Assembly (NCBI RefSeq): GCF_030163795.1
Contig: NZ_JASJOF010000005.1
Location: 124,001 to 188,000 of the forward strand
DNA length: 64,000 nucleotides
Reading direction: 5' to 3'
From: Roseicyclus marinus
GTDB taxonomy: Bacteria > Pseudomonadota > Alphaproteobacteria > Rhodobacterales > Rhodobacteraceae
This document shows positions 1-64,000 of the stretch, one piece after another. The notes below the pieces were generated by a model. The model had not been told where the DNA came from. It saw nothing but the letters and a program-made list of their open reading frames with translations, and made no database searches. Position numbers and translations under genes: made by a program. The number at the start of each line of letters is the position of its first letter. The first letter of the stretch is position 1.

Positions 1-171
1 AGCCCGCTCGGCGCCCGCGTCGCGCACGAGGCTTGGGTTCTGGCGCTCGACCCGGCGACCGCAGGCGACGGCCTGATCGACACCGCCCTCAGACAGGCCA
101 CCGCTGCGCCCGAACCCGCCGGGAACATCGCCCTGCCAACCGAGCTTCTGGAACGGATCGTGACCGCCTGA
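1..171 (+). CDS. 3' end of an unidentified protein (partial)
   Basis: Frame 1 is open from the first base to a TGA at 169-171 and encodes the last 56 residues of a protein that begins outside the window. The tail ends in ELLERIVTA. I do not recognise the family from this fragment. The stop is followed after one base by the ATG of the LysR gene, so the two are probably co-transcribed. Codon use is GC-rich and resembles the neighbours, which supports real coding. Confidence 0.6.
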   Translation, partial: SPLGARVAHEAWVLALDPATAGDGLIDTALRQATAAPEPAGNIALPTELLERIVTA

Positions 172-172
172 C

Positions 173-1165
173 ATGCCCGAAACCCTTCCCAAAGGCCTGA
201 CATTGCGGGGGCTCGAAGTGTTCGAGACCCTTGCCCGCACCGGCTCGGTGGCCGAAACCGCCGAACGGCTGGGGCTCAGCGCGCCCGCCGTCTCGCAACA
301 ACTGCGCAACCTCAGCCAGACGCTCGGCGTCGACCTGATCGACCATTCCCGCAGACCCATGGTCCTGACCGCTGCCGGCCGCCTGTTCCTCGAACGGGCC
401 GAAGCCGCCCTGCAGGCCCTGCGCGCCGGGCAGCGCGGTCTGGCGATGCTCGACCTTGCCGATCTTTCGGCGCTGTCGCTGGGTGTGATCGAAGATTTCG
501 AGAACGAGGTGACGCCCCAGCTTGCCACCGAACTGGCCGAGGCGATGACGCAATGCGCCTTCCGGCTCGTGACCGGGGCCAGCCATGCGCTCCATGCCCA
601 GATTGCGCGGCGCGAACTCGATATCGCCATCTGCGCCGCGGGCAGCCCCAATCCCGCCGGAAGCCTGACCCATCCCTTGATCGACGATCCCTATGTTCTC
701 GCCGTTCCCAAGGGCACGGATGTGTCGGGCGGCCTCGATGCGCTGCGCACCCTGACCTTCCTGCGCCGCGACCCCGACCAGGTGATGGGCCAGCAGATCG
801 AACGCTACCTTGCCGGCACCGGCCTCAGCCTGCCCAACCGGTTCGAGATGGACAGCAACCAATCCATCAGCGCGCTTGTGGCAGGCGGCACCGGCTGGAC
901 CATCACCACCCCGCTCAGCCTGCTGCGGGCGGGCCGTTTCGCGGGCGGGATCGACGCGCACCCCCTCCCCGGTCAGCCGATGTCGCGGCGGATCGTGCTT
1001 TATGCCACCGGCGACTGGACCGGGCCGATCCCCGCCCAGATCGCCACCCGTGCGCGCGACCTGATCGAGGATCATTTCGCCGTCCCCGCGCGCGACCGGA
1101 TGGCGTGGCTGGCCGACAGTTTCCGCGTCCTGCGGACCGAGGTGCCGGACCAGCCCTCCGCCTGA
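173..1165 (+). CDS. LysR-family transcriptional regulator
   Basis: A 330-residue protein with the LysR architecture. A winged helix-turn-helix lies at about residues 10-70 (AETAERLGLSAPAVSQQLRN is the recognition region), followed by the LTAAGRLFLERAEAAL linker helix and a C-terminal effector domain at about 90-300. Such proteins bind upstream of target genes and respond to a small-molecule co-inducer. The ATG lies one base after the preceding stop, so it looks translationally coupled to the truncated upstream gene. It ends about 460 bases before acs, and nothing directly links it to acs control. The effector is unknown. Confidence 0.9.
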   Translation: MPETLPKGLTLRGLEVFETLARTGSVAETAERLGLSAPAVSQQLRNLSQTLGVDLIDHSRRPMVLTAAGRLFLERAEAALQALRAGQRGLAMLDLADLSALSLGVIEDFENEVTPQLATELAEAMTQCAFRLVTGASHALHAQIARRELDIAICAAGSPNPAGSLTHPLIDDPYVLAVPKGTDVSGGLDALRTLTFLRRDPDQVMGQQIERYLAGTGLSLPNRFEMDSNQSISALVAGGTGWTITTPLSLLRAGRFAGGIDAHPLPGQPMSRRIVLYATGDWTGPIPAQIATRARDLIEDHFAVPARDRMAWLADSFRVLRTEVPDQPSA

Positions 1166-1623
1166 CCGCGCACCACCTCGGCCGGGGCGCGTTCAAGCCG
1201 CTGAAAACAGGTAAAACTTTCGTGATTTGCAAAGTTATTTACAATTTCTGCGCTGCGTCTAGAAATCATTTTACAAGAAAATGCATACCCCTCAGTCAGA
1301 TGTTCTGAAATTGCCGCCGACCTGTCATCTTTCGCCCACATTCCGTTAGGTCACGCCAGCCGTGATCGCGCGGATGCTGCGGTCGGTGCGGACCGTGTGC
1401 GCGGGTCGGAAGGAAGAAGAGGACCGACCCTCGTCATGACCGCCCAAGGACCGATGGGTTGGGGAGGCTGACCATCTGAACATCGCCCCGTCCGGGGCAC
1501 CGGGATCAAACCTGCCCATCCGGCAGCATCGATCCGGCAGACCGCGCATCGGCCCCGTGCCAGGGTCGTCGCCGCCTGTTCGACCTGTGCCGCAAGGCGC
1601 ATACCTTGAGGGAGAGAGAGACC
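1166..1623 (+). other. LysR-acs intergenic region, probable acs promoter and leader
   Basis: No convincing gene lies here; short open frames on both strands lack ribosome sites and family motifs. The first part (about 1207-1320) is clearly more AT-rich than its surroundings and is the likely promoter zone. It contains TTTGCAAA at 1226-1233, an 8-bp palindrome resembling the core of RamB-type acetate/short-chain-fatty-acid regulator sites; that match is suggestive only. The remaining roughly 280 bases are GC-rich and would form a long leader before the acs ribosome site. Confidence 0.4.
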
Positions 1624-3567
1624 TTGACCACCGATACCCAGAACCGCCCCGCCCTGCTGGCCGACGCCCATGTCGATGCAGCGCGATACGAAGAGATGTA
1701 TGCCGCGTCGATCTCCGATCCAGACGCGTTCTGGGGCGAACACGGCAAGCGCATCGACTGGATCAAACCCTATACCAAGGTCAAGAACACCTCCTTCGGA
1801 CCCGGTGATGTCCACATCAAGTGGTACGAGGACGGTACCCTGAACGTCGCCGCCAATTGCATCGACCGCCATCTCGCCACACGCGGCGACCAGACCGCGA
1901 TCATCTTCGAACCCGATGAGCCCGGCGACCCCGCGCAGCACATCACCTACAACCAACTTGCCGAACATGTCGGCCGCTTCGCCAATGTCCTCAAGGAACT
2001 GGGCGTTCAAAAGGGTGACCGCGTCGTCATCTACCTGCCGATGATCCCCGAAGCCGCCTATGCGATGCTCGCCTGCGCGCGGATCGGCGCGGTCCATTCC
2101 ATCGTCTTCGCGGGCTTCTCGCCCGATGCGCTGTCCGCCCGCGTCAACGGCTGCGAGGCCAAGGTCGTCATCACCTCCGACGGCGCGCCGCGCGGCGGCC
2201 GCGTGACCGAGCTCAAGGACAACGTCAACAAGGCCATGCTGCACGTCACCCACGACGCCAAGTGCCTCGTGGTCAAGCGCACCGGCCAGCAGGTCGCCTG
2301 GGTCGCCGACCGCGACGTGTGGTACGACGATGTCGCCGCCCGCGTCTCTTCCGATTGCCCGCCCGAAGAGATGAACGCCGAAGACCCGCTGTTCATCCTC
2401 TACACCTCCGGGTCCACCGGCCAGCCCAAGGGCGTCGTGCACACCACCGGCGGCTACCTCGTCTATGCCTCGCTGACCCACCAGATCACCTTCGACTACA
2501 AGGATGGCGATGTCTTCTGGTGCACCGCCGACGTGGGTTGGGTCACCGGCCACAGCTACATCGTCTACGGCCCGCTTGCGAACGGCGCGATCACCCTGAT
2601 GTTCGAAGGCGTGCCCACCTACCCCGATGCGGGCCGTTTCTGGGCCGTGTGCGAAAAGCACAAGGTGAACCAGTTCTACACCGCCCCCACTGCGATCCGC
2701 GCCCTGATGGGCAAGGGGCCGGACTACGTCACCAAATACGACCTCTCCTCGCTGAAACTGCTGGGCTCGGTCGGCGAACCCATCAACCCCGAGGCGTGGA
2801 ACTGGTACAACACCCATGTCGGCAAGGGGAAATGCCCCATCGTCGACACCTGGTGGCAGACCGAAACCGGCGGTCACATGATGACGCCGCTCCCCGGCGC
2901 GCATGAGCTGAAACCGGGTGCCGCGCAAAAACCCTTCTTCGGGGTCAAGCCGCTGGTGCTCGAACCCACCACCGGCGAAGTGATCGAAGGCAATGGCGTC
3001 GAAGGCGTTCTGGTTCTGGCCGACAGCTGGCCGGGCCAGATGCGGACCGTCTGGGGCGACCATGACCGTTTCGTCAAAACCTACTTCTCCGACTACAAAG
3101 GCTATTACTTCTCGGGCGACGGCTGCCGCCGCGACGTCGATGGCGATTACTGGATCACCGGCCGCGTCGATGACGTGATCAACGTCTCTGGTCACCGCAT
3201 GGGCACCGCCGAAGTCGAAAGCGCGCTGGTCGCCCACGAGGCCGTGTCCGAGGCCGCCGTGGTCGGCTACCCGCACCCGATCAAGGGCCAGGGCATCTAT
3301 TGCTACGTCACGCTGATGTCAGACGAGACGCCCACCGACGAGCTCAAGAAAAAGCTGTCCGACTGGGTCCGCGAGGAAATCGGCCCGATCGCCAAGCCCG
3401 ACGTGATCCAGTGGGCCCCCGGCCTGCCCAAGACCCGCTCGGGCAAGATCATGCGCCGCATCCTGCGCAAGATCGCCGAGAATGATTTCGGCAGCCTTGG
3501 CGACACCTCGACGCTCGCCGATCCTTCGGTGGTCGATGAACTGATCGCCAACCGGTCCAAGCAGTGA
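1624..3567 (+). CDS. acs: Acetyl-CoA synthetase (acetate--CoA ligase, AMP-forming)
   Basis: Activates acetate to acetyl-AMP and then acetyl-CoA, releasing AMP and pyrophosphate. The 647-residue product carries the adenylate-forming signature [11 protein letters not shown], the WWQTETGG motif and the C-terminal [11 protein letters not shown] motif, whose lysine (about K608) is the one usually acetylated to switch Acs off. I chose TTG at 1624 because GGGAGAGAGAG ends just upstream and the protein then begins MTTDTQ. An in-frame TTG at 1606 lies upstream of that ribosome site. It overlaps or abuts the adenylate kinase gene and heads an acetate-use cluster with a symporter downstream. Length matches the family. 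Confidence 0.96.
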
Positions 3568-3575
3568 GCGCCGCG

Positions 3576-4265
3576 ATGACCGAGGCCACGACCCGCACCC
3601 GACCGGTGAACCTGATCTTGCTCGGGCCTCCCGGCGCGGGCAAGGGCACGCAGGCCCGAATGCTGCAAGACGCCTTCGGCCTCGTGCAATTGTCCACCGG
3701 CGATCTGCTGCGCGGGGCCGTGGCCGCGGGAACCGAGGCGGGTCTCGCCGCCAAGGCCGTGATGGAACGCGGCGAACTGGTCTCGGACGCGATCGTGCTG
3801 AACGTGCTGCGCGAACGGCTCGACCAGCCCGATGTCGCGGCAGGGATCATCCTCGACGGCTTTCCCCGCACCGCCGGTCAGGCTGCGGCGCTCGACGATC
3901 TGATGGCCGCCCGCGGCCAACAGATCGACGCCGTCATCAGCCTCGTTGTCGATGACGAGGCGATGGTTGGCCGCGTCTCGGGCCGCTACACCTGCGCAGG
4001 CTGCGGCGAAGGCTATCACGACCAGTTCAAGCAGCCCGCCACGGCGGGCACGTGCGACAAATGCGGCGGCACGACGATGAAACGCCGCCCCGATGACAAC
4101 GCCGAAACGGTGCGGACCCGGCTGAACGCCTACCACGCCGACACCGCGCCGCTCATCGACTATTACGCCGCCCGCGGCACCCTGACCGAGATCGACGCCA
4201 TGGCCGAGATCGAGGCGGTGCGCAGCGGCATGACGGCAATCGTGGGGAAACTCACGGTCGTCTGA
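3576..4265 (+). CDS. adk: Adenylate kinase, zinc-LID type, in the acs operon
   Basis: Interconverts 2 ADP with ATP and AMP. P-loop GPPGAGKGTQ is at about residues 17-26, the GFPRT motif is present, and the LID has four cysteines in two CxxC pairs (CAGC and CDKC), a structural zinc site. A GTG at 3564 overlapping the acs stop is an alternative start; ATG 3576 gives 229 residues. In related bacteria the housekeeping adk usually sits in the ribosomal-protein operon beside secY, so this copy is probably a paralogue. Acs makes AMP, and adjacency suggests a local role in recycling it; that role is inference. Confidence 0.93.
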   Translation: MTEATTRTRPVNLILLGPPGAGKGTQARMLQDAFGLVQLSTGDLLRGAVAAGTEAGLAAKAVMERGELVSDAIVLNVLRERLDQPDVAAGIILDGFPRTAGQAAALDDLMAARGQQIDAVISLVVDDEAMVGRVSGRYTCAGCGEGYHDQFKQPATAGTCDKCGGTTMKRRPDDNAETVRTRLNAYHADTAPLIDYYAARGTLTEIDAMAEIEAVRSGMTAIVGKLTVV

Positions 4266-4273
4266 CCGAAATT

Positions 4274-4300
4274 CGCCGGCGGGGCAAACCCTCGCCGGCG
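4274..4300 (+). terminator. GC hairpin after adk
   Basis: CGCCGGCG at 4274-4281 and again at 4293-4300 (self-complementary copies), with an inner GGG/CCC pair, gives a strong hairpin between adk and the DUF4212 gene. No T-run follows, so it may be an mRNA-stabilising or attenuating structure rather than a full terminator. Confidence 0.4.
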
Positions 4301-4361
4301 GATCATTGTCCGCCGGGCCACGGAGGGGCCGGCCGGCAGGAACCTTCGAAGGGAGTAAGCA

Positions 4362-4622
4362 ATGGCTAACAAGCCGGATAACAACGCATACTGGGCCGCG
4401 AACCTGCGTCTGGTCACGATCTGTCTCGTGATCTGGGCCGCATGTTCTTATGGCCTTGCGATCCTGCTGCGTCCGCTGGTCAGCGGCATCGCGGTAGGCG
4501 GCACGGACCTGGGCTTCTGGTTTGCCCAGCAGGGATCGATCCTCGTCTTCCTCGTCCTGATCTTCTTCTACGCATGGCGTATGAACAAGCTCGACAAGGA
4601 ACATGGCGTGGACGAAGAATAA
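4362..4622 (+). CDS. DUF4212 small subunit of a sodium/solute symporter
   Basis: An 86-residue membrane protein with two hydrophobic segments (about residues 16-40 and 50-72) and a charged C-terminal tail. It matches the DUF4212 family, which is nearly always encoded directly upstream of a VC_2705-type SSS transporter and is thought to be its small partner. The start is supported by GAAGGGAG about 8 bases upstream. The gap to the symporter gene is 15 bases. Transport of acetate or another short carboxylate is inferred from the acs context. Confidence 0.88.
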   Translation: MANKPDNNAYWAANLRLVTICLVIWAACSYGLAILLRPLVSGIAVGGTDLGFWFAQQGSILVFLVLIFFYAWRMNKLDKEHGVDEE

Positions 4623-4637
4623 GGGACGGACCGGACC

Positions 4638-6434
4638 ATGGATCAGACAACACTCAATTTCCTCGTCGTGGGCGCGTCCTTTGCGCTCTACTTCGGGATC
4701 GCGATCTGGGCCCGCGCGGGCTCCACGTCGGAATTCTACGCCGCTGGCCGGGGTGTGAACCCCGTCGTCAACGGGATGGCGACCGCAGCAGACTGGATGT
4801 CGGCGGCTTCGTTCATCTCGATGGCAGGCCTGATCGCCTTCGTCGGCTACTCCAACTCGACCTTCCTCATGGGCTGGACGGGCGGCTACGTGCTGATGGC
4901 GATGCTGCTGGCACCCTACCTGCGCAAGTTCGGCAAATACACCGTGCCGGAATTCGTGGGTGACCGCTATTACTCCAACGCCGCGCGCGTCGTGGCCGTG
5001 ATCTGCCTTATCGTGATCTCGGTGACCTACGTGATCGGGCAGATGACCGGGGCAGGCGTGGCCTTCTCGCGCTTCCTCGAGGTCAGCTCGACCACCGGCC
5101 TGATCACCGCTTCCGCCGTGGTTTTCGTCTACGCCGTTCTCGGCGGGATGAAGGGCATCACCTACACTCAGGTGGCACAGTACATCGTTCTGATCATCGC
5201 CTACACCATTCCGGCGGTCTTCATTTCGCTGCAACTGACCGGCAACCCGATCCCGGGTCTGGGCCTGTTCGGCAACATGGCCGAAGGTCAGTCCGGCGCG
5301 GGCGAGCCGCTGCTGGTGACGCTGAACGGTCTGCTGACCGATCTCGGCTTCTCCGAATACACCTCGGGCAACACGCCTTGGCTGATGGCGCTCTTCACGC
5401 TCTCGCTGATGATCGGTACCGCCGGTCTTCCGCACGTCATCATCCGCTTCTTCACCGTTCCCAAGGTGGCCGACGCGCGTTGGTCCGCTGGCTGGGCACT
5501 GGTCTTCATCGCGCTGCTCTACCTGACGGCTCCGGCCGTGGGTGCAATGGCGCGCCTGAACATCATGAACCAGTTCTGGCCCCAAGGCGTTGAAGGCGAG
5601 GCCGTGTCGGTCGAAACGATCCAGACCGATCCCGCCTACAACTGGATGCTCACCTGGCAGGCCACCGGCCTTCTGGGCTGGGAAGACAAGAACGGCGACG
5701 GCCGTATCCAGTACTACAACGAAGGCGGCGCAGGCATGGCCGAACTGGCTGCTGAACGCGGCTGGTCGGGCAACGAGTTGACCAACTTCAACCGGGACAT
5801 CCTGGTTCTGGCCAACCCGGAAATCGCCAACCTGCCGGGCTGGGTCATCGCGCTGATCGCCGCAGGCGGCATCGCGGCGGCACTCTCCACCGCGGCAGGC
5901 CTGCTGTTGGCCATCTCCTCGGCCATCAGTCACGACCTCATCAAGTCGGTGATCAACCCCAACATCTCGGAAAAGGGCGAGCTTTTGGCAGCCCGGGTCT
6001 CGATGGCGGGCGCGATCGTTCTGGCAACCTACCTGGGTCTCAACCCGCCCGGCTTCGCCGCGCAGGTGGTGGCGCTCGCCTTCGGTCTTGCCGCGGCGAC
6101 GCTGTTCCCGACCCTGATGATGGGCATCTTCTCCAAGCGGATGAACGCCGCCGGGGCAACCTGGGGGATGGTTGCAGGTCTCGTCGTGACCTGTCTCTAC
6201 CTCTTCACATACCTCGGCTGGTTCTTCATCCCCGGCACCAACATGCTGGAAAACACCGCAGCCAACTACCTGTTCGGTATCCCGCCGACCCACTTCGGGC
6301 CGATCGGTGCGCTGATCAACTTCGGTGTGGCTTATGTCGTGTCCAGCATGACGGCGGCTCCGCCGCAGCACATCCAGGACCTCGTGGAAAGCGTTCGCAT
6401 TCCGCGCGGCGCGGGCGCTGCGATCAACAAGTAA
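4638..6434 (+). CDS. Sodium:solute symporter, acetate/ActP-like (VC_2705 subfamily)
   Basis: A 598-residue polytopic inner-membrane protein of the SSS family, about 13 hydrophobic segments. The N-terminal region with EFYAAGRGVNPVVNGMATAA is typical of the ActP/VC_2705 group. It has a hydrophilic insert at about residues 310-380 that is usual in this subfamily. With acs upstream and its DUF4212 partner, the most likely role is sodium-coupled uptake of acetate or a similar monocarboxylate. A hairpin with a pyrimidine tail follows the stop. I give no symbol because substrate identity is inferred from context only. Confidence 0.9.
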   Translation: MDQTTLNFLVVGASFALYFGIAIWARAGSTSEFYAAGRGVNPVVNGMATAADWMSAASFISMAGLIAFVGYSNSTFLMGWTGGYVLMAMLLAPYLRKFGKYTVPEFVGDRYYSNAARVVAVICLIVISVTYVIGQMTGAGVAFSRFLEVSSTTGLITASAVVFVYAVLGGMKGITYTQVAQYIVLIIAYTIPAVFISLQLTGNPIPGLGLFGNMAEGQSGAGEPLLVTLNGLLTDLGFSEYTSGNTPWLMALFTLSLMIGTAGLPHVIIRFFTVPKVADARWSAGWALVFIALLYLTAPAVGAMARLNIMNQFWPQGVEGEAVSVETIQTDPAYNWMLTWQATGLLGWEDKNGDGRIQYYNEGGAGMAELAAERGWSGNELTNFNRDILVLANPEIANLPGWVIALIAAGGIAAALSTAAGLLLAISSAISHDLIKSVINPNISEKGELLAARVSMAGAIVLATYLGLNPPGFAAQVVALAFGLAAATLFPTLMMGIFSKRMNAAGATWGMVAGLVVTCLYLFTYLGWFFIPGTNMLENTAANYLFGIPPTHFGPIGALINFGVAYVVSSMTAAPPQHIQDLVESVRIPRGAGAAINK

Positions 6435-6486
6435 GGCGAAAGCCGAAACCGGAGCCTGCGACACCGCGGGCTCTGGCCAAGACCGC

Positions 6487-6522
6487 GGCGCATCCCGACC
6501 CTTCGGGGTGCGCCGTTTCCTT
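6487..6522 (+). terminator. Intrinsic terminator after the symporter gene
   Basis: GGCGCATCCC (6487-6496) pairs with GGGGTGCGCC (6505-6514) around a short loop and is followed by GTTTCCTTTC. The structure would end or weaken transcripts from the acs-symporter operon. It also argues against the upstream GTG at 6508 as the start of the next gene, because that codon sits in the stem. Confidence 0.65.
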
Positions 6523-6537
6523 TCAGGGGTCCGTCCA

Positions 6538-8358
6538 ATGCCCATGACGACCGATATCGCCGCCATCCTGGCCCAGACGCATCCCTATGATCTGCTGACC
6601 CCCGAGGAACGAGCCGATCTGGCCGCCCAATCCGGCAAGCAGGCGATCGCGGCAGGTGAGACCGTCTACCGCATCGGCCAACCCGTCACCCATCTGTGCC
6701 TGATCCTGTCCGGCCGGATCGAGATCACCGACGAAGGCGGCGACCTCCTGTCCATCCTCGGCCCACGCAATTCCTTCGGGGAACGTGGCCTGATGCGCGA
6801 CGGCATCGCCCCCGTCACCGCCATCGCGACCGAGGACAGCACGCTGCTGACCATCGCCGCGCCCGTGTTCAAGGCGCTTGTCGCCGCCCATCCCCGCGTT
6901 CTGCGCTTCTTCGACCGCACACGGCCCACCGCCGCGCGCAGACAGGACATCACCACGATGGCCCTGTCCGAACTGATGACGAAAAATCCGCTGACCTGTA
7001 CGCCCGACACTCCCCTGATCGAGGCGGCGCGCAAGATGCGCGATCTGGGTGTGTCCTGCATCATCGCGACCGTGGACGATGCCGCGCGCGGCATCTTGAC
7101 CACCGGCGACATCACCGCCCGCGCCGTGGCCGAGGGCCGCGCCCCCGAAACCCCCGTATCGCAGGTGATGACCCCCGACCCCCTCAGCCTGCCGCCAACC
7201 GCGCTGGTGGCCGATGTGCTCCATGTCATGGTCGAACGCGGCATCACCCACATGCCCGTGACCGAAGGCGGCAAGCTTGTCGGCATCCTGACCCAGACCG
7301 ACCTGACCCGGTTCCAGGCCACCTCCTCCGCCGCGCTCATCCGCGAAATCGCCGCCGCCCCCGACAGCGCCACGCTGGCCCGGATCGTCGCCCGCATCCC
7401 CGAACTGCTGGTGCAGCTCGTCGGCGCGCAGAACCCGCACCAGACCGTCACCCGCCTGATCACCGATATCGGCGATGCCACCACCCGCCGCCTTCTGGCC
7501 TTGGCCGAGGCGAAACTGGGCCCGCCGCCCGTGCCCTATCTCTGGCTCGCCTGCGGATCGCAGGGGCGGCAGGAACAGACCGGTGTGTCCGATCAGGACA
7601 ATTGCCTCTTCCTCGACGATGCCGCGACCCCGCCCGACGACGCCTATTTCGCCGCGCTGGCGCAATTCGTCTCGGACGGCCTGAACGAGGCAGGCTATTT
7701 CTACTGCCCCGGCGACATGATGGCGACCAACATCAAGTGGCGCCAACCGCTCCGCGTCTGGCGGCAGTATTTCCGCAGCTGGATCACCACCCCCAATCCC
7801 GAGGCGCAGATGCTGGCCTCGGTCATGTTCGACCTGCGCCCCATCGGCGGCCGGACAGATCTCTTCTCCGACCTTCAGTCCGATACGCTGGCACAGGCCG
7901 CCAAAAACTCGATCTTCGTCGCCCACATGGTCTCGAACTCGCTCAAGCATCAACCGCCGCTCGGCCTCTTTCGCGGCTTTGCCACCGCACGCTCGGGCGA
8001 ACACAAGAACACCATCGACCTCAAACATGCGGGCGTCGTGCCGGTCGTCGACCTGGGCCGGATCTACGCGTTGACCGGCCAACTGACCCAGACCAACACC
8101 CGCGCCCGCATCCTCGCCGCCATCGAGGCGCGCACCGTCTCCCCCTCCGGCGGGCGCGACTTGCTTGACGCCTACGACATGATCGCCGACACCCGGCTTG
8201 CGCATCAAGCCGCGCAGATCAAGCGTGGCGAGAAACCCGACAATTTCATGCCCCCCGCCGATCTCAGCGACTTCGAACGCAGCCACCTGCGCGACGCCTT
8301 CGTCGTGATCAAGACCATGCAGAACGCAGCCGGCTCCGGCCGCGGCTACCTCAACTGA
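6538..8358 (+). CDS. cNMP-binding / CBS / DUF294 nucleotidyltransferase-like protein
   Basis: About 606 residues with three modules: an N-terminal cyclic-nucleotide-binding-like barrel (about 20-125), a CBS pair (about 145-265) and a DUF294 putative nucleotidyltransferase with its C-terminal partner (about 290-600). The nucleotidyltransferase signature GSQGRQEQTGVSDQD is intact. The order resembles GlnD-like signalling enzymes, so it may modify a protein or nucleotide in response to an adenylate signal. It recurs beside DUF4212/SSS symporters and a DnaQ-like exonuclease in many proteobacteria. The biochemical activity is unknown. ATG 6538 was preferred over GTG 6508, which lies in the upstream terminator stem. 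Confidence 0.85.
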   Translation: MPMTTDIAAILAQTHPYDLLTPEERADLAAQSGKQAIAAGETVYRIGQPVTHLCLILSGRIEITDEGGDLLSILGPRNSFGERGLMRDGIAPVTAIATEDSTLLTIAAPVFKALVAAHPRVLRFFDRTRPTAARRQDITTMALSELMTKNPLTCTPDTPLIEAARKMRDLGVSCIIATVDDAARGILTTGDITARAVAEGRAPETPVSQVMTPDPLSLPPTALVADVLHVMVERGITHMPVTEGGKLVGILTQTDLTRFQATSSAALIREIAAAPDSATLARIVARIPELLVQLVGAQNPHQTVTRLITDIGDATTRRLLALAEAKLGPPPVPYLWLACGSQGRQEQTGVSDQDNCLFLDDAATPPDDAYFAALAQFVSDGLNEAGYFYCPGDMMATNIKWRQPLRVWRQYFRSWITTPNPEAQMLASVMFDLRPIGGRTDLFSDLQSDTLAQAAKNSIFVAHMVSNSLKHQPPLGLFRGFATARSGEHKNTIDLKHAGVVPVVDLGRIYALTGQLTQTNTRARILAAIEARTVSPSGGRDLLDAYDMIADTRLAHQAAQIKRGEKPDNFMPPADLSDFERSHLRDAFVVIKTMQNAAGSGRGYLN

Positions 8359-8374
8359 AAGTGACCCCCAACCG

Positions 8375-8908
8375 ATGTTCTGGTCCCTCGTCACCGCCCT
8401 CTTCGCCGGCTTCGCCGGAGCCGGGGTCGGCCTGATCCTGCGCACCCTGACGCGCCAACGCCTGCCCAAGGGCATCATCCCGATCTGCGCGGGTCTGGCC
8501 ATGCTCGCCTCCACGGTCGCGCTCGAATACGGCTGGCAGGACGGCACCCGCTCCAGCATGCCCGAGGATCTGGTGGTCATCTCGACGCGGCAACAGCAGG
8601 CCTGGTACCAGCCCTGGACGCTGATCCGGCCGTGGGTGCGCGGCTTCATCGGCTACGCCCCCTCCGAAACCGCAGAAACCGCCCCCGGCTCCGGCATCCG
8701 CGTGGTGCAACTGCGCATCCAGGAACGCTGGCAGCCGCAGGTGATCCGCCCCGTCCTCGTCGATTGCGACAATGCCCGCTGGGCCGATCTGAACGCCAGC
8801 ACCCAATTCACCGAAACCGGCCAGCCCATCGACCTTGCATGGCGCGAAACCGGCACCGCCGATCCCGTTGTCGGCACCGTTTGCGGACGGGAGGCCGCGA
8901 ACGGCTAA
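8375..8908 (+). CDS. Conserved hypothetical membrane-anchored protein
   Basis: A 177-residue protein with two N-terminal hydrophobic segments (about residues 4-24 and 34-52) and a soluble C-terminal domain of about 120 residues. I recognise no domain. It starts 16 bases after the DUF294 gene and is followed after 84 bases by the exonuclease fusion, so it is probably part of the same transcription unit. A cysteine pair (DCDN near 130 and the penultimate TVCGRE) could form a disulfide if the domain is periplasmic. Confidence 0.7.
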   Translation: MFWSLVTALFAGFAGAGVGLILRTLTRQRLPKGIIPICAGLAMLASTVALEYGWQDGTRSSMPEDLVVISTRQQQAWYQPWTLIRPWVRGFIGYAPSETAETAPGSGIRVVQLRIQERWQPQVIRPVLVDCDNARWADLNASTQFTETGQPIDLAWRETGTADPVVGTVCGREAANG

Positions 8909-8992
8909 AACCCGAGACCCGCCGGACCGGGCGTCGCGCGGACCGCCCGGCCAAGGCAACCGATCACCGGGGCAAGGAGGAGGCCCCCGACC

Positions 8993-10993
8993 ATGTTCAC
9001 CCGGCTATCCCTGCGTCTGCGCGTCTTTCTCTTCTTCGCCCTGATCGCGCTTGGCGGCTCCGCCCTTGTCGTCGCGGGGCTTGTCATCGGCTACCTGCGC
9101 TTGGGCGAGGCCCACGCGCTCAGCGCCTTCATCATCTCGGGGCTGGTCGCGATCCTCGCCATCGGTGGCCTCACGACGTGGATCTGGATCCTTTTCGACG
9201 AACATGTGGCCCGTCCCGTCGAACGGCTCGCCGCCGATCTGCGCGCCCGCGCCCATGCCGATGTCGACCAGGGCATCGACCAGGCTATCGGCCGCTACCT
9301 CGGCGATCTGGCCCCCGCCGCCAATGCCGTCACCACCAACCTCACCGAAACGCGCAACGCCATGGCGCTGGCCGTGGGGCGCGAAACCGCCCGGCTCACC
9401 ACCGAAAAGACCCGGCTCGAAACCCTGCTGGCCGAGGTGCCGGACGGCGTCCTCTTCTGCACGCCCGCCCATACCATCGCGCTCTACAACGGGCATTGCC
9501 GCGACATTCTCGGCACGTCCGAGGCGCTGGGTCTGGGCCGCCCGGTCGCGGGCCTCCTGCGCATGGGCCCGATCCGCCAAGCCTATGACCGTCTGCGCGC
9601 CAAGGGTGCCGAGACCGGCACCGACATCCTCGTGACCACCCGCACCGACGCCCGCCTGCTCGAGGCGCGCTTGCGCCTTCTCCGCCTCGAAGGACAGGAA
9701 ACCGAGGGGCCGGGCTATGTGCTGACGCTCCGCGATGTCGGCGCCGACCTCAGGCTTCAGGCCGAACGCGCGCATCTGTTGACCGAATTGCTCGATGGCG
9801 TCACCAAAGCCCTGCCCGACTTGCCCGAGGGGGCGGGCAAATCCGCCCTCGCCTCCCTTGTCGCGCGCATCGCCCCCCGCAAGATCGCCACCGACACGTC
9901 ATGGTGGCCGATGGAACGCCTTGCCGTCGTCGATCTCGGCGCGGCGCTGGCCGTCCGGCTCGGGGGAAAGGACACGCCCCTTGCCGCCGATCTCGACGCC
10001 ACCGAACTGCGCTGCGACGGCTTCGCGATCACCCGGCTTCTGGAACGCCTCGCGCTCGACTGGACCCGCGCAGGCGCGACCGACCTCGCCCTGACGCTGG
10101 CCGCGATCACGCCCGAGGCCGCGATCCTCAGCCTCGAGGCGACAGGCCCCGCACCGGCCGATCCCGACAGCTGGCTCACGCGCCCGCTCTCGCCCGGCCT
10201 TGCGGGTTTCACCGGGGCCGACGTGCTTCTCAGCCACGGCACCACCCTCACCGTCGAACCCGCAGGCCCCGGTCGCCACGCGCTCCGCCTCTCCCTGCCG
10301 CTGGCCACGCCACGCCCCGCCGGGCCCTCGCGCAGCGTCCTCTACGACTTCGACCTTCTGAACGCCGACATCCCCGCCGACCTCGCCGCAGCCGCCCTCA
10401 AATCGCTCAGCTTCGTGATCTTCGACACCGAAACCACCGGCCTCAATCCCCAGGTCGACGAGATCTGCCAGATCGCCGCCGTGCGCGTCGTCAACGGCAA
10501 GATCGTGCCGGGCGAACGCTTCGACATGCTGGTGAACCCCGGCCGCCGCATCCCTGCCGCCTCCACCGCCGTGCATCACATCACCAACGAGATGGTCGCA
10601 GGCGCCGCCCCCGTGGCCGAGGCGCTGACGCGCTTCCACACCTTCGCGGCCGGCAGCGTTCTCGTCGCCCATAACGCACCCTTCGACATGAGCTTCCTGC
10701 GCCGCCGCGAGACCGAGATCGGCCAGCGCTTCGACCAGCCGATCCTCGACACGGTGCTCTGTTCCGCGATCCTCTACGGCCAATCCGCCGAACACACGCT
10801 CGACGCGCTATGCGCCCGGCTGCACATCCAGATCCCCGAGGCCGACCGCCACACCGCCATCGGCGACGCAATCGGGACGGCCGAGGCCTTCCGCAAGATG
10901 ATCCCGATGCTCGAGGCGGCAGAACTGCCCAATCTTGGGGCACTCATCCGCGCCTTCGACCGACACAGCCGCCTGATCGAGCATCTGAATTGA
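8993..10993 (+). CDS. Membrane-bound PAS / kinase-like / DnaQ-type 3'-5' exonuclease fusion
   Basis: A 666-residue protein. Two membrane segments (about 8-35 and 43-68) are followed by a HAMP-like helical stretch, a PAS-like domain (about 140-250), a region resembling a histidine kinase dimer/ATPase core but without a clear phospho-accepting His or G-boxes (about 260-450), and a C-terminal DEDD exonuclease. The exonuclease motifs are intact: DTETTG (D478, E480), HNAPFD and HTAIGD (H620, D625). Family members are usually named DNA polymerase III epsilon-like, but this is not the replicative proofreader. The substrate is unknown. Its fixed place beside DUF294 and acetate transport genes suggests signalling, which is inference. 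Confidence 0.87.
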   Translation: MFTRLSLRLRVFLFFALIALGGSALVVAGLVIGYLRLGEAHALSAFIISGLVAILAIGGLTTWIWILFDEHVARPVERLAADLRARAHADVDQGIDQAIGRYLGDLAPAANAVTTNLTETRNAMALAVGRETARLTTEKTRLETLLAEVPDGVLFCTPAHTIALYNGHCRDILGTSEALGLGRPVAGLLRMGPIRQAYDRLRAKGAETGTDILVTTRTDARLLEARLRLLRLEGQETEGPGYVLTLRDVGADLRLQAERAHLLTELLDGVTKALPDLPEGAGKSALASLVARIAPRKIATDTSWWPMERLAVVDLGAALAVRLGGKDTPLAADLDATELRCDGFAITRLLERLALDWTRAGATDLALTLAAITPEAAILSLEATGPAPADPDSWLTRPLSPGLAGFTGADVLLSHGTTLTVEPAGPGRHALRLSLPLATPRPAGPSRSVLYDFDLLNADIPADLAAAALKSLSFVIFDTETTGLNPQVDEICQIAAVRVVNGKIVPGERFDMLVNPGRRIPAASTAVHHITNEMVAGAAPVAEALTRFHTFAAGSVLVAHNAPFDMSFLRRRETEIGQRFDQPILDTVLCSAILYGQSAEHTLDALCARLHIQIPEADRHTAIGDAIGTAEAFRKMIPMLEAAELPNLGALIRAFDRHSRLIEHLN

Positions 10994-11060
10994 CCCAAGC
11001 CCCCGCTTCCGCCATGCCCAAGGGCAAAGGGGCCCGAAAAACAAGGGGACAGTGACCGCC

Positions 11061-11750
11061 ATGGCCCGTATGCCGCTCTACAAGACCGCCGAGACGGAAA
11101 TGATCCGCCGCATCCGCGACGGCGACTGGCCCACGGGTATGCGCTTGCCCAATGAATTCGGCTTGGCCGAGGAATTCGGCGTGAGCCAGGGCACGATGCG
11201 CCGCGCGCTGATCACGCTCGAAGGCATGGGGCTTTTGGACCGCAAGCCGGGGCGCGGCACACTGGTCGCCAAACCTGCCCGCAAGGGCGCCAAGACGACC
11301 GCGCCCCCGCCCGCCCGGCTTCTCGACGCCACGGGCCAGCCCGTGACCTTCACCCTGCACCGCGCCCGCGCCGGCACCCGCGGCGCCACGCCCCAGGAGG
11401 CCGATCTTTTCGGCGCAGCCCGACTCTCGACGCTGGAAAGAACCCTGCGCCGTAACGGCGACCGCGCCGCCCTCGACGAGATCACCCTCCCCGAGGCGCT
11501 GATCCCCGCCCTCCCCGAGGATGCGCCGATCGACCTTCCCGATCTCCTGACAGCTGCGGGCCTCGCGCCCGCCGCCATCACCGAAAGCCTCGCCGCGACC
11601 CTCACCACCATGTCCGACAGCGTCGCCCTCTCCTGCGATCGCTACACGGCGCTTCTGGTCCTCACCCGCACCGCCCTTGATGCCGAGGGCCGCGCCATCG
11701 CCCGCCAGACGCTGCGCCTCATCGCCGACGGCCTCACCTACGGCCACTAA
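11061..11750 (+). CDS. GntR-family transcriptional regulator
   Basis: About 229 residues with an N-terminal GntR winged helix (about 1-70; GMRLPNEFGLAEEFGVSQGT and the GRGTLV wing) and a C-terminal effector domain that looks like a short UTRA fold. A GTG at 11052, nine bases upstream, is an equally possible start; the GGGG ribosome-site-like run at 11045-11048 does not decide. It is the last gene of the acetate-side block and converges on gabD. Its targets are not indicated by any nearby operator I could find. Confidence 0.85.
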   Translation: MARMPLYKTAETEMIRRIRDGDWPTGMRLPNEFGLAEEFGVSQGTMRRALITLEGMGLLDRKPGRGTLVAKPARKGAKTTAPPPARLLDATGQPVTFTLHRARAGTRGATPQEADLFGAARLSTLERTLRRNGDRAALDEITLPEALIPALPEDAPIDLPDLLTAAGLAPAAITESLAATLTTMSDSVALSCDRYTALLVLTRTALDAEGRAIARQTLRLIADGLTYGH

Positions 11751-11784
11751 CCCCGCATCGAGGTTAGCGCGCGCCTCCGGCCAT

Positions 11785-11835
11785 CTTTGCTTCCCAAATA
11801 CTCCCGCCCGCTGCCCGACAGGCGGCTTTGCCGCC
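11785..11835. repeat. Convergent intergenic region with short motif and GC hairpin
   Basis: Between the converging gntR and gabD genes sits CTTTGCTTCCCAAATACTCC (about 11785-11804), a motif of a type I recall as common in Rhodobacteraceae intergenic DNA. It is followed by the perfect hairpin GGCGGC-TTT-GCCGCC (11821-11835). The hairpin could act as a bidirectional transcription barrier. The repeat-family claim is from memory and unverified. Confidence 0.35.
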
Positions 11836-11880
11836 GAAAGGGGAGGCTCCCGCACTCAGCCAAAGGCGCGAGAGCCGGGG

Positions 11881-13329
11881 TCAGATCCCGTCGATACACA
11901 CGTATTTCGTATCGAGGTAATCCTCCAACCCCTGGCTCCCGCCTTCCTTGCCCATGCCGCTTTCCTTCACCCCGCCGAACGGGGCCTCCACGGTGGTGAT
12001 CAGACCCGAATTGATCCCGATCATCCCGTATTGCAGGCCCGTGTTCATCCGGAATGCCCGGCCCAGATCGCGGGTATAGACATAGGACGCCAGACCGAAT
12101 TCCGTGGCATTGGCCATCGCCACGGCCTCTTCCTCGGTCTCGAACCGGAACACCGGGGCGAGCGGGCCAAAGATCTCTTCCCGCGCAAAGGCCATGTCGG
12201 CTGTCGCGCCGGTCAAGACGGTCGGCTGAAAGAACGTGCCGCCCAACTGGTGCCGCGACCCGCCAAGAACGACAGTCGCGCCCTTGCCCTTTGCGTCGTC
12301 CAGCAATTCCTCGACCTTGGCCACGGCCGCCAGATCGATCAGCGGCCCCTGCGCCACGCCCGTCTCGCGCCCATCGCCCACCTTCAACGCGCGGGTCTTT
12401 TCCACCAGCTTCTCGACAAAGGCGTCATGCACCCCGGCCTGCACATAGATCCGGTTCGCGCAGACACAGGTCTGCCCCGAATTGCGATACTTGGAGATGA
12501 TGGCCCCCTCGACCGCTGCATCCAGATCGGCATCGTCGAACACGATGAAGGGCGCATTGCCCCCCAGCTCCATCGAGACCTTCTTGACCGTATCGGCCGA
12601 GGCCCGGATCAGCTCCTTGCCCACCTCGGTCGACCCGGTGAAGGTCACCTTGCGCACCTCGAACCGCTCCATCATCGCGCCCGCGATGGCGCGCGCCGAT
12701 CCCGTCACCACGTTGACCACGCCCGCCGGATACCCCACCTCCTCGGCCAGCGCCGCCCAGGCCAGCCCGCTATAGGGCGTCGCCGTGGCGGGCTTGGCGA
12801 CGATGGGACAGCCCGCCGCCAGCGCCGGCGCGATCTTGCGCGCCAACATGGACGACGGGAAATTCCACGGCGTGATCATCCCCACCACACCGATCGGATG
12901 CTTGGTCACAAGGATCCGCCGCCCGTTCACGCCCGCCGGCACGATCTCGCCCTTGGCGCGGCGCACTTCCTCCGCATACCAGCGGACGTATTGCGCCCCG
13001 ATGGCGATCTCGCCCTTGGCCTCGGCAAGCGGCTTGCCCATCTCGACCGTCAGCAACTCCGCCAGCGCCGCCTGGTTGTCCATCAGCGCATCATGCAGCT
13101 TCCACAAAAGCCCCACACGGCTCATCAGGTCCATCGCCGCGAACCCGGCAAAGGCCGCCTGCGCCGCGTCGATGGCGCGATGCGTCTCGGCCGCGCCCGC
13201 GGCGGGGACCGTGCCGATCACCTCACCCGTCGCCGGGTTCGTCACGTCGATCGTCTCGCCGCTGTCGGCCCCGATCCACGCGCCGCCGACATAATTCGCC
13301 TCGCGCTGCCAGCTCTGCCAATCGCTCAT
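11881..13329 (-). CDS. gabD: NAD(P)-dependent succinate-semialdehyde dehydrogenase
   Basis: A 482-residue aldehyde dehydrogenase of the GabD type, oxidising succinate semialdehyde to succinate. Visible motifs are ITPWNFP, FTGSTEVGKEL, the general-base ELGGNAPF glutamate and the catalytic cysteine in NSGQTCVCANR. A second cysteine two residues on is usual for GabD and can be redox active. The start at 13329 gives MSDWQSW and overlaps the upstream GAPDH-like gene by ATGA, so translation is coupled. No GABA transaminase is nearby, so the physiological aldehyde may differ. Confidence 0.9.
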   Translation of the reverse strand: MSDWQSWQREANYVGGAWIGADSGETIDVTNPATGEVIGTVPAAGAAETHRAIDAAQAAFAGFAAMDLMSRVGLLWKLHDALMDNQAALAELLTVEMGKPLAEAKGEIAIGAQYVRWYAEEVRRAKGEIVPAGVNGRRILVTKHPIGVVGMITPWNFPSSMLARKIAPALAAGCPIVAKPATATPYSGLAWAALAEEVGYPAGVVNVVTGSARAIAGAMMERFEVRKVTFTGSTEVGKELIRASADTVKKVSMELGGNAPFIVFDDADLDAAVEGAIISKYRNSGQTCVCANRIYVQAGVHDAFVEKLVEKTRALKVGDGRETGVAQGPLIDLAAVAKVEELLDDAKGKGATVVLGGSRHQLGGTFFQPTVLTGATADMAFAREEIFGPLAPVFRFETEEEAVAMANATEFGLASYVYTRDLGRAFRMNTGLQYGMIGINSGLITTVEAPFGGVKESGMGKEGGSQGLEDYLDTKYVCIDGI

Positions 13330-14318
13330 CCCATCGCTCCCATCTTGCGGGCCAGATCGAGCATCCTGCACGAAAAGCCCCATTCATTGTCATACCAGCC
13401 AAAGACGCGCAGCATCCCGCCCTTGGCGCGCTTGATCTCGGGCCCCTGCACGATCACCGACTCGGGCCGCGCCCGCAGGTCGGTCGAGACCAGCACCTTG
13501 TCGGTGAACCCCACCAACCGCCCCGCCCGTTCGCGGAAAAACGCCACCGCCTCCTCGGCCTGTGGCCGCGCCTGCGTGATCACCGCAAGATCCACACAAG
13601 ACACCGAGGCCACTGGCACCCGCACCGCCGATCCGGTGATCCGCCCCGCCAGATGCGGCAGCACCGCATCGACCAGCACGGCGGCACTCGTCGTCGTGGG
13701 TACCATCGAGAGGGCGGCGGCGCGGCTTCTTGCGAAATCATCGCCCATCGGCTGATCGACCGTCGGCTGGCTGCCGGTGTAGCAATGCACCGTCGTCATC
13801 AGCGCGCTCTCCAACCCCCATTCCGCATCGATCATCGCGGCGAGCGGCGCGACCGCGTTCGTGGTGCACGATGCATTCGACACGATCCGATGCCCGGGGC
13901 GCAGCGCCGCATCATTCGCGCCCAGAACCACCGTCACATCCGCCTCGGGCGACGGGCCAGAAACCAGCACCCGCGCCGCCCCCGCATCAAGCCCCGCTTC
14001 CGCGAAACTGCGCGTGCGCGCCAGGCCCGTGCATTCCATCACCACATCCACGCCCGACAGGTCCAACAGCGCCAGATCCGGCACCTGCGTGAAGGGCAGC
14101 ACCCGCCCCCCCACACGCAAGACACCCTCGCCCGCGCTCACCTCTTCGGGCCAGGGTCCGAACACGCTGTCATACTGGAACAGATGCGCACAGGTCGCGA
14201 GCGGCGCGATATCGTTCAACGCCACGATCTCGATCTCGGGCCATCCTCCCTTGAGCCAGGCACGCAGCACCGACCGCCCGATGCGCCCGAACCCGTTGAT
14301 CGCCACCTTGATGGTCAT
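13326..14318 (-). CDS. Type I glyceraldehyde-3-phosphate dehydrogenase paralogue
   Basis: A 330-residue GAPDH-fold enzyme. The Rossmann motif INGFGRIGRSVLRAW, the NAD-favouring ALND aspartate and the active-site SNASCTTN with its cysteine are all present, as is the C-terminal WYDNEWGF. It differs from housekeeping GAPDH in having NAVAPL where NCLAP is usual, and VHCYTGSQ in the substrate loop. Erythrose-4-phosphate dehydrogenase or another phospho-aldehyde enzyme is possible. The start follows GGGAGA by eight bases. Co-transcription with gabD (ATGA overlap) suggests a shared aldehyde or sugar pathway rather than central glycolysis. Confidence 0.85.
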   Translation of the reverse strand: MTIKVAINGFGRIGRSVLRAWLKGGWPEIEIVALNDIAPLATCAHLFQYDSVFGPWPEEVSAGEGVLRVGGRVLPFTQVPDLALLDLSGVDVVMECTGLARTRSFAEAGLDAGAARVLVSGPSPEADVTVVLGANDAALRPGHRIVSNASCTTNAVAPLAAMIDAEWGLESALMTTVHCYTGSQPTVDQPMGDDFARSRAAALSMVPTTTSAAVLVDAVLPHLAGRITGSAVRVPVASVSCVDLAVITQARPQAEEAVAFFRERAGRLVGFTDKVLVSTDLRARPESVIVQGPEIKRAKGGMLRVFGWYDNEWGFSCRMLDLARKMGAMG

Positions 14319-14416
14319 TGCCTGTCTCCCGTTGAGGCCCAAGTGATGCCCCTGCCACAAGGCCGGCGCAAGGCCCCCCTCCCGCAGCGCGCGCGGCCCG
14401 GCTATAGAGGCGGCAG

Positions 14417-16681
14417 ATGACAGCAGAGAGACGCATCATGGACGACGCTCCCCGCCAAACCCGCGTGACCTCCAGCCATTGGGGCGCCTTCGAGGTCGTG
14501 ACCGAGGGCGGGCGCATCGTCGAAACCCGGCCCTTCGGCCCCGATCCGGCCCCGCCCGCGATCCCGGCGATCCTGCCCGCCGCCGTCCATCACACCTCCC
14601 GCGTCGCCCGCCCCTCCATCCGCCGCGCGTGGCTTGCCAGCCGCGACCGGTTGGGCCGGGGCGATGGCGATTACGTCACGCCACCTTGGGACGAGGCGCT
14701 CGACATTGCGGCAACGGAACTCGACCGGGTGCGCAAGACGCATGGAAACGGCGCCATCTATGGCGGCTCCTACGGCTGGGCCTCGGCCGGACGCTTCCAC
14801 CACGCACAGGGGCAGGTGCATCGCTTTCTCAACTGCATCGGCGGCTATGTCGCCAGCTTCGGCAGCTATTCCACCGGCTGCGCGCAATCCATCATGCCCC
14901 ATGTCTTTGGCGAGAATTTCCTGACCCTCACCTACGAGGTGCAGGACAGCTACGCCACCATCGCCCAACATACCGAGACGCTGGTCATGTTCGGCGGCAT
15001 CAACCCCAAGAATTCCATGGTCTCGATGGGTGGCATCACCGAACACCAGACCGCAGGTTGGTTCGACCGCTTCGCGCAAAACGGCATGACGCGCATCAAC
15101 ATCGGCCCCCAGCGCACGGACGCGCCGGATGGCTGCGACTGGCTCCCCTGCCGCCCGGGCTCGGACACCGCGCTGATGCTGGCGCTCGCCCATGTGCTGG
15201 AGGCCGAAGGGCTGGCCGATCACGCTTTCCTCGACCGCTATACCACGGGCTTTGACCGCTTCCGTCCCTACCTGATGGGCGAGACTGATGGCATTCCCAA
15301 ATCCCCTGAATGGGCGGCCCGCCTGACGGGCGTAGCACCCGCTACGATCCGCGATCTGGCCCGCCGCATGGCCGCGACCCGCACCCTCATCACCGTCGCA
15401 TGGTCGCTGCAACGCGCCGAGCATGGCGAACAACCCTATTGGATGTCCGCCGTTCTGGCGGCGATGCTGGGCCAGATCGGTCTGCCGGGTGGCGGCGTCG
15501 GCTATGGCTACGGGGCCATCGGCGGCATCGGCAAGGATTTCAAACCCATCGGCGGCATGACCCTGCCGCAAGGCACGAACCACGTGCCCGACGTGATCCC
15601 GGTCGCCCGCGTGGCCGACATGCTGCTAAATCCCGGCCAGCCTTACGATTTCAACGGCGAGCGCCGCACCTATCCCGATATCCGGCTGGTCTATTGGGCG
15701 GGCGGCAATCCCTTCCACCACCATCAGGACCTCAACCGCCTGCACGAGGCTTGGACGCGGCCCGAAACGATCATCGTCAATGAGCCGTGGTGGACCGCGA
15801 CCGCCCAGCGCGCCGATATCGTCTTTCCCGCCACCACCCCCTACGAGCGCGAGGATATCGGGCGCTCCCCGCTCGACGACTACCTCTTCCACATGCCGCA
15901 GTTGATCCCGCCCGTGGGAAAGGCGCGCGACGATTACGCGATCTTCGCAGGTCTGGCCGAACGCCTCGGCGTCGGCGCGGCCTTCACCGAAGGCCGCGAT
16001 CCCGCCGCATGGATCGCCCATCTCTATGCAGGCCTCATGGAAAGGGGCCGCGCCGCCGGCGTCGACGTGCCGACGCTCGATAAACTTCGCGCGAAAAACT
16101 GGGTCAAGCTCGACCTTGCCGCCGACGAACAGCCCAAACCGATCCTCCGCCGCTTCCGCGCCGATCCGACCGGCGCACCGCTCAAGACGCCATCGGGCCG
16201 GATCGAGATTTTCTCCGACCGGATCGACAGCTTCGGTTATGCCGATTGCCCCGGCCACCCGGTCTGGCTGCCCCCCACTGAGTGGCCGGGCGCTGCGACC
16301 GATGCCGCCCCCCTGCACCTCGTCTCGCCCCAACCGGGCGACAAGCTCCATTCCCAGCTCGAAGCGGCCTTGGCCGATGTCGACGGCGCACGTCCCGAGA
16401 CCATTCTTATACATGAACAAGACGCCGCCGCGCGCGGCATCACCACCGGCGATCTCGTGCGCGTCTTCAACACCCGCGGCGCGGTCCGCGCGCGGGCGCG
16501 GGTGACGGCTGACATCGTGCAAGGTGTCGTGGCGCTGCCCACGGGCGCATGGGTCGGCGGGCCGGGTCAGAACATGGACGCCAACGGCAATCCCAATGTG
16601 CTGACCCGCGACGTGGGCACCTCGCGGCTGGGCCAAGGCACCAGCGCCCATTCCGCCCTGGTCGAGGTGAAGCGGCTCTAG
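14417..16681 (+). CDS. Molybdopterin-dependent oxidoreductase, BisC/TorA/DMSO-reductase type
   Basis: A 754-residue DMSO-reductase-family enzyme using bis-molybdopterin guanine dinucleotide. The sequence YGGSYGWASAGRFHHAQ and FGSYSTGCAQ resemble TMAO and biotin-sulfoxide reductases, where the serine after SY ligates molybdenum. There is no N-terminal Cys4 iron-sulphur motif and no twin-arginine signal, so the enzyme should be cytoplasmic, closest in concept to BisC or a methionine/biotin sulfoxide reductase. ATG 14438 is an alternative start. It is divergent from the GAPDH-like gene and stands alone. A tandem palindrome array begins five bases after its stop. The substrate is unproven. Confidence 0.87.
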   Translation: MTAERRIMDDAPRQTRVTSSHWGAFEVVTEGGRIVETRPFGPDPAPPAIPAILPAAVHHTSRVARPSIRRAWLASRDRLGRGDGDYVTPPWDEALDIAATELDRVRKTHGNGAIYGGSYGWASAGRFHHAQGQVHRFLNCIGGYVASFGSYSTGCAQSIMPHVFGENFLTLTYEVQDSYATIAQHTETLVMFGGINPKNSMVSMGGITEHQTAGWFDRFAQNGMTRINIGPQRTDAPDGCDWLPCRPGSDTALMLALAHVLEAEGLADHAFLDRYTTGFDRFRPYLMGETDGIPKSPEWAARLTGVAPATIRDLARRMAATRTLITVAWSLQRAEHGEQPYWMSAVLAAMLGQIGLPGGGVGYGYGAIGGIGKDFKPIGGMTLPQGTNHVPDVIPVARVADMLLNPGQPYDFNGERRTYPDIRLVYWAGGNPFHHHQDLNRLHEAWTRPETIIVNEPWWTATAQRADIVFPATTPYEREDIGRSPLDDYLFHMPQLIPPVGKARDDYAIFAGLAERLGVGAAFTEGRDPAAWIAHLYAGLMERGRAAGVDVPTLDKLRAKNWVKLDLAADEQPKPILRRFRADPTGAPLKTPSGRIEIFSDRIDSFGYADCPGHPVWLPPTEWPGAATDAAPLHLVSPQPGDKLHSQLEAALADVDGARPETILIHEQDAAARGITTGDLVRVFNTRGAVRARARVTADIVQGVVALPTGAWVGGPGQNMDANGNPNVLTRDVGTSRLGQGTSAHSALVEVKRL

Positions 16682-16685
16682 CAGC

Positions 16686-16774
16686 CGCAAAACTGCAGTT
16701 TTGCGACCCGGAAATCTCCAGATTTCCGTATGGGAAAACCCGGGTTTTCCCACCCGTTTTCCTCGAGGAAAACG
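16686..16774. repeat. Tandem array of four 20-22 bp palindromes
   Basis: Four inverted repeats lie head to tail with gaps of only 2-3 bases: 16686-16705 (CGCAAAACTG and its mirror), 16709-16728 (CGGAAATCT-CC-AGATTTCCG), 16731-16752 (TGGGAAAACCC and its mirror) and 16755-16774 (CGTTTTCCTC and its mirror). Three are perfect and one has a two-base centre. The spacing of starts is 22-24 bases. The array follows the molybdoenzyme stop and precedes the convergent aminotransferase gene. It could fold into a row of RNA hairpins as a terminator, or serve as a protein-binding or recombination site. Confidence 0.9.
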
Positions 16775-16895
16775 CCGACCCGGCGTGCCGCCAGGGCATC
16801 ACCGTCGAAAAATCCGCACCGATCCACCGGCGCTTAATCTTCCGTCAAGATCGCGCGAGTCGTCTTAACCCCGCCTTCACACCTCTGACCGCGTG

Positions 16896-17825
16896 TTAAC
16901 CCTGTTTGGCGGCCACATACTCGGCCACCGCCCGCTTGTAGAGCGCCTGTATCCGCGCCGTCACCGGCCGCGATCCGTCGCCCACGGGCTTCCCGTCGAT
17001 CGCGGCCACCGGCGTCTGCGCGCCGAAGGTTCCGGTCAGAAACGCCTCCTCCGCACCCGCGACCTCGAAGAGCGAATAGTTCCTCTCGAAGACCGGGATG
17101 CCATCCGCCCGGCACAGGTCGATCACCTTGGCCCGCGTGACGCCATTCATGCAGTAATCGCCCGTCGAGGTCCAAACCTCCCCCCGCCGCACGATGAAGA
17201 AATTGCAGGCATTCGTCGTGTTCACGAACCCATGCGGGTCCAGCATCAGCGCCTCGTCCGCGCCCGCCTGTTCTGCCTGAAGACAGGCCAGAACGCAGTT
17301 CAGCTTGGAGTGGCTGTTGTATTTCGCATCCTGGCTCATCGGCAGGCCGCGCACTTGCGGGACCGTGGACAGCCGGATGCCCGCGCTGGCCAACCGGTCG
17401 ACGGGCTTGGAATGTTCCATGATGATCACCAGCGTCGGCCCCGACCGCGACAGCGACGGATGCTGGAAGGGACGCACCTTCACCCCCCGCGTCAGCATCA
17501 GGCGGCAATGCACATCCGTGACCATCCCATTGGCAAGACGCGTTTTTTCCAGCGCCTCGAAGATGCCCTGACGATCCATCCCCACGTCCAGACTGACCGC
17601 CTTGCACGAGTCGAAGAAGCGATCCATGTGCTCTTCGAAAAAGGCCCAGACCCCGTCGTAAAGGCGCATCCCCTCCCACATGCCATCACCCAGAAGGAAC
17701 CCGCTGTCATAGACCGACACCGTCGCCTCGGACCGCGGCTTCAGCGCGCCGTTGACGTAGATCAGGATGTCGGCATTGCGCGGGTCTTCCAGCGCGTCAT
17801 GGGTGGTGGAATGCTCGGTCTGCAT
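16896..17825 (-). CDS. Class IV (branched-chain/D-amino acid type) aminotransferase
   Basis: A 309-residue PLP enzyme of fold type IV. The PLP lysine is expected in KYNSHSKLNCVLA, and EALMLDPHGFVNTTNACNFF is the family's cofactor-binding stretch with the conserved glutamate at its start. The N-terminal VYDSGFLLGDGMWEGMRLYDG is also typical. Members include branched-chain aminotransferase, D-alanine aminotransferase and 4-amino-4-deoxychorismate lyase; this one is closest by eye to D-amino acid or branched-chain-like enzymes, but substrate cannot be read off. It is convergent with the molybdoenzyme and lies 51 bases downstream of the phoB-like gene. Confidence 0.87.
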   Translation of the reverse strand: MQTEHSTTHDALEDPRNADILIYVNGALKPRSEATVSVYDSGFLLGDGMWEGMRLYDGVWAFFEEHMDRFFDSCKAVSLDVGMDRQGIFEALEKTRLANGMVTDVHCRLMLTRGVKVRPFQHPSLSRSGPTLVIIMEHSKPVDRLASAGIRLSTVPQVRGLPMSQDAKYNSHSKLNCVLACLQAEQAGADEALMLDPHGFVNTTNACNFFIVRRGEVWTSTGDYCMNGVTRAKVIDLCRADGIPVFERNYSLFEVAGAEEAFLTGTFGAQTPVAAIDGKPVGDGSRPVTARIQALYKRAVAEYVAAKQG

Positions 17826-17876
17826 CGTTGCCCTCCTCGGCGATAGCCTCAGGGATGACGCGGCCCGCGGCGCGGG

Positions 17877-18596
17877 TCAACCGATCCCGGGATCAAAGAC
17901 ATATCCCGCGCCCCTGACACTGCGCACCGGATCCTGCCCCAAGGCCGCGCGCAACCGCCGCCGTGCCCGGTTCAGCTTCACATCGACCGTCCGCAGCCCG
18001 TTCTCCGTCTGCGCGCCATAGGCCAACCGCAACAGCGCCTCGCGCGACCAGACCGCGCCCGGCACGTCGAACATGGGCCCGATCAACCGCATGTCCTCCA
18101 GCGACAGGCTGGCTTGTCCGGCACCGCCCGTCAGGGTCAGCGCCGCCTCGTCCAAAAGCATCCCGCCCACCCGCTGCCGCCCGGTCAGCGCCACGGGCCG
18201 GCAGCGCCGCATCAGCGCCCGCAGGTGCAGGGTGAAGCCGTTCAACCCCTCCGCAGGATCCAGCGGGTCGACGCCCATCCGGGCGGGGATCGCGTCACGC
18301 AGAGCCGCAGGAATTGCGCCGCCCCGCGCCAGCACGATCACGCCCAGTGTCGCGCTGCGCATCGCCGCGCAAAGATGCTCGAACAGGGCCGGGTCGGGGA
18401 TACTTCCCATCAGGACGTAATCGGGCCTTGTCTCGGCCACCGCCGAAACCAGCGCCTCAGGCCCCTCACACCGCGCCAGATGCGCCAGGCGATCGCCAAC
18501 CCCGGCAAGAAAGGCTGCAACGGACGGATCCGCCACATCCGCGACGCCTTTCAACGGTTCTGCCAGATGCAGGATATCGCCCGTTTCCAGCAGCAC
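17877..18596 (-). CDS. Degenerate PhoB/OmpR-like response regulator (pseudo-receiver + winged helix)
   Basis: A 239-residue protein with an OmpR/PhoB winged helix at its C-terminus (about 135-235; TVDVKLNRARRRL and VRSVRGAGYVF). The N-terminal half has receiver-like length, but I see neither the acidic cluster nor a phospho-accepting Asp in a hydrophobic-D-xxP context; PDYVLMGSIPDP occupies the expected place. It starts 11 bases after phoB ends and is the last gene of the pst-pho operon. It probably arose by phoB duplication and may act without phosphorylation or modulate PhoB. The function is inferred only. Confidence 0.8.
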   Translation of the reverse strand: MLLETGDILHLAEPLKGVADVADPSVAAFLAGVGDRLAHLARCEGPEALVSAVAETRPDYVLMGSIPDPALFEHLCAAMRSATLGVIVLARGGAIPAALRDAIPARMGVDPLDPAEGLNGFTLHLRALMRRCRPVALTGRQRVGGMLLDEAALTLTGGAGQASLSLEDMRLIGPMFDVPGAVWSREALLRLAYGAQTENGLRTVDVKLNRARRRLRAALGQDPVRSVRGAGYVFDPGIG

Positions 18597-18607
18597 AGCG
18601 GCCCCGG

Positions 18608-19294
18608 TCAGCCCAGCGCGTAGCCCGCACCGCGCACGGTGCGGATCGGGTCGCCATGATCGCCCGATTTCAGCGCCTTGCGCAGGCGGCCGACATGCAC
18701 ATCCACCGTCCGGCTGTCGACATAGATGTCACGACCCCAGACGCGGTCGAGCAATTGCTCGCGGCTCCAGACCCGGCCGGGGCGTTCCATGAAGGCCGTC
18801 AGCAGGCGGAATTCGGTCGGCCCAAGGCTCAATTGCTCCTTGTTGCGATAGACGCGGTGCTCGGCCAGATCGATCAGGATATCCTCGAATTCCAGCCGCT
18901 CGCCCACCGTCGCGGGCCGCACCCGGCGCAATTGCGTGCGCAACCGCGCCAGCAATTCCGCCACCGAATAGGGCTTGGTCACATAATCGTCGGCCCCGGT
19001 CTCGAGGCCGCGGATCTTGTCCACCTCTTCCGACCGGGCGGACAGCATGATGATCGGGATGCGCGCGGTATCGGCCCCCATCTTGAGCTGTCGGCACACC
19101 TCGATCCCCGAGACATGCGGCAACATCCAGTCCAGCACGATCACGTCGGGCGGCGTCTCGCGCACCATTTCCAGCGCGATGTCGCCCGCCTCGGCGGTCA
19201 TCACCTGAAACCCTTCGGCCTGGATGTTGTAGGCCAGAACCTCGCGCTGCGCCGGTTCATCCTCGACCACAAGCACCAGCGGTTCACCAGCCAT
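18608..19294 (-). CDS. phoB: Phosphate regulon response regulator PhoB
   Basis: A 228-residue OmpR-family response regulator. The receiver domain (about 1-120) has the acidic EDEP cluster, the phospho-accepting aspartate in VIVLDWMLPHVSG, and the KPYS lysine. The winged-helix DNA-binding domain (about 130-226) ends in VDVHVGRLRKAL and IRTVRGAGYAL. It should bind Pho boxes when phosphate is scarce; candidate sites lie upstream of pstS and phoX in this window. It follows phoU by 12 bases in the pst operon. The sensor kinase gene phoR is not adjacent. Confidence 0.95.
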   Translation of the reverse strand: MAGEPLVLVVEDEPAQREVLAYNIQAEGFQVMTAEAGDIALEMVRETPPDVIVLDWMLPHVSGIEVCRQLKMGADTARIPIIMLSARSEEVDKIRGLETGADDYVTKPYSVAELLARLRTQLRRVRPATVGERLEFEDILIDLAEHRVYRNKEQLSLGPTEFRLLTAFMERPGRVWSREQLLDRVWGRDIYVDSRTVDVHVGRLRKALKSGDHGDPIRTVRGAGYALG

Positions 19295-19306
19295 CGTCCC
19301 GGCTCC

Positions 19307-20023
19307 TTATGTCAGGTTGCCCGCGTCATGCGCGGTCCGGTCCTGCTTGGGCCGGTCATCCTCGGGCATGTCGCCGGTCACGAGGTAGATCACCTGCTCG
19401 GCGATCGAGGTCACGTGGTCGCCCATGCGCTCGATGTTCTTGGCCATGAAATGCAGGTGCATGCAGGTGGTGATGTTGCGCGGATCCTCCATCATGAAGG
19501 TCAGGTATTCGCGGAACAGCGCCGAATACATCTGGTCCACGTCGATGTCGCGCGCCCGAACATCCGCGGCCAAGGCCGCATCGCGCTGGATATAGGCATC
19601 CAGCACATCCTTGAGCATCAATTCCACCTGTCGCGCCATCCGGCGCAACGAGGCGCCGGTGCCGTTGACGGGGGGCTGGTCGATGATCGTCTCGGTGCGC
19701 TTGGCGATGTTCTTGGCGTAATCGCCGATCCGCTCGAGGTTCGTGGACACGCGGAACACGGTCAGCACGGTGCGCAGGTCCGACGCGATGGGCTGGCGCT
19801 GCGCGATGATGCGCGCGGCCTCGTCATTGACGCTTTCGTCCAGCGCGTCGATGGCCTTGTCGCCCGCGCGGACGGCCCGCGCCAACTCGAGGTCGCGGGT
19901 TTCCAGCGCCTCGGTCGCCTTGGCGATGGCCTCTTCGACCAGACCACCCATGCGCATGATCTGCGCCTGGATCCCTTCCAGATCGCGGTCGAAGCCGGAA
20001 ACGATATGTTCGGAATGCGCCAT
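19307..20023 (-). CDS. phoU: Phosphate-specific transport system accessory protein PhoU
   Basis: A 238-residue all-helical protein made of two PhoU repeats (about 15-110 and 120-210). It carries the paired acidic/glycine motifs RIGDYAKNIA and ERMGDHVTSIAE that bind metal at each repeat. PhoU couples the Pst transporter to PhoR/PhoB signalling and curbs phosphate uptake in the cytoplasm at the membrane. It sits between pstB and phoB with short gaps (23 and 12 bases), as expected for the operon. Length is normal. Confidence 0.95.
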   Translation of the reverse strand: MAHSEHIVSGFDRDLEGIQAQIMRMGGLVEEAIAKATEALETRDLELARAVRAGDKAIDALDESVNDEAARIIAQRQPIASDLRTVLTVFRVSTNLERIGDYAKNIAKRTETIIDQPPVNGTGASLRRMARQVELMLKDVLDAYIQRDAALAADVRARDIDVDQMYSALFREYLTFMMEDPRNITTCMHLHFMAKNIERMGDHVTSIAEQVIYLVTGDMPEDDRPKQDRTAHDAGNLT

Positions 20024-20046
20024 GATACCTGCCCTGTTCTTATGCC

Positions 20047-20844
20047 TCAGCCGATCCGGCCGGTGATGTAGCTTTCGGTTCTGGGATCCTCGGGGTTGGT
20101 GAAGATCTTCGAGGTTTCGCCGAATTCGACCAGATTCCCGAGATGGAAGAAGGCGGTCTTCTGGCTGACGCGCGCGGCCTGCTGCATCGAATGGGTCACG
20201 ATCACCACCGAATAGCTTTGCCGCAATTCGTCGATAAGCTCCTCGACCTGCGCCGTCGCGATCGGGTCAAGCGCCGAACAGGGTTCGTCCATCAGCAGCA
20301 CTTCGGGGCTGGTGGCCACCGCGCGCGCGATGCACAGGCGTTGTTGCTGACCGCCCGACAGGCCGGTGCCCGGCGCATCCAGACGATCCTTCACCTCGTT
20401 CCACAGCGCCGCGCGGCGCAGCGAGCTCTCGACGATCTCGTCCAGTTCCGCCTTGTTGCGCGACAGGCCGTGGATCTTGGGGCCGTAGGCGACATTGTCA
20501 TAGATCGACTTGGGGAAGGGGTTGGGCTTTTGGAACACCATGCCGACCTTGGCGCGCAGCTGCACGGGATCGACGCGCTTGTCGTAGATATCCTCGCCGT
20601 CGAGGATGATATCCCCCTCGACCCGGCAGATGTCGATGGTGTCGTTCATCCGGTTCAGACACCGCAGGAAGGTGGATTTCCCACAGCCCGACGGCCCGAT
20701 GAAGGCGGTGACGGTCTTGTCCTCGATATCGACATCCACGTCCTTGATGGCATGGTTGGCGCCGTAAAAGACCTGCACCTTGCGGGCCTCGATCTTGATG
20801 TCCTTGGTGTTCACGCCGCGCTCCGTCATCCGCATGTCGTTCAT
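20047..20844 (-). CDS. pstB: Phosphate ABC transporter ATP-binding protein PstB
   Basis: About 265 residues, the usual PstB length. Walker A is GPSGCGKST, the ABC signature LSGGQQQRL and Walker [14 protein letters not shown]. It hydrolyses ATP to power phosphate import through PstC-PstA. The chosen ATG (20844) is preceded by GGAGG with eight bases' spacing. Further in-frame starts exist at 20859 and, as GTG, at 20871; the last would overlap the pstA stop. It is the fourth gene of the operon and is followed by phoU. Confidence 0.95.
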
Positions 20845-20864
20845 GTTGGCATCCTCCATCGGGT

Positions 20865-22604
20865 TTACCACCTCCGCTCGAACTTGCGCCGCAGGAGGAT
20901 CGCAAGGATGTTCAGGGCAAAAAGCAAAAGCAACATCACCAAGATCGCGGATTGCGCGAGGCCCTCGCGCACCGGCGCGTCCTGGTTCTGGGCGAAAAGG
21001 TAGACCACGGTCGGCATCGACTGCGCCTGTTCCAGCAACCCGCCCGAGAAGGGTGAGGACAACAGCGCCGCACCCGTCGACACGGACAGGCCGATCAGCA
21101 GAAGCGGCGCGGTTTCACCCAAAGCCTGCGCGATGCCGATGATCGTGCCGGTCAGGATGCCGGGGGCGGCCAAGGGCAGCTTGTGGTGGAACACCATCTG
21201 CACCTTGGAGGCGCCCACACCCAAGGCCGCATCCCGGATCGAGGGCGGCACGGCTTTCAGCGCCGCGCGCGTGGCGATGACGATCGTCGGCAGCGTCATC
21301 AGCGACAACACGATCCCGCCCAACAACGCCGTGCCCCTGATCGAATTGCCAAAACCCAGATCCATCAGCGTGAACAGGATCGCCGCGCCAAGGATACCGA
21401 AAACGATGGACGGGACGGCGGCCAGGTTCGCGATATTGATCTCGATGAAATCGGTGAATTTGTTCTTGGGCGCGAATTCCTCGAGGTAGATCGAGGCCGC
21501 GACACCGAAGATCAGCGAGAAGACCAGAACCACCAGCATCATGTAGGCCGATCCCATCAGCGCCGGACCGATCCCCGCGATCTCGCCGCTTTGCGAATAG
21601 GGATTGGTGAAGAAATGCCAGCGAAAGGCATTGTCGATCAGGCCCGCATCTTCCATCGCGTCGACCAGCGCCAATTGCCCGATGTCGAAACCGGGCGGCA
21701 TCTGCGCCGTGCCGATCCCGGTCAATTCGCCCGACAGGTAGCGGGTGACGGCGATGTCGATGGGCACGCCCACGGATTCCGTCGTTCCGACCAGATCGGG
21801 GTTTTCGACCAGACGGTCGCGCACATCCCGGCGGTTGGTCGCATAGATCAGCGCCGACAACGCGGCATCGTCAAAGTCTGCCGGCTGGCGCAGGGCGCCC
21901 GCCGCATCCAGCAGCGCCTGCTGGTACCCCGTCGCGTTCAGCGCCGCGACCGCATCGGGCCCGCCTGCCGCGTCGATGGCGGCAACGACCTCGGCCGCCT
22001 GCGCGAACCCGGCAGTGCCAAGCGCCTCGGCGGCGGCATCGCGCGCGGCCTCTGCCGCTGCCACGTCATCTCCACCCAAGGCGCTGGCCGCAGCCCGCAG
22101 GGCACTGCCCGCCTGCCCCAGAACACGCGCCGCGTCACCCGGCGCACCGGCATCCGCGATCACCTCGGCCCCGCCGGTCAGACCCACGGCATCCAGCGCA
22201 TTCAGCGCCTCGACCACCCAGCGGCGTTCCACCGTGCCCTCGATGTCGATGCCCGCGTTTTCCAGCGTCATCCGCAGCGAATTGGTGAAAATCCCGCGCT
22301 CGAACCCGGTGCGCAGGTTGATGCCCCCGATTTCCTCGGGGTCGACCGGCCCGCCATCGGGGTTCAGGATCGCGGGGTCATAATACAGCTCGATCTGCGC
22401 CTGATACTGGAACAGCGCCGGCACACCGCGCGACACGATGGACCACAACAAAACCGCAAGGAAGAACAGGACCACCGAAATGGCACCCAGACCCAGCCAG
22501 CGCAGGGTCGCGCCGGTGCGGTGGCGTTTGCGCACCAGCGCCGATTGCGTCAGCAGCGAGGATTTGGGCGCAGGCTTGGCCCCGGACAGGCTGGCGTCGG
22601 ACAT
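20865..22604 (-). CDS. pstA: Phosphate ABC transporter permease PstA with long periplasmic insert
   Basis: A 579-residue permease subunit. A single N-terminal membrane segment (about 36-60) is separated from the usual five-helix permease core (about 345-575) by a soluble stretch of nearly 280 residues. Part of that stretch (about 130-240) is very alanine-rich and helical, with many AAxA repeats. The core has the EAA-type loop [18 protein letters not shown]. Classical PstA is about 300 residues; extended versions occur in alphaproteobacteria, but this one looks longer. Its start overlaps the pstC stop by one base (TGATG). Confidence 0.92.
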
Positions 22605-24172
22605 CAGTCGTACTGCTCCCGGTATTTGGCGACCATGCGCTGGGCGACAAGGTTCAGGCCCAGCGTGATGAAGAACAGGGTAAAGGCGAGCGCGAAGACC
22701 GCCAGCACGTCGATGGAGTCAAAGCCCGACCCTTCGCCGGTCAGAACCGCCACGATCCGCGTCGTGACGGTGACGACCGCGCCGAAGGGGTTGGGCTCCA
22801 GCCCCTGCACGTTCGACAGCGCACCGGCGGCCAGAACCACGATCATCGTCTCGCCAATGGCGCGGGACGCGGCCAGAACCACCGCGCCGACGATGCCGGG
22901 CAGGGCGGCGGGCAAGATCACCTTGGTCACCGTTTCGGCCTGCGTCGCGCCCAGACCCAGAGAGCCATCGCGCATCGCCTGCGGCACGGCGTTGATCACG
23001 TCGTCGGACAAGGACGAGACGAAGGGCACCAGCATCATGCCCATGACGACGCCTGCGGTCATGACCGACACGGTATTGGGCATCACCGTCGCGCCCACGA
23101 CCGCCTGCAGGAAGGGGCCGATCGTGATGAGGGCGAAGATACCGTAAACGATGGTCGGAACGCCCGCGAGGATCTCGAGCGCCGGCTTGACCCAGGCGCG
23201 GACCCATTTGGACGCGAATTCCGACAGGTAGACCGCAGCCAAGAGCCCCAGCGGCACCGCCACCAGAAGGGCAACCAGCGAGATATAGAGCGTGCCCCAG
23301 ATCAGCGGCAGGAAACCGAGGACGGACTCGTAAGCGCCGTCGCGGCCTTCCGGAATGCCGACCACGTCGCCCGCAGGTGCCCACGCCATGCCGAACAGGA
23401 AATTGAACAGCCCGTATTCCCGGAAAAAAGTGATCGACGGGACGGTGATCGCGGACAGGATAGCGATGGTGGTCAGGATCGCCATGGTCGAGGCGAAGAC
23501 CAGAAAGCCCAGCACCCAGCGCTCCACCGCTATCCGGGCGCGGAACTCGGCCGAAATGGCGCGCAGCGACAGGCCAAAGCCGATCAGCGCCAGCGCCAGC
23601 GCGGCCAGCGGCCCGATCGTGGCGATCGCCCGGTTGAAGGCGCGCAGGTCCTGCGCCACGGTCAACATGCCTTGCGTGATGCTTGCGCCCACGACCTGCC
23701 CGTCTGCGCGCAGCCGGTCCTGAAGGGGCGCAAGATCGGCGCGCCAGCGCTCGATATCCGCCTCGGTCGCGTTACCGTTGGCAATGTACCCGTCGATGGC
23801 GACCGCCAGACCCTTGACCGAGGCGACGAACTGGGTGCGCAGCACTTCTTCGCGGATCTCGATCTCGCGCTCGGTCAGACCCTCGCGCTGTTGAAAGGGC
23901 ACCTGCACATCCACGAGATCTTCGGGAATGGCGCTGCCGACGTAGATGTTGGATACCACACCCGACCCGAAGGCCCAGACCATCATGAAAATCAGCGCCG
24001 GGATCGCCGTGGCAAAGACGACGTGCCATCCGTGCTGGTTCGGTCGCGAATGCAGCGTACGCGGGGCGGCGGCGGCGATCCGCGCGGCCCGTCCGCGTCC
24101 GAGGATGTAGCCCGCAACGGCCAGCGCCGTCACGATCAGCAGAACCAGGGGAAAGGTCAGCACAGCGCCCAT
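22604..24172 (-). CDS. pstC: Phosphate ABC transporter permease PstC
   Basis: A 522-residue inner-membrane permease. It has an N-terminal helix, a further pair of helices (including about 68-90), a soluble region with two acidic helical segments and the C-terminal permease core (about 230-515) with the cytoplasmic EAA loop SLGLGATQAETVTKVILPAA. It pairs with PstA to form the phosphate channel. It is longer than the roughly 320-residue enterobacterial PstC, as is common in this lineage. It is separated from pstS by 101 bases holding a strong hairpin. Confidence 0.93.
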   Translation of the reverse strand: MGAVLTFPLVLLIVTALAVAGYILGRGRAARIAAAAPRTLHSRPNQHGWHVVFATAIPALIFMMVWAFGSGVVSNIYVGSAIPEDLVDVQVPFQQREGLTEREIEIREEVLRTQFVASVKGLAVAIDGYIANGNATEADIERWRADLAPLQDRLRADGQVVGASITQGMLTVAQDLRAFNRAIATIGPLAALALALIGFGLSLRAISAEFRARIAVERWVLGFLVFASTMAILTTIAILSAITVPSITFFREYGLFNFLFGMAWAPAGDVVGIPEGRDGAYESVLGFLPLIWGTLYISLVALLVAVPLGLLAAVYLSEFASKWVRAWVKPALEILAGVPTIVYGIFALITIGPFLQAVVGATVMPNTVSVMTAGVVMGMMLVPFVSSLSDDVINAVPQAMRDGSLGLGATQAETVTKVILPAALPGIVGAVVLAASRAIGETMIVVLAAGALSNVQGLEPNPFGAVVTVTTRIVAVLTGEGSGFDSIDVLAVFALAFTLFFITLGLNLVAQRMVAKYREQYD

Positions 24173-24223
24173 CGGAACACTTTCAATCTCGTATCGGGCA
24201 GAGCTTCCGCCCGGAGGTGGGAT

Positions 24224-24251
24224 GGGCGGCCCCCGCTGTCAGGGGCCGCCC
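24224..24251 (-). terminator. Hairpin between pstS and pstC
   Basis: GGGCGGCCCC (24224-24233) and GGGGCCGCCC (24242-24251) form a perfect 10-bp stem with an eight-base loop. There is no T-run. Such a structure after pstS usually protects the pstS message or partly stops transcription, giving more binding protein than permease. Confidence 0.65.
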
Positions 24252-24273
24252 GGTCGTCTAGGTCAGGCTCGGT

Positions 24274-25323
24274 TCAGCGGAGCGCCGCAACCATCGCCTG
24301 CGTTTCCGCCAGCGCCGGATCGGGCACCAGGCCGTATTCGGACAGCGGGCCGCCGGGGCCTGCGATCTCGTCCGAGATGAAGAATTCGACGAATTCCAAC
24401 AGGCCGGGGATCACGCCGATATGCTCCTGCTTGACGTAGAACTGGAGCGGACGGGACACCGGGTATTCACCCACCGAGATGGTCTCGGTCGAGGGGGTCA
24501 CACCGGACATGGTCGCAACCTGCAGACGGTCGGTGTTGTTTTCGTAGAAGGACAGGCCGAAGACGCCGACACCCGTGGGGGTCGAGTCGAGGTTGGCCAG
24601 CGTCTGGGTGTAATCGCCTTCGATGTCGACCGAACGGCCATCGGTGCGGACGGCCATGCAGGCTTCCTCGGCGGTGTCTTCGTCGACACCGGCCGCGATC
24701 ATCGCGTCAAAGAAACCGCCCTGCTCGCAGCCGTCCAGCAAAACGCGCTCGTCGAACACTTCGCGGGTGCCGTGGTTGGTGCCGGGGATGAAGGCGTTGA
24801 TTTCCTGATCGGGCAGGTCGCCCGCAACACCCATCGCCTGCGCGACTTCGGCCACTTCGGCCCAGCTGGTCAGCGTGTTGGGAACCAGCGCGCCATCGAT
24901 GAAATGCTCGGCGGCCAGCGCGATGTGCCAGTGGATCGGCTCGAACGCGAAGGAGGGGCCGTTGATGTCCGAGGCGAAGACGATGCCGTCATAGCCAAAG
25001 CGCACTTCGATCGGCGTGACGCCGGCGGCCATGCAGCTTTCGCGCTCGGTCGCGCTCATCAGCGACGAGGAATTGGCGATGTCGATGGTGCCTTCGCCCA
25101 CGCCTTCGCAAAGCATGCGACGGCCGGTCGACGACCCGCCGCCTTCGACGACGGGCGTGGCGAAATCGGTTTCCGCGCCGAAGGCTTCAGCGACGATGTT
25201 GGCGTAGGGCAGCACGGTCGAGGAACCGGCGACCTGAACGTTGGTGCGCATCTGGGCCGAAGCGGCAACAGCGGAAACCGCGAGAACCGCGATGGCAGCC
25301 GTGGAAAGCTTGAGGTGAGACAT
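24274..25323 (-). CDS. pstS: Phosphate-binding periplasmic protein PstS
   Basis: A 349-residue secreted binding protein, with a Sec signal peptide (MSHLKLSTAAIAVLAVSAVAA, cleavage near residue 22-23). The phosphate-binding signature is seen in the N-terminal VAGSSTVLPY and in EGGGSSTGRR, with serine residues that bind phosphate. The rest matches the larger PstS type found in marine alphaproteobacteria. It delivers phosphate to PstC-PstA. The gene is preceded by AGGAGAAGAC and, further up, by three PhoB-like repeats, so it should be induced by phosphate limitation. Confidence 0.94.
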   Translation of the reverse strand: MSHLKLSTAAIAVLAVSAVAASAQMRTNVQVAGSSTVLPYANIVAEAFGAETDFATPVVEGGGSSTGRRMLCEGVGEGTIDIANSSSLMSATERESCMAAGVTPIEVRFGYDGIVFASDINGPSFAFEPIHWHIALAAEHFIDGALVPNTLTSWAEVAEVAQAMGVAGDLPDQEINAFIPGTNHGTREVFDERVLLDGCEQGGFFDAMIAAGVDEDTAEEACMAVRTDGRSVDIEGDYTQTLANLDSTPTGVGVFGLSFYENNTDRLQVATMSGVTPSTETISVGEYPVSRPLQFYVKQEHIGVIPGLLEFVEFFISDEIAGPGGPLSEYGLVPDPALAETQAMVAALR

Positions 25324-25394
25324 GTCTTCTCCTGATATCTGTTCCGGACGGCGACCGTCCTTGACCGCTGCCTAGTCGCGTTCGGTGACGCTTA

Positions 25395-25423
25395 TTCAAC
25401 AGTTTTGTAACAGGTTTGTGACA
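25395..25423 (-). promoter_or_regulatory. Pho box: three 7-bp direct repeats upstream of pstS
   Basis: Read on the minus strand, TGTCACA, TGTTACA and TGTTGAA start exactly 11 bp apart (plus-strand blocks at 25417-25423, 25406-25412 and 25395-25401). The 11-bp phase and TGTxAxA core are the hallmark of PhoB sites. The nearest repeat lies about 72 bases upstream of the pstS start codon. This predicts PhoB activation of the whole pst-pho operon. Confidence 0.85.
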
Positions 25424-25440
25424 ATGCGCGGCACAAGGGA

Positions 25441-25460
25441 GCAGCCCCCGAAAGGGCTGC
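25441..25460 (-). other. Hairpin downstream of the ArsP-like permease gene
   Basis: GCAGCCC (25441-25447) and GGGCTGC (25454-25460) form a perfect stem with a six-base loop. It lies between the permease stop and the pst promoter and may end permease transcription, though no clear T-run follows on the minus strand. The adjoining ATGTA-TTGTT-TACAT inverted repeat (25464-25478) is AT-rich and of unknown use. Confidence 0.4.
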
Positions 25461-25511
25461 CCAATGTATTGTTTACATGTGTTATTTTATGATTTTCGGC
25501 ACGACCTCGAT

Positions 25512-26561
25512 CTAGATCGAAACCCAGATCTGGAACAAAAGGCCCGCCGCAAAGGCCCCGGTCAGCGACAAAAGGATGTAAAGCGCAAAGACCTGCGGCC
25601 GCGCCAGCGCCCAGACCGCCATGGCCGCGGGAATCGACGTGACGCCACCTGCCACCAGAAAGGCCATGCCGGCCCCCGGTGCCATGCCTTGGTCGATCAG
25701 CCCGCTCACCAGTGGCAAGGCCGCGTAGCCGTTGAGATAGGCGGGCACCCCGACCAGCGTCGCCGTCAGGATCGGCATCAGGCCCGTACCGCCCAGCACG
25801 GCCGTGACGGTTTCGGCAGGCACCCATGCCAGCATCAGGCTCTCGAGCAAGAAGGCCAGCGTCAGCCACTTGGCCAGAAAAATGGTCGTGCTCCACGCGG
25901 TCTTGCCGAATTTCATCCGACGCTCGGCATCGGTCCAGAACCGCCAGACCACGGGCTTGGGCGCGCGCACCCGGGCCCCGCCGCAGCCGCCATTGCCCAC
26001 CCCATCCCGCAGCGGGTCCGACAGCGCGCCGCCCCGCGACAGCAGATGCACGACGAGGCCGCCAAATACGCCAAGGCCAATGGCCGTGACGGTCTTGGCC
26101 ACCGCGAATTCCAGATCCAGCACGCCCGCCGTCAGAACGAACATCGACGGATCCATGATGGGTGAAGCCAACCAAAAGGCCATGACCGCCGACAGGGGCA
26201 CGCCCATCGACAGCAACGCCGCGATCAGGGGAATCACCCCGCAGGAGCAAAAGGGCGAAATCCCGCCCGCCAGCGCCGCCAGTCCGATCATCAAAAGCGG
26301 GGCGCCCGTAAAGGCGCGCGCGATCAGGTTGTCCGCCCCCGTCGCCCCCGCCCATGCGGCGATGCCGATCGACAGGACAAGATAGGGCGCGGTCCTCAAA
26401 AGCGCCTCCGCGGCAAAGATCGCGCTGCCGCGCGCCTGCGCCGGGTCGATCACCGACAAGACCAGCAAGATCAGCCCCGACACCATCCACACGCGCTGGT
26501 CACGCCACAGATGCGCAAGACCGGTTCTGAACCGCGCGCGGGGAAGGCTGGCATCCGTCAT
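25512..26561 (-). CDS. UPF0718/DUF318 permease, ArsP-like
   Basis: About 349 residues with eight or more membrane segments, matching the YraQ/ArsP permease family. The conserved first motif GGISPFCSCGVIPL and its repeat-like counterpart VPAYLNGYAALPL are present, and the two cysteines in FCSCG could bind a soft metal or organoarsenical. ArsP homologues export trivalent organoarsenicals; others in the family have unknown substrates. An ArsR-family gene lies just upstream on the same strand and very likely controls it. The start was set at 26561 (MTDASLPRARF), since the upstream frame has no support. Confidence 0.85.
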   Translation of the reverse strand: MTDASLPRARFRTGLAHLWRDQRVWMVSGLILLVLSVIDPAQARGSAIFAAEALLRTAPYLVLSIGIAAWAGATGADNLIARAFTGAPLLMIGLAALAGGISPFCSCGVIPLIAALLSMGVPLSAVMAFWLASPIMDPSMFVLTAGVLDLEFAVAKTVTAIGLGVFGGLVVHLLSRGGALSDPLRDGVGNGGCGGARVRAPKPVVWRFWTDAERRMKFGKTAWSTTIFLAKWLTLAFLLESLMLAWVPAETVTAVLGGTGLMPILTATLVGVPAYLNGYAALPLVSGLIDQGMAPGAGMAFLVAGGVTSIPAAMAVWALARPQVFALYILLSLTGAFAAGLLFQIWVSI

Positions 26562-26616
26562 TTCGAAAGCTCCGGTTTCATGGTTGTTTTGGGGCGAAAA
26601 AAGACGCGGACAGCGG

Positions 26617-26934
26617 TCATGCCGCATCCTCCGCACGGCTCAGGCTGACGCCGACACAGCATTCCGAGGTCAGGAAAGACACGACCCGGCGCATCGCCGC
26701 GTAATCGACGCGGTTGAACACCTCGCGCCCTTGCCTCTCCTGAACGACAAGCCCGGCATCGACCAAGGTCGACAGGTGATGGGCCAGCGTCGATGCCGCA
26801 AGGCCCAGATGATCCGCGATGTCGCCGACGCGCAAACCCTCCTCCCCCGCCTTCACCAGAAGGCGAAAGATCGCCAGACGCGCCTCGTGTCCAAGGGCGG
26901 TAAGCGCACGGGTGTGATGGATCATCTCGGTCAT
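26617..26934 (-). CDS. ArsR-family metal/metalloid-responsive repressor
   Basis: A 105-residue winged-helix repressor. The DNA-binding helix is in LGLAASTLAHHLSTLVDAGL, and the C-terminal SECCVGVS has two adjacent cysteines that could bind arsenite, antimonite or an organoarsenical. ArsR proteins with C-terminal cysteine pairs often regulate arsP or acr3. The gene is 55 bases upstream of the ArsP-like permease. Good promoter elements end right at the ATG (26934), so the transcript may be leaderless. Confidence 0.88.
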   Translation of the reverse strand: MTEMIHHTRALTALGHEARLAIFRLLVKAGEEGLRVGDIADHLGLAASTLAHHLSTLVDAGLVVQERQGREVFNRVDYAAMRRVVSFLTSECCVGVSLSRAEDAA

Positions 26935-26968
26935 GTCACAAACATAACCAATTTTCCGGTTTTGTCGA
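26934..26968 (-). promoter_or_regulatory. Putative leaderless promoter and operator of the ArsR gene
   Basis: On the minus strand TCGACA (-35, 26968-26963) is separated by 16 bases from TATGTT (-10, 26946-26941), and the predicted start falls at about 26934, the A of the ATG. No ribosome site precedes the ATG. The spacer contains AACC-N8-GGTT, a short inverted repeat placed where a repressor would block polymerase. Confidence 0.45.
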
Positions 26969-26989
26969 GATGAAATAAACGTCCCGGTA

Positions 26990-27586
26990 TCACCAGCCCT
27001 TGCGCGCACCCCGATCCTGCGACAGCGACCTTTGCCCGCGTTCCACCAATGCCTCGATCGCATCGGCCAGATGCACCTTGTCGATATGGTGATCGCCGCG
27101 CGCCACCCGGATCTTGTGCGCCTCCAGCATCACATCGGCATGGCGGCAGCCCTCTGGCGGCTCGAACCGGTAGCTCGCCAATTCGATCCGCAGCCCCAGC
27201 GGGTCACGGAAATAGATCGAATCCATGAAGCCCCGGTCCACCGGCCCCGAATGTTTGACGCCCCGCGCATCCAGCCGCGCCGCCACTTGCCAGAATGTCG
27301 CCTGGCTGACGTTGAGCGCCAGATGATGCAGCGACCCCACCGCCTCGGGCACGGGCTTGCCGGTCGGCTTGCGCGCCTCGTTGGTGAAGATCGTGATCAG
27401 CCGCCCGTCGCCCGGATCGAAGTAAAGATGCCCCTCGCCCGGATTGTCGAGGTTCGGCTGGTCGAAGACAAAGGGCATCCCCAGCACGCCCTCCCAGAAA
27501 TCGATGGAGGTTTGCCGGTCGGCCCCATTCAGCGTGATATGGTGAACGCCTTGGGTCTGTATCTTGCGAAATTCCGTATCGGACAT
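26990..27586 (-). CDS. VOC-family (glyoxalase/ring-cleavage dioxygenase fold) protein
   Basis: A 198-residue vicinal-oxygen-chelate protein. Two βαβββ units are visible: the first begins GVHHITLNG (metal-ligand His) and includes GHLYFDPGDG, and the second has SLHHLALNV and DPLGLRIELASY, whose terminal glutamate is the usual fourth ligand. The start at 27586 follows GAGGAGG by eight bases. It lies upstream of the arsR-arsP pair on the same strand; VOC proteins near ars genes can be organoarsenical lyases (ArsI), but the cysteine-rich ArsI tail is missing. Function is unassigned. Confidence 0.8.
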   Translation of the reverse strand: MSDTEFRKIQTQGVHHITLNGADRQTSIDFWEGVLGMPFVFDQPNLDNPGEGHLYFDPGDGRLITIFTNEARKPTGKPVPEAVGSLHHLALNVSQATFWQVAARLDARGVKHSGPVDRGFMDSIYFRDPLGLRIELASYRFEPPEGCRHADVMLEAHKIRVARGDHHIDKVHLADAIEALVERGQRSLSQDRGARKGW

Positions 27587-27688
27587 CGGGCCGCCTCCTC
27601 TCAACATTTGCAGCCCCGAACATAGGTCAAAAATCGCCCCCGGTCCCGTGCGGCGGCGCACAGGCCCTGTTTTCGGAACTGCCGTGAA

Positions 27689-28348
27689 CTAATCGGCCTT
27701 GCGCGCCTGTACGCCGTAACCCGCGAAATCGCGCCCGACCTCGGCGATTTCCGCATCGGGCAGCACATGGCCACCGCCGATTTGCAACACATGCCAATAC
27801 TGGTGCGCCAAGGCTTCGAGCTCAAAGGCAAGCCATGTCGCCCGCGTCAGATCCGGCCCCACCGTCAGCATCCCGTGATTGGCCATCAGGCAGCCGTTCA
27901 TCGCCCCGAGCGCCCGCAAGATCGCGGCGCTCAACTCCGCCGTGCCGTAGCGCGCATAATCGCAGCAGGGGATCACCGGACCACCGAAAGCCGCGATCAT
28001 GTAATGGATCGCCGGGATCGGGCGGCGCGCGATGGCAAGGATCGTGGAATAGGCGGCATGGGTATGCACCACAGCCCCCACATCGGGACGGGCGCGCAGG
28101 ATGTCACGGTGAAACCGCCATTCGGACGAGGGTTTCAGCGGCCCCTCCCACGCGCCGGTCTCGTCGCCCAAGGGCATCCGCGCAATCATCTCGGGGCGCA
28201 GATCGTCATAGGCCACCGCCGATGGCGTGATCAGCATGACCTCGCCCCATCGCGCCGACAGGTTGCCCGACGCGCCCCGGTTCAACCCCCGCGCATCCAG
28301 CTCGCGGCAGCGGGCGACGATCTCGGCGCGGAGCCGGTCTTCCGTCAT
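27689..28348 (-). CDS. Class II aldolase, probable 5-(methylthio)ribulose-1-phosphate aldolase
   Basis: A 219-residue class II aldolase/adducin-fold enzyme. The zinc ligands are in [10 protein letters not shown] and in the later LMANHGML, and [13 protein letters not shown] is the phosphate-binding loop. It overlaps mtnA by ATGA, which strongly points to methylthioadenosine or 5-deoxyribose salvage: MtnA makes 5-(methylthio)ribulose-1-phosphate, and an aldolase of this type splits it into DHAP and (methylthio)acetaldehyde (the DHAP shunt). A fuculose-phosphate aldolase-like role is the alternative if mtnA were unrelated. Confidence 0.85.
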
Positions 28349-29448
28349 TCCGCAGCCCGCGCGACATGTTCGGGGAACATCGCGGCCAGCCCCTCGGCGC
28401 TGGCGGGCGCGATGCCCCGTTCCGTGATCAAACCCGTGACCAGCCGCGCGGGCGTCACGTCAAAGGCCGGGTTCGCCCCCGGCGTCGCCTCGGGCGCGAT
28501 CCGCACCTGCCGCACCTGCCCTTCCGCATCCCGGCCCCAGACCTGCGTCACCTCCTCCGCGCTGCGTTCCTCGATGGGGATTTCGGCGACCCCGTCCTGC
28601 ACCCGCCAGTCGATCGTGGGCGAGGGCAGCGCGACGTAAAAGGGCACGCCATTGTCATGGGCCGCCAGCGCCTTCAGATAGGTGCCGATCTTGTTGCACA
28701 CATCGCCCCGCGCCGTGGTCCGGTCCGTGCCCACGATGCACAGATCGACCTGACCATGCTGCATCAGATGCCCGCCAGCATTGTCCACGATCAGATGATG
28801 GGGAATGCCGTGGCTCGCCATTTCCCAAGATGTCAGATGCGCGCCTTGGTTGCGGGGGCGGGTTTCATCCACCCAGACATGCACCTCGATCCCCCGTTCG
28901 ACCGCCTGATAGATGGGCGAGGTCGCGGTGCCCCAGTCGACCGTCGCAAGCCAGCCCGCATTGCAATGGGTCAAGATGTTGACCGGTCCCGATTTCCGCG
29001 CCGCGATCGCCTCGATCAAGGCCACGCCATGTTCGCCGATCCGGCGGTTGATCTCCACATCCTCGTCGCAGATGTCCGCCGCCCGTGCATAGGCGGCCGC
29101 CCGGCGTTCCCCGGGCGGCAAGGGGGCCAGCGTCGCGCGCATCGCATCCAACGCCCAGCGCAGGTTGATCGCGGTCGGCCGCGTCGCATGCAGCACGTCA
29201 CAGGCCCGCGCCAGCGCACCATCAGACGGGTCCTCGGCCATCTGGAGCGCGACACCATAAGCAGCCGTCGCCCCGATCAACGGCGCGCCCCGCACCCACA
29301 TGTCGCGGATCGCGGTCGCGGCCTCCTGCATCGTGGTCAGACCGACGACCGGAAAGTCATGCGGCAAACGCGTCTGGTCGATGATCCTGACCGTTCGCCC
29401 ATCGGGGTCCAGCCAGATCGACCGGTAGGGGATGCCATTGACCTTCAT
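28345..29448 (-). CDS. mtnA: S-methyl-5-thioribose-1-phosphate isomerase
   Basis: A 367-residue eIF2B-like sugar isomerase that converts 5-methylthioribose-1-phosphate to the ribulose form in methionine salvage. The catalytic cysteine is in [16 protein letters not shown] and the catalytic aspartate in [19 protein letters not shown]. The start at 29448 ([12 protein letters not shown]) follows GGAAAGGAAC; the upstream frame is unsupported. It is co-translated with the aldolase downstream. No mtnP or mtnK lies in the window, so the preceding step is encoded elsewhere. 5-Deoxyribose-1-phosphate may also be a substrate. Confidence 0.92.
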
Positions 29449-29614
29449 CGCCGTTCCTTTCCGCCGAGACAGACCAAAGCCTAGCAGGTCTCGGGACAGG
29501 CTTGAATAGACCAGCCCGTCCCGAACCCTTGGCATACCCCTTGCAATTCACCCGATGCGATCGGTTCCGCCCCGGAAACCGCCCGCTGCTGTCCGTTGCC
29601 AGAAGGGTAATGCC

Positions 29615-31855
29615 ATGGGTGAAATGCTCCGATTTCTCGACCTCACCAACTGGATCGCCAGCGGCGATGCCGTGTCTCCCGCGCTGTTCCAGACCAATGT
29701 GGTCCAATCGGCCAACACCGGCAAACCTTGGTACTCGGACAGCGTCGATACCGCGCTCGGAACTCCGACGCAGGCCGTGCAAGCAGCGCTCGACCATTTC
29801 GACATCGCCACGATCCGCTTTCCGGGCGGCGAAACCGACCTCGTGTTTTCCGGCGGCCTGCTGCAAAACGGCGATCTGTCGCCCAATATCGTCAACATCC
29901 TGAGTTTCGCCGCCGAGAACGGCATTTCGGTCGACATGGTCGTGCCGGTAGACGCGCCCGAAGGGTTCACCCGTGCCGAATTCCTGTCGCAGGTGCGCGA
30001 TTTCGCCATAGCCGTGGAACACAGGTTTCCCGGCACCGTCGGCGGCTATGAGCTCGGCAACGAATACTGGGGCGGGCGCCTCGCGAACGATGCAAGCCTC
30101 GAATTCGACTACGGCCTCAAGGCCGGACAGGTCGCCGCCGCGCTGTCGCAGGCCATGCAGGGTGCAGGCTATGATGCCGACATCTTCCTGCAGGCTTCCG
30201 GCAACCTGCGCGGTGCCTTTGGCAACAACCCGGATCTGGCCAATGCCCAGATCCAGCGTGGCTTCGAACAGACCGAAGGCGCGCTGGAGGCCCTCGACGG
30301 GATCATCCGCAACAGCTACTGGCGCGATCCCGAAACCGACGGCTTCGAAAACGACAGCGGCCTCTTTCTCGAGGATCGCGGCCTGCAACAGACCGTGCAG
30401 GGCACGACCCACGCCTGGGAGGCTTGGGCCGGGCGCGACCTGATCGAACGGGTTGGCGAATACAACATCAACCGCAACATCGCCCTTGGCGAAGACCGCA
30501 TCGACATCGGCATCCACGGCGCCTCCTACCTGCTCGAGCATGTCGAGAACCTGATCGACGCCGGCATCGACGAGGCCTTCGCATGGCCCCTGTCGCACAA
30601 CACCCAGAATGCCTACCTGTTCCGCGACGAGGACATCGCCGCCACCCGCGTGCATGACCTCGAGATCGCGACCAACACCACCCGCGCCGCGATGCTCGAC
30701 CTGCTGCGCCAGACGCTCACCGATCACCAGCTTGTCACGGGTCGCTGGACGCTGTCCCCGACACCGGGCGGCGCGAACAACGATGTCGAAGTCACCCTGT
30801 TCGAAGAATCCGATGGCGTGATCGGGGATGGTCGCGGCGAGCAGGTCGTGTTCCTGTCATCCCGTTCGGACCAGCCGATGACGGTGCAGGCCGACCTGTC
30901 CGCCTTCGTCACCGGCTTCGACACGCTGCGCGCGATTTCGATCCGCTATGCCGAAACCGGCGGCAACCTGCGCGACGCCGTGGTGACCGAGCTTGTGCCG
31001 ACCCGGATCGGGGATGGCGCGGTCTTCGAGCTTGACCTGCAGCCTTACGAGGTCGTGCAATTCGTCTTCGACCGCTTTCCTCCGGAAGAGCCCGCAGATC
31101 CGGCCCTGGACCCCGTCATCGACGACCTGCCGCCACCCGAACCCGGAACCGCTGATCTGGCACGGATCTGGGGCGGCGCAGAGAATGACACGCTCGTCGG
31201 ATCAGCCGGTGACGATGCGATCTTCGCGCGCGACGGCGACGACCAGATGGCCGGCAAGGCGGGGGCCGATCTGCTCCGGGGCGGAAACGGGAACGACACC
31301 CTGCTGGGCGGAAAGGGGGCCGACACGCTCTTTGGCGATCTCGGGCGCGACAGGCTCGACGGGAACGCGGGCGCCGACCGGCTTGACGGCGGCTATGGCC
31401 GCGACACGCTCGACGGCGGGACCGGCAAGGACACGCTGGTGGGGGGGTCTGATGAGGATACCTTCGTCCATGCCGACGCGGATCGCGGCTTCGACGTGAT
31501 CCTCGATTTCCAGATCGGCCTCGACAGCCTCGTGTTCGACGCCCCCGCCTTCACCGGGCCGGAGACGATCCGGATGATCGCCTACGACTACAACGACACG
31601 CCCTCGACCCTCATCCGGTTCGTCGGCGCGGACGGCGCCATCGACCGGTCGCTGGGCGGTATCGTCCTGAACGGCATCGTGCGACCGACGCTCGAGGATC
31701 TGAACGCCAGTTTCCCCCAACAGGTGGAGGCGCCGCCCGCGCCCCAGACCACCTCCAGCGTCTTCGACGATATCCTGGCTCTTCTGGCCATCGACCCCGC
31801 CACTCTCCCGCCCGAGATCGCGGAGGAAGAAGACCTTGCCACTTTTCCGTTCTGA
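29615..31855 (+). CDS. Secreted glycoside-hydrolase-like protein with RTX repeats
   Basis: About 746 residues. The N-terminal two-thirds looks like a (β/α)8 glycosidase: VGGYELGNEYWGG carries the Asn-Glu pair typical of the acid/base residue in clan GH-A enzymes, and IDEAFAWPLSHNTQ lies in the late barrel. About residues 380-490 resemble a β-sandwich. Residues about 515-610 contain glycine/aspartate nonapeptides (GGNGNDTLLGGKGADTL) of the RTX calcium-binding type, pointing to type I secretion; there is no Sec signal. ATG 29615 follows AGAAGGG by seven bases. No cognate exporter is present here. Substrate is unknown. Confidence 0.82.
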   Translation: MGEMLRFLDLTNWIASGDAVSPALFQTNVVQSANTGKPWYSDSVDTALGTPTQAVQAALDHFDIATIRFPGGETDLVFSGGLLQNGDLSPNIVNILSFAAENGISVDMVVPVDAPEGFTRAEFLSQVRDFAIAVEHRFPGTVGGYELGNEYWGGRLANDASLEFDYGLKAGQVAAALSQAMQGAGYDADIFLQASGNLRGAFGNNPDLANAQIQRGFEQTEGALEALDGIIRNSYWRDPETDGFENDSGLFLEDRGLQQTVQGTTHAWEAWAGRDLIERVGEYNINRNIALGEDRIDIGIHGASYLLEHVENLIDAGIDEAFAWPLSHNTQNAYLFRDEDIAATRVHDLEIATNTTRAAMLDLLRQTLTDHQLVTGRWTLSPTPGGANNDVEVTLFEESDGVIGDGRGEQVVFLSSRSDQPMTVQADLSAFVTGFDTLRAISIRYAETGGNLRDAVVTELVPTRIGDGAVFELDLQPYEVVQFVFDRFPPEEPADPALDPVIDDLPPPEPGTADLARIWGGAENDTLVGSAGDDAIFARDGDDQMAGKAGADLLRGGNGNDTLLGGKGADTLFGDLGRDRLDGNAGADRLDGGYGRDTLDGGTGKDTLVGGSDEDTFVHADADRGFDVILDFQIGLDSLVFDAPAFTGPETIRMIAYDYNDTPSTLIRFVGADGAIDRSLGGIVLNGIVRPTLEDLNASFPQQVEAPPAPQTTSSVFDDILALLAIDPATLPPEIAEEEDLATFPF

Positions 31856-31915
31856 AAGGGGCCGATCTCCCGCCCTGCGCGCGCGCCCGCGCCCTGTCGC
31901 CCCGTTTTGCGGACC

Positions 31916-32374
31916 CTAGGCCCCCGCCATCCGTGACGACAGGAAATCGCGGATATCGAGCAGATCCTTTTCCTCCACCGAGACATAGACCAATGCCATG
32001 TTCGTCCGTTCGCGGATCATCTCGCCGGGAAAGGGCAGATAGCTCAACTCGCGCGACCCGAAGGAGGGCGAGGCCGTACCGACCTGCCATTCGGTCTTGA
32101 GTTCCACATCCACCAGCTTCAACGCGCCCCGCCCCGCCTTGCCGGGCCGTTCCAGCGGCACACCCGCCAGCCGCAGATAGGCGGCCTTGTCGCGGGCATT
32201 GACGAACCCGTCGATGAACTGCGCGGTCAGCACCTGAAGATCAGCCGCCTCGTCCTCGGGCGTCAGATGCGAATGCAGGTGATCGGCATGGGCGTGGTTG
32301 TGCCCATGCCCGTGGGCATGATCATGGGCATGGTGGTGCCCATGGTCGTGATGGTGATGATGATCATGGGGCAT
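31916..32374 (-). CDS. Histidine-rich protein of the guanidine operon, putative nickel accessory factor
   Basis: A 152-residue protein. Residues 3-45 are dominated by histidine with Asp, Gly and Ala (for example HDHHHHHDHGHHHAHDHAH), like the metal-storage tracts of HypB, SlyD or UreE. The remaining 105 residues form a compact domain I do not recognise. The start at 32374 follows GGAGGTGG and overlaps the guanidinase stop by 11 bases, so the two are coupled. Nickel-dependent guanidinase needs HypA/HypB-like helpers in cyanobacteria, and this protein could fill that role. This is inference from composition and position. Confidence 0.75.
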   Translation of the reverse strand: MPHDHHHHHDHGHHHAHDHAHGHGHNHAHADHLHSHLTPEDEAADLQVLTAQFIDGFVNARDKAAYLRLAGVPLERPGKAGRGALKLVDVELKTEWQVGTASPSFGSRELSYLPFPGEMIRERTNMALVYVSVEEKDLLDIRDFLSSRMAGA

Positions 32375-33608
32375 TGGACCACCTCCGCCCTTCGAATTCG
32401 CCATGCGGAATGCTGACGGGCTTGTCGATATGCCGCTTGTGCGCGCCCATCTTGCCATGGGCCACCATGCTGCCCAGCACGTCCACGATCACCCGCGTTC
32501 CCATCAGCGCGGTGATGTCGCTGGTGTCATAGGGCGGGCTGACCTCGACCAGCTCCATCCCGCACAGACCCTCCGCCGCGACCTTCGACGCCAGCGCCAG
32601 CGCCTCGCGCGGCAGGAAACCGCCGGGTTCCGGCCAGCCCGTGCCGGGCACGAAGCCGCAATCGATGCTGTCGATGTCAAAGGACATGTAAACCATGTCC
32701 ACCCCGTCCCATGCCATCTCTAGCGCCATCTCGGCGGTCTTGTCCACGCCCATCTTCTCCATGTCGGACATGGTGATGATATTGGTCTCGCGCTCGCGGG
32801 CGACCTTCACCGCCTCGCGCGGGACCTGCCAACCGCCGATCCCGATCTGCACAAGGTTCTTGGCCGGCACATTGGGCAGAAGCGTCGAATGGAACCACGG
32901 CGTCGTGTGCATCCGTTCATCGAGGTCTTTCTCCTGGATGTCGGCGTGACGGTCGAAATGCACGATCCCGATCTTTTTCGACGTGCATTCCGCGATGCCC
33001 CGCACGCAGGGAAAGCCGATGGAATGATCCCCCCCGATCATCACCGGGAAGCTGCCGGAACTGAACACATGGGACACCGCCCGGCTGATCTGGTCGAAGG
33101 ATTTCTCGAGGTTCGCGGGGATCGTGAACACATCCCCCGCATCACACAGCGTCATCTGCTCGCGCAGATCCACGCCCATCTCGTAATTGTAGGGGGTGTA
33201 AAGCGCGCTGATCTTGCGCACGCCCTGCGGCCCGAACCGCGTGCCGGGGCGATAGGTCGTGCCGCCGTCGAAGGGGATGCCAAGGACCGTGGCATCGTAA
33301 TGCTGCACCTCCAGCACATCCTCGGCATAGGGCGCTTTCAAAAACGTGTTGATGCCCGCGTAATGCGGCAGTTCCCCGCGCGCGAAGGTCGGGATCGACT
33401 TGTCGTCGATGCTTTCGGCCCCGGTCAGCCCCATCCTCAGCGCCCAGCGGCGTTCCTCGTCCCAGCGGGTGCCGGGAATATCGGCCTCGGCGCGCATCGC
33501 CTTCCACCCCAGAAGCTTGGTCAGGTCGGGGTGATGGGCGCGGCGGTCACGGTCGGGCCGGTCGCCCGGATTATGCGACCGACTGCGGCGCGGGGTCAGG
33601 AAATCCAT
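32364..33608 (-). CDS. gdmH: Guanidinase-type ureohydrolase (guanidine hydrolase, nickel-dependent family)
   Basis: A 414-residue ureohydrolase (arginase/agmatinase fold). The metal motifs GGDHSIGFP, FDRHADIQE and SFDIDSIDCGFVPGTG are present, with MHTTPWFHSTLLPN between them. The extended N-terminus and the conserved PHYAGINTFLKAPY region recall the cyanobacterial guanidine hydrolase (Sll1077, GdmH) rather than agmatinase. It would split guanidine into urea and ammonium. A guanidine-I riboswitch heads this operon, which strongly supports the substrate. The start follows AGAGGA and overlaps the ATPase gene by 38 bases. I assign the symbol by family recall. Confidence 0.88.
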   Translation of the reverse strand: MDFLTPRRSRSHNPGDRPDRDRRAHHPDLTKLLGWKAMRAEADIPGTRWDEERRWALRMGLTGAESIDDKSIPTFARGELPHYAGINTFLKAPYAEDVLEVQHYDATVLGIPFDGGTTYRPGTRFGPQGVRKISALYTPYNYEMGVDLREQMTLCDAGDVFTIPANLEKSFDQISRAVSHVFSSGSFPVMIGGDHSIGFPCVRGIAECTSKKIGIVHFDRHADIQEKDLDERMHTTPWFHSTLLPNVPAKNLVQIGIGGWQVPREAVKVARERETNIITMSDMEKMGVDKTAEMALEMAWDGVDMVYMSFDIDSIDCGFVPGTGWPEPGGFLPREALALASKVAAEGLCGMELVEVSPPYDTSDITALMGTRVIVDVLGSMVAHGKMGAHKRHIDKPVSIPHGEFEGRRWSNAP

Positions 33609-34353
33609 CTTGGTCCTCTTTCAGTTGATAGGGGATGCCGCCGTTCCGGGCGTCAAAATCATAGGTGATCGTCGCGCCGAAGGCGGCGGGGTCATGCGGG
33701 TCCCAGCGGGTCTTGTCGAAGACGATGACGCGGTCGCCCAGCTTGAACGCCTCGGGCAGGTCGTGGGTGACCATGAAGACGGTCATCTTTGTCTCGCCCC
33801 GCAAATCCTGAAGGAAGCGGTGCATCTGCTCCCGCGTCCCGGGGTCGAGCGCGCCGAAGGGTTCGTCGAGCAGGAGGATACGCGGCTTCGCGGCCAGCGC
33901 CTGCGCGATGGCCAGCCGCTGCTGCATCCCCCCCGACAGCGCCGCCGGGTATTGCCCCGCCACATGCGCCAACCCGATCCGCTCCAGCACGGCATCGGCC
34001 CGCGCCCGCGCCGCGCGCTTCACACTGCCGAACAGGCCACCCAAAGGCTGCGACAGGCCTTCCGCCGCCACGATATTGTCCTGCACGGTCAGGTGCGGAA
34101 AAACCGAATAGCGCTGGAACACGATGCCGCGCGTCCGGTCCGGCTCTCCCTTCAGGGGCGCACCATCTACGGTGATCTGCCCGCGCGTCGGCCGCTCCTG
34201 ATCCAGCAGCAGCCGCAGGAAGGTGGATTTCCCGCACCCCGATGCGCCCACAATGGACACGAATTCCCCCTCGCCCACGCTCAGGTTCACCCGCTCCAGG
34301 ATCGACCGCGCCCCGTAGCTCTGGAAGATGTCCGTGACCTCGACCAGGCTCAT
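33571..34353 (-). CDS. ABC transporter ATP-binding protein, guanidine uptake operon
   Basis: A 260-residue ATPase of the SsuB/TauB (nitrate/sulfonate/taurine) class. Walker A is GASGCGKST, the signature LSGGMQQRL and Walker B ILLLDEPFGALDP, with the switch histidine in VTHDLPEA. The start at 34353 overlaps the permease stop by ATGA. It carries an unusual C-terminal tail ending PDPAPQSVA that overlaps the guanidinase start. The riboswitch and enzyme context indicate guanidine import rather than sulfonate import. Confidence 0.92.
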   Translation of the reverse strand: MSLVEVTDIFQSYGARSILERVNLSVGEGEFVSIVGASGCGKSTFLRLLLDQERPTRGQITVDGAPLKGEPDRTRGIVFQRYSVFPHLTVQDNIVAAEGLSQPLGGLFGSVKRAARARADAVLERIGLAHVAGQYPAALSGGMQQRLAIAQALAAKPRILLLDEPFGALDPGTREQMHRFLQDLRGETKMTVFMVTHDLPEAFKLGDRVIVFDKTRWDPHDPAAFGATITYDFDARNGGIPYQLKEDQDGFPDPAPQSVA

Positions 34354-35162
34354 CCCCGCGCCTCCGCCCAAGGGTAGGCCCACCGCGACAGCCGCGCGAG
34401 GCCCCAGTCGATCAGGAAGGCCAAAACCGTGATCCACGCCACATAGGTCAGGATCACATCCATCGCGAGGAACCGCCGCACCAGAAAGATCCGGTAGCCC
34501 AGCCCCGCTTCCGACGCGACCGCCTCCGCCGCGATCAGGAACAGCCACGCAGGCCCCAACGACAGCCTCACCGCCGAAATCAACCGCGGCATGATCTGCG
34601 GCAGCGCGACGGACACCGCGATGGCAAGCGTGCTGGCCCCCAGCGTCTGCGCCTTCACCAATTGCTCTTGCGGCAATTCCAGCGTGCGCGCGCTCAGGTC
34701 GCGGATCAGGAAAGGCGTGATGCCGATGGCAATGAGCGCGATCTTGGCCGTATCCCCCACCCCCAGCGTGATGAACAGGATCGGCAACATCGCCAAGGGC
34801 GGGATCATCGACAAGACGGCGACAAACCCCTGCAAGCCTGTCCGCACCACCGGCACCAAGCCGATGGCCAACCCAAGGCACAGACCGATCAGTGCCGCGA
34901 TACCGACACCCGCCCCCAACAGCGACAGGCTCGACACCGTATCACCCCAGAACAGGATCTCGCCCGACCGCCGGTCCTCCTCGGTCAACAGCCGCCACGC
35001 CGTGGACCCCAAAGTGGCAAAGGACGGCAGGATGCGGTCTTGCGGGTTTTCCGCCAACCGCGCCGCCGATGCCGCGGCATAGGCCAGCCCCACAAGGACA
35101 AAGGGCAGCGCCACCAGCGCCGCCCGCCCCGCGGGCCCCGGATGCCGGTTGATCAGGCGCAT
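34350..35162 (-). CDS. ABC transporter permease, guanidine uptake operon
   Basis: About 270 residues with six predicted membrane segments, of the SsuC/TauC permease class. The cytoplasmic coupling loop is around ELPQEQLVKAQTLGAS and GPAWLFLIAAEAVASEAGLGY, both typical of this group. It starts 26 bases after the binding-protein gene and overlaps the ATPase start. Together the three genes form a complete importer. ATG 35162 is the best start (MRLINRHPG), giving normal family length. Confidence 0.92.
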   Translation of the reverse strand: MRLINRHPGPAGRAALVALPFVLVGLAYAAASAARLAENPQDRILPSFATLGSTAWRLLTEEDRRSGEILFWGDTVSSLSLLGAGVGIAALIGLCLGLAIGLVPVVRTGLQGFVAVLSMIPPLAMLPILFITLGVGDTAKIALIAIGITPFLIRDLSARTLELPQEQLVKAQTLGASTLAIAVSVALPQIMPRLISAVRLSLGPAWLFLIAAEAVASEAGLGYRIFLVRRFLAMDVILTYVAWITVLAFLIDWGLARLSRWAYPWAEARG

Positions 35163-35188
35163 GACCCGCTGCCCCCGCGCGCGCCCCG

Positions 35189-36253
35189 TTACAGCGCCCC
35201 GTCGGCGGCCATCTGCATGTAGGTCGGATCGAACCGCAGCTGGATATTCGCAGGATCGCCCGTCACCACCCCGCCCGGATATTCGATGCCGACGAAATCC
35301 GCGCTCGGCGCGCCCTCGCCCAGAATGCCGCGCTCGAAGAGGAATTCGGCCACGCTCACCATCGTCTCGGGCAATTCCGCGCTTTCGACAAAGGCGACCG
35401 CATCCGCCGCATCCCAAAACATCTGGGTCGAGGCCAGCTGCGCATCATAGCCCGCCAGATCCGTCCCCGAGGCCTCCGCCATCGCGGTGCGGGCTGCGAC
35501 GCCCTCGGGCGTGTCGGACGACATGATCGCCATCAATTCGTACCATGCCCCCACCAGCGCGCGGCCGAAATCGGGGTTCGCCTCCAGCACCTCGGTGTTG
35601 ACCACCATCATGTCGATGATCTCGCCCGGGATATCGGCCGAGGTGAACAGGATATTGGCCGCCGGGTCTTCCGCGATGGTCGACACCAGCGGGTTCCACG
35701 TCACCACTGCCTGCACGTCATCGGTCTGGAAGGCCGCGATCATGTCCGCGTCGGACGTGTTGATGACCCCCGCCAGATCGCGCTCCTCCAGCCCCACGCT
35801 CTCCAGCGCGCGCGCCAGCAGGTAATGGGACACCGACAATTCCACGAGGTTCACGGGCATCCCGGCCAGATCGGCCAATCCGCCCTCCCCCTTCAGGATC
35901 ACGGCGTCATTCCCATTGGAGAAATCGCCCACGATCAACGCGGTCGTATCCACCCCCGACCCCGACGGGATCGATAGCGTGTCCATGTTGGTGACCGAAA
36001 CCCCGTCGAATTCGCCGGCCGTGTAAAGGTTGATCGATTCCACGTAATCGTTGATCTGCACGATCTCGACATCGATGCCGTAGCGCTCGGCCCAGGCATC
36101 CATGATGCCGCTTTCCTCCAGATAGCCCCAGGGCATCCAGCCCACGTAGATCGACCACGCGACGCGGAATTCCGTCCGCTCCTGCGCCGTGGCGAACCCG
36201 GGAGACAGCGCCAGCGACAGCGCGGTTGTGGTGGCTAGGGCAAGTCTGGTCAT
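35189..36253 (-). CDS. Periplasmic substrate-binding protein, guanidine ABC transporter
   Basis: A 354-residue binding protein of the SsuA/ThiY/NMT1 type. The signal peptide spans residues 1-24 (AFATAQ-like cleavage at GFATAQ). The mature domain opens FRVAWSIYVGWMPWGY and has two lobes. It is the first gene of the operon and starts behind GGAGGAACCGACG. A guanidine-I riboswitch lies 90 bases upstream. Homology alone would suggest nitrate, sulfonate or taurine, but the riboswitch and the downstream guanidinase make guanidine the likely ligand, comparable to cyanobacterial guanidine importers. Confidence 0.9.
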   Translation of the reverse strand: MTRLALATTTALSLALSPGFATAQERTEFRVAWSIYVGWMPWGYLEESGIMDAWAERYGIDVEIVQINDYVESINLYTAGEFDGVSVTNMDTLSIPSGSGVDTTALIVGDFSNGNDAVILKGEGGLADLAGMPVNLVELSVSHYLLARALESVGLEERDLAGVINTSDADMIAAFQTDDVQAVVTWNPLVSTIAEDPAANILFTSADIPGEIIDMMVVNTEVLEANPDFGRALVGAWYELMAIMSSDTPEGVAARTAMAEASGTDLAGYDAQLASTQMFWDAADAVAFVESAELPETMVSVAEFLFERGILGEGAPSADFVGIEYPGGVVTGDPANIQLRFDPTYMQMAADGAL

Positions 36254-36340
36254 CGTCGGTTCCTCCGATCGGATGCGAATGTCCAAATGTCCGACCGGGA
36301 AATATGTTCAGGGAGCGGCCGAACCTGATCTTGGCGCAGT

Positions 36341-36446
36341 GCTCTCCCGGGATTTTGTCCCGCCGTGTACCGCACGGGATTTGGCCCGCGCGGCGGCATT
36401 TCTCGGACCTGACCCGCAGTTTTGCGGCGGAACCCTAAATGCCCTG
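36341..36446 (-). promoter_or_regulatory. Guanidine-I (ykkC) riboswitch
   Basis: On the minus strand the conserved blocks occur in order: TTTAGGGTTCCG (about 36440-36429), CAGGTCCGAGAAATGCC, TACACGGCGGGACAAAA and TCCCGGGAGA (ending at 36343). Pairings fit the family fold: GGCATT with AATGCC (P1), CCGCA with TGCGG, CCGCGCGGG with TCCCGTGCGG (P2) and CGGGA with TCCCG (P3). The aptamer ends about 90 bases before the binding-protein ATG. GGGAG of P3 can alternatively pair with CTCCC at 36315-36311, a possible switch. Confidence 0.93.
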
Positions 36447-36647
36447 CCCCACCAGCCTCGGGCGCGGCCCGCGCATCTGTCAAAAGCCGCAGCGCGGAAT
36501 CCCCCAGATCGCAGCATCTGCCCGAAAAAGCGGCGCTTGCGCGCAGGATCTGACGCATTATGCGGCAGGCTCACGGGCCAATCACCCCCGACAGGGTCAT
36601 GGATTCCCGTCTTGTGCGCTTGCGCCGTGAAAGCCTATTTTCAAGCC

Positions 36648-37493
36648 ATGGCCGCCGCTGAAAAAACATCCTTCCTCACACGGATTCGGGCGGCCCTGCC
36701 CGGCCTGCACCCCAGTGAGCGCCAACTGGCCGAGGCGATCCTGAACTTTCCCGGCCAACTCGCCAGCTACACGGCCACCGAACTCGCGCAGATGGCGGGC
36801 GTGTCGAATGCCACCGTCACGCGCTTTGTCCGCCGCATCGGCTACGCCTCCTTCGAAGAGGCGCGGCAGGCCGTGCGCGCGGAACAATCGGCCGGTACGG
36901 CGCTGTTCCGTGTGAACCGCACCACCGCCCCGCCCGAAGGCCGGATCGCCCGCCACCTCGAACAGGGACACCGCAATCTCGCCGACAGCCTCGCCCATCT
37001 GAACGAGGCCGAGATCGCCGAACTTGTCGCCACCATGGCCACTGCGCGCCGCCTGCGCATGATCGGCTTTCGCGCGGGCCAACCCTTTGCCCGCTACCTC
37101 GCGTGGCAGACCATTCAGGTCCATGCCGATGTCGCGGCCCTGCCCCGCGACGGCGAAACGCTGGCCGAAAGCCTGGCAGACCTCGGTCCGGGCGATTGCG
37201 TCCTCGTCTTTGCCCTGCGCCGCCCGCATAGGCAGATCACCGCCCTGATCCGCGAAATCGCCGACAGCGGCGCGGCGCTGGCGCTGATCGGCGATCTGCC
37301 GGGCCTGCCCGCGCTGCCCGCGCGCTGGCACCTGCCCTGCGCCACACCGGGTGCGGGGGCCTTGTTTGACCATGTGGGCGTGATGGCGCTCTGCGGGCTT
37401 CTGGCCTCCGCCCTGATCGAGGAAAGCGGGCCCGAGGGCCGCACCCGGCTCAGCGCGATCGAGAAAATCCACGACGCGCTTGACGAGATCTGA
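36648..37493 (+). CDS. RpiR/MurR-family transcriptional regulator
   Basis: A 281-residue regulator with an N-terminal HTH_6 domain (about 1-80; LHPSERQLAEAILNFP and SNATVTRFVRRIGY) and a C-terminal SIS domain (about 120-260) that normally binds phosphosugars or related ligands. I chose ATG 36648, which begins MAAAEKTSF; the open frame extends far upstream but there overlaps the guanidine riboswitch region and lacks motifs. The gene lies 190 bases upstream of a TRAP transporter, and two matching inverted repeats sit in that gap, so it probably controls the transporter operon. Confidence 0.9.
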   Translation: MAAAEKTSFLTRIRAALPGLHPSERQLAEAILNFPGQLASYTATELAQMAGVSNATVTRFVRRIGYASFEEARQAVRAEQSAGTALFRVNRTTAPPEGRIARHLEQGHRNLADSLAHLNEAEIAELVATMATARRLRMIGFRAGQPFARYLAWQTIQVHADVAALPRDGETLAESLADLGPGDCVLVFALRRPHRQITALIREIADSGAALALIGDLPGLPALPARWHLPCATPGAGALFDHVGVMALCGLLASALIEESGPEGRTRLSAIEKIHDALDEI

Positions 37494-37590
37494 GCGTGCC
37501 GCGCCCGGCAGAACCTGCATCTTCCCTGCACAGTCCCCCCTCAATCCTGCCCGTTTCTTGGGCGCATCCGGTCTGAAGCCGCATTTTTGA

Positions 37591-37639
37591 GTGTGAAATT
37601 AATTTTTCATACTACTGGATTTGTGAAAAAGTGGTTTCC
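37591..37639 (+). promoter_or_regulatory. Two operator-like inverted repeats upstream of the TRAP operon
   Basis: TGAAA-N6-TTTCA at 37594-37609 (extended GTGTGAAA/TTTCATAC) and TGAAA-N6-TTTCC at 37624-37639 share the same arms and spacing and are exactly 30 bp apart, about three helical turns. They lie in the AT-rich stretch just before dctP. TGAAA-type palindromes are typical for RpiR-family regulators, and an rpiR gene is adjacent. Confidence 0.65.
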
Positions 37640-37683
37640 CAGATGGCATCGATACCCAGCCTCGATTCGAAAAGGACCATGCG

Positions 37684-38664
37684 ATGACCCAGCTGAAACC
37701 CCTCCTGCTCGCGGCCGCCACGGGCCTTGCCCTGCCTGGCCTCGCCACCGCGCAGACCGTGCTCCAGATCAACTCCTCCCTGCCCGAAGGCTCCTTTGCC
37801 CATGTCTTCTTGCAGGAATACGAAACCCGGCTCGAGGCTGCGACCGACGGCGGCGTCGACGTGCAGATCTTCATGTCGAACACGCTCGGCTCCGAGGAAG
37901 ACGTGCTTCAGGGCCTCGCGCTCGGCACGCACCATGCCTCGCTCTCGGCCTCAGCTATTGCCCAGATCAATCCGCGCACCGCGATCTTCGATCTGCCCTA
38001 CCTGTTCGAAGACCGCGCCGCCGTGCAGACCTTCGCCGCCAGCCCCGCAGGCGAGATGATGGCCGCAGGCTTCGAAGGTACCGGCATGGTGCTTGCCGCC
38101 ATGTGGGACAACGGCTTCCGGCAGATCACCAACAGCGTGCGGCCCATCGTCGTGCCCGCCGATCTCGAAGGTCTCAAGATCCGCACCCCCACCAGCCGCC
38201 AGCGGGTCGAGATGTTCAACACGCTCGGCGCCAATGCCACGCCGCTGAGCTTCGGCGAGGTCTATTCCGCGCTCGATCAGGGCGTGATCGACGGACAGGA
38301 AAACCCGGCCCAGATCGTCGAAAGCGCGCGCCTCTACGAGGTGCAGGAATACATGTCGCTCTCGAACCATGTCTACCTGCCCACCTTCCTCGTCTTCGGC
38401 GAACCCTACCTCGCAGGCGTCGACCCGGCGCTGGCCGAGGCGATGGTCACCGTCGCCGCCGAAACCGCCGCTTGGACCTTCGAATGGGGCGACACCACCG
38501 ATGCCGAGGTCGTGGCATCCCTCGCTGACCGCATCGCGATCAACGAGATCGACTTCGCCGCCTTTCAGGCCGCCGCAGCACCCCTCTACGACAGCCCGAC
38601 CTTCGTGGACGTGATCGGTGCCGACATGATCGCGGCCACCCGCGAAGCACTGGGCCTCCAGTAA
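37684..38664 (+). CDS. TRAP transporter substrate-binding protein, DctP family
   Basis: A 326-residue periplasmic protein with a signal peptide (cleavage near LATAQ, residue 24). The DctP signature LKIRTPTSRQRVEMF carries the arginine that salt-bridges a ligand carboxylate, followed by SFGEVYSALDQGVIDGQENP. It captures a carboxylate-containing solute for the DctQM membrane pair. The ATG follows AAAAGGA by seven bases. The ligand is unknown; the linked racemase-family gene hints at an amino-acid, hydantoin or hydroxy-acid derivative. Confidence 0.93.
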   Translation: MTQLKPLLLAAATGLALPGLATAQTVLQINSSLPEGSFAHVFLQEYETRLEAATDGGVDVQIFMSNTLGSEEDVLQGLALGTHHASLSASAIAQINPRTAIFDLPYLFEDRAAVQTFAASPAGEMMAAGFEGTGMVLAAMWDNGFRQITNSVRPIVVPADLEGLKIRTPTSRQRVEMFNTLGANATPLSFGEVYSALDQGVIDGQENPAQIVESARLYEVQEYMSLSNHVYLPTFLVFGEPYLAGVDPALAEAMVTVAAETAAWTFEWGDTTDAEVVASLADRIAINEIDFAAFQAAAAPLYDSPTFVDVIGADMIAATREALGLQ

Positions 38665-38689
38665 GCCCACCCGACAGGAGCAGCCCGCC

Positions 38690-39211
38690 ATGTCCACCCT
38701 CACCTCGCTCATCGCCCGCCTCGACCTTTGGCTCACGCGCGCGCTCGATGCGGCGGTGATCGGGCTGGCCGGGCTGCTCTTCGTCCTTCTCAACATCGCG
38801 GTCGTCACCCGCTTCCTGTTCAACAATTCCGTTTCCTGGTCCGAGGAATTGCCGGCCCATGTGCTGGCCGCCCTCACCTTCATCGGCGCGGCCTACCTGA
38901 CGCGCACCTCGGAACATCTCGGCTTCGACGCGGTGATCCGGCTCTTTCCCGAAACCGTGAAACGGATCGTGATGGCCGGAAACCTGATCCTCATGGCCTT
39001 CTTCGGCGCGCTTCTGGCTTGGTATGGCGGCATCGCCGCCGCCAGCTTCGGCAGCCGGATGCTGATTTCCGTCGACCTTCCGATGGCGCTCTTCCGCTAC
39101 GCCATGCCCGTGGGCGGCGCGCTGATCGCGCTCATCAGTTTCACGCGGCTTGTCGGTCTCTTGACCGGGCAAGTCGTCCCCGATGACCTCCTGCCCGAAA
39201 GCGACGCGTGA
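38690..39211 (+). CDS. TRAP transporter small membrane subunit, DctQ family
   Basis: A 173-residue protein with four membrane segments and the NNSVSWSEELPAHVL motif, which is characteristic of DctQ. It links the binding protein to the large DctM subunit. AGGAG lies eight bases before the ATG. Its TGA overlaps the DctM ATG (TGATG), so translation is coupled. Confidence 0.9.
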   Translation: MSTLTSLIARLDLWLTRALDAAVIGLAGLLFVLLNIAVVTRFLFNNSVSWSEELPAHVLAALTFIGAAYLTRTSEHLGFDAVIRLFPETVKRIVMAGNLILMAFFGALLAWYGGIAAASFGSRMLISVDLPMALFRYAMPVGGALIALISFTRLVGLLTGQVVPDDLLPESDA

Positions 39212-40497
39212 TGTTTCTCGATCCCGGCTGGATCATCCTGATCCTTCTCGTCACCCTTCTGATCGCGGGCCTGCCCATTGCCTTCGTGCTGGGCGTGACG
39301 GCGGCTACGATGATCCTGCTCGACCCCGCTGTCGTGCCCCAGATCATCGGGCTGATCCCGTTTGGCGGCGCGAACAATTACCTGCTCGTCGCGGCCCTGT
39401 TGTTCATGATCGCGGGCGAGGTGATGAACCAGGGCCGCATCGCCGAGAAACTGATCGCCTTCGCCTCCAGCCTCGTGGGCCATATCCGCGGCGGCTTGGC
39501 GCACGTCAACATCCTCACATCGCTGTTCTTTTCCGAGATTTCGGGCACCGCCACCTCGGATGCCGCGGCCATCGGCTCGGTGATGATCCCGCAGATGAAG
39601 AAACGCGGCTACCCGGTGGCCTTCGCCGCCGCCGTCACCTCGACCTCCGCGACCATGGCGATCATCGTGCCGCCGTCCCTCAACCTGATCCTCTACGCCT
39701 ATGTCGCCAACGCCTCGATCGCCGAGCTGTTCGCGGCGGGCATCGTGCCGGGGGTCATGGTCTGCGCGCTCCTGATGATCACGGCCTACATCATCTCCGT
39801 CCGCAAAGGCTATCCGACCGAAGGCGCGTTCCAGTTCCGCCGCGTGATCGAAACCGGCAAGGATGCGGCCATTCCCCTGACCCTTCCAGTGCTGATCCTC
39901 GTCGGCATCCTCGGCGGCATCTTCACCGCGACCGAGGCAGGCGCCATCGCCGCCTTCTGGTCCATCGTGCTGGCCGCCTTCCTCTACCGCACCATCCGGC
40001 TCGGCAACCTGATCGACACGTTTCGCATCGCGGGCAAGCGCAGCGCGATGCTCATGTTCATCGTCGCCACCTCGACGCTTCTGGGCTGGTACCTGACCAA
40101 CCAGCAGATCCCCCAGACCATCGCGCAGGGCATCCTTGGCCTGTCGGACAATTACTGGGTCGTGCTTCTGGCGATCAACGTCTTCTTCCTTCTGGCAGGA
40201 ACCATCATCCACGGCACACCCGCGATCTTGATGCTGGTGCCGATCTTCCTGCCGCTTGCCGATCAACTGGGCATCGACCGGGTGCATTTCGGCCTGATCC
40301 TGACCATCAACCTCGGGATCGGTCAGCAGACGCCGCCCGTCGCCTCGGTCGTGCTGATCACCTGCGCCATCGCCAAGATCTCGATCGCCAAGATCATCCC
40401 GCCGATGATGGCCTTCATCGCCGCGATGCTGGTGGCGCTCATCCTCGTCAACGTCTTCCCGGCCATCGTGCTCTGGCTGCCCTCCGTGATCCTCTGA
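39211..40497 (+). CDS. TRAP transporter large membrane subunit, DctM family
   Basis: About 428 residues with roughly 12 membrane segments. It uses a sodium gradient to move the bound solute inward. Typical motifs are SEISGTATSDAAAIGSVMIP and the second-half counterpart NLGIGQQTPPVASVVLITCA. ATG 39211 was chosen over an immediately preceding GTG. Its stop overlaps the racemase-like gene start (TGATG), tying that gene to the transporter. Confidence 0.93.
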   Translation: MFLDPGWIILILLVTLLIAGLPIAFVLGVTAATMILLDPAVVPQIIGLIPFGGANNYLLVAALLFMIAGEVMNQGRIAEKLIAFASSLVGHIRGGLAHVNILTSLFFSEISGTATSDAAAIGSVMIPQMKKRGYPVAFAAAVTSTSATMAIIVPPSLNLILYAYVANASIAELFAAGIVPGVMVCALLMITAYIISVRKGYPTEGAFQFRRVIETGKDAAIPLTLPVLILVGILGGIFTATEAGAIAAFWSIVLAAFLYRTIRLGNLIDTFRIAGKRSAMLMFIVATSTLLGWYLTNQQIPQTIAQGILGLSDNYWVVLLAINVFFLLAGTIIHGTPAILMLVPIFLPLADQLGIDRVHFGLILTINLGIGQQTPPVASVVLITCAIAKISIAKIIPPMMAFIAAMLVALILVNVFPAIVLWLPSVIL

Positions 40498-41174
40498 TGC
40501 GGCTTCTGATCGTCAATCCCAACACCTCGACCGGGGTGACGGCCCGCATCGACCGCGCGGCACAGGCCGTGGCGCGTCCGGGCGACCGCTTCACCACGAT
40601 CTCGGCGGCCTTCGGCCCCTCCCTGATCGTCACCGAGGACGATGGCCGCGCCGCGACCCAAGGCGTTCTGGCCGCCGTCGCCCGCCACCCCGGGCCGGTC
40701 GAGGGCGTGATCCTCGCCTCCTTCGGGGATACCGGGGCCGAGGAATTGCGCGCCGCCCGCCCCGACCTGGCCGTCATCGGCATCGCCGAGGCCGCCTTTG
40801 CCCGCACCGCCGACATCGGCGGCCCCTTCGCCATCGTCACCTTCGCCCCCGAGGTCGCGGGCCCCTTGGGTGACAAGGCGCTGGCGCTCGGCCATGGCGA
40901 CAGGCTCCTTGGCATCGCCCATCCGCCTGCCCCGCTCTGCCATGACCCCGCCGAGGTAGCCGAGGCGCTCTTGCCCGACCTGCGCCAACTCTGCATCGAC
41001 GCCGCAGCCGGGGGGGCCCACAGCATCATCCTTGGCGGCGGGCCCTTGGCCGGGCTCTCCGCCCGCATCGCCCCCCATTGCCCGGTGCCGGTCATCGACG
41101 GCACGCAGGCCGCGATCGACAGCCTGCGCCGTCGCCTGCACGACACGCAGCCCCGCGCAGCGACCCAAGCCTAA
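40497..41174 (+). CDS. Asp/Glu/hydantoin racemase superfamily protein lacking catalytic cysteines
   Basis: A 225-residue protein starting MRLLIVNPNTST, the hallmark of the hydantoin racemase branch. In active racemases a cysteine sits in each half, in contexts like ACFGD and LGCAGM. Here these positions read LASFGD (Cys to Ser) and LGGGPLAG (Cys to Gly). The remaining cysteines (LCHDP, LCIDAA, HCPVP) are elsewhere. It is the last gene of the TRAP operon and is translationally coupled to dctM. It may be a decarboxylase, isomerase or binding protein on the transported compound. The cysteine assignment is by eye. Confidence 0.8.
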   Translation: MRLLIVNPNTSTGVTARIDRAAQAVARPGDRFTTISAAFGPSLIVTEDDGRAATQGVLAAVARHPGPVEGVILASFGDTGAEELRAARPDLAVIGIAEAAFARTADIGGPFAIVTFAPEVAGPLGDKALALGHGDRLLGIAHPPAPLCHDPAEVAEALLPDLRQLCIDAAAGGAHSIILGGGPLAGLSARIAPHCPVPVIDGTQAAIDSLRRRLHDTQPRAATQA

Positions 41175-41181
41175 GCATGTT

Positions 41182-41207
41182 GCGCAAACTTCTCACCGGT
41201 TTTGCGC
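41182..41207. terminator. Hairpin between converging genes
   Basis: GCGCAAA (41182-41188) and TTTGCGC (41201-41207) pair around a 12-base loop between the converging racemase-like and Kef genes. No T-run follows on either strand, so terminator function is tentative. Confidence 0.35.
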
Positions 41208-41232
41208 CGCTCGCACAGGCGCACTCAAACGG

Positions 41233-42960
41233 TTAGACCGGTAGATCCTTCTGCCCCTCCGGGTCGGCGGCAACCGCCACGGGCGTCTTCGTCCGGCCCG
41301 TGATCATCCCCGCCGCCGCAAAGGCCGCGTCGCGATAGGGCATCAACACCAGGTCGGCCCGCGCCTCCGCCAGCCGCGCCGCCGTCTGTTCCCGTTGCGC
41401 GGCCACCGCCACCTTGCCCCGGAACCCCAGATCCCGCGCCGCACCCAACAGCGCCAGCCGCGGATCCTCATGCGTCAACCCGATGTCATGCTCGGGCACC
41501 GCCATCACCAGCCATTCGGCACCCTGCAAGGGCAGATGGGCAAGAAACTCCGGATCGGTCGCATCCCCGAAAATGGCATCGAACCCCCGCGCCCGCGCGC
41601 CCCTGACAGCCTCGGGGCTGAAATCCACCCCCAGCACCCGCTTGCCGCTGTCCCTCAGCGCCAGCGCGATGCCCAGACCATAGCGCCCCAACCCGAACAG
41701 CACGACATCATGCGGCCGTTTCCCGGCCGCCGCGTCCGCCTCCTCCACATCGCCCCCTTTGCGGTCGAACACCCGCAGAACCGGCTCGCAGATCCCGTAA
41801 AGCTTGTTGGAAAAGGTGATCATGTAGGTCGAGACCGCGATGGTGATGAGCCCGACAAGCGTCACCAGCCCCAACGCCTCCTCGTCCAGATGCCCGATGC
41901 CCACCCCCATCGCCATGAAGATCAGCGAAAACTCGGAAATCTGCGCCAGCGTCACCCCGGCCAGAAACCCGGTCCGCTTGCGATAGCCCAGCACCCGCAA
42001 CACCCCCATCACGATCAGCGGCTTTCCCACCAGCACGAAGACCGACAGGACCAACGCCGCCCCGATGCTCGCCCCCAGAACCGACAGGTCCAGCGACACG
42101 CCCAGCGCGATGAAGAAGAACAGCAACAGGAAATCCCGCAGGCTCGCCAACCGCCCCGAAATCGCCTCGCGGTAAGCGGTGGAGGCCAGCGAGACGCCCG
42201 CCAGCAACCCGCCCAATTCCTTGCCCAACCCAAGGTAATGGCCAACGGCGGCCAACAGCGCGGCCCAACCGATGGCAAAGGACACCAGCAATTCCGGCGC
42301 CTCGGACAACCGCTCGACCAGCGGATCGGCGACATAGCGGATGAAGAGGACGACAAAGGCCAGCATCGCCGCGCCATAGCCCAGCACCTTCAGCACCTCG
42401 CCCAAGGCACCGCCGCCCTCGGCCGCAGCACCACCCACCGCAATGGCCGACAGGACGATCATGGCGATCACCACCACCACGTCCTGCACGATCAAGATGC
42501 CCAGCGCCATCCGCCCGTGCAGCGCGTCGATCTCGCGCTTGTCCGACAAGAGCTTGACGATGATGATGGTCGACGAAAACGTCAGCGCGACCGCCACATA
42601 AATCGCCGTCCCCGCATCGACGCCCAAGGCCAGCGCCAGACCGTAACCGATCGCCCCGGTCAACAGCACCTGCGCCGTGCCCGCGATCAGGGCCACCGGC
42701 CCCAGCGTGCGCACAAGGTTGAAATCGAGCTTCAGCCCGACGAGGAACAGCAACAGCGCGATGCCCAGCTCGGCCAGCAGGTCGATCTGCGCATCCGATT
42801 GCGCGATATCCAACACCGATGGCCCCGCGAGGATGCCGACCGCGATGAAGCTCACGATGAGCGGCTGACGCAGCATCAGCCCGACAAAGCCCGCCCCGGC
42901 CGCCAGCACCAGCAGGGCTGCAATCTCGTAGAACAGGTAGCCCTCGATAGCGGCGGTCAT
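41233..42960 (-). CDS. Kef/CPA2-type monovalent cation:proton antiporter with TrkA-N domain
   Basis: A 575-residue inner-membrane protein. About 12-13 membrane segments (about 5-385) match the CPA2 family, and the C-terminal part (about 415-560) is an RCK/TrkA-N nucleotide-binding domain with VVLFGLGRYGLGIALAL. It resembles YbaL/KefB proteins that exchange potassium or sodium for protons under NAD(H) or thiol control. The start at 42960 follows AGGAG; the upstream open frame has no support. The stop converges on the TRAP operon. Confidence 0.9.
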   Translation of the reverse strand: MTAAIEGYLFYEIAALLVLAAGAGFVGLMLRQPLIVSFIAVGILAGPSVLDIAQSDAQIDLLAELGIALLLFLVGLKLDFNLVRTLGPVALIAGTAQVLLTGAIGYGLALALGVDAGTAIYVAVALTFSSTIIIVKLLSDKREIDALHGRMALGILIVQDVVVVIAMIVLSAIAVGGAAAEGGGALGEVLKVLGYGAAMLAFVVLFIRYVADPLVERLSEAPELLVSFAIGWAALLAAVGHYLGLGKELGGLLAGVSLASTAYREAISGRLASLRDFLLLFFFIALGVSLDLSVLGASIGAALVLSVFVLVGKPLIVMGVLRVLGYRKRTGFLAGVTLAQISEFSLIFMAMGVGIGHLDEEALGLVTLVGLITIAVSTYMITFSNKLYGICEPVLRVFDRKGGDVEEADAAAGKRPHDVVLFGLGRYGLGIALALRDSGKRVLGVDFSPEAVRGARARGFDAIFGDATDPEFLAHLPLQGAEWLVMAVPEHDIGLTHEDPRLALLGAARDLGFRGKVAVAAQREQTAARLAEARADLVLMPYRDAAFAAAGMITGRTKTPVAVAADPEGQKDLPV

Positions 42961-43035
42961 GCGGCGGCTCCTGTCGTCCGGGTTGGTATCCTTGGCGAGG
43001 TTAATCGAATTCCGCACAATCCCGCCAGCGGGGAT

Positions 43036-43195
43036 GCGCCGCACCCCGGGCGAGCGCCTGCCCGCGGGATGGCGCTGCACCGAATGTGGTCCGCGCTTTA
43101 TGCCGCCAAATCCGAAAGACCCCGGATCGCCGCGCTTACGTCACCAAAGCGCCAGCCCGGGGGGCGGGCAGGCGCTCGCCCGGCGCCTACGGCGC
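43036..43195. repeat. Inverted pair of GC-rich intergenic repeats
   Basis: A 20-bp core, CCGGGCGAGCGCCTGCCCGC at 43046-43065, recurs in perfect inverted form at 43164-43183. Flanking homology extends each copy to about 41-48 bp (43036-43076 and 43148-43195; outer GCGCCG and inner TGGCGCT). The pair brackets about 70-100 bases between the Kef and hypothetical genes and could form a large hairpin. I recall similar elements as frequent in roseobacter intergenic DNA; that is unverified. Confidence 0.75.
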
Positions 43196-43650
43196 TATTC
43201 GGGCTCAAAATGTGCTTCGGGGGTTCCCTCAAGCGGGGTGTCGCGACCAATAGCAAGCAGATACAATAATTTCTGCTCATCAAACTCGGTTGCTTCGAAA
43301 CATTCACGGCGCATTTCAGCAACTAAGCTGACCAGCTCGCTTCGCGAACTGTAAGCAAAGTCACTGCCCATCATCAGCCCCTCTTGAATAGAGAAAAGCC
43401 TTTGCAAGATGCCGTCTGAGGCGAAAATCACCGCTTCGATGTTCGCGAGGTCCAGACGGTCACGACTTACTTGGTCTCTGCGAGTCACGAACCCATGGAG
43501 CGCCAGTAGATAGGCAGCGTATACTTCTCGGCGTTTCGCAAATAAGGCTTCGCTACGATCCACTTGCTTCTGTCTTTTGTAGAGCTTAGCCCCACCGAAC
43601 AACACCAATATGGCCGACACCACTGTGGCGAGAGGTTGTGCCCACCACAT
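43195..43650 (-). CDS. Hypothetical membrane-anchored protein, lower-GC
   Basis: A 151-residue protein with one N-terminal membrane segment (about 4-24), then a charged helical region (KLYKRQKQVDRSEALFAKRREV) and a soluble tail ending AHFEPE. I recognise no family. Its DNA is visibly less GC-rich than neighbours, and its stop lies at the edge of the inverted repeat pair. It sits directly downstream of pheS, where pheT is often found. The start at 43650 follows TGAGGGG. Transfer by recombination is possible. Confidence 0.65.
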   Translation of the reverse strand: MWWAQPLATVVSAILVLFGGAKLYKRQKQVDRSEALFAKRREVYAAYLLALHGFVTRRDQVSRDRLDLANIEAVIFASDGILQRLFSIQEGLMMGSDFAYSSRSELVSLVAEMRRECFEATEFDEQKLLYLLAIGRDTPLEGTPEAHFEPE

Positions 43651-43654
43651 CCCC

Positions 43655-44725
<1,071 letters not shown>

Positions 44726-44797
44726 GTTGCGCGCCCCTTGCCCGTCAAATCCGCGCCCTGACCTATCACCAAACCCCACGATTGCAAGGCGGCTCGC

Positions 44798-45568
44798 TCA
44801 GGTGCCGTCCTTGCCCGCAAAGGCCGATTTGCGGCCCCGGATCTCCAACGCGCGGCGCGACAGCGTGACCTTGCCGTTCTGCGCGTAAACGGTCGCGGGC
44901 GGCTCGGCCTTCACCCGCTTCTCCAGAACGGTGATCGAGTCGTAGAACCGCACCGAATGCAGTTCCTTCGCGATCGGATCGAAAGGGAACAGCGTGTCCT
45001 GATCGGTGTACCAACTGTGCATCCGGTCGGTCAGGCGCTTGGCATATTCGATCCAGCTCGCCTCGTTGCGGTAGCCACCGCCAAAGCCCGGCCAATAGGA
45101 GGTATGGCAATCCTCGACCATGTAGAGCCCCCCGTCGGCCAGATGCGGCCAAAGGTTCTCGAAACTTGCCACCTGATGCGCGCAGACATGGCTGCCGTCA
45201 TCGAGGATCACGTCAAAGGGACCATGCTGCGCCGCCAGATCCGCCAGAAATGCCGGATCGGCCTGGTTCCCGATCTCGACCTTGGTGCCTGGAACGGCCA
45301 GCGCCGCGCAGTCCGGATCGATGTCGACGAAACACAGCCGCGCATCTTCGGCAAAAAACGCCTTCCACATCGGGATGGACCCGCCCTTGAACACCCCGAT
45401 CTCGAGAAACGAGATCGGCCGCGCCCGGAACCGCGTCAATTCGCGGGTATAGATGTCGAAATACTGCGTCCATTTCGACAGCAGACGTTCGTCGGTCGTC
45501 TTTAAGTACTCGTTAAAGAAATTGCCCAAATCTTTACCCTTCGGAAACGAAAACTCCCGACGGACCAT
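44798..45568 (-). CDS. Class I SAM-dependent methyltransferase-like protein
   Basis: A 256-residue protein with a Rossmann methyltransferase core. Motif I is FLEIGVFKGGSIPMW, the acidic SAM-ribose contact is in CFVDIDPDC, and DVILDDGSH follows. The fold and SYWPGFGGG segment recall CmcI/macrocin O-methyltransferase-like proteins encoded near sugar or antibiotic biosynthesis, but no such genes are here. A TTG at 45592 is an alternative start. ATG 45568 lies inside a 34-base inverted repeat, which may control translation. Confidence 0.78.
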   Translation of the reverse strand: MVRREFSFPKGKDLGNFFNEYLKTTDERLLSKWTQYFDIYTRELTRFRARPISFLEIGVFKGGSIPMWKAFFAEDARLCFVDIDPDCAALAVPGTKVEIGNQADPAFLADLAAQHGPFDVILDDGSHVCAHQVASFENLWPHLADGGLYMVEDCHTSYWPGFGGGYRNEASWIEYAKRLTDRMHSWYTDQDTLFPFDPIAKELHSVRFYDSITVLEKRVKAEPPATVYAQNGKVTLSRRALEIRGRKSAFAGKDGT

Positions 45569-45584
45569 CGCCCGGCGGGAGTTT
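45551..45584 (-). promoter_or_regulatory. Inverted repeat around the methyltransferase start codon
   Basis: AAACTCCCG (45551-45559) and CGGGAGTTT (45576-45584) are perfect complements separated by 16 bases, and the ATG (45568) lies in the loop. In RNA this would expose or hide the start; in DNA it could be an operator. Confidence 0.45.
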
Positions 45585-45720
45585 GAAATCAATCACAGGC
45601 AGCAGCCATCCGCACCGCGCCCACCACCCGGCATAGCGGCCCAAGGTCCGCCGGACTTGCCCTAAAGCATCCTTCCTGGTTAGCCTGACGGTTCGATTAA
45701 CAAGTTTAGGAGACAAGCAT

Positions 45721-46086
45721 ATGAACAGACGTGCATTCATCGTGAGCGGTTTCATCGCCCTGCCGCTTCTCGCCGCCGGGTGCCAGACGACGCAGGGCGG
45801 GGCCAGCGAGCCGGCCTTTGCCGATCTTGCCGGCGTCTACAGCGGCACACAGGTCCGCGGCGACGGCTCGTCCCGGCCGATGCGCATCACCGTCGCGGCC
45901 GACGGCAGCTATACATGGGTCAGCAATGGCGAGACCATAACGGACGGGCGCTTGTCGCGCAGCGGCGGCGGCTTGCGTTACACCAACACGGCAGGCTCGC
46001 GCGGGACCGTCACGGCAAGCCAGAACCAGTTGATATTCCAGAACACTTTCACGGGAAACAACTATACGGTCACGGTCAACCGCTGA
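45721..46086 (+). CDS. Small lipoprotein of unknown function
   Basis: A 121-residue protein. The signal sequence ends in the lipobox LLAAGC (Cys21), so the mature protein should be lipid-anchored. The rest is predicted β-rich, with alternating Thr/Ser/Asn/Gly, ending NNYTVTVNR. The ATG follows TAGGAG by eight bases. It is divergent from the methyltransferase gene and converges on rplT. Confidence 0.78.
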   Translation: MNRRAFIVSGFIALPLLAAGCQTTQGGASEPAFADLAGVYSGTQVRGDGSSRPMRITVAADGSYTWVSNGETITDGRLSRSGGGLRYTNTAGSRGTVTASQNQLIFQNTFTGNNYTVTVNR

Positions 46087-46123
46087 TCCCCGGCGCATGG
46101 GGTCCCGCCCCCATGCCCCATGC

Positions 46124-46157
46124 CGAAACGAAAATGGGCTGCCAAAAGGCAGCCCAT
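46124..46157 (-). terminator. Intrinsic terminator of the rpmI-rplT operon
   Basis: On the minus strand ATGGGCTGCC-TTTT-GGCAGCCCAT forms a perfect 10-bp stem (46157-46134) followed by TTTCGTTTC. It lies 22 bases after the rplT stop. Confidence 0.85.
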
Positions 46158-46179
46158 TCCCAAGATCGGTGGCAGCGGC

Positions 46180-46539
46180 TCAGAGAGCAGCGCGCGCCTG
46201 TGCGACGATGGCGCCGAAGGCCTCGGGCTCGTGCACGGCCAGATCGGCCAGAACCTTGCGGTCCACCTCGATCCCGGCAAGCGCCAGGCCGTTGATGAAA
46301 CGCGAATAGGTCATGTCGGCGTCGAACGCGCGGACAGCAGCGTTGATCCGCTGGATCCACAGCGCGCGGAACTGCCGCTTGCGGACTTTCCGGTCGCGGG
46401 TCGCGTACTGGTTGGCCTTGTCGACAGCCTGGGTCGCGGTCTTGAAGCTGCGCGAGCGCGCGCCATAGTAACCCTTTGCCGCGTCAAGAACTTTCTTGTG
46501 GCGACGATGGGTGACGGTTCCACCTTTGGTGCGGGACAT
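46180..46539 (-). CDS. rplT: 50S ribosomal protein L20
   Basis: A 119-residue, strongly basic protein that binds 23S rRNA early in assembly. The N-terminal [18 protein letters not shown] extension and the conserved RSRSFKTA and [16 protein letters not shown] segments identify it. It follows rpmI by 12 bases on the same strand and is terminated by a clear hairpin. In other bacteria L20 represses this operon by binding its leader; no such structure could be confirmed here. Confidence 0.98.
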
Positions 46540-46551
46540 TGTGCGGCCTCC

Positions 46552-46752
46552 TCAGCGGTCGTAGGGCATGTAGGTCTTGACGATCTTGGCGTCGGGTGCG
46601 GACAGCGTCGTCGTCCCCCGTGCCGAGCGAATGAACTTGGTCGTCCGCTTGATCATCCCGTGCCGCTTGCCGGCCTGGCCCGCCACCACCTTGCCGGTGC
46701 CGGTCACCTTGAAGCGCTTCTTGGCGCTCGATTTCGTCTTCATCTTCGGCAT
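46552..46752 (-). CDS. rpmI: 50S ribosomal protein L35
   Basis: A 66-residue basic protein starting [14 protein letters not shown], diagnostic of L35. The ATG at 46752 follows CAGGAGACGAAA; the upstream frame is not coding. It is co-transcribed with rplT. The infC gene that often precedes rpmI is absent here. Confidence 0.98.
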
Positions 46753-46869
46753 TTTCGTCTCCTGTCTTCTAGAGAGCGTTCGGGCGCGACTCGGCATGCC
46801 GTTGTTGGCCGGCCGCACCGTTGGAGCGCGTCGCTTACAGCCATTGCACCCGCCTGTCCAGAGGTCCCG

Positions 46870-47103
46870 CTACCCCAGAACCATCGCCGCGACATGGATG
46901 AAGGCATCGGGGATCGCCCGAAAGCTCAGCCCACCCTCACGCAGGGCCAGATGGACCCACGCCAGAAGGCCCAAGGCGATGACCATCGACAGGACCGCCC
47001 GCCGCGACAGCCGGCCTTCGACCCAGCCCGCCACCAACGAAGACAGGGACAGGATCCCGACGAGGGTTGCAATGACGATCAGGATATCGGGGTCTATCTG
47101 CAT
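46870..47103 (-). CDS. Small conserved membrane protein
   Basis: A 77-residue protein with three hydrophobic segments (about residues 5-25, 31-50 and 60-76), starting MQIDPDILIVIATL. I recall similar small proteins near rpmI in related genomes, without known function. The start at 47103 is the first ATG giving a sensible N-terminus; the ribosome site is weak. It lies between an exported hypothetical protein and rpmI on the same strand. Confidence 0.65.
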   Translation of the reverse strand: MQIDPDILIVIATLVGILSLSSLVAGWVEGRLSRRAVLSMVIALGLLAWVHLALREGGLSFRAIPDAFIHVAAMVLG

Positions 47104-47140
47104 GGATGAAACATGCACCAAGCCCCTGTCCTGCACCAGC

Positions 47141-47671
47141 CTACATCAGCGGCGGCGCCCCGGTCAGAACCCGCAGGTGATCGCCCGGCGAGGATCCCGC
47201 CCAATCCACCCAGAGCCGCCGGGGATCGGCCGCGTCGATCCACGCGCTGTCGCCCTGTTCCAGCCCGCGCAACTCGTGCCCAAGGAACAGCGTCGCCACA
47301 CCGGCCAAGCCATCGGTTGCGGCAAGGCTGTCAGGCGTGGTCGCCACCCCAAGGATGGGCGCATCGAACAGAACCCAACCACGCTGGCGCCCACCCGTTC
47401 CGTCAAAGACAAGTGAATGCAGCGACACGATCGCACCCGCCGGGATCGGGCCGCCAAGGTCCAACCGCAACGGATCGGACAGGGCCACGCCCTGCGCCTC
47501 GTCAAAGGCGATGAGATCCGGGCTGTCGAAAATATCCTGCCCCACGGCCAGCGGTGGCTCGTCCAGCAAGACGAACCGCCCGGCGCCATCCTGCGCGGTG
47601 ATCTGCCCGTCCAGAACGTGGGCCGGCGCCGGGCCCGCACCCAGCAAGGCCAGCGCCAGCGCGCGGATCAT
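47141..47671 (-). CDS. Exported hypothetical protein downstream of pyk
   Basis: A 176-residue protein with a short signal-like N-terminus (MIRALALALLGAGPAPAH). The body is rich in Asp, Leu and Gly and contains RGWVLFDAPILGVATTPDSL, probably β-structured. I recognise no domain. Its start overlaps the pyk stop by ATGA, so it is translated with pyruvate kinase. A role at the cell envelope is inferred from the signal only. Confidence 0.68.
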   Translation of the reverse strand: MIRALALALLGAGPAPAHVLDGQITAQDGAGRFVLLDEPPLAVGQDIFDSPDLIAFDEAQGVALSDPLRLDLGGPIPAGAIVSLHSLVFDGTGGRQRGWVLFDAPILGVATTPDSLAATDGLAGVATLFLGHELRGLEQGDSAWIDAADPRRLWVDWAGSSPGDHLRVLTGAPPLM

Positions 47672-49116
47672 TCCGGGTCGGTGGCGTAGATCAGACGTTC
47701 CGCACAGGGTGCCACGCGCAAGATGTTGGTCGATCCCTGCACGTTGAAGGGCACGCCTGCCGTCACGATGATCTGATCCTCTTCGGTCGCGTAACCGCCG
47801 TCGCGCGCCGTCCGCGCCGCCGACACCACAGCGCCCTTGAACCGGGTCAGCTCGCCCGTGATGTAGCACTGGCATCCCCATGTCAGACACATCCGCCGAG
47901 CCACTGCGATCACCGGCGTCAAGGCGAGGATCGGCACCCGCGGCCGTTCGCGCGCCACCAGCGAGGCCGTGCCGCCCGATTGGGTGAAACAGCAGATCGC
48001 CTTGATATCCACGGTTTCGGCAATCTCGCGCGCGGCTGCGACGATGGCATCCGCCGTCGAGGACCGCGTCACCTGCCGCGAGGCCGCCATGATCGTGTGG
48101 AAATTCGGGTCGCCTTCGACCTCCAACGCGACATTGTGCATGGTCTGCACCGCCTCGATGGGGTAGCTGCCCGCCGCCGATTCCGCCGACAGCATCACGG
48201 CATCCGCGCCTTCGTAAAGGGCGGTGGCCACGTCCGACACTTCGGCACGGGTCGGCATCGGGCTTTCGATCATCGACTCCAGCATCTGCGTCGCCACGAT
48301 CACGGGCTTGGCCGCCGACCGACATTTGCGCACCAGACGCTTTTGGATCGGGGGTACGGCATGGACCGGCAATTCGACGCCCAGATCGCCACGCGCCACC
48401 ATGATCCCGTCGGAGGCAGCAAGGATTTCCTCGAAGGCCGTGACGGCGGCCGGTTTCTCGATCTTGGACAGGATCGCGGCGCGCCCCTTGGCCAGTTGCC
48501 GCGCCTCGTGCACGTCGGCGGCGCGCTGCACGAAGGACAGCGCCAGCCAGTCCACGCCCAGCTGGCAGACGAACTCCAGATCGGCGCGGTCCTTTTCGGA
48601 GAGCGCCGCCAGCGGCAAGACCACATCGGGCACGTTCACACCCTTGCGGTTGGATACCGGTCCCCCAGCGATCACCGTGCAATCGGCGAAATCGGGGCCG
48701 CAATCATCGACGCGCAGCCGCACCTTGCCGTCATTGACCAAAAGGCGAGACCCCGGTTCGAGGGCCGCGAAAATCTCGGGATGGGGCAGGTTCACCCGCT
48801 TGTCCGTGCCCGGCGTCGGATCGAGGTCGAAGCGAAAGGACGCCCCGTTGCGCAGCACATGCCCCTCGTCCTCGGCGAAGACACCGCAACGCAGTTTCGG
48901 GCCCTGAAGATCGGCAAGGATGGCGATCGGGCGCCCCATCTCGCGCTCGACCTTGCGGATGGCGGCGTGGCGGGCGCGGATCTCGTCATGGCCGCCATGC
49001 GACATGTTCAGACGGAACACATCGGCGCCGGCCTCGTAGAGCTTGCGGATCATGTGCTCGCCGTCCGAGGCGGGGCCCAGCGTGGCCACGATCTTGACGT
49101 TGCGGTCGCGTTTCAT
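47668..49116 (-). CDS. pyk: Pyruvate kinase
   Basis: A 482-residue glycolytic enzyme converting phosphoenolpyruvate and ADP to pyruvate and ATP. Motifs visible are KIVATLGPAS, FRLNMSHG, the active-site ILSKIEKP lysine and MVARGDLGVELP. The domain order (barrel with inserted β domain, then C-terminal regulatory domain) is complete. The start at 49116 follows GAGGGAA; a further ATG at 49131 is less well placed. It is coupled to the exported hypothetical gene downstream. Confidence 0.97.
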   Translation of the reverse strand: MKRDRNVKIVATLGPASDGEHMIRKLYEAGADVFRLNMSHGGHDEIRARHAAIRKVEREMGRPIAILADLQGPKLRCGVFAEDEGHVLRNGASFRFDLDPTPGTDKRVNLPHPEIFAALEPGSRLLVNDGKVRLRVDDCGPDFADCTVIAGGPVSNRKGVNVPDVVLPLAALSEKDRADLEFVCQLGVDWLALSFVQRAADVHEARQLAKGRAAILSKIEKPAAVTAFEEILAASDGIMVARGDLGVELPVHAVPPIQKRLVRKCRSAAKPVIVATQMLESMIESPMPTRAEVSDVATALYEGADAVMLSAESAAGSYPIEAVQTMHNVALEVEGDPNFHTIMAASRQVTRSSTADAIVAAAREIAETVDIKAICCFTQSGGTASLVARERPRVPILALTPVIAVARRMCLTWGCQCYITGELTRFKGAVVSAARTARDGGYATEEDQIIVTAGVPFNVQGSTNILRVAPCAERLIYATDPE

Positions 49117-49321
49117 TGCGTGTTCCCTCATTCCCTCTGCCCGGATCCGTCCCGGGCCGGCTGGCCGAGCACGCCATGTTAGCGCAAACAGCCCTGTTCT
49201 TTATGCTCTATGGCGCAATTCACCGCGCCGGACAACCGGCTTGACCCCGCCCTGCCTCTGGCATCGTCGGGGCAAACCACCTATGCCCGCCATCGTTGCA
49301 CTCCGGAGAGGTAACGACCAG

Positions 49322-50059
49322 ATGACACAGGCTTTCAGCGTGGAAGGCACAGAGCGTCGCGGGCGCTGGGTTGTGACCTGCGATCATGCGTCCAACCGCG
49401 TCCCGCCCGAGGTCGCGGGCGGCGACCTTGGATTGCCGCCCGAGGACATGAACCGCCACATCGCCTATGACGTGGGCGCGGCCGGCGTGTCGCGGCGGCT
49501 GGCCGAAGTGCTGGATGCGCCGGTGATCTTGTCGAACTTCTCGCGACTCGTGATCGACCCCAACAGGGGCGAGGATGATCCGACGCTATGCATGAAGATT
49601 TATGACGGTTCCATCATCCCCGCGAACCGCCATGCCGATGCGGCCGAGATCGAACGGCGTCTGGCGTTGTTCCACCGCCCCTATCACCGCGCGCTGTCCG
49701 ACCTGATCGCGCGCCGCGCGGATCCGGTGATCGTCTCCATCCATTCCTTCACGCCGCAATTCGTGGGCCGCCCGCCCCGGCCTTGGCATGTCGGCGTTCT
49801 TTATGCGGGCGACACCCGGCTGGCCTATCCGCTGATCGCGCGGCTAAGGGATGAACCCGATCTTTGCGTGGGCGACAACGAACCCTATTCCGGCCATTTG
49901 CCGGGCGATGCGCTGGATCGTCACGCGGTTCAGCCGGGGCGGCTGCATGTGCTGGTCGAAATCCGCAACGACCTGATCGCAACGCCCGCGCAACAGGCGG
50001 CTTGGGGCGAAAGGCTTGCGCCCCTGCTTGACGCGGCGCTGAAGAATGCCGAGGTCTGA
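49322..50059 (+). CDS. N-formylglutamate amidohydrolase family protein
   Basis: A 245-residue member of the HutG2-like N-formylglutamate amidohydrolase family. Features are TCDHASNRVP (likely zinc ligands), RLVIDPNRG, VSIHSFTP and VEIRNDLI. The classic role is the last step of histidine breakdown, but no hut genes are nearby, so the substrate may be another N-formyl or N-acyl amino acid. GGAGAGGTAACGACCAG precedes the ATG. It is divergent from pyk and overlaps the upstream frame of the DUF1244 gene without overlapping its true start. Confidence 0.87.
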   Translation: MTQAFSVEGTERRGRWVVTCDHASNRVPPEVAGGDLGLPPEDMNRHIAYDVGAAGVSRRLAEVLDAPVILSNFSRLVIDPNRGEDDPTLCMKIYDGSIIPANRHADAAEIERRLALFHRPYHRALSDLIARRADPVIVSIHSFTPQFVGRPPRPWHVGVLYAGDTRLAYPLIARLRDEPDLCVGDNEPYSGHLPGDALDRHAVQPGRLHVLVEIRNDLIATPAQQAAWGERLAPLLDAALKNAEV

Positions 50060-50081
50060 GAAAACCGCCGGAGGATTTGCC

Positions 50082-50378
50082 ATGGACGACCCGACCCGCA
50101 CCGAGCTCGAGGCCGCAGCCTTTCGCCGCCTCTTGCAGCACCTGAACGAGCGCACGGATGTGCAGAACATCGACCTGATGAACATGGCCGGGTTCTGCCG
50201 GAACTGCCTCTCGCGCTGGTATCAGGAGGCCGCGACCGAACGCGGGCTGGCGATGGACAAGGAAACGGCGCGCACCATCGTCTACGGCATGCCCTATGAC
50301 GACTGGAAGGCGAAGCACCAGTCCGAGGCGACCGAGGCGCAAAAGGACGCCTTCGCCAAGTCGAACCCCGGCCATTGA
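50082..50378 (+). CDS. DUF1244 family protein
   Basis: A 98-residue protein matching DUF1244 (SMc04008-like): LLQHLNERTDVQNIDLMNMA, the central FCRNCLSRWY with two cysteines, and VYGMPYDDWK. The function is unknown; the CxxC could bind metal. The start follows CGGAGGA by seven bases. It is 22 bases downstream of the amidohydrolase and overlaps the pseudouridine synthase start. Confidence 0.88.
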   Translation: MDDPTRTELEAAAFRRLLQHLNERTDVQNIDLMNMAGFCRNCLSRWYQEAATERGLAMDKETARTIVYGMPYDDWKAKHQSEATEAQKDAFAKSNPGH

Positions 50379-51043
50379 CCGAGGCCGCGCCCAATCCGGC
50401 CTTCGATTACCGGCCGCCCGACGCGTCGCTGGATATCGTTCATGCCGATGACCAGATCGTCATCGTCAACAAGCCCGCGGGCCTGTTGTCGGTGCCGGGT
50501 CGGGGCGAGCACTTGTCCGATTGCCTGCTGGCGCGGGTTCAGGGCGCCTTTCCCACGGCGCTTCTGGTGCATCGTCTGGACATGGACACATCGGGCATCA
50601 TGGTCTTTGCCCTGACGCCCCATGCACAGCGCCACCTTGGCCAGCAATTCGAGACCCGGCAGACGAAAAAGGTCTATGCCGCGCGGGTCTGGGGCGAGGT
50701 GGCCGAGGCCGAGGGGACCATCGACCTGCCGCTCTGCGTCGACTGGCCGAACCGCCCGCGCCAGCATGTCGACCATGAAAACGGCCGCCCCGCCGTCACC
50801 GACTGGCGCCGCATCCGTATCGAGGACGGCACCACGCGGATGCGGCTTTACCCCAAGACGGGGCGCTCACATCAGTTGCGGGTTCACATGCTGGAACTGG
50901 GTCACCCGATCCTCGGCGACCCGTTTTATGCGACGGGTGCGGCGCGCGACTACCCGCGCCTTATGCTCCACGCCGAAAGCCTGAAACTGCGGCACCCGGA
51001 CGGAGGGCAAGGGATGCTGTTTCGCGCGGCCGTTCCGTTCTGA
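50375..51043 (+). CDS. RluA-family pseudouridine synthase
   Basis: A 222-residue RNA pseudouridine synthase. The catalytic aspartate is in LLVHRLDMDTSG, and KPAGLLSVPG and KTGRSHQLRVHML are family motifs. There is no S4 domain, so it fits RluA/TruC-like enzymes acting on 23S rRNA or tRNA. The start, TTG at 50375, overlaps the DUF1244 stop (ATTGA). Its 3' end overlaps the convergent gene at 50961-51752 by 83 bases, which is unusual. Confidence 0.9.
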   Translation: MTEAAPNPAFDYRPPDASLDIVHADDQIVIVNKPAGLLSVPGRGEHLSDCLLARVQGAFPTALLVHRLDMDTSGIMVFALTPHAQRHLGQQFETRQTKKVYAARVWGEVAEAEGTIDLPLCVDWPNRPRQHVDHENGRPAVTDWRRIRIEDGTTRMRLYPKTGRSHQLRVHMLELGHPILGDPFYATGAARDYPRLMLHAESLKLRHPDGGQGMLFRAAVPF

Positions 51044-51752
51044 CCGAGGCCCGCTGCGCCCCAAGCCACAGGGCATCCAGACAGGCCAGAGCCTGTGGGT
51101 CGAACCTGTCTGCCTCTGTCCAATAGCGGCCCGACGGCACCATGTAGCCCAATTCGGCTTCACGCGCCTTGGCCAAGGCGATGCTGCCCACCTCGATATC
51201 CACTGGCAGCGCCTCGGCCAGATCATCGAGCGTTGCCCGCGGAAAAACCAACCGGCTGTCCTGCCAAGACAAGTTCACACAAGCGCAGCCCTGTTCGGCG
51301 GCCAGAAGTTGCAGCCGCGCAGCCTTGGCTTCGAGGCTTTGGAGCGTGATGTCCGCGCGCAGCGGATCTGCGGTGCCCGTCCCATAGAAATGCGTGCGCC
51401 CCGTCGCGGCATAGACCATGTCGCAGCCGAAAAATGCCATCACCCGCGGGCGCAGCGCGCCCAAGGCCCAGTAGCCGGCGGTAAAGGCCATGGTGCCACC
51501 CGCATAGACAAAGCCGCCATAGGCGTTTTGCACCGGAACGTAATCGCGCGCCTCGATCCGGCGCTGGCCCGGCAAGAGCCCGGGGGGCCGGTGTTCGACG
51601 GGAAAATCCTCGGGATGGATCGACACATCCCAGTCAGGCCGCAGCCGCCAAGCGTTGTTTATAGCCACGACGTGGTCGAAACCGGAACGGTCCCAACTCT
51701 TTGCCGCCACGGCAGCCGGTCCACTGCCAAGGATCAACACAATCGGGCCCAT
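50961..51752 (-). CDS. Conserved hypothetical protein, glycine-rich N-terminus
   Basis: A 263-residue protein beginning MGPIVLILGSGPAAV, a nucleotide-loop-like start, followed by VVAINNAWRLRPDWDVSIHPEDFP. The pattern resembles DUF115-type or glycosyltransferase-like proteins that move between a nucleotide sugar and a surface glycan, but I cannot assign it. FFGCDMVYA and YGTGTADPLR are further likely active-site segments. ATG 51752 follows AAGGAAG. The C-terminus runs 83 bases into rluA on the opposite strand. Confidence 0.7.
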   Translation of the reverse strand: MGPIVLILGSGPAAVAAKSWDRSGFDHVVAINNAWRLRPDWDVSIHPEDFPVEHRPPGLLPGQRRIEARDYVPVQNAYGGFVYAGGTMAFTAGYWALGALRPRVMAFFGCDMVYAATGRTHFYGTGTADPLRADITLQSLEAKAARLQLLAAEQGCACVNLSWQDSRLVFPRATLDDLAEALPVDIEVGSIALAKAREAELGYMVPSGRYWTEADRFDPQALACLDALWLGAQRASVRTERPRETASLALRPGAAVSGFRRGA

Positions 51753-51851
51753 GCCGCGCTTCCTTCTGCCGTCTTCGGCGGAGATAGGTGGTTTGCGCGA
51801 CAGGACCACGACAAGTTTCCGCACCGCGGCAAAACCACGGTGCGGGCGGGA

Positions 51852-53285
51852 TCATTCCCAGTCGCTGACGGCCTTGACCTCGAGGAATTCGTGGATGCCC
51901 CAGACCCCGCCTTCGCGGCCGTTGCCCGATTGCTTGAACCCGCCAAAGGGCGACCCCTTGCCGAAGCCTTTGCCGTTGCATTCCACCATCCCCGACCGCA
52001 GCTGCCGCGCGACGCGGCGCAACCGATCCTTGTCGGTCGTCTGGATGTAGTTGGTCAGGCCATAGACCGTGTCATTGGCGATGCGCACCGCATCCTCCTC
52101 GGTGTCGAAGGGGATGATCGACAGCACGGGGCCAAAGATCTCTTCGCGGTAGATCGTCATCTCGGGTGTCACGTCGGCAAAGACCGTCGGCCGAACGAAA
52201 AAGCCCCGGTTCAAATGCCCGGGCCGCCCGGTGCCGCCTGCGACCAGCCGCGCGCCTTCGTCGATGCCGGTCTGGATCAGACCTTGGATCTTTTCGAATT
52301 GCACCTCGCTGACGACCGGCCCGATCCCACGCCCTTCTTGGGCCGCGGGGATGACGGGTGTTTCCTCGGCCACCCTGGCCGCGATCTCGACCGCCTCGTC
52401 ATAGCGCGCGCGCTGCACCAGCATCCGGGTCGGCGCGTTGCACGATTGGCCCGAATTGTTGAAACAGCGCATCGCGCCGCGCTTGACCGCCTTTTCATCG
52501 GCATCGGCAAAGATGATGTTCGCCCCCTTGCCGCCCAGTTCCAGGCTGACGCGCTTGATCGTGTCGGCGGCGGCAATGGAAATCAGCCGCCCCGCCCGCG
52601 TCGACCCGGTGAAGCTCACCATGTCGACATCAGGATGCGCGGACAGCTGGCTGCCCACGCCCGGCCCGTCACCATTGACCATGTTGAACACACCCGGCGG
52701 CAGGCCCGCTGCATCCACGATCTCGGCAAAGACGAGACCCGACAGCGGCGCGACCTCGGACGGTTTCAGAACCATCGTGCAGCCCGCCAGAAGCGCCGGC
52801 GCGACCTTGAGCGCGATCTGGTTCATCGGCCAGTTCCACGGCGTGATCAGCGCCACGACCCCGATGGGTTCATGGAAGATCCGTTCGCCCGGAGCTTGCG
52901 GGCCCAATGGGCGGTCCCACGCCATCTCCTTGGCGGCGGCGATGAAACCTTCGAAATGCCAGTCGCCCGATGTCACCTGTTGCTGGCGCGACCAGTCGAT
53001 GGGGGCCCCCATCTCGGCGCTGATCGCCTGCGCCATATCCTCGGCCCGCGCGGTATAGGCGGCCAAGAGACGCTCCAACGCGGCGATCCTTTCGGGGATG
53101 GGCGTGGCCGCCCAAGCATCGAAAGCCGCGCGCGCGGCACCGACGGCGGCATCAGTATCGGCCTGATCACCGAGCGAGATCGTGGCGCAAACTTCCTCGG
53201 TCGAGGGGTCGATGACCGGAAGATCGCGCGGCGTGGCGGGGTTTACCCAGCGACCGTTGATGTAGAATTGGCGGCTGTGTTGCAT
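51852..53285 (-). CDS. NAD-dependent aldehyde dehydrogenase
   Basis: A 477-residue aldehyde dehydrogenase. Motifs: ITPWNWPMNQIALK, FTGSTRAGRLI, the general base in LELGGKGANII, and the catalytic cysteine in NNSGQSCNAPTR. It resembles betaine/2-hydroxymuconic or general aldehyde dehydrogenases rather than GabD. The start at 53285 follows GGGAGA. It stands alone, divergent from the peroxiredoxin gene. The aldehyde is unknown. Confidence 0.92.
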   Translation of the reverse strand: MQHSRQFYINGRWVNPATPRDLPVIDPSTEEVCATISLGDQADTDAAVGAARAAFDAWAATPIPERIAALERLLAAYTARAEDMAQAISAEMGAPIDWSRQQQVTSGDWHFEGFIAAAKEMAWDRPLGPQAPGERIFHEPIGVVALITPWNWPMNQIALKVAPALLAGCTMVLKPSEVAPLSGLVFAEIVDAAGLPPGVFNMVNGDGPGVGSQLSAHPDVDMVSFTGSTRAGRLISIAAADTIKRVSLELGGKGANIIFADADEKAVKRGAMRCFNNSGQSCNAPTRMLVQRARYDEAVEIAARVAEETPVIPAAQEGRGIGPVVSEVQFEKIQGLIQTGIDEGARLVAGGTGRPGHLNRGFFVRPTVFADVTPEMTIYREEIFGPVLSIIPFDTEEDAVRIANDTVYGLTNYIQTTDKDRLRRVARQLRSGMVECNGKGFGKGSPFGGFKQSGNGREGGVWGIHEFLEVKAVSDWE

Positions 53286-53532
53286 GATCGTCTCCCATGT
53301 TCGGGCGCAGCGTGTCATTCCCTGCGCCGGGCTTCAAGGCGGGTCCGCGACAGCGCGGCGAATGCAAACGACCATCCCATCCGACGGGCCATGACCGAAC
53401 ACATGGCAGCCGCGCCGCGATGCGGGAAAATGCCCGTCCTTCTTTCGCCTCCGCGGCCGGACCCACCGTGAAATTTGCCTCTTGGATACCTATATATGTT
53501 GACAACGCAAACCAAATCAGGAGGCGACCGAC

Positions 53533-54186
53533 ATGGGCCTGCGCATCAACGACACCTTTCCCGACCTGACGGTCGACACCGACCAAGGCAGGTTTTCCCT
53601 GCATGACTACCAAGGCGACAACTGGCTGATCCTGTTCTCGCATCCCAAGGATTTCACGCCGGTCTGCACCACGGAATTCGGCGCGGTCGCGCAACTGGCC
53701 GACGAATGGGCCAAGCGCAACACCAAGGTCATCGGCCTGTCCGTCGACAAGGCCGAAGAGCATGTGAAATGGAAGGCGGATATCGAGGCGACCTCGGGGG
53801 CCAAGGCCGGTTTCCCGATCATCGCCGATGACGGCCTCGCCGCCTCCAAGGCGCTCGACATGCTGCCCGCCGATGCCTACCTGCCGGACGGCCGCACCGC
53901 CGCCCACAGCGCCTCAGTGCGCGTGGTCTATATCGTGTCGCCCGATCACAAGGTGCAGCTGATGATGACCTACCCGATGTCTGTCGGCCGCAACTTCGCC
54001 GAGGTTCTGCGGGCCCTCGACGCGCTGCAGGCGACCTGGGGCCAGCCCATCGCGACACCGGCCAATTGGGTCCACGGGCAGGATGTGATCGTCGCCCTGT
54101 CGCTCGACACCGAAGCCGCGCGCGCGAAATTCGGCGAGGTCGACGTAAAGCTGCCCTACCTGCGCACGGTGAAAATGCCGGCCTGA
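53533..54186 (+). CDS. 1-Cys peroxiredoxin (Prx6 family)
   Basis: A 217-residue thiol peroxidase. The peroxidatic cysteine is C45 in FTPVCTTEFG, and it is the only cysteine in the protein, so this is a true 1-Cys enzyme needing an external reductant. The C-terminal extension after residue 150 is typical of Prx6. It reduces peroxides in the cytoplasm. AGGAGG lies seven bases before the ATG. The upstream region is AT-rich (TATATATG near 53492), a likely promoter. A strong terminator follows. Confidence 0.95.
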   Translation: MGLRINDTFPDLTVDTDQGRFSLHDYQGDNWLILFSHPKDFTPVCTTEFGAVAQLADEWAKRNTKVIGLSVDKAEEHVKWKADIEATSGAKAGFPIIADDGLAASKALDMLPADAYLPDGRTAAHSASVRVVYIVSPDHKVQLMMTYPMSVGRNFAEVLRALDALQATWGQPIATPANWVHGQDVIVALSLDTEAARAKFGEVDVKLPYLRTVKMPA

Positions 54187-54204
54187 TCGGGCCCCTCCCA
54201 AACG

Positions 54205-54234
54205 AAAAGGCCCACGATCACCGGGGGCCTTTTT
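54205..54234 (+). terminator. Intrinsic terminator after the peroxiredoxin gene
   Basis: AAAAGGCCC (54205-54213) pairs with GGGCCTTTTT (54225-54234); the T-run is part of and follows the stem. The A-rich left arm means it can also terminate the convergent L,D-transpeptidase gene. Confidence 0.88.
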
Positions 54235-54252
54235 CATCGCCGGGTTATACCA

Positions 54253-54879
54253 TCACGCAGCCGGATAGAGGAACGCGGTCGAACCGACCTCGACGTTCTC
54301 ATACAGCTCGATCACATGCGCGTTGACCATCCGCACGCAACCCGACGAGGCCGAGGTGCCGATCGACCAGGGCTGCGGCGTACCGTGGATCCGCAGATAG
54401 GTGTCGCGGTTGCCCTCGTAGAGATAGAAGGCGCGCGCGCCCAACGGGTTCTCCGGCCCGCCCGGGACGCCGCCGGCGAACTGGCCATACACCTCGGGCT
54501 CGCGTGCGATCATGTTGGCCGTGGGCGTCCACGACGGCCATTCCTGCTTGCGGCCGATGCGGAACGTCCCCGGCTGGTAAAGCCCGGCCCGCCCGATGGC
54601 CACGCCATAGCGCATGGCCGTGCCGTCGGTGCCGATGTGATACAGGTAGCGCGCCACGGCATCGACATGGATATCGCCCGCCCGCAGGCCCGCGCGGTGC
54701 TGCACACGCGTCGGCATGAACCGCGGATGCAGACCCCACGGGTTATTCGCGTTCGGATCAGGGTCGGGCCGCGTGACCGTCGCGTCGAAACCGACCGCAT
54801 CCTGCGCAAGCGCAGGGCCCGCGATGGCGCCGGAAAACAGCGCGCTGCTGGTGATGATGAAATGCCGGCGCGTGAGCAT
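54253..54879 (-). CDS. L,D-transpeptidase (YkuD/ErfK family)
   Basis: A 208-residue exported enzyme. A signal peptide with a twin-arginine-like start (MLTRRHFIITSSALFSG) is cleaved near ALAQ. The YkuD catalytic motif is intact: HGTPQPWSIG then SSGCVRM, with the catalytic cysteine. It would form 3-3 peptidoglycan cross-links or attach proteins to the wall in the periplasm. The start follows AAGGAGGTGA. It converges on the peroxiredoxin gene. Confidence 0.93.
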   Translation of the reverse strand: MLTRRHFIITSSALFSGAIAGPALAQDAVGFDATVTRPDPDPNANNPWGLHPRFMPTRVQHRAGLRAGDIHVDAVARYLYHIGTDGTAMRYGVAIGRAGLYQPGTFRIGRKQEWPSWTPTANMIAREPEVYGQFAGGVPGGPENPLGARAFYLYEGNRDTYLRIHGTPQPWSIGTSASSGCVRMVNAHVIELYENVEVGSTAFLYPAA

Positions 54880-54968
54880 CGCCTCACCTCCTTGATAAAG
54901 ACCCGAGAATCGTCATGAAAACTCAGGATATTTGTGTCCGCTTCCGGCCCTGTGGACAAGTGGCAAGC

Positions 54969-54986
54969 CTGTCACGAATAGGTCAT
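54969..54986 (+). promoter_or_regulatory. Possible Pho box upstream of phoX
   Basis: CTGTCAC (54969-54975) and AGGTCAT (54980-54986) begin 11 bp apart, like the PhoB consensus of two CTGTCAT units with a four-base gap. The second unit is a weaker match. The site lies about 150 bases before the phoX start. It fits the pst-pho operon in this window. Confidence 0.45.
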
Positions 54987-55135
54987 TGCGGTTTTCGGCG
55001 GGTTTTACCCCTTCCGCCGATAGGTTTTCACAATCCCTGTGGACAAGCCGCCCGTTGCCACAAAACCGTTACGCGTTCCGCCTAACCCCGGCGCGCAAGC
55101 AACGACTTGCCAGTCCAAGCCAGGGAATGCACCAC

Positions 55136-57061
55136 ATGAAAGATATCGATACCAAGCACCTGTCCGCCGACGAGTGGGACGAGCTGAATTTTCCCCGTCC
55201 CGAGGTTCAGGATTTCGACCGCGTGGTCGAGCGCGCGATTTCGCGCCGCGGGTTCCTCGGTGGCGTTCTCGCCTTTGGTTCGGGTGCCGCCGTCATGGGC
55301 ACCGGCCTGTTGAAAGGCACCACCGCGATGGCGCAGCCCGCCTCGCGGTTCCCCTTCATGCCGATCGCGGCGCAGACCGACAACACCATCCACGTCCCCG
55401 AAGGCTACAGCTGGGACATCCTCGTGCGCTGGGGCGATCCGCTGTTCCCGGATGCCGCGGATGCGTGGAACCCGCAGACCGGCGTTTCGGTCGAGATGTC
55501 CGATCGGGTCTTTGGGGAAAACACCGACGGGATGGAGCTGTTCAACATCGATGGCCGCGAGATCATCGTGATCAACAGCGAATACACCAACCGCGAGGTC
55601 AACCTGCCCCATGCCACCGATGGCGTGCCGACGGGTCTCGATGACGTGCGCATCCTCCAGAACTTCCAGGGCGTCAGCGTCATGGAGATCGCCGAAGGGC
55701 CGGATGGCTGGGCCGTCGTCGTAGACAGCCCCTACAACCGCCGCATCCACCACAATACGCCGATGACCTTCTCGGGTCCCGCCGCCGGTCACGGCCTGCT
55801 CAAGACCGAGGCCGATCCGACCGGCATGGCCTCGCTCGGCACGTTCAACAACTGCGGCTCGGGCCGGACGCCTTGGGGCACCTACCTGACCTGCGAGGAA
55901 AACTTCAACGGCTACTTCGGCGCCAACGGCGATCTGCCCGGCGGCATGACCGGCGACGGCTTCCGCCGCTACGGCATCGGGGCCGATGGCTGGGGCTACG
56001 ATTACCACAAGTGGGACGCCCGTTTCGACGTGACGGCCAACCCCAACGAGCCGCACCGCGCGGGCTATATCGTGGAAATCGACCCCGCGAACCCCGACAG
56101 CACGCCGGTCAAGCACACCGCACTCGGCCGCTTGAAGCATGAGAACGCCGCCTATGGCATCGCCGCCGATGGCCGCGTCGCGGTCTACATGGGCGACGAC
56201 GAGCGGGGCGAGTTCATGTACCGCTGGCTCAGCCGTGACGTCTACGTGCCGGGCGAAGACACCTCGACCCTGCTGGTCGAAGGCGAATTGTCCGTCGCCG
56301 TGTTCGAGGATGACATGACCGGCCGCTGGGTTCCGCTGACCCCCGCCACCACCGGCATGGATGCGGCCCATATCGCCGTCTTCACCCGCATGGCGGCAAG
56401 CCGCGTGGGGGCGACGACGATGGACCGCCCCGAATGGATCGCGGTGCATCCCAATGCCGCCGAGGCCTATTGCTGCCTCACCAACAACTCGCGGCGCGGC
56501 GCGCTGACCGATGCGGGCACCGTGCGCACCAATGCGGGCGGCGACCCGATGACGGTCAACGCGGTCAACCCGCGCGAGACGAACAACTACGGCCAGATCG
56601 TGCGCTGGCGGCCCATGGGCGGGGATCACGCCGCCGAGGGCTTCACCTGGGATCTCTACGTCATGGCGGGCAACCCGACCGTGGCCGAAGGCCCGAATGC
56701 CGGCACGGCCAACATCAACGCGGGCAACCTGTTCAACTCGCCCGACGGGATGGTGATCGACAGCACCGGCCTGATCTGGATCCAGACCGACGGCGATGAC
56801 AGCAACGAGGGCGAATTCGCCGGCATGGGCAACAACCAGATGCTGGCGGGCGACCCGGTGACGGGACGCATCGAGCGCTTCCTGACCGGCCCGAACGGCT
56901 GCGAAGTGACCGGCCTGTGCTGGTCGTCCGACCGCCGCACCATGTTCGTGGGCATCCAGCACCCCGGCGACAACGGCGGCAACTGGCCCGATTTCGGCGA
57001 CAGCCTTGCACGCTCGGCGGTGATCGCGGTCAAGCGCACGGATGGCGGGCTGGTCGGCTAA
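55136..57061 (+). CDS. phoX: PhoX-family alkaline phosphatase (DUF839), Tat-exported
   Basis: A 641-residue protein. The Tat signal is unusual in starting about 35 residues in: ISRRGFLGGVLAFGSG is preceded by a charged leader, as is normal for PhoX. The mature part has DUF839 β-propeller motifs such as GTYLTCEENFNGYFG and RPEWIAVHPNAAEAY. PhoX hydrolyses phosphate monoesters using calcium and iron, giving phosphate to the Pst system. ATG 55136 has GGGA nine bases upstream; ATG 55127 is an alternative. Some DUF839 proteins are not phosphatases, so activity is probable rather than certain. Confidence 0.85.
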   Translation: MKDIDTKHLSADEWDELNFPRPEVQDFDRVVERAISRRGFLGGVLAFGSGAAVMGTGLLKGTTAMAQPASRFPFMPIAAQTDNTIHVPEGYSWDILVRWGDPLFPDAADAWNPQTGVSVEMSDRVFGENTDGMELFNIDGREIIVINSEYTNREVNLPHATDGVPTGLDDVRILQNFQGVSVMEIAEGPDGWAVVVDSPYNRRIHHNTPMTFSGPAAGHGLLKTEADPTGMASLGTFNNCGSGRTPWGTYLTCEENFNGYFGANGDLPGGMTGDGFRRYGIGADGWGYDYHKWDARFDVTANPNEPHRAGYIVEIDPANPDSTPVKHTALGRLKHENAAYGIAADGRVAVYMGDDERGEFMYRWLSRDVYVPGEDTSTLLVEGELSVAVFEDDMTGRWVPLTPATTGMDAAHIAVFTRMAASRVGATTMDRPEWIAVHPNAAEAYCCLTNNSRRGALTDAGTVRTNAGGDPMTVNAVNPRETNNYGQIVRWRPMGGDHAAEGFTWDLYVMAGNPTVAEGPNAGTANINAGNLFNSPDGMVIDSTGLIWIQTDGDDSNEGEFAGMGNNQMLAGDPVTGRIERFLTGPNGCEVTGLCWSSDRRTMFVGIQHPGDNGGNWPDFGDSLARSAVIAVKRTDGGLVG

Positions 57062-57084
57062 GACCAACCACTCCTGCAAGTCAG

Positions 57085-57119
57085 ACCGCCCCCGGAGCGA
57101 TCCGGGGGCGGTTGTGTTT
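57085..57119 (+). terminator. Intrinsic terminator after phoX
   Basis: ACCGCCCCCGGA (57085-57096) and TCCGGGGGCGGT (57101-57112) form a perfect 12-bp stem with loop GCGA, followed by TGTGTTT. Confidence 0.85.
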
Positions 57120-57226
57120 GGTCGGTGAAAACAAGGCGGGGGATGGCTGCTTCGAGTCCATTTCCACCGATGCTGCTGGCTGCATGAATGTCAGCTAACG
57201 GATCGGTGTCCAAAGCTCTCCAGCGG

Positions 57227-57574
57227 TCATTCCGTGTGCGCTTTGCGGCTATCGGATGGGGCCTGCGCACGGTCGAACATGCCGTAGTCCCGAATGACGC
57301 TGGCGATGCGAAGACGGTAGTTATCAAACACGCCTCTGCGCCCCTTCGCCTGTGCCCCCCGGTGGGCGCTTAGGTTGCGCCAACGTGCGATGGCTGCTTC
57401 ATCTTCGAAGAATGATAGGGACAGTATTTTACGAGGGTCGGTCAGGCTCTGGAACCGTTCAACCGAGATAAAGCCCTCCATCCTGTCCAGGATCGGACGC
57501 ATTTCAGCGGCGATATCAAGGTATTCGTCCTTGCGCCCATCTGCCGGTTCGACCTCGAAGATAACCGCAATCAT
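57227..57574 (-). CDS. Antibiotic biosynthesis monooxygenase (ABM)-domain protein
   Basis: A 115-residue dimeric α/β-barrel protein. It starts MIAVIFEVEPADGRKDEYLD and contains GFISVERFQS and LSFFEDEAAIARWR, typical of the ABM superfamily. Members oxidise or remove reactive aromatic or haem compounds without cofactors, or have no known role. Its start overlaps the NIPSNAP gene stop by ATGA. The pair is divergent from an ArsR-type regulator. The DNA is less GC-rich than the flanks. Confidence 0.83.
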   Translation of the reverse strand: MIAVIFEVEPADGRKDEYLDIAAEMRPILDRMEGFISVERFQSLTDPRKILSLSFFEDEAAIARWRNLSAHRGAQAKGRRGVFDNYRLRIASVIRDYGMFDRAQAPSDSRKAHTE

Positions 57575-57900
57575 GTTGTGGTTCCGGGGTCGCGGGGCGC
57601 GGATGCGAGCTTCAGGAATGTCCTGTCTTCGCGGAGCAGGAACTTCTCTTTTTGGGCAAACTCATAGTTTTCGCGCCCCAGCGGGTCCGCCGCCAATCGC
57701 AAGCGATACGTTTCATATTCGGCCAAGCTCGCGACATTGTAGATGCCATAGGCCAAGGTCGATGAGCCTTCGTGCGGGGCAAAATAGCCGATCAGATCAG
57801 CCCCGCAGCGCGGGATCGCCTGTCCCCAGTTGCGGGAATACTCCTCAAACTGGGCTCTTTTGGTGGGGTCGATGTGGTAGCGGATGATACAGGTTAGCAT
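57571..57900 (-). CDS. NIPSNAP-family protein
   Basis: A 109-residue protein of the dimeric α/β-barrel class, NIPSNAP type: MLTCIIRYHIDP, FEEYSRNWGQAI and YETYRLRLAADPLGRENYEF. The function of bacterial NIPSNAPs is unclear; they often accompany ABM-type genes. ATG 57900 follows AAGGAGG by seven bases. It is the first gene of a two-gene operon with the ABM protein, read away from the ArsR-type gene. Confidence 0.85.
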   Translation of the reverse strand: MLTCIIRYHIDPTKRAQFEEYSRNWGQAIPRCGADLIGYFAPHEGSSTLAYGIYNVASLAEYETYRLRLAADPLGRENYEFAQKEKFLLREDRTFLKLASAPRDPGTTT

Positions 57901-57941
57901 TGTCGCCTCCTTCAAGATCGTCTTTCCGCCAAGCTAAACGA

Positions 57942-57975
57942 TTGCATGGAGCAAATGCTTCGACTAGGGTCGAAG
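57942..57975 (+). promoter_or_regulatory. Promoter and palindromic operator in the NIPSNAP/ArsR divergent gap
   Basis: CTTCGAC-TAGG-GTCGAAG (57958-57975) is a perfect 7-bp inverted repeat ending one base before the ArsR-type ATG. TTGCAT (57942-57947) and TAGGGT (57965-57970) with a 17-base spacer could be -35 and -10 elements, placing the start at the ATG. Autoregulation and control of the divergent operon are likely. Confidence 0.55.
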
Positions 57976-57976
57976 T

Positions 57977-58666
57977 ATGAAAGAGGGTCCAGATATTGCT
58001 CATACCGCCGCCTTGATCGGTGACCCGGCTCGCGCCAACATGCTGACCGCACTGATGAGTGGTAAGGCCTTGACCGTGAGCGAGTTGGCGGAAGAGGCCG
58101 GCGTCACGATCCAGACGGCCAGTTCGCACCTGTCGAAGCTTGAAGCAGGCGGGCTGTTACGCCCCCGTAAGCAGGGTCGGCACAAGTATTTCTCCCTCGC
58201 CAATGATGACGTTGCGCACGTTCTCGAAGGACTTATGGGTCTCGCGGCCGGAGCCGGACATTTGCGAAAACGCACTGGTCCAAAAGACGCCGAACTGCGC
58301 GAGGCGAGGGTCTGCTACAACCATTTGGCAGGGGACATGGGCACTCAGATGTTCGACAGCCTGATGGCACAGGGGCATATCGTCCTTGAGGACGAAGACC
58401 TGAAACTGACCGCCTCGGGCGTAGCGTTCGCGGCAGATTTCGAGATCGACCTTGGCGCTTTGCAAAAGGCGCGCGCGCCCCTTTGCCGCGAATGTCTAGA
58501 CTGGAGCGAGCGCAGATCGCACCTTGCAGGAAGCCTTGGGAGGGCGTTGCTCACCCGCTTCGAAGAGCTGGCTTGGGCAAAGCGGGATCAGAAAACCCGT
58601 GTCGTATCGTTCTCGCATACTGGGGCCAAAGCCTTTCATAGGATGTTTCCAAAAGACCTCGCGTGA
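57977..58666 (+). CDS. ArsR-type helix-turn-helix regulator with extended C-terminus
   Basis: A 229-residue protein. The N-terminal winged helix (about 10-90) has GDPARANMLTALMSG and TIQTASSHLSKLEAGGLL. The C-terminal 140 residues include RVCYNHLAGDMG and CRECLDWSERRSHLAG, with cysteines that may sense an oxidant, metal or electrophile. Longer ArsR-like regulators of this kind occur beside ABM or NIPSNAP genes. It is divergent from that pair and has a palindrome at its own start. The DNA is less GC-rich than the flanks. Confidence 0.87.
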   Translation: MKEGPDIAHTAALIGDPARANMLTALMSGKALTVSELAEEAGVTIQTASSHLSKLEAGGLLRPRKQGRHKYFSLANDDVAHVLEGLMGLAAGAGHLRKRTGPKDAELREARVCYNHLAGDMGTQMFDSLMAQGHIVLEDEDLKLTASGVAFAADFEIDLGALQKARAPLCRECLDWSERRSHLAGSLGRALLTRFEELAWAKRDQKTRVVSFSHTGAKAFHRMFPKDLA

Positions 58667-58852
58667 TGAAACCTGACATTGGCGTTCACGCAGCGAAAGC
58701 CCGCTTCGTCCCGCCTAACAGCCACCCCGCGCGACAGGCCTGTATCCTTTGCTGCCGATCATGACACGGCGGTCATCTCCAAGCCAAACACCCCACGCCC
58801 CCGCCCGCACCTGAACCACTCGCCAGCCCCCGCAACCGTCACCCACCCCCCA

Positions 58853-58886
58853 ACGAAAACGGGCGCGTCCGTTTCCGAACGCGCCC
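58853..58886 (-). terminator. Intrinsic terminator after pnp
   Basis: On the minus strand GGGCGCGT (58886-58879) pairs with ACGCGCCC (58868-58861) and is followed by GTTTTCG. It lies 31 bases after the pnp stop. Confidence 0.85.
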
Positions 58887-58917
58887 GCCTGTCATCTGGC
58901 AAGTCAAAGGTGGCGGA

Positions 58918-61056
58918 TTACTCCGTTGCTTCCTCGGGCTGCTTTTCCAGCTCCTTGCCGGTTTCCTGATCGACCATCTTCATCGCAAGGCGCACCTTGC
59001 CGCGGTCGTCGAAGCCCAGAAGCTTGACCCAGACTTCCTGACCTTCCTTCAGCACGTCCGAAGGATGGTTCAGGCGGCGGTTCTCGATCTGGGACACGTG
59101 GACCAGACCATCACGCTTGCCGAAGAAGTTCACGAAGGCGCCGAAATCGACGATCTTCACGACCTTGCCCTTGTAGACGCCGCCAACCTCGGGCTCGGCC
59201 ACGATCGAATAGATCATGTCGTACGCCTTCTGGATCGAGTCCGCATTGGGGCTCGCGATCTTGATAACGCCATCGTCGTTGATGTCGACCTTGGCACCCG
59301 ACAGTTCGACGATCTCGCGGATCACCTTGCCGCCCGAGCCGATCACTTCACGGATCTTGTCGGTCGGGATCTGCATCGTCTCGATGCGCGGGGCGTGGAT
59401 CGAAAACTCGCCCGGTGCCGTCATCGCCTTGGCCATCTCGCCCAGGATGTGCATCCGGCCCGCCTTGGCCTGTGCCAGCGCGGTCTTCATGATCTCGGAC
59501 GTGATGCCCGCGACCTTGATGTCCATCTGCAGCGACGTGATGCCCTTCTCGGTGCCCGCGACCTTGAAATCCATGTCGCCGAGGTGATCCTCGTCGCCCA
59601 GGATGTCGGTCAGGATGCCGTAGGACCCGTCATCTTCCAGCACGAGGCCCATGGCTACGCCTGCGACCGGTGCCTTGAGCGGAACGCCCGCATCCATCAT
59701 CGACAGCGACCCGCCGCAGACGGATGCCATGGAGGAGGAGCCGTTCGATTCCGTGATCTCGGACACAAGCCGGATCGTGTAGGGGAAATCGGTCGGGGCG
59801 GGCAGAACGGCCTGCAGCGCGCGCCATGCCAGTTTCCCGTGACCGATCTCGCGGCGGCCCGGCGAACCCACGCGGCCCACCTCGCCCACCGAATAGGGGG
59901 GGAAGTTGTAGTGCAGCATGAAGTTCTGCTTGAACGTGCCATGCAGCGCGTCGATGAACTGCTCGTCATCGCCGGTGCCGAGCGTGGTCACGACCAGCGC
60001 CTGCGTCTCGCCGCGCGTGAACAGCGCGGAACCATGGGTGCGGGGCAGAACGGAGGTCTGGCAGTCGATTGCGCGGACCGCATCCAGCGCGCGGCCATCG
60101 ATCCGGCGGCCGTTCTTGACCACGTCCGAGCGCAGAACCATCGATTCCAGCTTCTTCAGCGCGGAGCCGAGGTTCCCGTCTTCCAGCTGCTCTTCGGTCA
60201 GCGTGGCCTTGATCGCATCCTTTGCGGCGGCGACGGCGGCAACGCGTTCCTGCTTGTCGGTGATGGCATAGGCCGCGCGCATCTGCGCCTCGCCTGCCGC
60301 CTTCACCACTTCATAGAGCGCCGAGTAATCCGGGGGCGTGAAGTCGAAGGGTTCCTTGGCGGCGTCTTCTGCCAGATCGATGATCAGGTCGATGACCGGC
60401 TGGATCTGCTCATGTGCGAAGGTCACGGCGCCCAGCATCTCTTCCTCGGTCAGCTCGTAGGCCTCGGACTCGACCATCATCACCGCCGACTTGGTGCCTG
60501 CGACCACAAGGTCCAGACGCTGATCGGGGTTATTGCGCAGGTCCTGCATGTCGTCGACGGTCGGGTTCAGGATGTATTCGCCATCCTCGAAGCCCACGCG
60601 GCAGCCCGCGATCGGCCCCATGAAGGGTGCGCCCGACAGCGTCAGCGCGGCCGAGGCCGCGATCATCGCAACGATATCGGGATCATTGACCAGATCGTGC
60701 GACAGCACGGTGCACATCACCAGCACTTCGTTCTTGAAGCCCGGCACAAACAGCGGACGGATCGGACGGTCGATCAGGCGCGCGGTCAGCGTTTCCTTTT
60801 CGGTCGGACGCGCCTCGCGCTTGAAGAAGCCGCCGGGCACCTTGCCTGCGGCATAGTATTTTTCCTGGTAGTGAACCGTGAGCGGAAAGAAATCCTGCCC
60901 CGGCTTCGCTTCCTTGGCGAAGGTCACGTTCGCCATGACGCTGGTTTCGCCCAGCGTGGCGATGACGGTGCCATCGGCCTGGCGGGCGACACGCCCCGTT
61001 TCCAGCGTGAGCGTCTCTTCGCCCCACTGCATCGACTTCTTGGTGATATTGAACAT
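58918..61056 (-). CDS. pnp: Polyribonucleotide nucleotidyltransferase (PNPase)
   Basis: A 712-residue 3'-5' phosphorolytic exoribonuclease. Two RNase PH-like domains (about 10-225 and 310-545) are joined by a helical domain; a KH domain ([13 protein letters not shown]) and an S1 domain ([20 protein letters not shown]) close the C-terminus. The active-site stretch [20 protein letters not shown] is intact. It degrades mRNA and participates in sRNA turnover. It follows rpsO on the same strand, the usual order, with a terminator of rpsO between. Confidence 0.98.
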
Positions 61057-61275
61057 CTATCGTTTCCTATCGGGGAGCACTCCCAGGCCCCTTGCCCGGG
61101 TCTCCCATGTCTATGGCGGCCCCATTGCCGCCGACCCCTGTCCTTCGCACAACGCCGGGGTCGGAGCGTCACGTCTCAGATGGGCGCGCCATAGCCCAGT
61201 TTCGCCCACAAAGAAAGGGGCATCCTCCCGCAGGGCGCGCTGCAGCGGGGGCTGGCCTGTCTATAGGGCAGACAT

Positions 61276-61300
61276 GAAAACGCCCCGCCAGGGCGGGGCG
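61276..61300 (-). terminator. Intrinsic terminator after rpsO
   Basis: CGCCCCGC (61300-61293 on the minus strand) and GCGGGGCG (61288-61281) pair around CCTG and are followed by TTTTC. It separates rpsO from pnp, so pnp needs read-through or its own promoter in the 220 bases before its start. Confidence 0.87.
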
Positions 61301-61326
61301 CGATCTTGTGCCACGGGGGCTTTGCC

Positions 61327-61596
61327 TCAGCGGCGGATGCCGAGGCGGCCGATCAGGTCGGTGTAACGGCCTTCATCCTTGGCCTTGAGGTAATCCAGAA
61401 GCTTGCGGCGCTGGGCCACCATCATCAGAAGGCCACGACGCGAGTGGTTGTCCTTCTTGTGGCTCTTGAAGTGCTCGGTCAGCGTGGAAATGCGGCTGGT
61501 CAGGATCGCAACCTGAACCTCGGGCGAACCGGTGTCGCCGGGCTTGGTCGCGAATTCGGTCATCAGACGCTGCTTTTCTTCGGGCGTAATCGACAT
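61327..61596 (-). CDS. rpsO: 30S ribosomal protein S15
   Basis: An 89-residue basic protein that binds 16S rRNA at an early assembly step. [30 protein letters not shown] and [16 protein letters not shown]-type motifs identify it (quoted in part: [17 protein letters not shown]). The start follows AAAGGAGACCCCG. The order rpsO-pnp is conserved. The truB gene often found upstream of rpsO is missing here, replaced by an unrelated divergent RTX gene. Confidence 0.98.
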
Positions 61597-62002
61597 CGGG
61601 GTCTCCTTTCAAAAGGGTGATGGCACAAGCCGGGATGTCGTCCAGCAGGGCCCATGGAGGTATCGCGCACCATCATGGCGCGGATGCGGGCGTATAGGCT
61701 GCATGTGGCCCCTTGGAAAGGGGGTTGGCGGCCAAGACGCGAAAACCGGCCGCTTTCGCGCCACGGCCCTGCCCTTCGACGTGACTTTCCCGCCCGGATC
61801 GCGGAAATTTCAGTCCCGTTAACACATCGGGCCGCATTTTGTGGCATGGCAAAGGCACATTTCGCGCGGCTCGGCACCCGAATCGGCTGGCCGCGCCTCT
61901 CCTGTCCGATGTTGCCGGGCGGGTCCGGTTCGTCAGAAGGCGACCCCTGCGGCGCAGAAGCGCGGGATTTCCACGACGACCCTGTACGAGTGAGGACGCG
62001 CG
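61597..62002. other. rpsO-RTX divergent intergenic region
   Basis: About 400 bases between the rpsO start and the RTX gene start. Short open frames exist on both strands but lack motifs and ribosome sites, so I call no gene. It should hold the rpsO promoter (minus strand) and the RTX promoter (plus strand). I saw no clear repeat or riboswitch. Confidence 0.5.
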
Positions 62003-63226
62003 ATGTTGGCGGCTGGCGGGCTTCTGATACTGATGGCGATGGGATACGCCGTAAGCGGCATGGTCGCGGATGGCGACGATGGGGCCGCGGCGCAGGATAC
62101 GGCGGGTGCCGCCGATCCGGATGCCCCCGAACTCTCCGACGGTACGGCGATCACCGGCAATTCCGATCTTCTCACCCTGCTGTTCGAAGACGAGGACGAC
62201 ACACCCGCTGACACTCCTCAAGAGGACGGGGGCGACCTCACCCCGCAGCAGGTCGATGTCGACAGCGGCGAAACCTCGCCCCCCGCAACCATGGGCGACG
62301 ATGCCGCCTCAAACGGCGGCGGCCTGCTGATCGAGGGGACGGAGGGGAACGACACCCTGACCGGAACCGATGGCGACGACACGCTCGACGGCTACGCGGG
62401 CGACGACCTCCTCGACGGCGGTACAGGCGACGATCTCTTGCGCGGACGCGAGGGGATGGACAGCCTTTTGGGCGGCGGCGGCAATGATGCGATCACCGGC
62501 GGCCCCGGCGATGACCGGATCGAAGGCGGGACCGACACCGACATGCTTGTCGGCAACGAAGGCAATGACACGATCCTCGGCGGTGCCGGCGCCGACGAGG
62601 CCTATGGCGAAGACGGAGACGACCTGATCGACGGCGGCACCGGCACCGATTTCCTCGTGGGAGGCGACGGGCACGACACGATCACGGGCGGCACCGACGA
62701 CGACCTGCTCTTCGGCAATGACGGCGACGACAGCCTGTCCGGCGAAGATGGCGACGATTACCTTCAGGGCGGTTTCGGGGCGGATACTCTGTCGGGCGGG
62801 GCGGGCAACGACCGGCTCGACGGCACCTTCGCCGCGGGCGATTCCCTCTTTGGTCCCGTCGACGAGGATCAGGGCGACATCCTTGACGGTGGCGATGGCG
62901 ACGACACGATCGTCGTCGGCGCGGGCGATCTGGCGACCGGCGGAGCGGGGGCCGACCTCTTTGCAACCGGCAGCTTCATCCAAGCCGCCGAACTGGCCGG
63001 TACGGTGACGGATTTCGACGCCGCTCAGGACGTGATCGAGGTCATGTTCGACCCCGCCTTGACGCCCGATCCCGTCATCACGGTGCAGGATTTCCCTGAT
63101 GGCAGCGGGGCGCATATCCTGTTCAACGGCGACATCATCCTCAGCGTCAGCGGCGCACAGGGTCTCGACCCCGCCCTGATCCAGTTGCGCAGCGTCACCC
63201 TCGACGCCGTGGCCGAAACCGCCTGA
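62003..63226 (+). CDS. Acidic RTX calcium-binding repeat protein
   Basis: A 407-residue protein. An N-terminal hydrophobic segment (about 3-20) precedes a very acidic linker (about 22-105, rich in Asp, Glu, Thr, Pro), then about 18 glycine-rich nonapeptides (about 108-290, for example GTEGNDTLTGTDGDDTLDG) that bind calcium in a β-roll. A C-terminal domain (about 310-407) resembles type I secretion-linked tails (TVTDFDAAQDVIEVMFDP). It could be surface-anchored or secreted. GAGG lies eight bases before the ATG. No enzyme domain is seen; function is unknown. Confidence 0.85.
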   Translation: MLAAGGLLILMAMGYAVSGMVADGDDGAAAQDTAGAADPDAPELSDGTAITGNSDLLTLLFEDEDDTPADTPQEDGGDLTPQQVDVDSGETSPPATMGDDAASNGGGLLIEGTEGNDTLTGTDGDDTLDGYAGDDLLDGGTGDDLLRGREGMDSLLGGGGNDAITGGPGDDRIEGGTDTDMLVGNEGNDTILGGAGADEAYGEDGDDLIDGGTGTDFLVGGDGHDTITGGTDDDLLFGNDGDDSLSGEDGDDYLQGGFGADTLSGGAGNDRLDGTFAAGDSLFGPVDEDQGDILDGGDGDDTIVVGAGDLATGGAGADLFATGSFIQAAELAGTVTDFDAAQDVIEVMFDPALTPDPVITVQDFPDGSGAHILFNGDIILSVSGAQGLDPALIQLRSVTLDAVAETA

Positions 63227-63238
63227 CCCGACCGCGCC

Positions 63239-64000
63239 CTAGCCCCGGAAATGCGGCAGCATCGCCGCAAGGAAGGCGTCCGGCGCTTCCTCCATGGCGA
63301 AATGGCCGCAGCCGTCGATCTCGGCCCCGGTGACATCCTCGGCCCAGTGCCGCCAGATGCCCAACGGATCGCCCGTGCGCGCCGGAAACCCGTGCCGCCC
63401 CCAGACAAAGCGCACGGGGGCCGCAATCTTGCGCCCCGCCGCGCGATCCGCCTCGTCCAGCGCCCGGTCGATCGTGGCGCCCGCCCGGTAATCGGCACAC
63501 ATCGCCGCGACCCGCGCCGGATCGCCCGCCTGCCGCAGGTAGCTGTCGAGCGCCTCGGGCGAAAACGGCGACAAATCGCTCGCCAACGTCCAGCTTGCCA
63601 GCGTCCGCGCCACATAGCCCGCCCCATCCGCCCCGATCAGGTTTTCGGGCAGGGGCGCAGGCTGCGCCAAAAACGTCCAGTGATAGGCCTTGAGCGCAAG
63701 CTCCGCCGACCATGCCGCCCAAAAATCGGCGGTCGGCACGATCTCCACGATCCCCAGCCGGTCCACCCGCCCCGGATGATCCAGCGCCATCCGGTATGCC
63801 ACCCGCGCGCCTCGGTCATGCCCGATGACATGCGCCCGCCCGAGGCCCAGCGCCTCCATCAGACCGACGACATCCTGCGCCATGCGCCGCTTGGCGTAGA
63901 CGCCATGCTCCGCATCATCGTGCGGCGCGTCACTCTCGCCATAGCCGCGCAGGTCGGGGATGATGACGTCGAACTCCCGCGCCAGAACCGGGGCCACCCG
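63239..64000 (-). CDS. Alpha/beta hydrolase, haloacetate dehalogenase-like (5' truncated by window)
   Basis: At least 253 residues, open to the end of the window; the N-terminus lies beyond. DLRGYGESDAP is followed by the nucleophile elbow VIGHDRGARVAYRMALDHP, where aspartate replaces the usual serine. That Asp nucleophile and RMALDHP are typical of fluoroacetate/haloacetate dehalogenases. The catalytic histidine is in GCGHFAMEEAPD. Epoxide hydrolases are the main alternative. It converges on the RTX gene with a 12-base gap. Confidence 0.85.
   Translation of the reverse strand, partial: RVAPVLAREFDVIIPDLRGYGESDAPHDDAEHGVYAKRRMAQDVVGLMEALGLGRAHVIGHDRGARVAYRMALDHPGRVDRLGIVEIVPTADFWAAWSAELALKAYHWTFLAQPAPLPENLIGADGAGYVARTLASWTLASDLSPFSPEALDSYLRQAGDPARVAAMCADYRAGATIDRALDEADRAAGRKIAAPVRFVWGRHGFPARTGDPLGIWRHWAEDVTGAEIDGCGHFAMEEAPDAFLAAMLPHFRG

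Follow-up and report, generated by a model that had tools for sequence, protein, structure and literature searches.

A probable guanidine import and hydrolysis operon in Roseicyclus marinus with a candidate nickel-loading accessory gene

The window, a stretch of 64,000 nucleotides from Roseicyclus marinus, contains five minus-strand genes behind a guanidine-I riboswitch aptamer. Taken as a whole, they are likely a guanidine-inducible operon for import and hydrolysis that includes a dedicated nickel-loading accessory protein. That the operon serves guanidine import and hydrolysis is nearly certain. Without its fifth gene, the operon is of the known Synechocystis gdmH type; the fifth gene, coding for a His-rich protein, is the new part. 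An earlier note on this DNA had read the region as a guanidine uptake and hydrolysis operon under a guanidine-I riboswitch, a reading supported at the level of sequence by the aptamer match and by a guanidinase-like enzyme with its signature residues. It assigned no role to the His-rich protein, and this role is where the novelty lies.

The Aptamer and the Transporter Genes

A scan of the whole window gave one Rfam match above gathering, to the guanidine-I aptamer RF00442, at 36342..36449 on the minus strand (87.7 bits for a gathering threshold of 63, E = 2.4e-14, full length 1–107). Between 36150 and 36560 there is no further Rfam match up to E = 10, and no other RF00442 match occurs in the 3,620,588-base genome. 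The minus-strand search suggested by the earlier note thus confirms its placing of such an aptamer ahead of five same-strand genes, all of which were located. Of the stretch that it delimited (31916–36446), the genes stand and the aptamer edge does not, as the match extends to 36449.

The same genes recur behind the same aptamer in relatives, which places their association here beyond chance. All 49 searched genomes with guanidinase loci have exactly one RF00442 match, and in all 49 it lies within the guanidinase locus. Among 61 genomes the aptamer is present in 10: nine of the ten guanidinase genomes, and G034. The exception among the ten, G020, has the enzyme and the accessory gene, and no aptamer was found there by a strict genome search or by cmscan of the surrounding 10.5 kb. 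G034 is the only one of the 61 with a urea/guanidine carboxylase over the cut-off, on the same contig as the aptamer; there too a binding-protein gene lies behind the aptamer, beside the carboxylase. Within this set, the aptamer was met only with guanidinase or carboxylase.

Three neighbouring pairs of the five genes overlap, and the single gap measures 26 bases. An ABC transporter is encoded on the minus strand by genes for a substrate-binding protein (35189..36253), a permease (34350..35162, PF00528), and an ATPase (33571..34353, PF00005). The binding protein matches TIGR03427 ("putative urea ABC transporter substrate-binding protein") with 527.1 bits, for a cut-off of 333.9. This family names it better than the sulfonate/taurine label that homology had been expected to give the transporter, and its ligand is probably guanidinium. 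Among the 80 best-scoring guanidinase loci, the ATPase gene is found in all, the permease gene in 79, and the binding-protein gene in 78, the remaining two contigs beginning too late.

The Guanidinase

The ureohydrolase gene (32364..33608, minus strand) codes for a guanidinase of the GdmH type. The nearest solved relatives of the protein are two characterised guanidinases (7esr/7oi1 with 550 bits, 9fek with 537), and the next ureohydrolase follows at 175. Residues Thr, His, and Trp (and Glu) are used or marked for guanidinases in PMC11410670, and the signature T118, H234, W325, and E355 is kept in the alignment to 9fek, chain numbering being taken as two ahead of that of the paper. The protein misses the cut-off of the agmatinase family TIGR01230 (170.7 versus 174.3 bits). 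The earlier note had thought an agmatinase label likely to be wrong and had proposed comparing the enzyme with GdmH and with agmatinases; its suspicion proves sound, the guanidinases being far ahead. As far as sequence can tell, the enzyme very probably splits guanidine into urea and ammonium, and it would be nickel dependent.

Comparison with Known Systems

We take gdmH of Synechocystis PCC 6803 to be sll1077, and the two Ni2+-delivery proteins of its operon to be HypA/HypB-like. That operon likewise has a guanidine-I riboswitch, an ABC transporter, a Ni-dependent guanidinase, and accessory nickel-delivery genes (PMC12186494); where it has two delivery proteins, the window has a single His-rich protein of no known family. 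The Nitrospira inopinata locus shares the guanidine-I riboswitch and the guanidinase (PMC11410670), its enzyme scoring 537 bits to that of the window. It has an APC permease instead of an ABC transporter, and nickel loading of its guanidinase is called unclear in PMC11410670, whose authors found no chaperone there. The metformin/dimethylguanidine hydrolase operon (MefH/DmgH) also combines Ni-dependent ureohydrolases with nickel accessory genes and a downstream HupE, but its enzyme has two subunits, is accompanied by hypA and hypB (PMC11399263), and scores at most 133 bits to the enzyme of the window. Guanidine carboxylase operons share the guanidine-I riboswitch and the kind of ABC transporter, G034 being an example, but use an ATP-dependent carboxylase route, and G034 has neither guanidinase nor His-rich gene.

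The His-Rich Accessory Gene Follows the Enzyme

The fifth gene (31916..32374, minus strand) codes for the His-rich accessory protein, which we propose to be a nickel-loading factor of the guanidinase. In 79 of the 80 best-scoring loci this gene is the next one behind that of the guanidinase; the contig of the remaining locus ends there. Among the 61 genomes, it occurs in the same 10 as the enzyme, plus one partial match in G047. In a draw of 398 genomes from the phylum, it stands beside the enzyme in all seven enzyme-bearing genomes. In a draw of 385 Alphaproteobacteria, 11 genomes hold both genes, always side by side; these are 11 of the 12 enzyme-bearing genomes and comprise all 11 enzymes with the signature Trp, and the two genomes with the accessory gene alone contain remnants. 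None of these linkage counts is corrected for kinship. The accessory gene stays with the enzyme even where the transporter is absent: locus L150 has aptamer, enzyme, and accessory gene without transporter, and locus L184 (in G034) has transporter and carboxylase without enzyme or accessory gene.

The accessory gene is missing from four actinobacterial guanidinase-like loci, and comammox guanidinase loci are reported without a nickel chaperone in PMC11410670; hence, not every guanidinase needs the accessory protein. The titles and opening abstracts searched mention no His-rich guanidinase accessory, an earlier mention in Funck 2022 (the primary GdmH paper) being possible.

The protein has no significant match in Pfam, NCBIfam, or PDB, and it matches neither the HypA domain PF01155 nor the HypB GTPase TIGR00073. 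No profile search against PDB returned an E-value lower than 0.19. Its predicted model has a mean pLDDT of 74.3 at full length and 91.4 in the core, and Foldseek comparison of the full and core models with solved structures gave no hit at E = 0.001 (best 0.31 and 0.21). A subthreshold Pfam match to DUF3240 (E = 0.53) was set aside as chance, as were the best family matches over 77 members of the accessory family (0.039 in Pfam, 0.1 in NCBIfam). The number of His per protein is 7–28 in 78 full-length members of the 80-locus set, and the accessory protein of L165 has one in total. The conserved core has no invariant His or Cys. Together with the single His of L165, this suggests that metal binding may not be the essential act of the accessory protein.

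Distribution of Nickel Helpers

HypA and HypB assist other Ni enzymes of this kind. HypA is absent from 7 of the 10 guanidinase-bearing relatives, this genome included, and HypB over the cut-off is absent from the same seven, of which G008 (73%) and G020 (82%) are incomplete. In this genome, a HypA search at E = 0.001 finds nothing, and the HypB-like matches remain below the cut-off (74 versus 121.2 bits). Such weaker HypB-like matches are found in all seven genomes and are probably UreG, since several adjoin urease. The other three relatives encode HypA and HypB, unlinked. Over the 61 genomes, HypA is present in 3 of the 10 that have the enzyme and in 4 of the 51 that lack it (Fisher p = 0.08). 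HypA is thus if anything commoner with the enzyme, so there is no avoidance, and the claim is limited to the enzyme occurring without HypA/HypB.

In Sinorhizobium fredii, a HupE nickel permease (PF04955, 157 bits) is encoded directly behind the accessory gene, and in L153 a 44% identical homologue holds the same place. HupE thus follows in two of the five loci that were tested in other families. A search of the 80 guanidinase loci with the S. fredii protein found no HupE. This neighbourhood supports the nickel link, yet it is no rule. Characterised relatives are activated by nickel chaperones (PMC11399263, PMC12186494).

Proposed Function and Alternatives

Guanidinium would bind the aptamer and raise expression of the operon, the ABC transporter would bring guanidine in, and the GdmH-type enzyme would convert it into urea and ammonium. 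Urease, whose alpha gene is located elsewhere in this genome, would complete the breakdown of urea; urease alpha is present in all 10 guanidinase-bearing relatives, this genome counted (in two pieces in G008). The His-rich tail of the accessory protein may gather nickel, while its small domain probably docks on the guanidinase and would load the metal site in place of HypA and HypB. From the tail, the linkage, and the absence of HypA/HypB, we infer that the accessory protein is probably required for metal loading of the guanidinase. The chances seem even that the fifth gene is the founding member of a new family of enzyme-dedicated nickel metallochaperones, with no recognised fold relative and a movable His tail, which would mature the alphaproteobacterial guanidinase in replacement of HypA/HypB under a terminator-free guanidine-I riboswitch.

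In an operon otherwise as described, the His-rich protein could instead be a small partner that regulates or stabilises the guanidinase, or it could buffer nickel, its His tail being secondary. A core conserved without metal-type residues fits such a role, as does the single His of L165 set against 7–28 in 78 proteins. We nevertheless consider it rather unlikely, given the nickel-delivery genes of the characterised guanidinase and metformin hydrolase operons (PMC12186494, PMC11399263), the lack of HypA/HypB in this genome, and HupE behind the accessory gene in two loci of other families.

Other readings concern the operon itself. The ureohydrolase might act mainly on agmatine, guanidinobutyrate, or methylguanidine, the riboswitch sensing guanidine for another reason: the substrate does not follow from family membership alone, and a possible side reaction is raised for the Nitrospira enzyme (PMC11410670). 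An enzyme 375 bits nearer to guanidinase than to the next enzyme, with the signature Trp retained and an aptamer confined among the 61 genomes to those with guanidinase or carboxylase, makes this highly improbable. Detoxification of guanidine, and not nitrogen supply, might be the main purpose, as efflux genes are often associated with guanidine riboswitches (PMC12186494); yet the transporter belongs to the importers that depend on a binding protein, the operon has no exporter, and the genome encodes urease alpha, all of which render this purpose very unlikely. On the preferred reading, import and hydrolysis with nickel loading, the conserved accessory gene offers a single candidate for the loading step in organisms lacking HypA/HypB.

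The Leader

An intrinsic terminator is the usual, though not the defining, expression platform of guanidine-I riboswitches. A terminator scan found nothing of this kind in the leader that runs from the aptamer to the first start codon (36254..36341, minus strand). This leader has a Shine-Dalgarno sequence GGAGGA at 36261–36266 and a possible helix pairing 36316–36324 with 36289–36297, read by eye and outside the covariation test. Of 81 leaders given, 78 were used, leaving out L041 and L070 (aptamer not found) and L032 (which gave no start). A T5 run between aptamer and start is present in 2 of the 78. Predicted Shine-Dalgarno accessibility in these 78 did not reveal an ON switch (mean 0.21 for the full leader versus 0.20 for the platform alone).

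In 44 leaders of one type, different from that of the window, which is not among them, a helix right behind the aptamer, corresponding to the possible helix of the window, covaries: native pairing scores −15.9 and permuted pairing −12.7 ± 0.35, with none of 5000 permutations, which ignore kinship, equal to native. The neighbouring segment of the same leaders has no covariation signal (3720 of 5000 permutations as good). The octamer GTTCCGCC occurs in 49 of the 78 leaders; in the 44 of one type, a complement to it lies downstream in 40 and in the aptamer in 20. A pseudoknot and a strand exchange with the aptamer were considered, neither being established.

Annotation

The pair of enzyme and accessory gene would mark guanidine use in Alphaproteobacteria, a use that public annotation can hide. 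On a Limimaricola plasmid, for example, the enzyme is annotated as "agmatinase family protein", the accessory protein as "hypothetical protein", and the binding protein as "putative urea ABC transporter substrate-binding protein".

The Guanidinase Operon

The earlier note's observation of a guanidine operon in the window is correct. The guanidine-I aptamer that it placed upstream of the genes lies at 36342-36449 on the minus strand, where cmscan matches RF00442 over the full model with 87.7 bits (gathering threshold, 63). This is the sole above-gathering match in the whole window and the one RF00442 match of the genome (3,620,588 bases searched), and a permissive scan of 36150-36560 found no second RNA family up to E = 10. 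The five same-strand genes said to follow it are all there, on the minus strand and in the order described: binding protein (35189-36253), permease (34350-35162), ATPase (33571-34353), ureohydrolase (32364-33608), and a His-rich protein (31916-32374), the accessory gene. The permease/ATPase, ATPase/ureohydrolase, and ureohydrolase/His-rich pairs overlap. An RpiR-type regulator, a TRAP transporter, and an Asp/Glu/hydantoin racemase lie divergently beside the riboswitch (36648-41171, plus strand), and a protein with RTX calcium-binding repeats lies convergently beside the operon end (29555-31855, plus strand).

The ureohydrolase belongs to the Pfam arginase family (256.5 bits) and stays below the agmatinase equivalog cut-off (170.7 vs. 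174.3). The comparison with GdmH and agmatinases that the earlier note had proposed places the guanidinases nearest and finds the signature residues kept: against all PDB sequences, 7esr/7oi1 score 550 bits and 9fek 537 bits, with the third match at 175. In PMC11410670, 9FEK is the guanidinase of Nitrospira inopinata and 7OI1 is Synechocystis GdmH, and Thr105, His222, and Trp313 are demanded of a guanidinase, Glu344 being marked too. Via 9fek, residues T118, H234, W325, and E355 of the window enzyme align with these four; all four letters agree with the 9fek chain numbering set two residues ahead, and without this offset they do not.

The binding protein exceeds the cut-off of TIGR03427, "putative urea ABC transporter substrate-binding protein" (527.1 vs. 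333.9 bits). In G034, a relative's genome (locus L184), a guanidine-I aptamer is followed by the same transporter type and a urea/guanidine carboxylase; of 61 genomes (the own genome and 60 relatives), G034 alone has this carboxylase over cut-off. The transporter thus fits a predicted guanidine importer.

Distribution among Relatives

The enzyme is found in 10 of the 61 genomes (E of 1e-80 or better), all of which encode urease alpha, the urease subunit looked for (in two pieces in G008, where the enzyme match also breaks near residue 356-359, a frameshift or sequencing fault in locus L020). With strict filters, the aptamer also occurs in 10 genomes, namely nine of these and G034; it was not found in G020, though enzyme and accessory gene are present there. 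The G020 locus (L183) has a more distant transporter, with a binding protein 41% identical, and its ATPase and enzyme genes are some 3 kb apart.

A scan of species genomes gave 583 stretches encoding a relative, of which the best 80 were kept. By their titles these are probably Rhodobacterales or are alphaproteobacterial bins; near named relatives among them are Roseibacterium sp. SDUM158017 (enzyme 93% identical) and Rhodobacterales bacterium HKCCSP123 (95%). All 80 have the ATPase, 79 the permease, and 78 the binding protein; where one is missing, the contig begins too late. The motifs MHTTPW and PGTGWPEPGG are present in the enzyme in 79 of the best 80 (L091 was not parsed). From 50 loci submitted, 49 genomes were searched for the aptamer, and each has one match, positioned within the guanidinase locus.

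An Accessory Gene That Tracks the Enzyme

The operon is of the GdmH kind, and its pathway is already known; it departs from that kind in having one accessory protein, of an undescribed family, in place of the nickel-delivery pair that would be expected. The family is conserved, lacks a name in the libraries searched, and is easily testable.

Among the best 80 of the 583 loci, the accessory gene lies downstream of the enzyme in 79, its start offset by -7 to 440 bases from where the enzyme match ends; the 80th contig (L044) stops at the enzyme. Over the 61 genomes its distribution matches that of the enzyme (the same 10), apart from an extra match in G047 that covers residues 3-72 only (E = 8.7e-7) and is not recovered by a core profile. 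Among 398 genomes drawn from the phylum, seven have the enzyme (E of 1e-100), the own genome included, and all seven have the accessory gene alongside. In a draw of 385 Alphaproteobacteria, 12 genomes have the enzyme, 13 the accessory family, and 11 both, adjacent in every case (Fisher p = 1.6e-18, uncorrected for kinship). G549, the one genome with the enzyme but no accessory gene, carries Thr at the position of the signature Trp, so that all 11 Trp-bearing enzymes of this draw are accompanied by the accessory gene. What the two accessory-only genomes carry are remnants. G590 (locus L177, 7100-7354) retains only the C-terminal half of the gene, next to a different type of ABC transporter. In G808 (L178/L166) the intervening permease, ATPase, and enzyme genes are gone, and a broken binding-protein gene continues straight into the accessory gene; a deletion may have left this arrangement, or the assembly may be at fault.

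The G549 enzyme (L176/L179) is a guanidinase-like ureohydrolase of 60% identity, with an internal His-rich stretch (HHDHSHMHD) and, by eye, a different binding protein upstream; perhaps it acts on another substrate. Thr also replaces the Trp in a guanidinase-like enzyme of Embleya (L114, 54%), where the MH..PW motif was looked for and not found.

The enzyme occurs in 11 plasmid records, of which six were inspected: the accessory gene is present in Limimaricola and Sinorhizobium fredii and absent from the four actinobacterial ones. On a Rubrobacter plasmid (L109), which lacks the accessory gene, guanidine-I aptamer, guanidinase, sodium:solute symporter, and urease genes cluster, with a formamidase gene on the opposite strand within the cluster and a minus-strand match to RF02514 (5_ureB_sRNA). 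Locus L150 combines aptamer, enzyme, and accessory gene, and the operon-type transporter is absent within the 14 kb examined; L184 has the transporter and neither enzyme nor accessory gene. Hence, the accessory gene tracks the enzyme rather than the transporter.

A Putative Nickel-Loading Factor

The His-rich protein has no significant match among Pfam and NCBIfam families or PDB sequences. It begins with MPHDHHHHH and, by eye, shows no hydrophobic signal at its start. Each of the 78 full-length members from the best 80 of the 583 loci contains 7-28 His; together they have 3 Cys, and no His or Cys is invariant in the family core. Core identity is 24-61% among members from other families. The tail is variable: members of L036 and G808 have a C-terminal His-rich one, and that of L165 has a single His over the whole protein. 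The AlphaFold model of the core (pLDDT 91.4, pTM 0.76) matches nothing significantly in the PDB (best E = 0.21).

HypA is missing in 7 of the 10 guanidinase genomes, the own genome among them, and HypB over cut-off is missing in the same seven, where weaker matches remain; two of the seven are incomplete (73 and 82%). The remaining three have both genes, about 250 kb off or on another contig. In Sinorhizobium fredii a HupE/UreJ nickel permease lies directly behind the accessory gene (L112, 9703-10284; 157 bits), and L153 has a homolog in the same place (8837-9304), both guanidinase loci belonging to other families; none was found there in L150-L152. PMC12186494 and PMC11399263 describe characterised relatives as activated by nickel-delivery proteins. 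The simplest reading is that the accessory protein is a nickel-loading factor dedicated to the guanidinase: its His-rich tail would gather nickel, and its core would dock on the enzyme.

Leader and Switch Mechanism

Guanidine-I riboswitches usually act through a terminator, according to PMC12186494. A terminator scan found no such site in the leader of the window operon (the sole minus-strand site is in the permease gene), and 2 of 78 leaders contain a five-T run separating the aptamer from the start codon. Control is likely translational or Rho-mediated. A covarying helix stands behind the aptamer in 44 leaders of one type; folding gave no route by which the start site is freed. The octamer GTTCCGCC occurs in 49 of the 78 leaders from the best 80 of the 583 loci (e.g., L034, 4249-4345). 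Of the 44, 40 have a complement to it downstream and 20 have one in the aptamer; it could possibly take part in strand exchange or a pseudoknot.
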